Source of the DNA: Chloroflexota bacterium
Lineage (GTDB): Bacteria; Chloroflexota; Anaerolineae; Anaerolineales; Villigracilaceae
Assembly: GCA_013388855.1 (NCBI GenBank)
Contig: JACAEM010000006.1
Span: 1 to 32,959, forward strand
Direction: 5' to 3'
Length of the DNA: 32,959 nt
The notes under the pieces: model-generated
What the model was told of the DNA's origin: nothing
The model's database searches: none
The model's input: only the letters and a program-made list of their open reading frames with translations
Part shown: piece after piece, positions 1 to 32,959 of the stretch
Numbering within the stretch: position 1 is the stretch's first letter
Layout of the letters: every line of letters starts with the position of its first letter
Made by a program: the position numbers and the translations under genes

Positions 1-84
1 ACAACGATATCTTTGCAAACCTGCATTTGTTGTTCCCGCTTTGTTCTGGCGGGTTGTCTCTTGGCAATATGGACATCTGTTCAT
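1..84 (-). CDS. Transposase N-terminus, IS1/InsA-like zinc finger (partial)
   Basis: An ATG at 84-82 opens a frame of 28 codons that leaves the window. The peptide starts MNRCPYCQETT and continues to QRYRC. It has a CxxC pair and the downstream AG-QRYRC pattern of the zinc-finger N-terminus of IS1-family InsA-type transposases. The assignment to IS1 rests only on this N-terminal pattern, since the catalytic part is outside the window. Relative to the right copy, residue 23 is Leu instead of Ser. Confidence 0.65.
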   Translation of the reverse strand, partial: MNRCPYCQETTRQNKAGTTNAGLQRYRC

Positions 85-118
85 TTCTCTATTTTAGCCC
101 ATCCATTTGGACACTCCC
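1..118 (-). mobile_element. Insertion sequence, 5' end (partial, left copy)
   Basis: This is the reverse complement of the last ~119 bases of the window with a single mismatch (base 17 region, TTG versus TCG codon on the coding strand). The element ends at 118 with GGGAGTGTCC read from its outer edge. It carries the start of a zinc-finger transposase and runs off the window. Eight bases (119-126) separate it from the next element, which is compatible with an 8-bp target duplication, but the other flank is not visible. Confidence 0.85.
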
Positions 119-126
119 CTTTGAAA

Positions 127-272
127 GGGAGTGTCTAACATCGAAATCAACAACTTCCGTCATTGCGAGGAGGGCGGTAGCCCGACGAAGCTAACTCCTC
201 GCAAATTCTGGGATTGCTTCGCCCTTTCGGGCTCGCAATGACATGGTTATGTGTTGGATGATGGACACTCCC
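127..272. mobile_element. MITE-like element with IS-type terminal inverted repeats
   Basis: The 146-bp segment begins GGGAGTGTCTAACATC and its complementary end begins GGGAGTGTCCATCATC, 14 of 16 bases in common. The first nine bases match the outer end of the insertion sequence at both window edges. It has no coding capacity. Its core holds a second, nested palindromic repeat (159-242). The pattern fits a non-autonomous derivative mobilised by the neighbouring IS. The flanking 8-mers (CTTTGAAA, AAACAATA) do not match, so no target duplication can be shown. Confidence 0.6.
159..242. repeat. GTCATTGC...GCAATGAC palindromic dispersed repeat, copy 1
   Basis: The outer arms GTCATTGCGAG and CTCGCAATGAC are complementary. 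Inner parts include GACGAAGC and GGGATTGCTTCG. A related 83-bp copy lies at 27176-27258. Repeats of this general form are known as dispersed extragenic elements in many bacterial genomes. Here it is nested inside the MITE-like element. Confidence 0.75.
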
Positions 273-340
273 AAACAATACAGTTCAGCTTTTAGTAATC
301 TGCACTATTACCCCCTGCTACTTCCTATCTCTGGAATCAA

Positions 341-367
341 TGCTGACATATCCGGGATATGTCAGCA
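341..367 (-). terminator. Perfect 13-bp palindrome downstream of tRNA-Arg
   Basis: Arms TGCTGACATATCC (341-353) and GGATATGTCAGCA (355-367) pair perfectly around one base. It lies 20 bases beyond the 3' end of the minus-strand tRNA, so a tRNA terminator or processing hairpin is the simplest reading. The following U-tract is weak. A protein-binding palindrome is an alternative. Confidence 0.45.
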
Positions 368-387
368 TCTTTGACGGTAGAACTAGG

Positions 388-460
388 CGCCCCTGGCGGG
401 ATTCGAACCCACAACCAACAGCTTAGAAGGCTGGTGCTCTGTCCGTTGAGCTACAGGGGC
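388..460 (-). tRNA. tRNA-Arg (anticodon UCU)
   Basis: Read on the minus strand, a 7-bp acceptor stem (GCCCCTG / CAGGGGC) encloses a D arm (AGCTCAACGGACAGAGC), an anticodon loop CTTCTAA with anticodon TCT, and a T arm with GGTTCGAATCC. The discriminator base is G, and the 3' CCA is not encoded (CCT follows). It reads codons AGA and AGG. The tRNA stands alone between the MITE-like element and an operon of unknown function. Confidence 0.96.
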
Positions 461-525
461 GGGCAACCAATTATATTACGACATTGCAAGCGGAGCAAAC
501 CCCATCCCTTTTCACGCGCTCAAAT

Positions 526-960
526 TCAGGAGCTATAGGGGCGGATACCTTTGTATACGCGCGCGCCAGCCAAAGTGCGGAGAATGGTATCGGCAGGGCG
601 ATTGAGCCGCGCGCCCAATTCCTTTGATGTCATGGGCACGTTCCCATTTGCCAAAAAGAGACGAAAGACCGCCTCCACCAAAGCAGTCTGACCGGTAAGA
701 AAATCCGGCTGTTTGACGCAATGAGTCATCAATGCGTTTTGAACCCCCTCCACGGGCTTGACCTCCGCAGTAACCGGATCCACCCAGTCGATGGTCTCGC
801 CCTCTTCAACATTGGCAAAAGCCTCCTGATGCTCAGCACACAGCAATGACCGTAAATAGACGTGCCAATCGCGTTCATTTTTTTTCCACCATTCAAAATC
901 AACATGGAAGGGAGTATCAACCGTCGGTTTGACCAGGCTGAATCGTTTTACATCTGTCAT
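526..960 (-). CDS. Conserved hypothetical protein with possible C-terminal winged helix
   Basis: I cannot assign a function to this 144-residue protein. The N-terminal half is rich in aromatic residues (FEWWKKNERDWHVYLRSLLC). The last ~45 residues (GNVPMTSKELGARLNRPADTILRTL) look like a helix-turn-helix or winged-helix segment, so DNA or RNA binding is possible. The start at 960 is supported by GGAG six bases upstream; that Shine-Dalgarno runs directly into the stop codon of the preceding 520-residue gene, and the gap between the two genes is 3 bp. The two are clearly co-transcribed and probably translationally coupled. It has no signal peptide and no membrane segment. The gene ends about 65 bp from the tRNA, with no clear terminator between them. 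Confidence 0.7.
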   Translation of the reverse strand: MTDVKRFSLVKPTVDTPFHVDFEWWKKNERDWHVYLRSLLCAEHQEAFANVEEGETIDWVDPVTAEVKPVEGVQNALMTHCVKQPDFLTGQTALVEAVFRLFLANGNVPMTSKELGARLNRPADTILRTLAGARVYKGIRPYSS

Positions 961-963
961 GTA

Positions 964-2526
964 CTACTCCGACTCGCTCAAGCGAAAATGTAGATCGCCA
1001 ACATGTATGAACTCAGGTCTGCTGGAAAGCAAGGCAAAGAGGGGCCCCGGCGGGGTGCGCCTGACGATATTCACAGCAGAATACAACTCCTGCGCATGAA
1101 CATGGCCCTGCGGGGTCAACTTCGACATCTCACGGATCATATCTGCAACCAACTTCTCGAACGGCTTCCCACCCTGCTTCCAAAGCTGATCCACCGCATC
1201 GAAAGACGGGACGGCAAACGCCATACGATCGTTGAATTCCACCGAAATGGATTGCTTCAACATTGCAAACACCATGCCGCCATCCGCACCAACGATCACC
1301 GTCCGCACCCAATCCTTGGCGCGATATGACTTGGCTTCGATGATCACTTCCCCGGGGACTGTGCTACGGCGGATACGCACCACGCTGCCGGGCATCAACT
1401 CATTGGCTTTATACCAATCGCGCAATCCATACACATATCCATGCTCGCGTACCACCCAACCCGGCATCTTTTGTTTTGTCCTGCCATCCACAAGCGTAAA
1501 ACGGACCCGCGGCGATTCATAGGCGGTCGGGAACATCGAACGGACGCGCGCCGAGATGGGTAATGTCCCTGCACGCAGATGCGGATAAATTAGGGAAATA
1601 GCCACTTCGCTGGGATTGCCATCATTCATCGCATCAACGTTGCTCAACTCATCATCCAACTGCGCTTCGAGCTTCAGCATCTGGTCGGAAAGCAATGAAC
1701 GATCATAGTCGATGGGAGAATATTGCAAAAACGCCGGCACCTCGCGGACTTCAGCAGGCTCCAACCGACGCAAACACCATAACACCTGCCCTGCAGGACC
1801 AACCTCATCGAAACGATCATCTTCCTGCAAGGCAAAATTCAAGGAGAACTCCGCCAGCTTGGGATTGACCCCTTCCGGAAGGGATACGTCCTTGATCAAC
1901 GCGGTGGTTGGAAGCGGCTCGCCTCCAGACATATCCAAAACGGCTTCCGCTAAATTCAAGTTGCCTATATTGACATCGACCAGCAGGGCACGCGGAAACC
2001 AACGACCGGCAATCCGTACAAGTTGACCGTCATCCTTGAAGGCAGATTCAATCTTCTTTTCGATACCGCTGCCAAAAGCCTGCAAAACATCCTCGGGGTC
2101 GACTTCGTCCTCTTCCACGGAAACAGGCTGATCGTTCAACGCGTGAACCGGGAGATTGGATGCGAAACATCGCTCCGAACCATCCTCCAGTTCGACAGTC
2201 AATACACTGAAATTCCCAATCTCGGGATTCAAACCGGCGCGTTCTGCCTTAACCGTGCCGCGTTTCCAATTTAGGGATGGGAAGACCAATTCATCTCCCA
2301 CATGATATATCTCTTTTGGAAAATAAGTCCTGCGGTTTGCCTGGCGTTTTGCCTGCGCCTCGAGTTTTTCGACGCGTATCCGCTCAGCTACCAATACCGC
2401 GACCAATTCGCGGGGGGTGAGAGGAGTTTCATTATCGAATAGATGATTGTGGAGAAATTCGACGTCTTGCCGGGTGACCTGGAAATTCGTCCAGTAGTCT
2501 GTAGTATTAAGGAGATCGCCTGCCAT
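964..2526 (-). CDS. Conserved hypothetical protein, 520 aa
   Basis: This large soluble protein of unknown function is the first gene of a two-gene operon. The N-terminal ~100 residues are mostly helical and charged (RELVAVLVAERIRVEKLEAQAKRQ). They are followed by a probable small beta domain (IYHVGDELVFPSLNWKRGTVK). The C-terminal part (about 430-520) includes LYSAVNIVRRTPPGPLFALLSSRPEF, reminiscent of a helix-turn-helix-like repeat. There are no transmembrane segments and no recognisable catalytic motif. The start at 2526 has AAGG about ten bases upstream, and a TATAAT (minus strand, 2586-2581) lies further upstream. Together with the following 144-residue gene it forms a pair whose helical and winged-helix parts suggest a nucleic-acid-related role, but that is inference. 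Confidence 0.7.
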   Translation of the reverse strand: MAGDLLNTTDYWTNFQVTRQDVEFLHNHLFDNETPLTPRELVAVLVAERIRVEKLEAQAKRQANRRTYFPKEIYHVGDELVFPSLNWKRGTVKAERAGLNPEIGNFSVLTVELEDGSERCFASNLPVHALNDQPVSVEEDEVDPEDVLQAFGSGIEKKIESAFKDDGQLVRIAGRWFPRALLVDVNIGNLNLAEAVLDMSGGEPLPTTALIKDVSLPEGVNPKLAEFSLNFALQEDDRFDEVGPAGQVLWCLRRLEPAEVREVPAFLQYSPIDYDRSLLSDQMLKLEAQLDDELSNVDAMNDGNPSEVAISLIYPHLRAGTLPISARVRSMFPTAYESPRVRFTLVDGRTKQKMPGWVVREHGYVYGLRDWYKANELMPGSVVRIRRSTVPGEVIIEAKSYRAKDWVRTVIVGADGGMVFAMLKQSISVEFNDRMAFAVPSFDAVDQLWKQGGKPFEKLVADMIREMSKLTPQGHVHAQELYSAVNIVRRTPPGPLFALLSSRPEFIHVGDLHFRLSESE

Positions 2527-2580
2527 TACAATGCCTTACTTGATAGAGTGTGTCACACGCCCTCACGAGCGGCGTCGCCT

Positions 2581-2586
2581 ATTATA
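2581..2586 (-). promoter_or_regulatory. -10 element for the 520-aa gene
   Basis: The minus strand reads TATAAT here, about 55 bases before the ATG at 2526. No convincing -35 hexamer is visible at 17 bp. It shares the intergenic space with a plus-strand TATAAT at 2620. Confidence 0.45.
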
Positions 2587-2619
2587 CCGTACCTTGTCGG
2601 CATATGTTGACAGGAGATG

Positions 2620-2625
2620 TATAAT
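2620..2625 (+). promoter_or_regulatory. -10 element placed for a leaderless yqeC-mocA transcript
   Basis: TATAAT ends seven bases before the ATG at 2633, so transcription would start at or next to the start codon. A TTGACA at 2607-2612 is only 7 bp from it and cannot be its -35 box. No Shine-Dalgarno site precedes the ATG, which fits leaderless translation. Confidence 0.45.
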
Positions 2626-2632
2626 CCCGGGC

Positions 2633-3979
2633 ATGACTCTTTCTCTTGCCAAAGCATTGCGCGTACAATCAACTTCCTGTATCGCCTTCACTGGTGCAGG
2701 CGGAAAAACAACCGCCATGTTTCAACTGGCAAGAGAGTTGACTCCACCTGTGGTGGTCACCGCGACAACGCATCTCGGCGCGTGGCAAATCGAATTGGCG
2801 GATACGCACATCGCTGCTGGGGTTGCATCCATCGAAGAACTCGAACATGGATTGAACGGGGTTATCCTCATCACAGGCAAATTGGATGGCGACAGGGCCA
2901 AACCGATCAATGACCATTTATCAGGCTGGCTTCATCAGTTTTGCGGCTATCATTCCATCCCTTTGTTGATCGAAGCGGATGGGTCACGGCAGAAACCATT
3001 GAAAGCCTGGGCGGACCACGAGCCTCCGGTCCCACTTTTCGCAGAACAGATTGTGGAAATGGCGGGGCTGTCAGGGATTGGGAAACCGCTCAATGCGGAT
3101 AATATCCATCGACCAGAAATATTTTCTACCTTGAGCGGGTTGAACAGGGAAGAAGCTGTCACTGCGGAGGCTGTAAATCGCGTTTTGCTCCACGAAAATG
3201 GCGGGCTGAAAAATATTCCACCCAATGCTCGCAAGTCCATCCTGCTCAATCAAGCAGATACACCTGAACTTCAATCAGTTGCCAGCGCGATGGCAAAAGC
3301 TTTAATGGCAAAGTTCGATTCGGTCATTGTTTCCAGCCTAAAGGAAAAACGGATTTTCGCCGTCCATGAACCGGTGGCGGGAATTATTTTGGCTGCGGGA
3401 GAATCGTCTCGTTTCGGGCAGCCTAAGCAGTTGTTGGACTGGAGAGGACAGCCGTTTGTCCGCGCTGCGGCAATGAGAGCGCTGGAGGCAGGATTGTCCC
3501 CTGTGGTGGTTGTGACAGGGGCAAACGCAGAAAATGTGGAAGAAACGGTAAAGGATTTGCCGGTGAGGATCGTGAGGAACGAGGAATGGAAAGAAGGGCA
3601 GGCGAGCAGCATCAGGGCAGGGATTCTCTCTCTCACTTCTGCGCATCTCCCGCCAGGAGAGGGGCATGTCGGGGCTTGTATTTTTCTCCTGGCTGATCAG
3701 CCGCAGGTAACAGTTTCTATTTTACGGGCATTGGTGGAGAGACATGCAGAGGGATTATATCCGATTCTTGCGCCGATGGTGCAGGATCGGCGCGCCAACC
3801 CGGTTTTGTTCGATCGGGCCGCGTTTCCCGATTTGCTGACTCTCCAGGGCGATATCGGCGGACGGGGCATCTTCCATAAGCATCATGTGGAGTATCTGCC
3901 GTGGCATGATGACCGTCTCTTGCTGGATGTGGATACGCCTGAAATGTATCAACGCATCATTAAAGACGATACTTTATGA
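2633..3979 (+). CDS. YqeC-MocA fusion: molybdenum hydroxylase accessory protein with molybdopterin nucleotidyltransferase domain
   Basis: This is a two-domain protein of 448 residues. Residues 1-245 match the YqeC family (putative selenium-dependent molybdenum hydroxylase accessory protein), with a P-loop-like GAGGKTT (21-27) and EADGSRQKPLKAW (114-126). Residues 248-448 are a MobA/MocA-like NTP transferase with LAAGESSRFGQPK (253-265) and the DQPQ motif. MocA attaches CMP to molybdopterin to make the cytosine dinucleotide cofactor used by xanthine dehydrogenase and CO dehydrogenase type enzymes. A longer frame opens at 2531, but its first 34 residues are unlike YqeC and overlap the promoter, so I start at 2633. 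The stop overlaps the next gene by 4 bp. The fusion order and the adjacent second MocA are unusual. Confidence 0.85.
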   Translation: MTLSLAKALRVQSTSCIAFTGAGGKTTAMFQLARELTPPVVVTATTHLGAWQIELADTHIAAGVASIEELEHGLNGVILITGKLDGDRAKPINDHLSGWLHQFCGYHSIPLLIEADGSRQKPLKAWADHEPPVPLFAEQIVEMAGLSGIGKPLNADNIHRPEIFSTLSGLNREEAVTAEAVNRVLLHENGGLKNIPPNARKSILLNQADTPELQSVASAMAKALMAKFDSVIVSSLKEKRIFAVHEPVAGIILAAGESSRFGQPKQLLDWRGQPFVRAAAMRALEAGLSPVVVVTGANAENVEETVKDLPVRIVRNEEWKEGQASSIRAGILSLTSAHLPPGEGHVGACIFLLADQPQVTVSILRALVERHAEGLYPILAPMVQDRRANPVLFDRAAFPDLLTLQGDIGGRGIFHKHHVEYLPWHDDRLLLDVDTPEMYQRIIKDDTL

Positions 3980-4560
3980 TGATTTCAGCAATCATTCTCG
4001 CCGCCGGCAAATCAAAGAGAATGGGGCAGTCCAAGATGCTGTTACCGTGGGGAGAGACCACTGTCCTTGGGCAGGTTATCTCCGTATTGCAGTCCGCGGG
4101 ACTGGAGGATGTGGTCACGGTCACGGGTGGATTCCGGGAACAGGTTGAAGAGCTTGCAAAGCGATTTGGTTTGCGTACAGTGTTCAACCCTGAGTATGAC
4201 AGCAGTGAAATGCTGAGTTCTATTCAGTGCGGGCTGAGGTCGCTCAACGCTGAGGCGGAAGCGGCGCTGATTTGCCTCGGCGACCAGCCTCAGGTCCAGG
4301 AAAGAAGCGTGCGGATGGTCAGAGAAGCGTTCGAGCAGAGTCGGTCCCGTATTGTTGTTCCGAGTTACCGGATGCGGCGCGGACATCCCTGGCTGGTGGC
4401 GCGTCCGTTATGGGACGAGATTTTGAGGATGAAATTCCCGCAATCGCCACGGGATTTCCTGAACAATCACGCAAAAGAAATTGCGTATGTGGAAATCGAT
4501 AACACAAGCATTCTCGAGGACCTGGATACTCCTGAAGATTATTTGAGATTCAAGCCGTAA
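3976..4560 (+). CDS. MocA-like molybdenum cofactor nucleotidyltransferase
   Basis: This 194-residue protein has the MobA/MocA signature LAAGKSKRMGQSK (8-20), the nucleotide-binding loop of this family. It also has GDQPQ in the middle and EDLDTPEDYLRF at the end, the usual C-terminal pattern. It likely transfers a nucleotide (CMP for MocA) to molybdopterin in the cytoplasm. It is a paralogue of the C-terminal domain of the preceding fusion protein and overlaps it by 4 bp, so the two are coupled. The start is either 3976 or the next ATG at 3979. Which of the two transferases makes which dinucleotide cannot be told from sequence. A related alternative is a sugar-phosphate or 2-phospholactate type nucleotidyltransferase. 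Confidence 0.85.
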   Translation: MMISAIILAAGKSKRMGQSKMLLPWGETTVLGQVISVLQSAGLEDVVTVTGGFREQVEELAKRFGLRTVFNPEYDSSEMLSSIQCGLRSLNAEAEAALICLGDQPQVQERSVRMVREAFEQSRSRIVVPSYRMRRGHPWLVARPLWDEILRMKFPQSPRDFLNNHAKEIAYVEIDNTSILEDLDTPEDYLRFKP

Positions 4561-4570
4561 CCTTTCATTA

Positions 4571-4600
4571 TTGAGGCTCTTTTTCGATTTGTGATAGACT
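4571..4600 (+). promoter_or_regulatory. Promoter for lipid kinase-plsC
   Basis: A -35 TTGAGG (4571-4576), an 18-bp spacer and an extended -10 TGATAGACT (hexamer 4595-4600). The expected start is near 4607, giving a leader of about 23 bases that holds the Shine-Dalgarno GGGAG at 4618-4622. Confidence 0.45.
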
Positions 4601-4629
4601 CGCCCCAGTTCACCTTTGGGAGCCTATGG

Positions 4630-5550
4630 ATGAAATATCTCATCATTGTAAATCCAACATCGGGGCGGGGACATGCAAGGAAAGTCATTCCGCAAATCGA
4701 AACTCTGTTGAGGTCGCACAATCTGGATTATGAGCTGGTGCTCACCGAGCGCCCGTGGCATGCCGCGGAATTAACCGAGCAAGCCGCACGTGAAAGGATC
4801 GATGTGGTCGTCACCGCCAGTGGAGACGGCACCGCCAACGAATCACTCAATGGGTTGATGAAAGCGCGGCAGGCGGGATTTAATCACACTGCCATGGGGC
4901 TCCTGCCGGTGGGTACGGGAAACGACTTTGCCTACGGCATGGGCGTGCGCGGCTCACTGGAGGAGAATATCGCCCTGCTGGCAAAGAATACCCGCAGATG
5001 GATGGACATCGGCAAGGTCACCGGCGGCGATTATCCGGAGGGGCGATATTTCGGCAATGGTGTGGGGGTGGGCTTCGATGCCTATGTGGGTTTCGTGGCG
5101 GCAGACATCCGCTGGATGCGCGGCTTGCTGGCATATCTCATCGCTGCGCTCGAAACCATCTTTATCTATTTCAAAGCCCCGACAGTCCGCATCGAGTATG
5201 AAGACAGAAAATTGGAGCAGGACGCGCTGATGGTCTCGATCATGAACGGTCAGCGTATGGGCGGAGGATTCTTCATGGCACCCGACGGTCTCCCCTACGA
5301 CAACATGTTTGACCTGTGTATTGCCGGGGCTCCGGGGAAGTTCCGCATCCTGCAACTACTGCCAACCTTCATGCAGGGGACACAGGCGACTCAACCGGAA
5401 ATCACGACGGGACGCGCCCGCAAGGTGATTGTCACCGCCCTGAAGGGAACTCTTCCTGCCCACTGCGACGGAGAGACACTCTGCAAGGAAGGTCAATCCC
5501 TCACTATTGAACTTGTCCCGCATGCCCTGGAGTTCATTACCGCCTTATGA
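4630..5550 (+). CDS. Diacylglycerol kinase family lipid kinase (YegS/BmrU-like)
   Basis: This 306-residue protein of the DAGK catalytic family phosphorylates a lipid with ATP at the membrane face, probably diacylglycerol to phosphatidate. The sequence shows NPTSGRG at 8-14, the nucleotide-binding GDGT at 65-68, and PVGTGNDFA at 93-101. The rest fits the C-terminal beta-sandwich domain of the family, including GGGFFMAP and a DGE near the end (HCDGETL). I start at 4630 because GGGAG lies seven bases upstream and the MKYLIIVNP start is typical; a longer frame from 4591 lies over the promoter. It overlaps plsC by 4 bp, so a phosphatidate-making kinase is coupled with an acyltransferase. A second, divergent paralogue lies at 24250-25152. 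Confidence 0.88.
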   Translation: MKYLIIVNPTSGRGHARKVIPQIETLLRSHNLDYELVLTERPWHAAELTEQAARERIDVVVTASGDGTANESLNGLMKARQAGFNHTAMGLLPVGTGNDFAYGMGVRGSLEENIALLAKNTRRWMDIGKVTGGDYPEGRYFGNGVGVGFDAYVGFVAADIRWMRGLLAYLIAALETIFIYFKAPTVRIEYEDRKLEQDALMVSIMNGQRMGGGFFMAPDGLPYDNMFDLCIAGAPGKFRILQLLPTFMQGTQATQPEITTGRARKVIVTALKGTLPAHCDGETLCKEGQSLTIELVPHALEFITAL

Positions 5551-6230
5551 GTCCTGTATATCGGTTTACTGCGTTCGTTATTAACATCTACATCCGGATT
5601 ACATGCCGAATCCACACGCCGAATTTGGATAAGTTCCCGATGAAGGGGCCATTGATCGTCGTCTCCAATCATACGGGGCAGATCGAAGTGCCTGTCCTGT
5701 TTGCCCTCCTCCAGCCGCGAAAGATCACCGGCTGGGCAAAGATCGAGACCTGGGATAACTGGTTCCTGAACTGGGTCTTCAATCTCTGGGGCATCATCCC
5801 CATCCGCCGCGGCGAAGCGGATACCAGCGCATTGCGAAAAGCCATCGAAGCATTGGAAAATGAATATATCTTTGGCATCGCCCCCGAGGGAACTCGAAAC
5901 AAAACCGGGCGGTTGCTGCGCGCCCATCCCGGCGCGGTTTTGCTTGCCGTGCGTTCCGGCGTGCCCATTTTGCCGGTCGCACATTGGGGCGGTGAAGCCT
6001 ATCTGAAAAATTTAAAAAGTTTCAGGCGCACAGATTTTCACCTGTGTGTTGGCGAACCGTTTCGGCTAAAGGTTGATGGGGTGAAAATGACAAAAGAAAT
6101 CCGTCAGCAAATCGCGGATGAGATGATGTACCGGGTGGCAGAGTTGATGCCGCAGGAATATCGAGGCGCTTACGAAAAAGCGCCTGAGGGTATGGGTACT
6201 TTTACAGAGACGATAAAGGCATATTCTTGA
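5547..6230 (+). CDS. plsC: PlsC-type 1-acyl-glycerol-3-phosphate acyltransferase
   Basis: This 227-residue protein of the LPLAT/PlsC family transfers an acyl chain to lysophosphatidate or a related acceptor at the membrane. Motif I reads NHTGQIE (41-47): the catalytic His is followed after four residues by Glu, where the family normally has Asp (HX4D). Motif III PEGTR is at 113-117, and motif IV (VPILPVAHWGG) follows. The N-terminus is weakly hydrophobic. It overlaps the lipid kinase by 4 bp, consistent with a two-gene phospholipid operon, and a rho-independent terminator follows at 6304-6332. The acid swap keeps the charge, so activity is likely retained, but the acceptor may differ. Confidence 0.87.
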   Translation: MSPVYRFTAFVINIYIRITCRIHTPNLDKFPMKGPLIVVSNHTGQIEVPVLFALLQPRKITGWAKIETWDNWFLNWVFNLWGIIPIRRGEADTSALRKAIEALENEYIFGIAPEGTRNKTGRLLRAHPGAVLLAVRSGVPILPVAHWGGEAYLKNLKSFRRTDFHLCVGEPFRLKVDGVKMTKEIRQQIADEMMYRVAELMPQEYRGAYEKAPEGMGTFTETIKAYS

Positions 6231-6303
6231 ATTACAAATGAAAGCTGGCCATCCCCATTTGGATAGCCAGTTTGGGTCGATATAAGGCGATTTTTTATCA
6301 ACT

Positions 6304-6332
6304 GCCTCTTGCAAAGAAAGAGGCGGTTTTTC
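6304..6332 (+). terminator. Rho-independent terminator of the lipid operon
   Basis: Stem GCCTCTT (6304-6310) pairs with AAGAGGC (6318-6324), followed by GG and five T. A weaker hairpin (CTGGC...GCCAG, 6245-6270) precedes it. It lies between the convergent plsC and phhA genes and is oriented for plsC. Confidence 0.75.
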
Positions 6333-6339
6333 ATTTCAC

Positions 6340-7353
6340 CTAGATCCTCGCCGCAATTGGACCTAGATACGACTCCAGCAATTCATCCATCCGCTCCAGC
6401 GACTCACACACGAAGAGCATCGGGTTAAAAGCGTAAACCGTCTTCGGGATGCGCGCGATCGTCTCAATGTCAAACGGTACAATGATTACTTCACCGCCAA
6501 AGATACCATCCTGCTTGATGCCCAGGCTCTGGTACAACGAAAGGACCACATTCCAACCCTGGTCGGCGGAGGACATCTGTCCCTTTTGATGGAGGGCATT
6601 CACGCCGTCGATGATGCGGTGCAGGTTGGTCTTGTTGGCGAGGAAATGCGCGTTCAACTGCGGGAAGATCGGGCGGGTGTAATCAATCACGTTATCACGC
6701 CCAAGACGGTAAAATTCCATGATGGTACGGGTCAATTCCTTGCGCCCGGAGATGATCCCCGCGCCGAAAACCTTGAACCGGTTCTCCTGCACCACCAGAC
6801 CAAACTCCGTGCTGTACCACGCCAGCCGCTTGATAACCTCCTTTTCCTCCGGCGTTGCCTTCATATAAGCGGGCGCGAATTTGTCCTCGATGTCCGCGTA
6901 GAATTTTTGCGTGAGGAATGGCAAATGCCCGAAGATGTCGTGGAACATGTCAGGTTCAGGCGTGAATTCCATCTGATCGCGCGTGCGCAAATAGTCGGTG
7001 ATAAGAAAGACGCGCTGGGCAAATTTTTTATACCAATCGTCCGCAAGCGTATAACGCACCGCTGTTCGCTCGATGCGCCAGCCGGTGCGTGACGTGATAT
7101 GTCCGTTCAAGTGCGCCACTGTCGGGATGTGCAGCGGGTCGAGTTCCAGCAAATCCAGTCCTCGATGATACTCATGGCAGAGATGCTCGAGTAAATATGG
7201 CTGGTGAATACCCGCGTACAGATCCGCCCAGATCGCATGTTGTTCCTTCGAAAAAACGATTTCCTGATTTTCAACTGTATACTCTTTTGCCGGGTCGATA
7301 CGTTCTGCTGCAATGTCCCCTGTGTACACTGTCGGATTTTGATTCTTGTCCAT
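6340..7353 (-). CDS. phhA: Phenylalanine 4-monooxygenase (aromatic amino acid hydroxylase)
   Basis: This 337-residue enzyme hydroxylates L-phenylalanine to tyrosine using O2, non-haem iron and a tetrahydropterin. The iron ligands are visible: His138 and His143 in EPDMFHDIFGHLP, and Glu183 in WYSTEFG. The family core spans about residues 35-260. The remaining C-terminal ~75 residues make it somewhat longer than typical bacterial PhhA (about 260-300). I start at 7353, where AAAGG lies about eight bases upstream; the longer frame to 7428 has no family similarity in its extra 25 residues. It diverges from a FolM/PTR1-like reductase and sits next to folB, folK and folE, so its pterin cofactor is probably made and reduced by its neighbours. 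No pterin-4a-carbinolamine dehydratase is present in the window. Confidence 0.93.
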   Translation of the reverse strand: MDKNQNPTVYTGDIAAERIDPAKEYTVENQEIVFSKEQHAIWADLYAGIHQPYLLEHLCHEYHRGLDLLELDPLHIPTVAHLNGHITSRTGWRIERTAVRYTLADDWYKKFAQRVFLITDYLRTRDQMEFTPEPDMFHDIFGHLPFLTQKFYADIEDKFAPAYMKATPEEKEVIKRLAWYSTEFGLVVQENRFKVFGAGIISGRKELTRTIMEFYRLGRDNVIDYTRPIFPQLNAHFLANKTNLHRIIDGVNALHQKGQMSSADQGWNVVLSLYQSLGIKQDGIFGGEVIIVPFDIETIARIPKTVYAFNPMLFVCESLERMDELLESYLGPIAARI

Positions 7354-7412
7354 TTTTCTACCTTTCAAGGGAATAGGATTAAAGATCGAGAACTCAAAAC
7401 GCCAGCGAAAAA

Positions 7413-7441
7413 ATATTATCACCGGCAAAGAAGCGGGTCAA
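7413..7441 (-). promoter_or_regulatory. phhA promoter
   Basis: On the minus strand, TTGACC (7441-7436), a 17-bp spacer and TAATAT (7418-7413) with an upstream TG form an extended -10 promoter. The leader to the ATG at 7353 is about 53 bases. Confidence 0.5.
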
Positions 7442-7478
7442 GAGGCAGGAGGAGGATCGATACCGCTCGCATTTGTAT

Positions 7479-7484
7479 TACAAT
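7479..7484 (+). promoter_or_regulatory. -10 element placed for a leaderless reductase transcript
   Basis: TACAAT ends eight bases before the ATG at 7493, so the transcript would begin at or near the start codon. The short space has no Shine-Dalgarno site. No clear -35 box is seen. Confidence 0.35.
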
Positions 7485-7492
7485 CCCACCTG

Positions 7493-8221
7493 ATGAGCGA
7501 TCAAGCCTTGCATGGAAAGACTATTCTGATCACCGGCGCCGCCCGCCGTCTTGGTCGCGCTTTCGCTCTGGCCTGTGCCCGCGCCGGAGCCGAAATCGTC
7601 ATCCATCACAGTCATTCGGACTCAGATGCCTCAATACTACGTGATGAAATCACAAGACTCGATCGCCGCGCCTGGATTGTTCAAGCAGACTTGAGCGATT
7701 CATCCCAAGCCGGAGGTCTGATTCCGTTGGTGAACAAATCCACCCCTCTGCATGGGCTTGTCAACTGCGCCGCCATCTTCGAACCACTGACCCTCGACAC
7801 CACCTCCCCCGACGCATGGCAGAGACATCTCGCCATCAACCTGACCGCTCCATTCCTGCTCAGCCAAGCCTTTGCAAGACAGGCAGGCGAAGGCGCGCGT
7901 ATCATTAACATCCTCGATTGGCGCGCCCTGCGCCCCGGTGCGGACCATTTTCCCTACACGGTGAGCAAGTCTGCCCTCGCCGCAATGACCAAATCACTGG
8001 CGATCGCACTGGCCCCAAGAATCACCGTCAACGGGTTGGCGCTGGGAGCGATCCTGCCTCCTGCCGATGGGGATATCAACCCTGACATTATCAAGATCGT
8101 TCCATTGAAGCGCTGGGCGCAGGCTGGTGAAGCCGAACAGGTGTTGATTTTCCTGTTGACCTGCCCGGCGTATATCACCGGTGAAATCATCCACGTGGAT
8201 GGAGGCAGACATTTGGTATAG
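7493..8221 (+). CDS. FolM/PTR1-like short-chain reductase (dihydropteridine or dihydromonapterin reductase)
   Basis: This 242-residue SDR has the pteridine-reductase form of the nucleotide motif, TGAARRLG (14-21), in place of the usual TGxxxGIG. Arg at this position favours NADPH. The active site reads Tyr155-x3-Lys159 (YTVSK). Asp142 (ILDWRALRPG) stands where most SDRs have the catalytic Ser, as in PTR1 and FolM. These features predict reduction of dihydropterins to tetrahydropterins. The C-terminal ITGEIIHVDGGRHL is standard for SDRs. It diverges from phhA and precedes folB-folK, so a role in keeping the hydroxylase cofactor reduced, or in folate reduction, is likely. I start at 7493; the frame extends to 7346, but that part is not SDR-like and covers the phhA promoter. 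Confidence 0.8.
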   Translation: MSDQALHGKTILITGAARRLGRAFALACARAGAEIVIHHSHSDSDASILRDEITRLDRRAWIVQADLSDSSQAGGLIPLVNKSTPLHGLVNCAAIFEPLTLDTTSPDAWQRHLAINLTAPFLLSQAFARQAGEGARIINILDWRALRPGADHFPYTVSKSALAAMTKSLAIALAPRITVNGLALGAILPPADGDINPDIIKIVPLKRWAQAGEAEQVLIFLLTCPAYITGEIIHVDGGRHLV

Positions 8222-8400
8222 GGAGGGATACCACCTCGCTCATCCTGAAGTTTGTCCCTGAAATCGTTCAATCATAACTTTCGAGATGATGCAAAAGTTT
8301 AGCCCCAAATTCAGGTTTTGATAATGCGTATGCTCAAGTCACAATTTACTAACCACACCTCAAACTTCCTACACGCAAGAATTTGAAAGGGACCCGAAGC

Positions 8401-8757
8401 ATGGACAAAGTCATCATTAAGAATTTACTGGCACGTGGAATTATTGGTATCAATGATTGGGAGCGAAAACGCGCCCAAAACATTCTCATCAATATCACCC
8501 TCTTTACCGATACGCGCCAAGCTGCCAAAACGGACAACATCGCCGATTGTGTCAACTACAGTACGACGAGCAAGAAGGTGCTGGCGCACGCCGAATCCGC
8601 CAACCGTAAGACTGTGGAAGCGCTGGCAAACGATCTTGCAAAATTGTGTCTGGAAGAAAATGGCGTGCAGAAAGTGATTGTCCGCGTAGAAAAGCCGGGC
8701 GCGGTGCGCTTTTCGGAATCGGTGGGCGTGGAGATCGAACGTTCTCTCAATGACTGA
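8401..8757 (+). CDS. folB: Dihydroneopterin aldolase
   Basis: FolB (118 residues) cleaves 7,8-dihydroneopterin to 6-hydroxymethyl-dihydropterin and glycolaldehyde. The family pattern GxxDWER is present (GINDWERKRAQ, 16-26), with substrate-binding Glu22, Tyr53 in the VNYS segment, and Lys98 in VEKPGAVRFSESVGVEIER. The length is typical. The ATG at 8401 has AAAGGG about ten bases upstream. The 179-bp gap from the reductase holds a possible -35 TTGATA near 8318 but no clear -10 box, and nothing else recognisable. It overlaps folK by 8 bp, so the two consecutive folate steps are coupled. FolB enzymes often also epimerise dihydroneopterin to dihydromonapterin. Confidence 0.9.
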   Translation: MDKVIIKNLLARGIIGINDWERKRAQNILINITLFTDTRQAAKTDNIADCVNYSTTSKKVLAHAESANRKTVEALANDLAKLCLEENGVQKVIVRVEKPGAVRFSESVGVEIERSLND

Positions 8758-9244
8758 GATGCATCTTGCCTATCTAAATCTCGGTTCAAACATCCAACCC
8801 AAGAGGAATCTCGTCGAAGCGATCCGATTGCTCCACAAGTACGGCGAAGTACAAAAGGTATCCAGTGCGTGGGAATCGAAATCGGTCGGCGCGAAGGGAC
8901 CAAACTATCTGAACGCCTGTGTGCTGTTCCGATGTCCGTACATGCCCGGGGAATTGAAGGAGAGAATCATCCGTCCCATTGAAACGCAGTTGGGGCGCAA
9001 ACGGAGCGAAAACAAATTCGCCCCGCGCACGATTGACATTGACATCGTGCTCTTCGACGAAAAACCGTACAACGACAAATTCTGGAATTACGCCTTTGTC
9101 ATCGTGCCGCTGGCGGAGATTTACCCCGACTTCCAAAATCCGCTCACACAGGAAAGTATCACTGAAACGGCAACACGCCTCCGCCGAAAAGTCTGGGTGG
9201 AAGCGCACCGGGATGTGCTGTCTCGGTTTGACGGGGGCAATTAA
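8750..9244 (+). CDS. folK: 6-hydroxymethyl-dihydropterin pyrophosphokinase
   Basis: FolK/HPPK (164 residues) transfers pyrophosphate from ATP to 6-hydroxymethyl-dihydropterin, the step after FolB. The N-terminal LNLGSNIQPKRNL is typical. The signature region reads GRKRSENKFAPRTIDIDIVLF, with the two Asp of TIDID as Mg ligands. PLAEIYPDF is also a family pattern. The start is 8750 or the ATG at 8759; the 8750 start overlaps folB by 8 bp. It converges with folE, whose stop is only 4 bp away. The next pathway enzyme, FolP, is not in the window. Confidence 0.92.
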   Translation: MTEMHLAYLNLGSNIQPKRNLVEAIRLLHKYGEVQKVSSAWESKSVGAKGPNYLNACVLFRCPYMPGELKERIIRPIETQLGRKRSENKFAPRTIDIDIVLFDEKPYNDKFWNYAFVIVPLAEIYPDFQNPLTQESITETATRLRRKVWVEAHRDVLSRFDGGN

Positions 9245-9248
9245 CAGT

Positions 9249-9872
9249 TTAGATCTGAAGCGGTTTCGCTCCACGCGAGATGTTGTCCAGAAACTCCTGC
9301 CGCGTCGCCAGGTTCGCGCGGAACGCTCCATGCATGGCAGAGGTCGTCATGCGCGCGTCGTGTTTTTTCACGCCGCGCATCATCGAACACAAGTGCATCG
9401 CCTCCACCACAACGGCCACACCCTGCGGTTTGAGCAGGTCGCGCAAAAAGTCTGCGATTTGGCGCGTCATCCGTTCCTGCACCTGCAGGCGGCGCGCGTA
9501 CATATCCACGACGCGTGGAATCTTGGACAGCCCCAGCACCTTGCCGTCGGGAATATAGGCAACGTGTGCGCGACCGACGAACGGCAACATGTGATGTTCG
9601 CATAAACTGTAAAATTCGATGTCGCGAACAATGACCATTTCGTCGTATTTCACTTCAAACAGTGCGCTGTTGACGACCTTCTGCGGGTCGGCGGTGTAAC
9701 CACTCAGCAACTCGGTATACATGCGCGCCACACGGTCGGGCGTGTTTCTCAATCCCTCGCGCTCCGGATCCTCTCCGATGGCTTTCAGGAGATCAAGCAC
9801 AAGTTTCTTCGCGGCTGGGACGTTCACATTTGTGGGGGCAAATTCGATATCGTCAATATCATCCAATTCCAT
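9249..9872 (-). CDS. folE: GTP cyclohydrolase I
   Basis: FolE (207 residues) converts GTP to 7,8-dihydroneopterin triphosphate, the entry step to folate and tetrahydropterin. Zinc ligands Cys91, His94 (CEHHMLPF) and Cys162 (HLCSMMRG) are all present, with [21 protein letters not shown] between them. I place the start at 9872 because AAGGAG stands seven bases upstream and the protein then has the usual length; the longer frame to 9926 runs through a hairpin. It is the last gene of a long minus-strand run after comF and hpf, separated from hpf by a perfect hairpin, so it may be partly insulated. With folB, folK, the reductase and phhA it makes a compact pterin neighbourhood. Confidence 0.95.
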
Positions 9873-9890
9873 CGTCACTCCTTCATAAGA

Positions 9891-9914
9891 CCAGTGGCGC
9901 CTGGGCGCCACTGG
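9891..9914 (-). terminator. Hairpin between hpf and folE
   Basis: Arms CCAGTGGCGCC (9891-9901) and GGCGCCACTGG (9904-9914) pair perfectly. On the minus strand the following U-tract is poor (TCTTATG) and runs into the folE Shine-Dalgarno. It may be a leaky terminator, an mRNA-stability hairpin, or a translational control site for folE. Confidence 0.5.
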
Positions 9915-9935
9915 TTTGTCGTGCAATCCTGTTTC

Positions 9936-10502
9936 CTAGCCAACCACCGGCTCGATCAAGCCGTATGTTCCGTTGCGGCGTTTGTACAGCACTTGGATGG
10001 AGTTCTGCTCGGCATTGAAGAAGATGAAGAAGTTATCGTGTCCCAACAGGCGCATCTGTTCGACCGCCTCCTCCTCGTTCATCGGCAGGACCACGAATTT
10101 CTTGCGCCGCGCGATGAGAGGAAGCAGTTCGCCGGTCTCATCCACCGGCAACTCCTCTTCGACCACCTCAGACGCAGAACGCCCGTCACCCCGCCCGCGG
10201 TAATGCTTGCCCTTATAACGGTCGATCTGCCTTTGCATCTTGTCGAGCGCGGCATCGAATGCGGCATGAAGATCATCGGCGCGTTCCTCGGTACGGAGGA
10301 TGAACCCCTTACCACGCACAGTGATCTGGGCCACCTGGCGGTCCATGGCGCTGCGCGCCGCCTTGACATGCGACAATTCGATGCGCACGTCATCGATTTC
10401 CTGAAGATATCGGTCGAGCTTGGAGGCTTTCTTTTCAACATATTCGCGCGTATTGTCGGTCAAGCGCATATTGCGGGCAACCACCTCGATATTGTTCGCC
10501 AT
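9936..10502 (-). CDS. hpf: Ribosome hibernation promoting factor, long form
   Basis: This 188-residue protein binds the small ribosomal subunit and, in long form, joins 70S ribosomes into inactive dimers in stationary phase. The N-terminal ~105 residues are the RaiA/YfiA domain (VVARNMRLTDNTREYVEKKASKLDRYL). After a linker the C-terminal ~60 residues form the HPF dimerisation domain (NEEEAVEQMRLLGHDNFFIFFNAEQNSIQVLYKR is split around 135-170). The start at 10502 has AGGAGGT seven bases upstream. It follows comF by 48 bp and precedes folE. The comF-hpf order is common in other bacteria, where secA often follows; here folE does. Confidence 0.93.
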   Translation of the reverse strand: MANNIEVVARNMRLTDNTREYVEKKASKLDRYLQEIDDVRIELSHVKAARSAMDRQVAQITVRGKGFILRTEERADDLHAAFDAALDKMQRQIDRYKGKHYRGRGDGRSASEVVEEELPVDETGELLPLIARRKKFVVLPMNEEEAVEQMRLLGHDNFFIFFNAEQNSIQVLYKRRNGTYGLIEPVVG

Positions 10503-10550
10503 CTTACTACCTCCTGAAAGGGTTATATCAATGACGCATGTGCGCCATTG

Positions 10551-11288
10551 TCAGACACGGTTGAGATCGTGATGTGAAAGTGCACGTGCAATGGTCAGCG
10601 CGTACACATTCCCCGCCCCGGCAGACAGCAACGCCTCGGTGCCTGAGGAAATTGTTGAGCCTGTCGTGGCGACATCGTCCATCAACAGGATGGATTTTCG
10701 CTTCACTTTCGCCGGGTCGGCCTGATACACATTCCGGACATTTTCACTCCGCTGGGAAATGCTCAAGCCGACCTGCGAACGTGTCTCGCGCGTTTTCCAC
10801 AGCGCTTGCGGAGCATATTCCAGTCCAAGTTCGTATGCCAGTGGACGGGCAACAAGATCGACTTGATTATATCCCCTCTCTTGAAGTCGTTTTTTCCCCA
10901 GCGGAGAAGGGATCACAAGGTCCACGGACCAGTTCAAAGAACGTACAAATTCCGTCATATTCACCGCCAGAGCATCCCCCAACCCCATATTCCGGCGATA
11001 TTTCAAGGTGTGCAGGGCATTCTGGATCGGAGAATCAAAGACCGCCCAGGAGCGCATCATTTGATACGCAGGCGGTCTCGCCCGGCATTTCTCGCAGAGA
11101 TCAGCCCCATTTGTTGGGATGCCGCATTTTTCACAGAATGGCCTGTCGATGCGTGGGACGCGTTGCTGGCAATCCGGGCACCAGCGCGACCCCGCTTTCT
11201 CGCATCCCGCACATACAGGCGGAAAGAGCAAATCCAATCCGCTCCAGGTCAATCGATAAAGGCGATACGACCAGGGTATGCTGCTCAC
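10551..11288 (-). CDS. comF: ComF family protein (phosphoribosyltransferase-like)
   Basis: This 245-residue protein of the ComFC family is linked to DNA uptake in competent bacteria. The N-terminal part has four CxxC pairs (26/29, 37/40, 52/55, 65/68), enough for two zinc sites. The C-terminal phosphoribosyltransferase domain ends in the PRPP-loop motif LLMDDVATTGST (201-212). GYNQVDLVARPLA is also characteristic. The start is a GTG at 11288 with no strong Shine-Dalgarno, 34 bp after tadC. Being in the same run as a Tad pilus is notable, since type IV-like pili can take up DNA, but a functional link is only inferred. No comEA, comEC or dprA is in the window. Confidence 0.9.
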   Translation of the reverse strand: MSSIPWSYRLYRLTWSGLDLLFPPVCAGCEKAGSRWCPDCQQRVPRIDRPFCEKCGIPTNGADLCEKCRARPPAYQMMRSWAVFDSPIQNALHTLKYRRNMGLGDALAVNMTEFVRSLNWSVDLVIPSPLGKKRLQERGYNQVDLVARPLAYELGLEYAPQALWKTRETRSQVGLSISQRSENVRNVYQADPAKVKRKSILLMDDVATTGSTISSGTEALLSAGAGNVYALTIARALSHHDLNRV

Positions 11289-11322
11289 AGGTCAACTACG
11301 ATGAGATGAAATCCTTATAATA

Positions 11323-12261
11323 TTAACCGAGATTGATCATAATCTGAATCGCGGCGGGTGTAAGAATGATAAACATGATGGATGGAAAGATTAACAACGC
11401 CATCGGGATAAGCATTTTGACCGGCGCTTTATGGGCTTCTTCTTCTGCACGCTGACGCCGTTTCAATCGCATCTGGTCGGACTGGATCCTCAAGACTTTC
11501 GCCATGCTTACACCCAGTTGTTCACTCTGGATGATGGCGGCGACAAAACTTGTCATCTCCGGAATACCTAGCCGGTCAGACATATCCTTCAAAGCATCGC
11601 GACGCGGTTTGCCAAGTTGTATCTCGCGAATTGCGCGTGCAAAGGCGAGGGAAAGTTCGTTCTCCCATTTCTCGCTCACTTTCGAAAGTGCCGCGTCAAA
11701 GCCCAGGCCTGCTTCCACGCAAATTGTCAATAGGTCAAGTGCATCCGGCATTGCCTTCCGAATCTCGGTCTGACGGCGCGTGATACGGCTGGACAACATC
11801 AAATGAGGCAGGAAGAATCCGCCCAACGCAGCGCCACCGACGAATATGAAATTGTCGGACGGATTTGCCGATGGAGCCACAATAACCAATGCAAGCACTG
11901 CACCGCCGAGAATCAGCATCAAAATAATACGAATCGCGTAAAAAGTGGCGGCATCCACGGGCCAAGGATTGCCAGCCAGTTCCAGTCGCCTGGCGGTTTC
12001 TTGAATCGCTTTTTGGGGAGTGAATCTCGCTGAAATCTCACCGACACGCCGGATGAAAGGTATGATCACACGCTCGGCAAAAGGCTGAGAAAGCTCGATT
12101 TCCTCCAGTGAGGTCACATCACCGCGCTGAATATATTCGGCAAGGCGGGCTTGCAAAGGGTCTTCTTCCTCGCCCGCCGCGTTACGTCTCAAACTGATTA
12201 TGATGATCGCAAGCGCCCCAACCACCACCAACGCTGCAAACAGAATCAAACCAATATTCAT
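11323..12261 (-). CDS. tadC: Tad pilus inner-membrane platform protein TadC (T2SSF domain)
   Basis: This 312-residue protein forms, with TadB, the membrane platform that the CpaF ATPase acts on during Flp pilus assembly. It has an N-terminal membrane segment (LILFAALVVVGALAIIIISL), two more in the middle (residues about 110-170), the T2SSF domain with PDALDLLTICVEAGLGFDAAL, and a C-terminal membrane segment (MLIPMALLIFPSIMFIILT). The start follows the tadB stop by 1 bp with AGGTGTAGG inside the tadB end, so the two are coupled. Confidence 0.93.
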   Translation of the reverse strand: MNIGLILFAALVVVGALAIIIISLRRNAAGEEEDPLQARLAEYIQRGDVTSLEEIELSQPFAERVIIPFIRRVGEISARFTPQKAIQETARRLELAGNPWPVDAATFYAIRIILMLILGGAVLALVIVAPSANPSDNFIFVGGAALGGFFLPHLMLSSRITRRQTEIRKAMPDALDLLTICVEAGLGFDAALSKVSEKWENELSLAFARAIREIQLGKPRRDALKDMSDRLGIPEMTSFVAAIIQSEQLGVSMAKVLRIQSDQMRLKRRQRAEEEAHKAPVKMLIPMALLIFPSIMFIILTPAAIQIMINLG

Positions 12262-12262
12262 C

Positions 12263-13237
12263 CTACACCTCGATGTCAGCGATCTTCATCATGGCAAAAT
12301 ATCCGGCAGAAACCATACCGACAATGAAAGAGATCGCAATAATTCCGCACAACGGCTGAGAGATGAATGGATTTTCATCGAAAAAGGAACTGATATATTC
12401 CGGGCTGACAAACCACAAAGCCAGACTGAGGAATACAGGAATCAGGGATAGCACTGTACCGGATGTGCGCACCTGGGCGGTCATCACCCGGATCTCGCCC
12501 TTGATTCTCACACGCTCGCGGATCGTGAATGAGATTGTATCCAGGATCTCGGACAGGTTGCCGCCGACCTCGCGTTGGACATTGATTGCAGTGACGACGA
12601 AATCCAGATCGTCGCTCGGGATTCGGCGCAAAAGGTTATCCAGCGCCTTTTCCATGGGGATGCCAATCTGCATCTCCTGCACTACCCGATGGAACTCATC
12701 CGAGATCGGGGAGGGCAATTCACGGCTGACCGCCTCCATCGCCTGCATGGTGGAATATCCCGCGCGCAAGCCATTCACCATCAGGTTCAGCATATCACCC
12801 AATTGATCATTAAACTTGCTCAATCTCACCCCCTGTTGGCGTTTTACATAGAAACGGGGGATGAAAAAACCGATTACACCGCCAATCGCAAGGGATGCCC
12901 AAGGCACGCTGGATTGCAGCAACAAAGCCAGGAGCGCTGTCATGACCGTGGATATGAATATCAAGGCATAATATTCGGCGACTTTAAACTTCAAGTCGGC
13001 GCGCGCCAACTCGCGCGCGACACGATCACCCATCGAGGAACTTGCCACCCTGCGATTCAACCACTCGGTAACGACAGACCTGCCTTGAGCCTTTTCGACC
13101 TGGGTTTTTTCCTCTTCAAGGTACTTACCTAGCCGTTCATCCACCAATGACCGTTCGCTGGTTACAGCGAAAATCGCCCCGATGATCAACAGTATCAGGA
13201 GGAGAACGCCCCCACCCAGCAATAACATTTGAGGCAT
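12263..13237 (-). CDS. tadB: Tad pilus inner-membrane platform protein TadB (T2SSF domain)
   Basis: This 324-residue paralogue of TadC is the other half of the Tad membrane platform. It has an N-terminal membrane segment (MLLLGGGVLLLILLIIGAIF), a pair around residues 90-135, the T2SSF domain with NDQLGDMLNLMVNGLRAGYSTMQAM, and two C-terminal membrane segments. AGGT lies about ten bases upstream of the ATG at 13237. It lies 28 bp after cpaF in the operon order usual for Tad loci (cpaF-tadB-tadC). Confidence 0.93.
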   Translation of the reverse strand: MPQMLLLGGGVLLLILLIIGAIFAVTSERSLVDERLGKYLEEEKTQVEKAQGRSVVTEWLNRRVASSSMGDRVARELARADLKFKVAEYYALIFISTVMTALLALLLQSSVPWASLAIGGVIGFFIPRFYVKRQQGVRLSKFNDQLGDMLNLMVNGLRAGYSTMQAMEAVSRELPSPISDEFHRVVQEMQIGIPMEKALDNLLRRIPSDDLDFVVTAINVQREVGGNLSEILDTISFTIRERVRIKGEIRVMTAQVRTSGTVLSLIPVFLSLALWFVSPEYISSFFDENPFISQPLCGIIAISFIVGMVSAGYFAMMKIADIEV

Positions 13238-13265
13238 ATCAAACTACCTGCATATCATGTGATTT

Positions 13266-14681
13266 TTAATAACGCCGTCGTTCGCCGATGCCGAATATTG
13301 AAGGCGGAAGATTGATGCCGGCGGCTTCGATTTTGTCCATGAATTTCGGGCGCAGCCCGGTCGGGCGTAAACGCCCGACAATCTTTCCATTTTCCACCCC
13401 GGTCTGTTCAAAAACAAAAATATCGGTCATTGTGATAATGTCGCCTTCCATGCCGCTGACCTCGGTGATATGGGTGACTTTACGGGTACCATCGCGCATA
13501 CGTTCCTGCTGGCAGATCAAATCCACAGCGCTTGACACCTGTTCACGGATGGCACGCACGGGGAGGTCCATGCCTGCCATCAGGCACATGGTCTCGACGC
13601 GGGCAAGTGCATCACGCGGACTGTTGGCATGTGCGGTCGTCATGGAACCGTCATGACCGGTGTTCATTGCTTGCAACATGTCCAGTGTTTCGCCGCCGCG
13701 ACATTCACCCACAATAATCCGTTCGGGGCGCATACGCAGGGAGTTGATTACCAGGTCACGGATTGTTATTTCGCCGCGTCCCTCAATGTTTGGCGGGCGG
13801 GATTCCAACGTCACCACGTGCTCCTGGCGCAATTGCAACTCCGCGGCGTTCTCGATTGTAATGATGCGTTCATCGTTCGGAATAAATCCGGACATAACAT
13901 TCAACAGGGTCGTTTTACCAGAACCGGTACCGCCCGAGATCAGGATGTTTAAACGCGCCTCAACACAGGCTTTCAGGAACTGAATCGCCTCGGGAGTAAC
14001 AGAACCAAATTGAATCAACTGGTCAACCGTAATCGGATTCTTGGAAAATTTGCGGATCGTCAGAGTCGGCCCCACAAGTGAAATCGGAGGGATGACTGCA
14101 TTCACGCGGGAACCGTCCGGCAGACGGGCATCGACATAAGGGCTGGACTCATCGATACGACGACCAAGCGGCGCAACAATACGGTCAATAATGCGCATGA
14201 CGTGATCGTTGCTTTCAAATGTCACTGGAACGCGGTGGAGCCTGCCCTTGCGTTCGATATAAACATTCTTGGGTCCGTTCACCATGATTTCCGTGATCGT
14301 ATCGTCCTCAAGCAGCGGCTGGAGAGGGCCAAGCCCCAGAATTTCTGCGGCGATCTGTTCGAACAGGCGCGCGCGCTCCGGCCGCGATAAAACAATGTTT
14401 TCTTCAGCAAGAATTTGCTCGAAAAGATCCTGGATCGTCCGGCGGACTTCGTCGGTTCGGGTAATATCCATCGAGGGATCAAGCTCGGACAAAAGCTTGT
14501 TTTGGACGCGTGTCTTTAAATCGAAATAGGAGCCAGCCTGGGGAGATGTGATCGGCGCATTGACACGCCGAGCCTGCAACGAAGAGAGGCGCGAACCTTC
14601 ACCGCTTCCCTGCTCACCCGACGACTGTCCGCCCGACGACGAACCGCCTTGCCCCTGTTCAATTCGTTTTAAGAGAGACAT
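13266..14681 (-). CDS. cpaF: Tad pilus assembly ATPase CpaF/TadA
   Basis: This 471-residue secretion ATPase of the CpaF family powers Flp pilus assembly at the cytoplasmic face of the membrane. Residues 10-30 are a Gly/Ser-rich low-complexity tail. Then come the N-terminal domain ([18 protein letters not shown]), the Walker [10 protein letters not shown] (250-258), the Walker B-type [11 protein letters not shown] (321-331), and the His box [12 protein letters not shown] (342-353). All key motifs are intact. The start at 14681 has AAGGAG about nine bases upstream. It lies 28 bp after cpaE. Confidence 0.95.
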
Positions 14682-14709
14682 TCTTCCGTTCTCCTTCTAC
14701 TAACTAAAG

Positions 14710-15954
14710 TCACCTTTTGCCGAATCGGTCCGATTCACTGGCAGATTCAAATGCCGCAACACGGGCACGTACGCCCTCCGCAAGACTGAAGACTCCGCGT
14801 GCGGCAGGTTGATTCTTGCTATCGAGGACAAAAGGCACACCACGATTCACAGCTTTTACAACAGTCTGCTCGTCCAGAGGAATAACAGACGACACTTCCT
14901 GCTTTAGGTTTTCAGCAACTCGTTCCGGAGTAATGTTAATCCGCTTGTCGAATCTGTTCATCGTGAAAAGGATGCGTCCCCGTTCCACACCCATGGTCTG
15001 TAATAGGTCAAGGAAAAGGCGGCAATTTTTAATTGCCGGTATATCTTGAGTCGTCACCAGCACGATCAAATCGCTTACGTCGATGGCGGAAAGTGTTATA
15101 TCGGTAAGATAGGAAGACGTGTCAACAACCACATACGCGTACAATTGACGAAGATACTCCAACACTTTTGCAAATTGAGCGCTGGAAACCTTCTCGGCAT
15201 ATTCAGGACGGCTAGGCGCCGCAAGAATATGGACCCCGGAGGCTGAATGTTTAACCATGACCTCTTCCACGATCTCCGGGTCCAGTTCATCGGCACGCGG
15301 TGCAAGTTCTGTAATCGTATTCTTCCCCTGTTCGTTGACAAAAACTGCAACATCGCCAAACTGCAAATTGCCATCCACCAACGCGACACGGGTATCTTCG
15401 TTATGGAGTGTCAGCGCCAGGTTCACTGCCAGCGTCGTTGTCCCAGCCCCGCCTTTTGGGCTGTACACTGTCACGATCTTTCCTTTTGGTAAGCCAAAAC
15501 CAGCCGCCACGTTGCCGGTGCTCATGGCGGGTATGGCAGCATGCACCTGGGCGCTCTTGGCGCGTTCCGATTGCGCCATCGCACCGGCGCGGCGAATAGC
15601 GGAGATCAACTCATCGCCCATCGGCGGTTTGGTCAGAAAATCCCTGGCGCCTGCAAGCATTGCCCGGCGCATGTAGTTTTGATCGCTCTGCACCGAAAGG
15701 ATGACAACTTGAACAGCAGGCTGTTTAGAACGGATCGCCTCCGTGGCGGTGATACCGTCCATATCCGGCATGTTGATATCCATAAGCACAACATCCGGCT
15801 TGAACTCTTGGGAAAGCTGGATGGCCTCTTTGCCGGTTCGAGCCACACCCACGACATCCACATCGGATTCGAATTGCAAAAGTTTCCTGACGTTCTCTCT
15901 TGTCTCGGAAACATCGTCAACGATCATCACCCGAATTTTCTCACCAGCAGGCAT
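14710..15954 (-). CDS. cpaE: Tad pilus localisation protein CpaE/TadZ (receiver plus MinD-like ATPase)
   Basis: This is a 414-residue protein. Residues 5-125 are a receiver domain with Asp13-Asp14, phospho-acceptor Asp59 (MDINMPDMDG) and Lys109, so unlike many TadZ proteins the phosphorylation site is intact. Residues 157-400 are a MinD/ParA-like ATPase with the deviant Walker A SPKGGAGTTT (165-174), which keeps the first Lys (167) and lacks the second, as is usual for TadZ. It is thought to place the Tad machine in the cell. The intact acceptor raises the possibility that the neighbouring sensor kinase phosphorylates it. AGGT lies upstream of the ATG at 15954; the gap to cpaB is 32 bp. Confidence 0.92.
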   Translation of the reverse strand: MPAGEKIRVMIVDDVSETRENVRKLLQFESDVDVVGVARTGKEAIQLSQEFKPDVVLMDINMPDMDGITATEAIRSKQPAVQVVILSVQSDQNYMRRAMLAGARDFLTKPPMGDELISAIRRAGAMAQSERAKSAQVHAAIPAMSTGNVAAGFGLPKGKIVTVYSPKGGAGTTTLAVNLALTLHNEDTRVALVDGNLQFGDVAVFVNEQGKNTITELAPRADELDPEIVEEVMVKHSASGVHILAAPSRPEYAEKVSSAQFAKVLEYLRQLYAYVVVDTSSYLTDITLSAIDVSDLIVLVTTQDIPAIKNCRLFLDLLQTMGVERGRILFTMNRFDKRINITPERVAENLKQEVSSVIPLDEQTVVKAVNRGVPFVLDSKNQPAARGVFSLAEGVRARVAAFESASESDRFGKR

Positions 15955-15986
15955 ATTGATTTTTACCTCGTAAAATGGAACAATGA

Positions 15987-17057
15987 TTATTGCTGGGGTT
16001 GAACGGTCACAACGTCATTGGGCAGAAGCGGCGGAACCAACGCGTCAATCCTGGGCTGCATGGCGTATGGCAGTTTCGACGGCAGTGAAATGTTGTACTG
16101 CGTCAACAGACTTGTCAATGTGGCAGACTGGGCATCAAATCTGGACGTGTCGTTTGGATTCCGGAGCGTCAAATGTATGACCGCTCCACTATACATAAAA
16201 TAGTTTAATGAGATCGAATCCTGAGGATTCACCATGAGGGTGATGATATCAGGAGTAGCTTGTTGCTGTACCTGCGCCGCGGAGGGAGTCGCATTCGGGT
16301 CAGTGGCAGCCGGAGATTGAATATTGAAGTTCCCGACTTTCATCACCACGACATCTTGAAGAATCATTTGACAAACCAATCGCGGTCTTTGTGTCTCTGA
16401 CGGCACCGCATAAAATGGCTGTTGCAGGGTCGGGTCAAGTTCCACCCTGCCCTGCCTGGATGAGTCCTCGGTAGTGCTTGCCGCAACCGACAAAACCGGA
16501 AGCTGATCAGGTAGGAAGCCGGTCCCGGTCAATACGGAGGTGAAGTTGGGAAGCTGCGACTGGAAGGATGGGTCTACATCCACCATAAGCATGCAGGCAG
16601 TGACATTAACATGCGCGCCGTCACCCACTCCATACCCCACCAGGGACAAACGGTTGGTTGGAATGGTTGCGGCAACCATCCCGGAGGGGATTTGAACCGC
16701 CCACGCGGGTCCGGATAATTCTCCGGGGCCGGCGCCAACCATCGAAGAGGTAATGATTACGCCCTGTTCCATTGTGAACCGCGCAATTTGCCCAACCAAA
16801 TTCCCCTCTTCGCCAACTGTGAATTCAACTTCGGCTACATTTTCCGGGGGGATGGAGAGTTTTCCAAGCATTTCCGCAGTTATGGTCGTCCCTTGGGGAA
16901 TGTTTTGGGCGGCAAAGTAGATTTCTGTCAAGGGAGCGGCTTGGGTTGGCGGAGCAATAACCTGACCGCCGCCAAACTGGTTGAAGATAAACCACACAAG
17001 AGCCAGTCCAAGTCCGACGATCAACACAAGCAAAATAAGAATTCTTCCGCGACGCAT
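15987..17057 (-). CDS. cpaB: Flp pilus assembly protein CpaB/RcpC (SAF domain)
   Basis: This 356-residue protein has one N-terminal membrane segment (ILILLVLIVGLGLALVWFIF, 6-25), then a SAF domain (EIYFAAQNIPQGTTITAEMLG) and a long extracytoplasmic part. CpaB is needed for Tad pilus assembly, and in diderms it works with the secretin. I start at the ATG 17057, which has GGAGAGGAG nine bases upstream; the frame extends to a TTG at 17090. It is the first gene after the flp terminator and has its own -10 box. No rcpA secretin gene follows, which fits a cell without a typical outer membrane. Confidence 0.88.
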   Translation of the reverse strand: MRRGRILILLVLIVGLGLALVWFIFNQFGGGQVIAPPTQAAPLTEIYFAAQNIPQGTTITAEMLGKLSIPPENVAEVEFTVGEEGNLVGQIARFTMEQGVIITSSMVGAGPGELSGPAWAVQIPSGMVAATIPTNRLSLVGYGVGDGAHVNVTACMLMVDVDPSFQSQLPNFTSVLTGTGFLPDQLPVLSVAASTTEDSSRQGRVELDPTLQQPFYAVPSETQRPRLVCQMILQDVVVMKVGNFNIQSPAATDPNATPSAAQVQQQATPDIITLMVNPQDSISLNYFMYSGAVIHLTLRNPNDTSRFDAQSATLTSLLTQYNISLPSKLPYAMQPRIDALVPPLLPNDVVTVQPQQ

Positions 17058-17117
17058 AGCGTATTTCTCCTCTCCGGGCTTCTCTGTCAATCGACAGACA
17101 GATACTTTGTTGCAAAT

Positions 17118-17123
17118 ATTATA
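17118..17123 (-). promoter_or_regulatory. -10 element for cpaB-tadC
   Basis: TATAAT on the minus strand, about 60 bases before the cpaB ATG and just downstream of the flp terminator. The -35 position has no good match, so transcription of the assembly genes may combine this site with read-through from flp. Confidence 0.4.
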
Positions 17124-17159
17124 CAGTATAAACTGAAATAAAGAGTAGCAAATTGGTAA

Positions 17160-17197
17160 AAAAGTAGGACTCTACCTGTCGGCAGAGTCCTACTTTT
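17160..17197 (-). terminator. Rho-independent terminator of flp
   Basis: Arms AAAAGTAGGACTCT (17160-17173) and AGAGTCCTACTTTT (17184-17197) pair perfectly around a 10-base loop. On the minus strand it ends in a run of six T. It lies between flp and cpaB and would let the pilin be made in large excess over the assembly proteins. Confidence 0.85.
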
Positions 17198-17215
17198 ACT
17201 TGCAAAACGGTCAAA

Positions 17216-17365
17216 TTACAGCAGGGAGTTGTTGATCGTGCTGAAGGTGTTGCCGATCTTGGGGCCCAAGAGACGCATCACCGCAATGACGACGATGGCG
17301 ACGAGGGCGAGAATGATCGCGTACTCAACCAGACCTTGACCTTTTTCCTTTGGAGCGAATAACAT
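17216..17365 (-). CDS. flp: Flp/Tad major pilin subunit
   Basis: This small 49-residue protein starts MLFAPKEKGQGLVEYAII. After a short basic leader the sequence KG/QGLVEYA gives the class IVb pilin processing site: cleavage after Gly9 leaves Glu at +5 and Tyr at +6 of the mature pilin. A ~20-residue hydrophobic helix follows (AIILALVAIVVIAVM), then a short polar tail. The mature pilin would be 40 residues. An AAAGGA site is upstream of the ATG. A strong terminator follows, then the Tad assembly genes. The prepilin peptidase (TadV/CpaA) is not in the window. Confidence 0.93.
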   Translation of the reverse strand: MLFAPKEKGQGLVEYAIILALVAIVVIAVMRLLGPKIGNTFSTINNSLL

Positions 17366-17415
17366 GGTAGAAATTCCTTTCGTGAATAAATTGTTTCCTG
17401 AGAACCACTCTCAAG

Positions 17416-17444
17416 ATTATGCATATTTTACCTGTTGCAACCAA
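17416..17444 (-). promoter_or_regulatory. Possible flp promoter
   Basis: On the minus strand TTGGTT (17444-17439), a 17-bp spacer and CATAAT (17421-17416). The leader to the flp ATG would be about 45 bases. An overlapping alternative is TTGTTT-16 bp-TAAAAT. Confidence 0.35.
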
Positions 17445-17481
17445 AAAAACAAGACACCAAATATCCTACTTAATTACAATC

Positions 17482-17501
17482 CTGTTATGAAAAAATAACA
17501 G
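17482..17501 (-). terminator. Weak hairpin after the histidine kinase
   Basis: CTGTTAT (17482-17488) pairs with ATAACAG (17495-17501) just past the kinase stop codon. It is A/T rich with no good U-tract following, so termination may be partial. Confidence 0.3.
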
Positions 17502-17521
17502 ATATTTAAGCTTGGATCATG

Positions 17522-18547
17522 CTAGGAACGGGAAGGAACCGAGAAGGAAACACGAGCACCTTTTCCGATGGCACTGTCAATCTCGAAACTTCCGCCCAGC
17601 ATCTCGGCCCGTTCCCGGATCAATTTAAGCCCGAGGCTGGTTCCCTGCATAACGGAATCGGCGTCAAATCCCTTGCCGTTATCATCCACACTCACGCGGA
17701 CACGGTCTTCGCCCATATCCAACAACACCTTGACCATCGTGCATTGGCTGTGGCGCGCTGCATTGCCAAGTAATTCCTGAATCGCACGGAACAACATCAC
17801 CTCAAGATAGGGAGCCAGACGACGCTCATTTCCGGTGACGGTAACGCCGACATCCAACCCAGCCTGTTCCTTGAAGGCATCGGCATACCGGCGCACAGTC
17901 GGAACCAATCCCAGATCGTCAAGCATCATTGGACGTAATTCAAAGATAAAATTACGGACCTTCTGGAAGGTGCCCATCGCCGATGTCTTTAAGCTATTCA
18001 ACTCATCGCGTGCCTGTGAGGCATCGATTTCGAGCAGGCGCATGGCGATTTCAGTCTGGAGAATAAAGTTTGACAGGGCTTGCGCAGGACCGTCGTGCAT
18101 CTGTCGTGAAAGACGCTGGCGTTCCGTTTCCTGCGCGTTGACAAGCATTTCAACACTTGCCAATGGGCTTTTTGAGCCGCTGGTAGTCGCGGAGGCAGCC
18201 CCCCCTTCAGAAAGATCGCGAATCCGCTCCAAAGTGGATTTGAATCGTTCCAGATGATTTTTTTCGCTTTGCAGTTTTTCCAGTTGACCGCGCATCACAA
18301 ACAGACGTTGTTGGGCGTCTAAAGCGGAATCATAGGCGTTACGGATTTCCTGCGGCGGCAGTTTGTCGAACTGCCCCTGTACCTGTTGGAGATGGGTTGT
18401 GATCGCAGCGTTGCGCTGCGAAAGCTTCAAAACCTCCCCCTGACTTTGCTCAATCATCAGAGTGATTTCACGTAAGGCTTTTACAGTTTCATCCAATTCT
18501 GCCTGCAAATCCGGCCCGCCAGCGGATTCATCCTTTTCCATCAGCAT
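17522..18547 (-). CDS. Cytoplasmic sensor histidine kinase, DegS/NarX type
   Basis: This is a 341-residue kinase with no membrane segment. Residues 10-110 are heptad-rich and probably coiled coil. The HisKA_3 dimerisation domain has the phospho-acceptor His151 in RQRLSRQMHDGPAQ. The ATPase domain shows N-box-like ELLGNAARHS, DDNGKGFD, and TSLGLKLIRERAEMLGG near the end. The start at 18547 has AGGAG six bases upstream. It follows the response regulator by 3 bp, so the pair is one unit, with the flp-cpa genes immediately downstream on the same strand. Signal and targets are unknown; control of the Tad pilus is an inference from position. Confidence 0.9.
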   Translation of the reverse strand: MLMEKDESAGGPDLQAELDETVKALREITLMIEQSQGEVLKLSQRNAAITTHLQQVQGQFDKLPPQEIRNAYDSALDAQQRLFVMRGQLEKLQSEKNHLERFKSTLERIRDLSEGGAASATTSGSKSPLASVEMLVNAQETERQRLSRQMHDGPAQALSNFILQTEIAMRLLEIDASQARDELNSLKTSAMGTFQKVRNFIFELRPMMLDDLGLVPTVRRYADAFKEQAGLDVGVTVTGNERRLAPYLEVMLFRAIQELLGNAARHSQCTMVKVLLDMGEDRVRVSVDDNGKGFDADSVMQGTSLGLKLIRERAEMLGGSFEIDSAIGKGARVSFSVPSRS

Positions 18548-18550
18548 AAA

Positions 18551-19252
18551 TTACTCCTGGCTTTTTACTTGAGTGTCTTGTAATTTTACCCAACCGCGTT
18601 TCAACGCATACACAACCGCCTGCGTCCGGTCTTCGACGCCAAATTTGCGGAGGATGGATGTTACATGATTCTTCACGGTCTGATGACTGATCCCCAACAG
18701 CCCCGCAATTTCCTTGTTGCTCATACCACGCACCACACAGGATAACACTTCCATTTCTCGATCGGACAGGGGATGGAAGGGTGAACCAGGCTCGCTGTAA
18801 GATCTGCGCGCACCCTCCATTTGTTCGTCGATCCAGTGATCCAACTCGCGCCGTGTAAAAATATGCCCGGCAACGGCATACTTGCCGTCAGCCACCGCGC
18901 GAACAGTCCGGGCAAGGACTTCCGGCTCGATATCCTTCGCACAATATCCGACTGCACCAGCAAGAACGGCATGGATTGCCTGTTCGATATCATCATATCC
19001 TGTCAAAAGCACAACACGTGTCGACAGATGTTCCGAAGTGACTTGATGAGTCACCTGCTGTCCGTTCAAGCCTGGCATATTCACGTCCAAAATTGCGACT
19101 TTTGGCTTTAAAGCACGGATCAAATCGATCGCCTCTTTTCCATCAGCGGCTTGTCCAATGATCCGGAAATCCTTTTCAAGGGACAGTGTATCTACCACCC
19201 CCTGCCGGAAAAGCGGATGATCATCTGCGACGAGAAGTGTTATCTCATTCAT
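18551..19252 (-). CDS. NarL/FixJ-family response regulator
   Basis: This is a 233-residue regulator. The receiver domain has Asp10-Asp11, phospho-acceptor Asp56 (AILDVNMPG), Thr84 and Lys106. The C-terminal LuxR-type helix-turn-helix is complete (LSDREMEVLSCVVRGMSNKEIAGLLGIS / HQTVKNHVTSILRKF). It should bind DNA when phosphorylated by the adjacent kinase. The start at 19252 has AAGG upstream and the usual MNEITLLVADDHPLFRQG beginning; the frame to 19315 covers the promoter. Confidence 0.93.
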   Translation of the reverse strand: MNEITLLVADDHPLFRQGVVDTLSLEKDFRIIGQAADGKEAIDLIRALKPKVAILDVNMPGLNGQQVTHQVTSEHLSTRVVLLTGYDDIEQAIHAVLAGAVGYCAKDIEPEVLARTVRAVADGKYAVAGHIFTRRELDHWIDEQMEGARRSYSEPGSPFHPLSDREMEVLSCVVRGMSNKEIAGLLGISHQTVKNHVTSILRKFGVEDRTQAVVYALKRGWVKLQDTQVKSQE

Positions 19253-19286
19253 GCTTAACCTTATCCCAAAAATGGTCTTGTATGTG

Positions 19287-19315
19287 AGTATAGCACAGGA
19301 GTGACGGTCGGGCAA
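19287..19315 (-). promoter_or_regulatory. Promoter of the two-component operon
   Basis: On the minus strand, TTGCCC (19315-19310), a 17-bp spacer and TATACT (19292-19287), with TG one base upstream (extended -10). The leader is about 28 bases. Confidence 0.55.
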
Positions 19316-19349
19316 TTAACCAATTCAAGCGCCTCATTTCAATTTCGTG

Positions 19350-20831
19350 TTAGTGTCCTGCAGACCATCGATAGACTTGCATTTGATCATCGACTTGCAA
19401 AACGGCTGGGTCGGTTTTCGCAATAAAAACAGACTGCAACCCGGATGTCAGTTTCGGGTAAAACCCCGGAAATACAATCAGATAATCTGCCGAATTTGCC
19501 GTGAGATATTCTGCTAATTGCTCTTCATCACGGATGAATGACACGACCTCGGGATTGACCAAGCCAGCCATATCGATCAACGGATTAGTTACAAAGTATC
19601 CTAACGCGCCGATGTCATGGACAGCCAGTAATGCATTCGGCGGCAGGTTTTGCCGCACCCATTTTGCAGTGGCTACCATTTCATGTTCGACCCAATAGAC
19701 ATCCGAGGCATTTTGACGCGCGCCGAGAAACCCAAAGGTCAGGCTCAGGGCAACAATGGCAGAATACCATAAAAATATAAGCCGCTTGTTGTCCTTGAAG
19801 GAAGAAATAAATTCAACTGTCCCAAGGATTCCCCAAAGATACAAAATGGGAAGGGCGGGAATGATATACCGTCCATGTTGGTATGCGGGCAGGCGCATGA
19901 AATAAATGGCAACGTATCCAAAGAACCAGATCACACCTGCCGCCGCGCCCCAATTTCGGGTCTTGAAAACTTTCCATACCCAAAGAAAAACACCGGGAAT
20001 CAACGCCAGGAACGGGCTGGCAACCACCACTCCCAGATAATTTCCAAACCGCTCCGTCAACGTCTTGGATAACCAGAAGGATTCATATTCCGCCTGCTTT
20101 GCATAGAATGTATTGGGAAAGGGGTTGCCAGACAACGCCAGATTGAAAAGTAAATAAAAGAAAAAGAACACGCCAAACCCAATCAATGTTTTCAATATAG
20201 CCTGCCATCGAGCTGACCAGGTCGCCTCCGCCAGGAACGCGGCAAACAGGATCGGTCCAAGCAGGGTCAAGCCGTCGGGGCGGATCCAGACGCTTAATCC
20301 GGCCAACAGGCCCAGGCGTAGATAATGACGCAGACCGTTCATCAACGCGGTAAGGACTGTCAACAGAACCAATCCATGAAGAAGAGTCTCCATCCCCGAA
20401 ACTGCGGACCAGGTGAAATGCCATTCAAGCACAAAGAACATTCCCATCCATGGAAGGTTCGGCCTATATGAACTCAAAAAACTTCGCGCGGCATTTTCAG
20501 CTTGAATGCCGAAGAGAGTCAACAGGACCCAGCCAAGAAAATAAGTCCATACGTAGGGTGCGAGACGAAGAAAAAAACCAAGGGAAAGCAGGAATGTCCA
20601 CAGCGGCGACGTGGAACCGGCCGAGCGCTCACCCAGTCGAAAAGCCCACTCGCCATATTCGGCAAAGTTCCGCGCGTAGGTCAGGTGGATCCATGAATCA
20701 TCGAGCGGAAATCCCACACGAAAGACCAGCGCGCTAAAAAACAAATAAAAGCCAACTCCAAACAATGAAACGACGGCAATGACCAGCCGATACTCAAGGC
20801 GCATTAGTGATCTGGTAGAGACGCGCACCAT
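19350..20831 (-). CDS. Polytopic membrane protein, GT-C glycosyltransferase-like (GT39-like)
   Basis: This 493-residue protein has about ten hydrophobic segments and a GT-C-type first loop with an acidic pair (GFPLDDSWIHLTYARNFAE). The C-terminal ~100 residues are soluble and extracytoplasmic. Enzymes of this fold move a sugar from a lipid-phosphate donor onto lipid or protein outside the membrane; the donor and acceptor here are unknown. The start at 20831 has AGGAG a few bases upstream (AGGAGAGGTGG before the ATG), which favours it over the ATG at 20804, and gives a 38-bp overlap with the upstream gene. It is the last gene of a six-gene operon. Confidence 0.72.
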   Translation of the reverse strand: MVRVSTRSLMRLEYRLVIAVVSLFGVGFYLFFSALVFRVGFPLDDSWIHLTYARNFAEYGEWAFRLGERSAGSTSPLWTFLLSLGFFLRLAPYVWTYFLGWVLLTLFGIQAENAARSFLSSYRPNLPWMGMFFVLEWHFTWSAVSGMETLLHGLVLLTVLTALMNGLRHYLRLGLLAGLSVWIRPDGLTLLGPILFAAFLAEATWSARWQAILKTLIGFGVFFFFYLLFNLALSGNPFPNTFYAKQAEYESFWLSKTLTERFGNYLGVVVASPFLALIPGVFLWVWKVFKTRNWGAAAGVIWFFGYVAIYFMRLPAYQHGRYIIPALPILYLWGILGTVEFISSFKDNKRLIFLWYSAIVALSLTFGFLGARQNASDVYWVEHEMVATAKWVRQNLPPNALLAVHDIGALGYFVTNPLIDMAGLVNPEVVSFIRDEEQLAEYLTANSADYLIVFPGFYPKLTSGLQSVFIAKTDPAVLQVDDQMQVYRWSAGH

Positions 20832-22371
20832 CCACCTCTCCTAAAAATTCAAATGAAGGATTGCCTCGTGGATCGTCGTATAGGTCCTGGATCCCGTCAT
20901 AGGTGCCGCCTTTTTCGATGATAAGGTACCTTGCCCCAAACTTTTCCGCAACCGTCAGAATGGCAGACTCGCCGCCGAACGGCAATACAATGGCGGATCG
21001 ACCTGTCGAAATGTAATATCCCGGCGGATTGCGGACGATCACAACGTCGTTTGGGCTGATCCCGCTATCGAGAAGTTTATCCTCCACCGATGGGTAGACG
21101 GCATCCTCTTTTTTGCCGCCGCCTTCAATAGTGTGATCGAAGACCAAATAAAATGTGGCAATGAACGCAATCAAAACGAGCGACACCTGAGTCACAATCC
21201 TCAGGTTTGGATCGGTAATTTTCTTCTTCTCGTAACCTACGTCCAACAGTATGTCCATCCCGATGGGCGCGACCGCCCACCAATACGGCTGGAATGCCGC
21301 GCCGGAATGGAAGAAACTCCCACGCGAACCTGCAAATGGGAAGATAACCGTCATCACCGCGAATAAGAGCAGCCAACCCGTGACCGTTATTTTCGTCCTC
21401 ATATCATTACGGAGATGCCACAGACCAATCATGATAAACGGAATCAAAAATAATTCACCCTGTGCGCCAACGGCATTCCTGAAATTCGAGTCAAACGCGG
21501 CGAGACGATCCTGCAAGGCGGCTTTCCAGCCTGCGTTCAAAAATCCTTCGCGCGTAATCGTCTCGGCAGGATAGGCAAAGGTCTGGTCGTAGTTTTCAAG
21601 CCAGAGTAAACGCCCGCCGCCGGGAGTCATGAATGAACCGAAGAGATTGAGGTTGCGTCCGTGCCACGGTCCCATTACGAGGAGATAACCCAACACTGCC
21701 AGCAACCCTGAAGGAACAATCAGGTTAAACCAATCCAGGAATGTATTCTTCGTACCATCCTCTTTATATGCCGCCTTCCACATGACGATCAGACCGGCAA
21801 GACCAAGCCACAGGAGTCCGTCGCTGCGGGCGAGGGTCATCAAGCCGGACAGCGCGCCAAGCATAAGCGGAATCCATTTCTGAGGGCACGGGGCAAGCAG
21901 AAGGAACGTTCCACCAAGCAACATGAAGATGGCAAAATTATCGGGTACGGGCATGAAGGGAGAATAGTACAAAGCAAAGACCGACAATAAACCGGAGACC
22001 ATCGCCGGCAAGGTTTTGCGGGAGAGGGAGTAAGCAAGAGTCGCGGTCAATAACGGGACACAGGCTGAAAGGAGGATGAACGGGATGCGTCCGGCTTCGT
22101 AACTGGTAGAACCGGCAATCCACATCCCGGCTGCAGACACAATCGAAGCAAGCGGCATCCAATAGGTATGGGAAGGGGTTGGCAAACCCTGCGGATCACC
22201 CAGATAGTTCCAAATGTAGGGTTCGGTGAAGCCTCTGCCAGCGGCAAGTTGGATGCCGCCCGCGTAATAATAGTCGGCGTCCATGTAGCCGGGCAACGAT
22301 TGGAAGCGTGAGATCGTAAATGGGACAATCAATCCGACAAGGAAGAGAAATACATAGTGACGCCAATTCAT
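20794..22371 (-). CDS. Polytopic membrane protein, GT-C glycosyltransferase-like
   Basis: This 525-residue protein has a single N-terminal membrane helix (YVFLFLVGLIVPFTIS), then a first loop with an acidic motif (GYMDADYYYAGGIQLAAGRGF), about nine further helices and a soluble C-terminal domain. This layout is that of GT-C glycosyltransferases acting outside the membrane. The start at 22371 overlaps the previous stop by 4 bp (ATGA); the frame extends to 22422, but the extra 17 residues are not hydrophobic and lie inside the upstream gene. I do not recognise the exact family or substrate. Confidence 0.7.
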   Translation of the reverse strand: MNWRHYVFLFLVGLIVPFTISRFQSLPGYMDADYYYAGGIQLAAGRGFTEPYIWNYLGDPQGLPTPSHTYWMPLASIVSAAGMWIAGSTSYEAGRIPFILLSACVPLLTATLAYSLSRKTLPAMVSGLLSVFALYYSPFMPVPDNFAIFMLLGGTFLLLAPCPQKWIPLMLGALSGLMTLARSDGLLWLGLAGLIVMWKAAYKEDGTKNTFLDWFNLIVPSGLLAVLGYLLVMGPWHGRNLNLFGSFMTPGGGRLLWLENYDQTFAYPAETITREGFLNAGWKAALQDRLAAFDSNFRNAVGAQGELFLIPFIMIGLWHLRNDMRTKITVTGWLLLFAVMTVIFPFAGSRGSFFHSGAAFQPYWWAVAPIGMDILLDVGYEKKKITDPNLRIVTQVSLVLIAFIATFYLVFDHTIEGGGKKEDAVYPSVEDKLLDSGISPNDVVIVRNPPGYYISTGRSAIVLPFGGESAILTVAEKFGARYLIIEKGGTYDGIQDLYDDPRGNPSFEFLGEVDGARLYQITNAP

Positions 22372-23678
22372 GATCGCCCCCCGATCTGGTCGGCCCAGGT
22401 ACGCGGCGAACGAACAACCCACCAGCGCATCCAGTACAATCCGATAATGGTTCCGAGAGGGGGAAGGACGGAGAGAAGATCCGTGTAAAGACGGTTATAC
22501 ACCACCGATGTCTGGGAATATAGACCAAAGGGAACCAATGATGCCACAACAAAAACAAACAAGGTCGTGAGGTTCCGGTTGCGGGACCAACGCTCCCAGA
22601 CAAGTGAAATAATGAGGATAAACGCAGGGATCAGGGCCACGTAATTCGACGGGAAAATCGCAAACCCGACCAGCGGTGTCACGGCAAGGGAAAGGGACGC
22701 GACCCAGAAAATACGCTGAAAACTGGAATTGACTGCGCCGATCCATTCGAAGAAGACCAAGACGCCAAACGCAAGCGATATGACCGCCCCCAGATTGAAT
22801 GGAATGGCCGGAAACCAAACATCCAAAATGGATGCTAAATTCAGGAACGGTGTCCGATACCAATTGGATAGAACGCCGCGAATATAGGGAAGTCCCCAGC
22901 CCGGATTCGCAAGAAAGGAAGCCGCCAGAAGTACAAACATTGCCATGGCAAGGCCAATCAATACTCCCCAGCGGCGGTGAGAGAATATCAAGATAAGCAC
23001 AAAGAGAAAGAACAAGCCGCCCACTTCCCATTGATATGTCGCCAGCGAGAGCAATCCGCCCGCCAGCTCATCGTACCCTGCGCGCAGCGCCAGCAGGATG
23101 GAAAGGTACAGGAACGTCAGGAAGATGGATGGCGTGCCCACAGCCAGCGCGTTCAGGCTGAAATAGCCGAACAAGCCGAACCCGAACAACGCCGGGAACC
23201 ACCAGCGCGGAGGTTCCCACTCCGATAGCCTGACGGAGTACAGGACGATGCCGATCAATGCCAGTTCAGACAGGAACAGCCAAAAAGCGCGTGCAAAGTT
23301 AAAATCAAAATACGGTGCTAGAGAGGAGGAAAACAGGCTCACCACCTCACCCAGGAGCGCCAGAGGTGTGTAGAGCAGAATGATATAAAAGGGGTCACTT
23401 AAAGCAAACGGGAATTCGTCGGAATATGCCAGCCTGCCATTGTAGGCGATAAGCTGGACACGCTGGGCTACTTCCGCACCATATGGTTCGGTCTTCTCGA
23501 CCCAAAACGCGCGCGCGGCAGACCAGCGCAAAAAAAGTAATTCTCTTCCGGGCAGAATCCGCGCGAGGTGCAGGTTCAACACAAACAACCCTGCCAAAAG
23601 GGATAATGCAATGATGAGGAGAAAAATCTCCTCACCACGCAAGACCTTTCTGGATTTGCGAATATCGCGAAATGCCAT
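22368..23678 (-). CDS. Polytopic membrane protein, GT87-like (DUF2029) glycosyltransferase candidate
   Basis: This 436-residue membrane protein has an N-terminal helix (EIFLLIIALSLLAGLFVLNL), a first extracytoplasmic loop with FLRWSAARAFWVEKTEPYG, and roughly ten further helices. The WSAARAF..G.EPYG pattern resembles GT87 mannosyltransferase-like proteins. It is the first of three GT-C-type genes in tandem, each overlapping the next, suggesting that a multi-sugar glycan or glycolipid is built by the set. Assignment is by topology and loop pattern only. Confidence 0.68.
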   Translation of the reverse strand: MAFRDIRKSRKVLRGEEIFLLIIALSLLAGLFVLNLHLARILPGRELLFLRWSAARAFWVEKTEPYGAEVAQRVQLIAYNGRLAYSDEFPFALSDPFYIILLYTPLALLGEVVSLFSSSLAPYFDFNFARAFWLFLSELALIGIVLYSVRLSEWEPPRWWFPALFGFGLFGYFSLNALAVGTPSIFLTFLYLSILLALRAGYDELAGGLLSLATYQWEVGGLFFLFVLILIFSHRRWGVLIGLAMAMFVLLAASFLANPGWGLPYIRGVLSNWYRTPFLNLASILDVWFPAIPFNLGAVISLAFGVLVFFEWIGAVNSSFQRIFWVASLSLAVTPLVGFAIFPSNYVALIPAFILIISLVWERWSRNRNLTTLFVFVVASLVPFGLYSQTSVVYNRLYTDLLSVLPPLGTIIGLYWMRWWVVRSPRTWADQIGGRS

Positions 23679-23681
23679 GCT

Positions 23682-24248
23682 TTATTTTATTACGAATCGA
23701 AAAATGGGACGCGTCGGTGTATTCCGCGCCACTTCCCGGAATCCGGCTTGCTCGAATGTGGAGGCGGTACCGGTGTAGACAAATGGCGCAGGCAAATCTT
23801 TCTGCGCGTCCACAGGATAGCCCTCGACGATCTTCCCGCCGTTCTTTTTGACATGTTCCACCGCGGCCTTCAACAACTCAACCGTGATCCCGCTCCGGCG
23901 GTGTTTCTTTGCCACAAAAAAACAGGTCACCGACCAGACAGGCTGATCGTCCACAGGCTTGAGTGCACGCGAATGCGCTAGTTTGGGATAGGCTTCGCGC
24001 GGTTCGACCGCCACCCAGCCGACAACTTCACCATGCAAATACGCCAGCAACCCGGTGGATGTCCCTGCATCGACAATGGATTTGTGCATCTGTCGCGTCT
24101 CGAATCCTCTGGCTTCGTCATAAGCTTTGCCGCGCAATTTCCAGAACATGCACCAGCAACCAGCGCACGCGCCATTGGGGCCAAACAATTCTTCCAGATC
24201 GGGCCAGAGATTCCGCTTGATGGGTCGAAAGGAAAGTTCGCTTGTCAT
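23682..24248 (-). CDS. GNAT family N-acetyltransferase
   Basis: This 188-residue protein of the GNAT fold transfers an acetyl group from acetyl-CoA to an unknown amine. A Cys-rich N-terminal pattern (GACAGCWCMFWKLRG) is followed by the beta-bulge region LLAYLHGEVVGWVAVEP and the CoA-loop segment VAKKHRRSGITVELLKAA, then KNGGKIVEGYPVD. The CoA loop is RRSGI, close to the Q/RxxGxG/A pattern. It is 1 bp from the lipid kinase and 3 bp from the GT87-like gene. Confidence 0.85.
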   Translation of the reverse strand: MTSELSFRPIKRNLWPDLEELFGPNGACAGCWCMFWKLRGKAYDEARGFETRQMHKSIVDAGTSTGLLAYLHGEVVGWVAVEPREAYPKLAHSRALKPVDDQPVWSVTCFFVAKKHRRSGITVELLKAAVEHVKKNGGKIVEGYPVDAQKDLPAPFVYTGTASTFEQAGFREVARNTPTRPIFRFVIK

Positions 24249-24249
24249 A

Positions 24250-25152
24250 TCAGGGCAATAGAATACTCAGCTTTTTAGGCAGGATTTCGTACTCGAAATC
24301 TTGAATCCAATCGGGAAACAACTCCCCGTCGGTGTGGGCAGGAGAAGGCTGATCCAAATGGATGGAAATCTTTGCAGAGTGCAGTTCGCGCATCCCCTCC
24401 ATCTCAACGTAACTACCCTTGTCTTCGTTGAATGCCCTCGGCAGCGCCATGAACAATCCCAGCCGTGTGGCGCGATAGCCAAAGGCGAGGGTTAACTTTC
24501 CATCAAAGGGATCCGCATGCGGCGTCATAAAGAAACCGCCGGTCCGCCTCCCGTTGCCAACTGAGACGAGGGAGATCGGTCCGTGAAATTCCCCGTCATC
24601 CCATTTGATATCCGCCCGCCATTCGCGTTTATCCATGATGGCTTGCACCGCCGCAACCAGATAACGCACCATGCCCTTGATCCAATGGATCTTCTCATGT
24701 TTGATGGTGACATACGGCTCCAGGCCCGCGGCGGAATTGTTGACGAAATACTTGTCGTTCAACCGTCCAACATCCATCGCCCGCGTTTTACCCGCGGCAA
24801 TAACCTTTGCCGCCTCGTTCAAATCTGTCGGAAGACCGACGTTGTAAGCCAGATCATTAGCCGACCCTGTAGGCATGATTCCAAGCGGCCCAACCGCTTC
24901 TTCTCCGGGACCGGCAGCCTGCATCAGGCCATTGAGCGCATCGCCAATCGAGCCATCTCCGCCCGAAACAATAATGGGCGAGAATCCATCCTGTACAGCG
25001 CGCGCCACCAGTTCGCTGATGTGTCCTTTACGCTCCGACACCGCCAGGTCAAACTCCAGGCCCGCGGCTTTCAATGCCGCTTCTGTTTCAGGCCAACGTT
25101 TTTGTGAGTTCCAACGATTTGAATAGGGATTTAATATCACTTTGGCGGTCAT
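24250..25152 (-). CDS. Diacylglycerol kinase family lipid kinase, second paralogue
   Basis: This 300-residue protein of the DAGK catalytic family has the nucleotide motifs LNPYSNRW (7-14), GGDGS (64-68) and PTGSANDLAY (94-103), and a late DGE (AHTDGELFPDW). It is clearly diverged from the copy at 4630-5550: GGDGS and GSAND replace SGDGT and GTGND. The substrate may be diacylglycerol, another lipid, or a polyprenol-like acceptor; the three GT-C genes in the same operon make a lipid-linked sugar pathway plausible. It overlaps the EamA gene by 4 bp. Confidence 0.87.
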   Translation of the reverse strand: MTAKVILNPYSNRWNSQKRWPETEAALKAAGLEFDLAVSERKGHISELVARAVQDGFSPIIVSGGDGSIGDALNGLMQAAGPGEEAVGPLGIMPTGSANDLAYNVGLPTDLNEAAKVIAAGKTRAMDVGRLNDKYFVNNSAAGLEPYVTIKHEKIHWIKGMVRYLVAAVQAIMDKREWRADIKWDDGEFHGPISLVSVGNGRRTGGFFMTPHADPFDGKLTLAFGYRATRLGLFMALPRAFNEDKGSYVEMEGMRELHSAKISIHLDQPSPAHTDGELFPDWIQDFEYEILPKKLSILLP

Positions 25153-26048
25153 CTGCCCTCCACGAGGTGGTCTCGGTCAATTGTACCCGAAGTCCACTCC
25201 TTGAACTGTGAAAGCAGAACCGCCACGAAAATGAGAGCGCAACCAAGGACCTGTATCGCCGCCAGCCTTTCGTTCAACAACAGCCAACCCGAAAGCACCG
25301 CAAAAACAGATTCCAGACTCAGCAGCAATGCCGCGTCGGCAGGAGGCGTATGCCGCTGCGCCCAAACCTGAAGCGTGTAACACAATCCCAACGAAAAGAC
25401 TGCTGTATAAACGACGGCAAACACAATTTGCCAATTGAAGGTAATCATCGTTTCGACCGCGAATCCGACGCCTAAATTCAGGATTCCGCATACAACGAGC
25501 TGTCCCACCGAAAAAGACATGGACTCGAACTTCGACGCGAACTTGCCCAGTGTGATGACGTGGAACGCCCAAAACAGCGCACCGACCAATTCCAGCGCAT
25601 CCCCCGCGCGGACCTCGAACCTGCCTCCTGTTGAAAGCAGAAACGCTCCCACGACAGCCAATCCAAACGCCACCAGCAACATCCAGTGTGGTTTTTCCCG
25701 CCAAAAAACGAACAAAACAATGGGGATCAGCACCACGTACAGGCTGGTAATGAAACCGGCATTCCCCGCCGTGGTATATACCATCCCCGCCTGTTGGAGC
25801 GCGCTCCCCATGAAAAGGAAGAAGCCTGCAATCGCCATCCACTTGTATTGATCCCGCGACAGGTAATTTTCATCCGCAGGTCGCCGCCCCCGATATGCTA
25901 CAGGCAAAACCACCAATGCCGCCAACAAGTAACGGAATCCGTTGAACAGGTACACACTCCCCATTTGCCCAGCAACGCGCTGCGCCACGAACGCAGAACC
26001 CCAAATGATGGAGATGAGGAAGAGAGTGATGTCAGCTTTGAGACGCAT
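25149..26048 (-). CDS. EamA/DMT family transporter
   Basis: This 299-residue drug/metabolite-type transporter has about ten membrane helices in two EamA repeats (first half LISIIWGSAFVAQRVAG..., second half starting ALELVGALFWAFHVITLGKFA). ESVFAVLSGWLLLNERL is a typical family pattern. The substrate is unknown. I start at the ATG 26048; a TTG at 26069 is in frame, but neither has a Shine-Dalgarno site. It is the first gene of the six-gene minus-strand operon and diverges from the radical SAM gene across a 57-bp gap. Confidence 0.85.
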   Translation of the reverse strand: MRLKADITLFLISIIWGSAFVAQRVAGQMGSVYLFNGFRYLLAALVVLPVAYRGRRPADENYLSRDQYKWMAIAGFFLFMGSALQQAGMVYTTAGNAGFITSLYVVLIPIVLFVFWREKPHWMLLVAFGLAVVGAFLLSTGGRFEVRAGDALELVGALFWAFHVITLGKFASKFESMSFSVGQLVVCGILNLGVGFAVETMITFNWQIVFAVVYTAVFSLGLCYTLQVWAQRHTPPADAALLLSLESVFAVLSGWLLLNERLAAIQVLGCALIFVAVLLSQFKEWTSGTIDRDHLVEGR

Positions 26049-26105
26049 AATAGGATACAATTCGTCCAAGTTTATTGATTGATCTAATCATAGCATATTG
26101 CCATC

Positions 26106-27170
26106 ATGTACAACCTCCCCCAAATCACTGCCGAAAAAGATGACCTGCGCGCCGCCGTTCTTCATGCCCGCGCTTACAAACCCATTTATGTCAAAATAAA
26201 AGTCAATTACGGTTGTAATCTCAAGTGTGAGATGTGTAAACACTGGCGCGAGACGCGTGAATCGCCCATTTCAATGGATCGTTTCCGTGAGATCATCTCT
26301 GAACTGGCGAAACTCGGTTGCAAGAAGATCCACTTCTCGGGCGGCGAACCGATGCTCCGACCGGGACTCCCCGACCTGGTGGAATATGCCACCGGACTTG
26401 GCATCCGCGTGACGATGACCACCAATGGCACACTCATCGACAAGGTCAAAGCCAAGCGGCTGATCGAAGCGGGTCTGCGCGGCGTGAATATTTCCATTGA
26501 TTCGCCCGTCCGCAAGATGCACGAAAAGATCCGCGGCGTGGAAGGCTCCTTCAAGCAGACCACGCGGGCAGTCGCGCTGTTCAACAAATATTCCCACAAA
26601 GGCAAATTGACCGTCCGCATCAACACGGTGGTCGGCCGCTCCAATTACCAGACGCTTGCCGCGCTCCCCGATCTTGCCCACGAACTTGGCGCGGATGGTA
26701 TCAACTTGATCCCCGTGGACGACCACTGCGGCGAACACCTCTCCATGCGGAAGAAAGATATCGCTCTCTTCAACTCCGAGATCGCGCCGGTCATCGACCA
26801 GCGCGCCAAAGAATTGGGAATCACCATCGCGGATGAGGATGCCTATCCCTTCGGGCGCGACGAAACGGATGTCAAGCTGGGGCGCGCCGGACGCTACGCC
26901 TTCGGCTACTACAACAAATTTCCCTGTTACGCGCCGTGGACGCATAGTCTCATCGACTTTAATGGACTGGTTTACGTTTGCTGTATGACGCGCGAACAGA
27001 TCAAGCCGCTTGGCAATGTGCAAAAACAATCCTTCAAGGAGATTTGGGAAGGCGCAGCATATCGCCAGATCCGCTTGAACATGCACCCGCCTGCGCTCAA
27101 GCCCTGTCAACGCTGTGATGATTTTATCGATGAAAACAAAAAGATTTGGGAAGCAATAGGACCGTACTAA
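26106..27170 (+). CDS. Radical SAM protein with SPASM-like C-terminal domain
   Basis: This 354-residue enzyme has the radical SAM cluster motif CNLKCEMC (Cys37, 41, 44). It also has GGEP (79-82), TTNGTLI, and the ISIDSP strand. The C-terminal ~85 residues contain Cys274 (FPCYAPW), Cys292-Cys293, and Cys334/Cys337 (CQRC), with LGNVQKQSFKEIWEG, the usual SPASM/twitch pattern. This predicts one auxiliary Fe-S cluster. Members of this group modify peptides or other substrates; the substrate here is unknown. No short precursor peptide is seen on either side. It stands alone on the plus strand, followed by a dispersed repeat. Confidence 0.88.
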   Translation: MYNLPQITAEKDDLRAAVLHARAYKPIYVKIKVNYGCNLKCEMCKHWRETRESPISMDRFREIISELAKLGCKKIHFSGGEPMLRPGLPDLVEYATGLGIRVTMTTNGTLIDKVKAKRLIEAGLRGVNISIDSPVRKMHEKIRGVEGSFKQTTRAVALFNKYSHKGKLTVRINTVVGRSNYQTLAALPDLAHELGADGINLIPVDDHCGEHLSMRKKDIALFNSEIAPVIDQRAKELGITIADEDAYPFGRDETDVKLGRAGRYAFGYYNKFPCYAPWTHSLIDFNGLVYVCCMTREQIKPLGNVQKQSFKEIWEGAAYRQIRLNMHPPALKPCQRCDDFIDENKKIWEAIGPY

Positions 27171-27175
27171 TTTAC

Positions 27176-27258
27176 GTCATTGCAAGTGCTTTTTGCGAAG
27201 CAATCCCAGTTCAACCCAGAGATTGCTTCGTCGAGAAGATCACTCTCCTCGCAATGAC
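27176..27258. repeat. GTCATTGC...GCAATGAC palindromic dispersed repeat, copy 2
   Basis: The outer arms GTCATTGC and GCAATGAC are complementary. Inside, GCGAAGCAATC pairs with GATTGCTTCG. It fills the gap between the convergent radical SAM and zinc-protein genes and may serve as a bidirectional terminator. It belongs to the same family as 159-242 but lacks the IS-type ends. Confidence 0.75.
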
Positions 27259-27262
27259 ATGC

Positions 27263-27556
27263 CTAACTTAAATCAGAGAACATATCTGCGCGATCATCAT
27301 CGTCCCACGTGCTCGCGCGATTGAAAGTGTCCAGGTCAGCCGCGGTGAACGCCGCCGCCGCAATTGGCAAAGCGACCGGCATCTCCAACCCTTGCTGGCA
27401 AGCCAGGCACACACGCCCCTCTCGAGTCTGGTTGGTGTGCTCATCGCAGAAACCGCGTCCGCATTTCACGCAGGTTCCGAGCGAAGGATTCTCGCAACGA
27501 TGCGGCACCAGATAACCGATAATCATTTCACATTGCACAGCGGATTTGTCTGCCAT
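27263..27556 (-). CDS. Small zinc-binding (B-box-like) protein
   Basis: This 97-residue protein of unknown role has a compact Cys/His pattern: His19, Cys21, Cys29, Cys32, Cys37, His40, Cys50, Cys53 (CENPSLGTCVKCGRGFCDEH and CLAC). That is enough for two zinc sites, like a B-box or similar ribbon. The C-terminus is acidic (WDDDDRADMFSDLS). The ATG at 27556 shares bases with the ATG of the divergent GT4 gene (CATG at 27554-27557). A later start at 27526 is possible and would keep all but Cys9. The frame extends to 27805 but this part is antisense to the glycosyltransferase and I leave it out. Confidence 0.65.
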   Translation of the reverse strand: MADKSAVQCEMIIGYLVPHRCENPSLGTCVKCGRGFCDEHTNQTREGRVCLACQQGLEMPVALPIAAAAFTAADLDTFNRASTWDDDDRADMFSDLS

Positions 27557-28730
27557 GAAAATTGCTCTCCTCTCTGAAAAGTATACCCCGGACATTGGCG
27601 GATTGGCAATCTCAGCCGAACGACTCGCCCGATTGTTAGCCTCTGCTGGACATGAAGTCCGCGTCTTTGCCCCAACCCTGAACCTGCTTCCCTCCGAAAG
27701 GCGACATCTTCCCTCAGGCGGAGTCAGCGTCATCCGTTTCGGCGCGCACAAACGCGTGGACGACACCCTCGTGGATTGGTTCGAACTCATCGCCGAAGAA
27801 CACACACGCGAGCCATTTGATGTACTCCATGCATACTTCCTGACTCAGGCGGGATTTGTCGCGACCTACGCTGGGAAATATTTGAATGTACCAAGCGTTG
27901 TATCCATCCGCGGTAATGATATCGAGCGCGCCGCGTTCGACCCATCCCGATTCTCGCACACAATGTACGCGTTGCAGAATGTGAATGCAGTGACAACCAA
28001 TGCAGCTGAATTGGCGAAGAAGGCAAAGGCATTTATCGACCGGAAGATCATTTTGATCCCCAATGGCATTGATACGGAATGTTTCAAGCCGATGGACAGG
28101 AATGAAGCCCTGGCAGATGCGCTTGGGGTGGAAGGAAAGAGGAAAGAAAAAAGCGGTGAGTGGAAAGTGGAAGGTGGCACTTCGGTGATTGGCTTTGTCG
28201 GCGAATTAAGAGAGAAAAAAGGACTCAAGATTCTTCTAAATGCCTACGCGCAGATAAATAAAAAACAAGCTACCACCCTGCTCATTGTCGGTGAAGTGCG
28301 GCAGGGAGAAGACCAAAAGACCCTCGACGAGTTCCGACTCTCATATCCTGATTCTCGAATTATCATCACAGGCTATGTACCCCATCACGAACTCCCGGCT
28401 TATTATTCCTTGATCGATGTATTCGTCCATCCGTCCTTGCGGGATGGGATGCCAAATGCCGTCTTGGAGGCGATGGCTTGCGGAAAGACCGTCCTTGCGA
28501 CACCTGTGGGAGGCGTGAAGGATGTGATTCGAGACGGGGTCAACGGGATGCTGGTGAATGTCAACGACGCGGAAGGGTTGGCGGAGAAAATCGCCGAGGC
28601 GTTGAGTCAGCCTGAAAAACGGGAACAGCTCGGTCGGTCCGCGCGGGAAGCGGTTTTTCGTCAATATACACTTGAAAATGAATTGCAGGCGAATCTAAAA
28701 GTCTATGAAAGCCTTGGAGTAGCAAAGTGA
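27555..28730 (+). CDS. Glycosyltransferase family 4
   Basis: This 391-residue GT-B enzyme starts MKIALLSEKYTPDIGGLAISAERLARLL, with the usual GG loop and donor-side motif DVFVHPSLRDGMPNAVLEAMACG followed by PVGGVKD. It is a cytoplasmic or membrane-associated retaining sugar transferase; the substrate is unknown. Residues 193-208 (GKRKEKSGEWKVEGG) form a lysine/glutamate-rich stretch encoded by a purine-rich tract (28131-28180) between the acceptor domain and the usual IGFVGELREKKG; it looks like an in-frame insertion. The start overlaps that of the divergent zinc-protein gene; a TTG at 27546 is an alternative. It overlaps aspA by 4 bp (GTGA). Confidence 0.88.
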   Translation: MKIALLSEKYTPDIGGLAISAERLARLLASAGHEVRVFAPTLNLLPSERRHLPSGGVSVIRFGAHKRVDDTLVDWFELIAEEHTREPFDVLHAYFLTQAGFVATYAGKYLNVPSVVSIRGNDIERAAFDPSRFSHTMYALQNVNAVTTNAAELAKKAKAFIDRKIILIPNGIDTECFKPMDRNEALADALGVEGKRKEKSGEWKVEGGTSVIGFVGELREKKGLKILLNAYAQINKKQATTLLIVGEVRQGEDQKTLDEFRLSYPDSRIIITGYVPHHELPAYYSLIDVFVHPSLRDGMPNAVLEAMACGKTVLATPVGGVKDVIRDGVNGMLVNVNDAEGLAEKIAEALSQPEKREQLGRSAREAVFRQYTLENELQANLKVYESLGVAK

Positions 28731-30130
28731 ACCATCGAATCGAACATGATCTGTTGGGAGAACGCGAAGTGCCAATGGACGCGTATTACGGCGTGCATAC
28801 ACTGCGGGCGCTGGAAAATTTCCCGATCAGCGGGATTCCAATCAGCACATACCCGAACATGGTGCGCGCATTGGCGTGTGTAAAACAGGCATGCGCATTC
28901 GCCAACCGTGAATTGGGGTTGCTGGAGGACAAACAAGCGGACGCCATTGTGAAAGCATGCGAAGAAATTCGCGCCGGCAAACTGCATTCACAATTTGTGG
29001 TCGATGTCATTCAAGGCGGCGCAGGGACATCGACCAACATGAACGCCAATGAGGTCATCGCCAATCGCGCCTTGGAATTGCTTGGCTTCGAGCGCGGCGA
29101 TTACAAACAACTGCACCCACTCGAACATGTTAATTTGAGTCAGAGCACGAACGACGCGTATCCGACCGCCATCAAGGTCGCCCTGCAATTCGAGATCGCC
29201 GAGTTGATCCACGCCATGGAAGTGCTGCGGCTGGCATTTGCAGACAAGGCGAATGAGTTCAAAGACATCCTGAAAATGGGACGCACCCAGTTGCAGGACG
29301 CGGTGCCGATGACACTCGGTCAGGAATTCAGCACGTATGCCGTGATGCTCGAAGAAGATCAGAATCGCTTGCGGGAGGCGGCACTGCTGATCCGCGAGAT
29401 CAACCTCGGCGCGACGGCGATTGGTACCGGTATCAACGCACATCCTGAATATGCCGCGCTCGCCTGCAAGTACTTGAGCAAAGTCACCGGTATTTCGTAT
29501 GTAACAGCAGGAAATCTTGTGGAGGCGACTCAGGACGCGGGCGCGTTTGTGCAACTTTCGGGAGTGTTGAAACGTGTCGCGGTGAAACTCTCGAAAGTAT
29601 GTAACGACCTGCGGCTCCTTTCGTCCGGACCTCGGACCGGGCTCGGTGAAATCAACCTGCCCGCTGTTCAAGCGGGTTCCAGCATCATGCCCGGCAAGGT
29701 GAATCCTGTCATCCCGGAAGTGGTGAACCAGATCGCGTTCCTGGTCATCGGCAACGATGTGACTGTCTCCTTTGCCGCCGAAAGTGGTCAGCTGCAATTG
29801 AACGCCTTCGAGCCTATCATCGCGCACAGCCTGTTCGACAATCTCATTTATTTACGAAACGGTTGTCTGACACTGGCGGAGCGCTGCGTACGCGGCATTA
29901 CTGCCAATCATGAACGATTGAAAGAACACATGTCCCGTTCGGTAGGAATCGTCACAGCGTTGAATCCATTCATCGGGTACGAAAACGCAAGTTCGGTGGC
30001 AAAGGAAGCGTACTCCACGAATAAAAGTGTGACCGAGATCGTGCTGGAACGCGGATTGTTGACAAAAGAAGAACTGGATGAAATCCTCAAACCTGAAGTG
30101 TTAACCAGGCCAAGATGGATTAAGAAGTGA
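28727..30130 (+). CDS. aspA: Aspartate ammonia-lyase
   Basis: This 467-residue enzyme of the fumarase/aspartase family converts L-aspartate to fumarate and ammonia. The N-terminus RIEHDLLGEREVPMDAYYGVHTLRALENFPI is typical of AspA rather than FumC. The catalytic signature GSSIMPGKVNP is intact, and VNLSQSTNDAYPT and GGAGTSTNMNANEV are present. The start is GTG at 28727, with GGAG seven bases upstream and a 4-bp overlap with the GT4 gene. Being coupled to a glycosyltransferase is odd for a central amino-acid enzyme. Confidence 0.92.
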   Translation: MNHRIEHDLLGEREVPMDAYYGVHTLRALENFPISGIPISTYPNMVRALACVKQACAFANRELGLLEDKQADAIVKACEEIRAGKLHSQFVVDVIQGGAGTSTNMNANEVIANRALELLGFERGDYKQLHPLEHVNLSQSTNDAYPTAIKVALQFEIAELIHAMEVLRLAFADKANEFKDILKMGRTQLQDAVPMTLGQEFSTYAVMLEEDQNRLREAALLIREINLGATAIGTGINAHPEYAALACKYLSKVTGISYVTAGNLVEATQDAGAFVQLSGVLKRVAVKLSKVCNDLRLLSSGPRTGLGEINLPAVQAGSSIMPGKVNPVIPEVVNQIAFLVIGNDVTVSFAAESGQLQLNAFEPIIAHSLFDNLIYLRNGCLTLAERCVRGITANHERLKEHMSRSVGIVTALNPFIGYENASSVAKEAYSTNKSVTEIVLERGLLTKEELDEILKPEVLTRPRWIKK

Positions 30131-30207
30131 TTAGTGGTTGACGACTCCGGTTTGGCAAGTGGTAAAAAGATAGGTATAAGCCCCATCTAGTTGATTATAG
30201 GTGCCCC

Positions 30208-31164
30208 ATGACAACTCTTTTTGACTCGACAAGAACCGTAAAATCTGAATTGAACAAGCAAAAATATATCGCCTCGGATGAGATTTCGACGATTGTCTAT
30301 CTCGCGCAGAAGTTGGGTAAGCCGCTTCTCACGGAGGGACCGGCAGGTGTGGGCAAAACCGAACTCGCCAAAGCCATCGCGGGCGCGGCGGGACGCGAGT
30401 TGATCCGCTTGCAGTGTTATGAAGGACTGGACGAGTCGAAAGCGCTGTACGAATGGGAATATTCGAAGCAATTGCTGTACACCCAGTTGTTACGCGACAA
30501 GTTGAATGATACCCTCGGTAAAGCAGAGACTCTTGCCGAAGCCGCAGATAAATTGGCAAAAGAAGAAGACGTTTTCTTCTCCGAGCGATTCCTCTTGATG
30601 CGCCCCCTTTTGAAAGCGATCTTGAGCGACAAACCGACGGTTCTGCTAATTGACGAAATTGATCGCGCCGACGCGGAATTCGAAGCCTTTTTGCTGGAAG
30701 TACTGAGCGACTTTCAGGTTTCAGTCCCTGAATTGGGGACGCTTACCGCAAAGCACAAACCCTTTGTCGTTCTGACATCCAACAACACGCGCGAACTTTC
30801 CGAAGCGCTGAAGCGGCGCTGTTTGTACTTGTTCATTGATTACCCAACTCTTACCGAAGAATTGGCAGTGGTACGGCTCAAGGTCCCTGACCTGAACCCG
30901 AAGTTGGCGCAGCAAGCCGTGGAGTTTGTGCAGAAACTCCGCAAAGCCGACATGCGCAAGTCCCCGTCCATCAGCGAGACGCTGGATTGGGCAAATGCGC
31001 TGGTGGCGCTGAACGCGAAGAACTTGGATAAAGAGACACTCGAAGAGACAATCTCCGTGCTGTTGAAACACGAAGCGGATTTGCAGAAGGCGAAGCGGCA
31101 GTTGATCAATCCACCCCTTCCGCGGCACAAGCCAGATGAATTGGGAAGGTTTTCTGGGAATTAA
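30208..31164 (+). CDS. MoxR-type AAA+ ATPase (CoxD-like)
   Basis: This 318-residue AAA+ ATPase has Walker A GPAGVGKT (44-51), Walker B VLLIDEID (145-152), sensor-1 region LTSNNTREL (189-197) and an arginine-finger LKRRC. Residues 95-125 form a helical insert with FFSERFLL. The MoxR/CoxD family works as a chaperone with a VWA partner; here that partner is the next gene, 86 bp downstream. CoxD with CoxE helps mature the Mo-Cu active site of CO dehydrogenase in other bacteria. No dehydrogenase is in the window, but a YqeC-MocA gene lies at the other end. Confidence 0.88.
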   Translation: MTTLFDSTRTVKSELNKQKYIASDEISTIVYLAQKLGKPLLTEGPAGVGKTELAKAIAGAAGRELIRLQCYEGLDESKALYEWEYSKQLLYTQLLRDKLNDTLGKAETLAEAADKLAKEEDVFFSERFLLMRPLLKAILSDKPTVLLIDEIDRADAEFEAFLLEVLSDFQVSVPELGTLTAKHKPFVVLTSNNTRELSEALKRRCLYLFIDYPTLTEELAVVRLKVPDLNPKLAQQAVEFVQKLRKADMRKSPSISETLDWANALVALNAKNLDKETLEETISVLLKHEADLQKAKRQLINPPLPRHKPDELGRFSGN

Positions 31165-31250
31165 TGTTTTTTCGTAGGGACACAACAGCGAGTCGATTTA
31201 TTGTCCCGACCATCTGCCGTTTCGCTGTATCCTTGCAGGATGAATGAGCC

Positions 31251-32630
31251 ATGGAATCTCGTATCTTACAGTTAATTGCAGCCTTGCGCGCCAGTGGAGT
31301 GCGAGTCTCTCTGGCGGAGTCAGCCGAGGCGTTCTCCGCCGTTGACTTGATGGGGATTCAAGATCGCGAGCAGTTTCGCCTCTCTCTGCGGGCAACGCTC
31401 ATTAAGGATGTCAAAGACCTCCCCGTGTTTGACAAACTCTTCCCGCTCTTCTTCGGCGCGGGACAGCCGCCGCCGATGATGGGCGGCAACCCAATGGACG
31501 ATATGACACCCGAGGAAGCGCAGATGCTGACGGAGGCGCTGCGCCAGTTCACGGAAAGTCTGCGTCAGCGGATGCAAAGGCTGATGAACGGCGAGCAACT
31601 GTCCAGAGAGGAGTTGGAGGCGCTGGGTCAGATGGTTGGACTGAATCAAGTGGACGATCTCCGTTATCAAAACTGGATGGCGCAGCGCATGATGCGCGCG
31701 TTGGCGTTCCCCGAAGTCCGCGAGGCGCTGAAGGAGTTGATGGAACAACTCCGACAGATGGGCATGAGCCGCGACCGTATCGAACAGATGCGAGAGATGA
31801 TTCAGCAAAACATGGACGGCATGCGCGAACAAATCGAACGGTTTGCAGGCGAACGCATCGCCGAGAATTTGAGCGACAAGCCGCGCGGCGAGAGCATGGA
31901 CAATCTGCTCAACCGTCCATTTCATGCGCTTTCGGAGGAGGAGAAAAAGATTTTACAGCGCGAAGTGAAACGGCTCGCCGCCATGCTGCGCACGCGCATT
32001 GCCCTGCGGCAAAAGCACGCCAAAAGCGGTCAACTCGACCCGAAGGCGACCATCCGCGCCAACTTGAAATATCACGGCGTGCCGATGGAGATTCGTCACA
32101 AGGATCGCGTGCGCAAACCGAAGATTGTGGTGATTTGCGACATCAGCACTTCAATGCGTTTTTGCTCGGAGTTGATGTTGAGTTTTCTGTTTGCTCTGCA
32201 AGGACAGGTGCGCAAGACGCACGCCTTCGCGTTCATTGATCATCTCGAATATATCTCGGAGGACTTCAACGGCTCGAACGCGGACGAGGCAATTGCCTCC
32301 GTTTTGTGGCGCATGCCCAGCGGGCATTACAACACCGACCTCGGCTGGTCTCTGCAAAATTTTCAGGACGGCTACATGGATACGCTCAACGGGGGAACGA
32401 CGCTCATTATCGTCGGCGACGGACGCAACAATTACTACGACCCGCGCCTCGATATTTTCTCCGCGATGACCCGCCGCGCCGCGCGGACCATCTGGCTGAA
32501 TCCCGAACCCCCGCACCTTTGGCACGGCGACAGCGACATGTCCAAGTACGCGCCGCTGTGCACGAATGTACTGAAGGTCAGTAATTTGAGGGAACTCGCC
32601 GAGGCGGTGGATACGTTGATGGCGGGATAG
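31251..32630 (+). CDS. CoxE-type von Willebrand factor A domain protein
   Basis: This is a 459-residue protein. The N-terminal ~280 residues are helical and charged, with a Met-rich, Gln/Arg-rich part at 85-200 (RQRMQRLMNGEQ, MREMIQQNMDGMREQ). The C-terminal VWA domain has the MIDAS DISTS (297-301), Thr362 (NTDLG) and the CoxE-type GDGRNN (389-394). The domain would bind a metal and a client or the MoxR partner. The start at 31251 is the only ATG in this frame near the beginning; AGGA lies 11 bases upstream. It forms a two-gene unit with the MoxR ATPase. Confidence 0.87.
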   Translation: MESRILQLIAALRASGVRVSLAESAEAFSAVDLMGIQDREQFRLSLRATLIKDVKDLPVFDKLFPLFFGAGQPPPMMGGNPMDDMTPEEAQMLTEALRQFTESLRQRMQRLMNGEQLSREELEALGQMVGLNQVDDLRYQNWMAQRMMRALAFPEVREALKELMEQLRQMGMSRDRIEQMREMIQQNMDGMREQIERFAGERIAENLSDKPRGESMDNLLNRPFHALSEEEKKILQREVKRLAAMLRTRIALRQKHAKSGQLDPKATIRANLKYHGVPMEIRHKDRVRKPKIVVICDISTSMRFCSELMLSFLFALQGQVRKTHAFAFIDHLEYISEDFNGSNADEAIASVLWRMPSGHYNTDLGWSLQNFQDGYMDTLNGGTTLIIVGDGRNNYYDPRLDIFSAMTRRAARTIWLNPEPPHLWHGDSDMSKYAPLCTNVLKVSNLRELAEAVDTLMAG

Positions 32631-32741
32631 CCCTGGTAAACTCAAATACTTTTTGTCGCCTTTTGAGGACCTTCGAGGAATACAAATCAATCTTTAGAAC
32701 CATATACTGCATTACTAAAAAACAATATACTTGAAAATAAT

Positions 32742-32870
32742 ATGAAACCAAGCGCGCCCAAAATCATGGTCGTCGATGACGACGAAGAATTTACAAAACT
32801 TTACAAGGAATATCTCAAGATGGTGGGGTTTGAAGCGGTTGGGAGTGTCCAAATGGATGGGCTAAAATAG
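32742..32870 (+). pseudogene. Response regulator receiver domain cut off by an insertion sequence
   Basis: From the ATG at 32742 the protein reads KIMVVDDDEEFTKLYKEYLK and MVGFEAV, the first helix and second strand of a receiver domain. At 32841 the insertion sequence begins (GGGAGTGTCC). The frame then continues into it for a few codons to a stop at 32868-32870. The acidic Asp cluster is kept, but the phospho-acceptor Asp and everything after are missing, so the product cannot work. The rest of the gene would be on the far side of the insertion sequence. Confidence 0.8.
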
Positions 32871-32959
32871 AGAAATGAACAGATGTCCATATTGCCAAGA
32901 GACAACCCGCCAGAACAAAGCGGGAACAACAAATGCAGGTTCGCAAAGATATCGTTGTA
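32841..32959 (+). mobile_element. Insertion sequence, 5' end (partial, right copy)
   Basis: The element begins at GGGAGTGTCC and continues to the window end. It matches the left copy (1-118) in reverse complement apart from one base. It interrupts the response-regulator gene at 32742. The transposase starts 34 bases in. Confidence 0.85.
32875..32959 (+). CDS. Transposase N-terminus, IS1/InsA-like zinc finger (partial)
   Basis: The ATG at 32875 starts the same frame as at the left end: MNRCPYCQETT to QRYRC in 28 codons, then the window ends. Residue 23 is Ser. The family call rests on the CxxC and AGSQRYRC pattern of zinc-finger transposase N-termini. Confidence 0.65.
   Translation, partial: MNRCPYCQETTRQNKAGTTNAGSQRYRC

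Follow-up and report, generated by a model that had tools for sequence, protein, structure and literature searches.

Gene content of the locus

The window, a stretch of 32,959 nucleotides from the genome of a Chloroflexota bacterium of the family Villigracilaceae (G000), harbors five pterin-related genes that are all open, occupy together 3.5 kb, and lie at the place and in the order originally predicted. These are phhA (6340..7353, minus strand), coding for an aromatic amino acid hydroxylase with a Biopterin_H domain (residues 31-211); redA (7493..8221, plus strand), coding for a FolM/PTR1-type short-chain reductase (SDR) with a TGX3RXG motif and Asp142-Tyr155-Lys159; folB (8401..8757, plus strand) of the dihydroneopterin aldolase family; folK2 (8750..9244, plus strand), a divergent second HPPK-like gene devoid of the PHxxxxxR stretch; and folE (9249..9872, minus strand) for GTP cyclohydrolase I. 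Since folB and folE are the sole copies in the genome, they presumably serve folate synthesis as well.

All five products pass the Pfam cut-offs (PhhA Biopterin_H 115.7 bits, cut-off 22.7; RedA adh_short_C2 120.7 bits; FolB family domain 107.5 bits; HPPK in the window FolK 84.7 bits, cut-off 25.7; GTP_cyclohydroI in FolE 264.5 bits). FolE and the window FolK also pass TIGR00063 (254.5 vs. 181.6) and TIGR01498 (77.5 vs. 54.1), and FolB narrowly passes TIGR00525 (74.4 vs. 72.15). The single FolB scores below the cut-offs of both the FolX model (86.1 bits, cut-off 152) and the E. coli-type FolB model (82.0 bits, cut-off 184), so that the predicted absence of FolX is a matter of naming.

The closest solved relatives of PhhA by sequence are bacterial phenylalanine hydroxylases, and its AF2 model matches structures of TH, PAH, and TPH. 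H138, H143, and E183, which we take to be the iron ligands, are invariant in an alignment of 24 proteins. This catalytic core of two His and one Glu is shared with the phenylalanine hydroxylase of Chromobacterium violaceum (PDB 1ltu and others); unlike the latter, PhhA contains a 74-residue insertion (residues 212-285; 6499..6720, minus strand) and stays under the cut-off of the NCBIfam PhhA equivalog (169.5 bits, cut-off 247). The insertion is mostly helical in the AF2 model and missing from the shorter PhhA of two genomes of other families (G044 and G057); sequence matches to solved hydroxylases stop by residue 213. As regards a possible spread of redA and phhA by mobile elements, 44 plasmid records with a PhhA relative were found, none covering 80% of PhhA. 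A function of phhA as stand-in for a missing TyrA was rejected for G000, where two TyrA-type matches exceed the cut-off. No TyrA match was obtained in G044 and G057, and phhA may replace the missing enzyme there.

The reductase RedA

The predicted reductase motifs, TGAARRLG and Asp142, were found in RedA. Across an alignment of 26 proteins, RedA of the window and 25 relatives, no variation occurs at T14, G15, R19, G21, D142, Y155, or K159. PTR1 has a catalytic Asp ahead of the YX3K motif. FolM/PTR1 SDRs are described as carrying TGX3RXG instead of TGX3GXG (PMC1971073). The best solved matches by sequence are FolM/PruA of Brucella and Agrobacterium (5tgd, 5bt9; PMC8725004, PMC13259868), which also come near the top by fold (31% identity across 242 columns), amid many other SDRs that match equally well in the Foldseek table, which is thus neutral on the substrate. 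By motif and fold, RedA is an SDR of the FolM/PTR1 type. Since it scores below both NCBIfam cut-offs ('pteridine reductase' 178.3 bits, cut-off 288; 'dihydromonapterin reductase' 99.8 bits, cut-off 249), only membership in the family type, and no orthology with a named enzyme, is claimed here.

RedA shares TGX3RXG (PMC1971073) and the SDR fold with PTR1 of trypanosomatids, which is longer (267-289 residues in PDB chains or model lengths vs. 242). PruA is described as acting in a signaling pathway (PMC8725004, PMC13259868). In a reductase tree, redA falls together with genes from Anaerolinea and Leptolinea whose neighbors include fol genes and no phhA. Alphaproteobacterial relatives fall outside this group, in a tree that does not include PruA itself; the position of E. 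coli FolM, whose branch is very long, was left unused. The preferred substrate is reported to vary among related FolM-type enzymes, being dihydropterins or dihydrofolate (PMC13259868).

Two known systems resemble the locus. The FolX-FolM tetrahydromonapterin pathway of E. coli and Pseudomonas aeruginosa (Pribat et al., 2010, as cited in PMC5041015 and PMC13259868) likewise combines, as far as these accounts describe it, a FolM-type SDR bearing TGX3RXG with an enzyme of the FolB/FolX family, and the use of its product by phenylalanine hydroxylase was counted as a further likeness. In contrast to this pathway, the window has one FolB-family gene and no clear FolX, its genes are clustered with folK and folE, and RedA remains under the FolM model cut-off. 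Clusters of folM-like genes with pterin-branch folate genes (de Crecy-Lagard et al., 2007, PMC1971073) also place a TGX3RXG SDR beside pterin-branch genes, and a 7,8-dihydropterin reductase is predicted in both cases; they differ from the window, where phhA has been added on the opposite strand and the folK gene, which lacks PHxxxxxR, is the second in the genome.

Distribution of phhA, redA, and the fol genes

Among 61 sampled genomes, 37 belong to the same family (26 with redA, 11 without); outside the family, 8 have redA and 16 do not. redA, redB, and folK2 were assigned to each genome by visual inspection of bit scores, identities, and locations, with incomplete redA (G003, G008, G036) and weak or partial redB (G029, G036) counted as present. 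Both redA and phhA occur in 22 family genomes, redA only in 4, phhA only in none, and neither in 11; by genus (20 genera), the respective numbers are 8, 1, 0, and 11, and Fisher values on co-occurrence ignore relatedness. In 18 of the 22, a divergent orientation of the two genes was measured; in the remaining genomes, phhA adjoins an incomplete redA (G003, G008), the genes sit at two contig ends (G016), or they reside on different contigs (G036). Given that phhA and redA are divergently arranged neighbors in 3 named loci and 18 sampled genomes (G000 among them), their arrangement is not due to chance.

The prediction that the two genes share one promoter region needs qualification. In the intergenic gap of 139 bp, separate promoter-like sites, matched by consensus only, are present for phhA (TTGACC-17-TAATAT; 7412..7441, minus strand; similar in relatives) and for redA (7457..7484, plus strand), the second hexamer of the latter, TACAAT, ending 8 nt ahead of the start codon. 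This hexamer position reads TACAAT or TAAAAT in 20 of 21 aligned gaps and TAGAAT in one, and the region 7250-7600 contains 3 promoter-like sites vs. a shuffled mean of 0.5. No conserved operator common to phhA and redA was seen in the aligned gaps, which were inspected by eye. The gap ranges from 76 to 351 bp across the genomes measured.

The block redA-folB-folK2-folE is intact without phhA in four genomes of the family (G002, G010, G015, G026), three of which are closely related to one another, so that the loss of phhA there could be recent. Purifying selection on redA persists where phhA is gone (dN/dS 0.08-0.15 in three phhA-less genomes vs. 0.14-0.17 in three pairs with phhA). In none of the eight redA-bearing genomes of other families does phhA lie beside redA; it is absent from six, and G044 and G057 carry the shorter phhA on another contig or 0.8 Mb from redA. 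Four of the eight (G043, G044, G048, G057) retain the complete four-gene block, and redA is next to folB in six; G042 keeps redA-folB-folK2 together with folE on another contig, and in G047 and G060 redA and folB are on different contigs, with redA adjoining neither folB nor folK2. Among the best 80 named redA-like loci, folB is nearby in 49 and phhA in 3; these loci were found with patterns including the Arg motif, which is therefore not independent evidence there. Genes resembling redA occur next to folB in other phyla, too. The loss of the neighborhood in relatives, which would speak against the original prediction, applies to the link with phhA in the eight redA-bearing genomes from other families; for the fol genes it mostly does not.

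These data bear directly on the idea of a module dedicated to PhhA, in which RedA would make the tetrahydropterin cofactor and both genes would be jointly controlled. It gains from the constant company of redA wherever phhA occurs in the family, mostly as a divergent pair, and from the carbinolamine dehydratase that tracks redA there (see below). Against it stand the absence of phhA from 4 of the 26 redA-bearing family genomes, the continued selection on redA where phhA is gone, the situation in the other families and among the named loci, the separation of the genes in G036, the variable gap length, and the single-copy state of folB and folE. We regard such a module as improbable.

A second folK gene

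An interpretation of the window folK as the only or housekeeping copy was rejected, as a canonical folK is located at G000:C40:7724-8104. Of the 11 family genomes lacking redA, 10 have the canonical type as their sole folK, and no folK was found in the eleventh, G029. PHxxxxxR is present in E. coli FolK, and its PH is kept in 18 of 18 FolK1 rows, whereas the window FolK2 has a gap at this position, as do 24 of 28 FolK2 rows from the sampled genomes. With folK2 and folK1 told apart by score and place, folK2 accompanies redA in 26/26 family genomes vs. 0/11 lacking redA, and in 34/34 vs. 7/27 of all 61 sampled genomes.

This co-occurrence invites the view of a specialized branch, made up of RedA and the divergent FolK2, towards a different reduced pterin, a cofactor or a signal, that PhhA would simply borrow. 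In the phhA-less clade, FolK2 shows purifying selection despite the loss of PH, and pterin signaling in Agrobacterium is described as proceeding via a FolM relative (PMC13259868), which would both fit. However, G037, G040, and G051 possess only a folK of the FolK2 type, with PH or PD kept, so that this type can be an ordinary HPPK; a folK2-type gene occurs in seven genomes that lack redA, and dN/dS of folK2 reaches 0.33 in one phhA-bearing pair. The view is accordingly held at low probability.

Recycling and reducing enzymes encoded elsewhere

The original prediction noted no carbinolamine dehydratase (PCD), which is true of the window and not of the genome: the suggested search for a PhhB homolog yields a PCD on contig C15, with phhA on C37, contrary to the claim of a self-contained neighborhood. 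The end of the window contig was rejected as the reason why PCD is missing there, since the gene lies inside C15 (272,809 bases). There it is accompanied by lgt-like and redoxin genes, and the same block adjoins phhA in relatives; a rearrangement or an assembly error therefore parts them in G000. The C15 block also includes two genes read by eye as transketolase and transaldolase-isomerase. PCD is found 7.9-13.2 kb from phhA in six members of the genus (G003, G005, G011, G014, G016, G017) and about 0.1 kb from it in G035. Within the family, PCD is present in 23/26 genomes with redA vs. 1/11 without, the three exceptions being 80-90% complete, and in 19/22 genomes with phhA vs. 5/15 without. 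Outside the family it is unlinked to redA (5/8 with redA vs. 10/16 without).

Phenylalanine hydroxylases of non-flowering plants use a folate. If PhhA of this lineage did so instead of using a small tetrahydropterin, its place beside folate genes would reflect folate supply, and the 74-residue insertion could alter cofactor use. The co-occurrence of phhA with PCD, a recycler of pterin carbinolamine, argues against this, and the titles and abstract openings retrieved on phenylalanine hydroxylase with 10-formyltetrahydrofolate or Chloroflexus contained nothing on point; this is by far the least probable of the explanations considered.

A check for dihydrofolate reductase (DHFR) found FolA-type proteins above the cut-off in 0 of 37 family genomes, G000 included, and in 33 of 317 genomes of the sampled class. 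G000 encodes ThyX, and no ThyA was found. A second FolM-like reductase gene, redB, is present in 35 of 37 family genomes; both genomes in which it was not seen (G022, G035) have redA, so that each of the 37 has redA or redB. RedA might thus mainly be the missing DHFR of a FolA-less ThyX user, with phhA adjoining by accident. The placement of redA with folB, folK, and folE agrees with this, and dihydrofolate is reported to be reducible by FolM-type enzymes (PMC1971073, PMC13259868). Yet 11 of the 37 family genomes lack both redA and FolA and have redB, 10 of them with folE, folB, and a folK, and redA is kept in four FolA-bearing genomes (G042, G043, G044, G057), where it would be redundant. We consider this explanation unlikely, albeit somewhat less so than the PhhA-dedicated module.

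A pterin-branch cluster probably joined by phhA

The neighborhood had been described as self-contained and centered on phenylalanine hydroxylase. Since PCD lies elsewhere in the genome and redA-folB-folK-folE occurs without phhA in its own and in other families, neither attribute is supported: the module is not self-contained, and it is probably not dedicated to PhhA. A supply of tetrahydropterin to PhhA within the family is plausible, because phhA never occurs without redA there (22/22). We favor, as reasonably probable and chiefly on account of the phhA-less family genomes, an older pterin-branch cluster that was later joined by phhA, with a role of RedA that is also independent of PhhA. Accordingly arranged, redA-folB-folK2 facing folE would be an old cluster of Anaerolineales-type Chloroflexota, and phhA would be a later addition next to it, oriented away from redA, that arose in the lineage leading to the genus and nearby genera. 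FolE is expected to form dihydroneopterin triphosphate; the single FolB would yield hydroxymethyl-dihydropterin for folate and, by epimerization, may provide some dihydromonapterin; RedA would convert a 7,8-dihydropterin to its tetrahydro form. PhhA of this lineage would use the tetrahydro cofactor, which the PCD encoded elsewhere would recycle, and RedA would have an additional role without need of PhhA. As the search of G000 gave no FolA, the reduction of folate itself probably falls to redB, alone or together with redA.

Among titles and abstract openings, none was found that describes the present gene set, and a literature search combining phenylalanine hydroxylase with Anaerolineae gave no match. 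A bolder proposal, to which we attach little probability, is that RedA and FolK2 without PHxxxxxR constitute a specialized Anaerolineales branch, in which the HPPK fold would be reused beside a FolM-type reductase for a non-folate reduced pterin; PhhA and PCD would use the product in one family and another partner elsewhere, and redB would be the missing dihydrofolate reductase of FolA-less ThyX users.

The locus illustrates that a neighborhood can mislead: phhA seems to be the center of the cluster in one genome and appears as a newcomer once related genomes are compared. An open question in the literature (PMC1971073) concerns the enzyme responsible for dihydrofolate reduction in ThyX users that have no recognizable DHFR. 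The present gene set can be used to test it, and the rarity of FolA (see above) makes these bacteria good material for this purpose.

Identity of the window genes

The five genes of the original prediction (phhA, a reductase gene, folB, folK and folE) were all found where they had been placed, and each exceeds its Pfam cut-off. The reductase, RedA, is recognized in Pfam only as a short-chain dehydrogenase (SDR). Its top NCBIfam scores, 194.6 bits for an unnamed SDR family and 178.3 bits for pteridine reductase, each fall short of the model's cut-off. Brucella FolM structures are its closest solved relatives by sequence and are matched, among many SDRs, by its AlphaFold2 model (mean pLDDT 86.5; Foldseek). 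The TGX3RXG motif, D142, Y155 and K159 are invariant across 26 aligned sequences. Named relatives of RedA at 60-65% identity come from MAGs labelled Anaerolineales, Anaerolinea, Anaerolineae, Chloroflexi or Chloroflexota, which makes a host from this group most likely. A tree of 117 reductase rows, made by a quick method, places RedA with Anaerolinea and Leptolinea genes. In this tree, seven rows of redB, a second FolM-like reductase gene, form one lineage apart from RedA (support 100).

Distribution among relatives

The distribution was followed in 61 genomes, i.e. the genome under study (G000) and 60 relatives, 37 belonging to its own family (f1) and 24 lying outside. Since completeness ranges from 80 to 100%, single gene absences are weak evidence. 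Within the family, redA occurs in 26/37 genomes and phhA in 22/37, all 22 of which also harbor redA; four have redA without phhA, and both are missing from 11. The divergent phhA/redA pair was directly measured in 18 genomes. In G003 and G008 the two genes adjoin, with redA present only in part, whereas G016 has them at two contig ends and G036 on separate contigs. The divergent second folK of the window (folK2) is found in 26/26 family genomes with redA versus 0/11 without, and carbinolamine dehydratase (PCD) in 23/26 versus 1/11, including 4/4 genomes with redA but no phhA. Among the 24 outside genomes, eight carry redA; a folK2-type gene is present in all eight and in seven without redA. 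Here PCD is not linked to redA, occurring in 5/8 genomes with it versus 10/16 without.

Gene order and age of the cluster

Gene maps revealed a recurrent order of a redoxin gene (Pfam AhpC-TSA), an lgt-like gene (Pfam LGT), redA, folB and folK2, facing folE and followed by hpf, comF and tad genes. redA directly follows the lgt-like gene in G002, G010 and G015 and, outside the family, in G043 and G048. Where phhA is present (G005, G014), it is placed on the opposite strand between these two genes; G000 differs in having its redoxin gene and lgt-like gene on contig C15, away from the window. In 10/11 family genomes devoid of redA, folB adjoins folE with neither redA nor folK2 in between; in the other, G033, they are on separate contigs. 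redA, folB, folK2 and folE also lie together in G043, G044, G048 and G057 of other families. G042 shows the cluster without folE alongside, G040 has the order folE-redA-folB with folK2 ~3.5 kb further, and in G047 and G060 redA is on a different contig from folB and folK2. Among the best 80 redA-like named loci listed, 49 have folB at most 1.5 kb from the redA-like gene, 23 have folK at most 2.5 kb away, 16 have folE at most 3 kb away and three have phhA at most 2 kb away; PCD was found within 8 kb in none.

Because redA/fol arrangements recur across families without adjoining phhA, the fol cluster is read as the older structure. The idea of pterin genes grouped around phhA is thereby reversed: phhA appears to have joined a FolM-type pterin cluster that existed before it. 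That FolM-like genes cluster with pterin genes had been reported by 2007 (PMC1971073).

Pairwise dN/dS counts among three close phhA-less genomes (G002, G010, G015) gave 0.08-0.15 for redA and 0.12-0.16 for folK2; three phhA-bearing pairs gave 0.14-0.17 and 0.10-0.33, respectively. The low redA values in phhA-less genomes suggest that RedA is useful even without PhhA.

The phhA-redA gap

The 139-bp gap harbors a promoter-like site directed to phhA (TTGACC-17-TAATAT) and one directed to redA, whose -10-like TACAAT ends 8 nt ahead of the start codon (window 7479-7493). Similar promoter-like sequences lie close to each gene in 21 aligned gaps of 76 to 351 bp. A shared promoter region with joint control had been proposed; one gap does contain both sites, but two separate promoters fit the sequence, and joint control is not required. 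The position of TACAAT, similar in relatives, would possibly yield a leaderless redA message.

FolK2

In alignments with E. coli FolK, the PH of PHxxxxxR is kept in 18/18 rows of the canonical FolK1, and a gap replaces it in 24/28 FolK2 rows of sampled genomes and 14/23 of named loci. The exceptions among the 28 (G037, G040, G045, G051) retain PH or PD; in G037, G040 and G051 this gene is the sole folK. Loss of the stretch is accompanied by FolK1 in 23/24 genomes. In G007, FolK2 alone was found, and the missing FolK1 may reflect an assembly gap. The stretch presumably binds ATP phosphates; a literature search on the stretch listed no paper that decides this role.

Pterin and folate genes elsewhere in the genome

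The G000 genome (4.03 Mb, 99% completeness), in which the window corresponds to contig C37, encodes one FolB and one FolE, both inside the window, and two folK copies, the canonical one on contig C40. A search for a PhhB homologue, suggested in the original prediction along with one for DHFR, returned a single PCD on contig C15, so that the reported lack of a carbinolamine dehydratase holds for the window but not for the genome. A divergent second FolE-family protein (168-177 bits) occurs in 9/61 genomes (G002, G004, G010-G013, G015, G017, G059) and is absent from G000. For thymidylate synthesis, ThyX is present and ThyA was not found in G000. The ThyX frame (G000:C44:225392-226687) comprises two Thy1 stretches within one 478-codon open frame, and such a double match is seen in 47/49 ThyX-bearing genomes (61 searched).

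FolA-type DHFR was not detected in G000, nor over cut-off in any of the 37 family genomes; in the class sample it exceeds the cut-off in only 33/317 genomes, and a single family (f46) accounts for 32 of these. redB, located on contig C1 of G000, encodes a protein with 43% identity to RedA that likewise carries TGX3RXG and the Asp. In the class sample, a redB profile scores all 29 members of the family at 317-452 bits, three of the 29 having been among the profile's own sequences; outside the family, G048 reaches 300 bits and the next score is 246. A single-sequence search, classed by eye, located redB in 35/37 family genomes, the two without it being both redA-positive. Given that FolA, the DHFR type searched for, is nowhere over cut-off in the family and redB near-universal there, redB is the better candidate for the general dihydrofolate reductase, with redA a helper at most. 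redB directly follows a proline dehydrogenase gene in G000 (L084:5198-6961); its neighbours there say nothing of folate. A gene of similar length, judged by length alone, adjoins redB in other family genomes.

PhhA and the pterin cluster

PhhA contains a 74-residue insertion (residues 212-285; window 6499-6720), defined by its absence from the shorter PhhA of G044 and G057 and mostly helical in the predicted model (mean pLDDT 81.4). The model still matches TH, PAH and TPH in Foldseek (TM about 0.6 by query length). The shorter PhhA genes of G044 (L099) and G057 (L078) are located far from redA. Two TyrA-type matches exceed the cut-off in G000; since none was found in G044 or G057, PhhA may serve as tyrosine maker in these two. 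In the own family, it is plausible that PhhA would use the product of the probably older pterin cluster.
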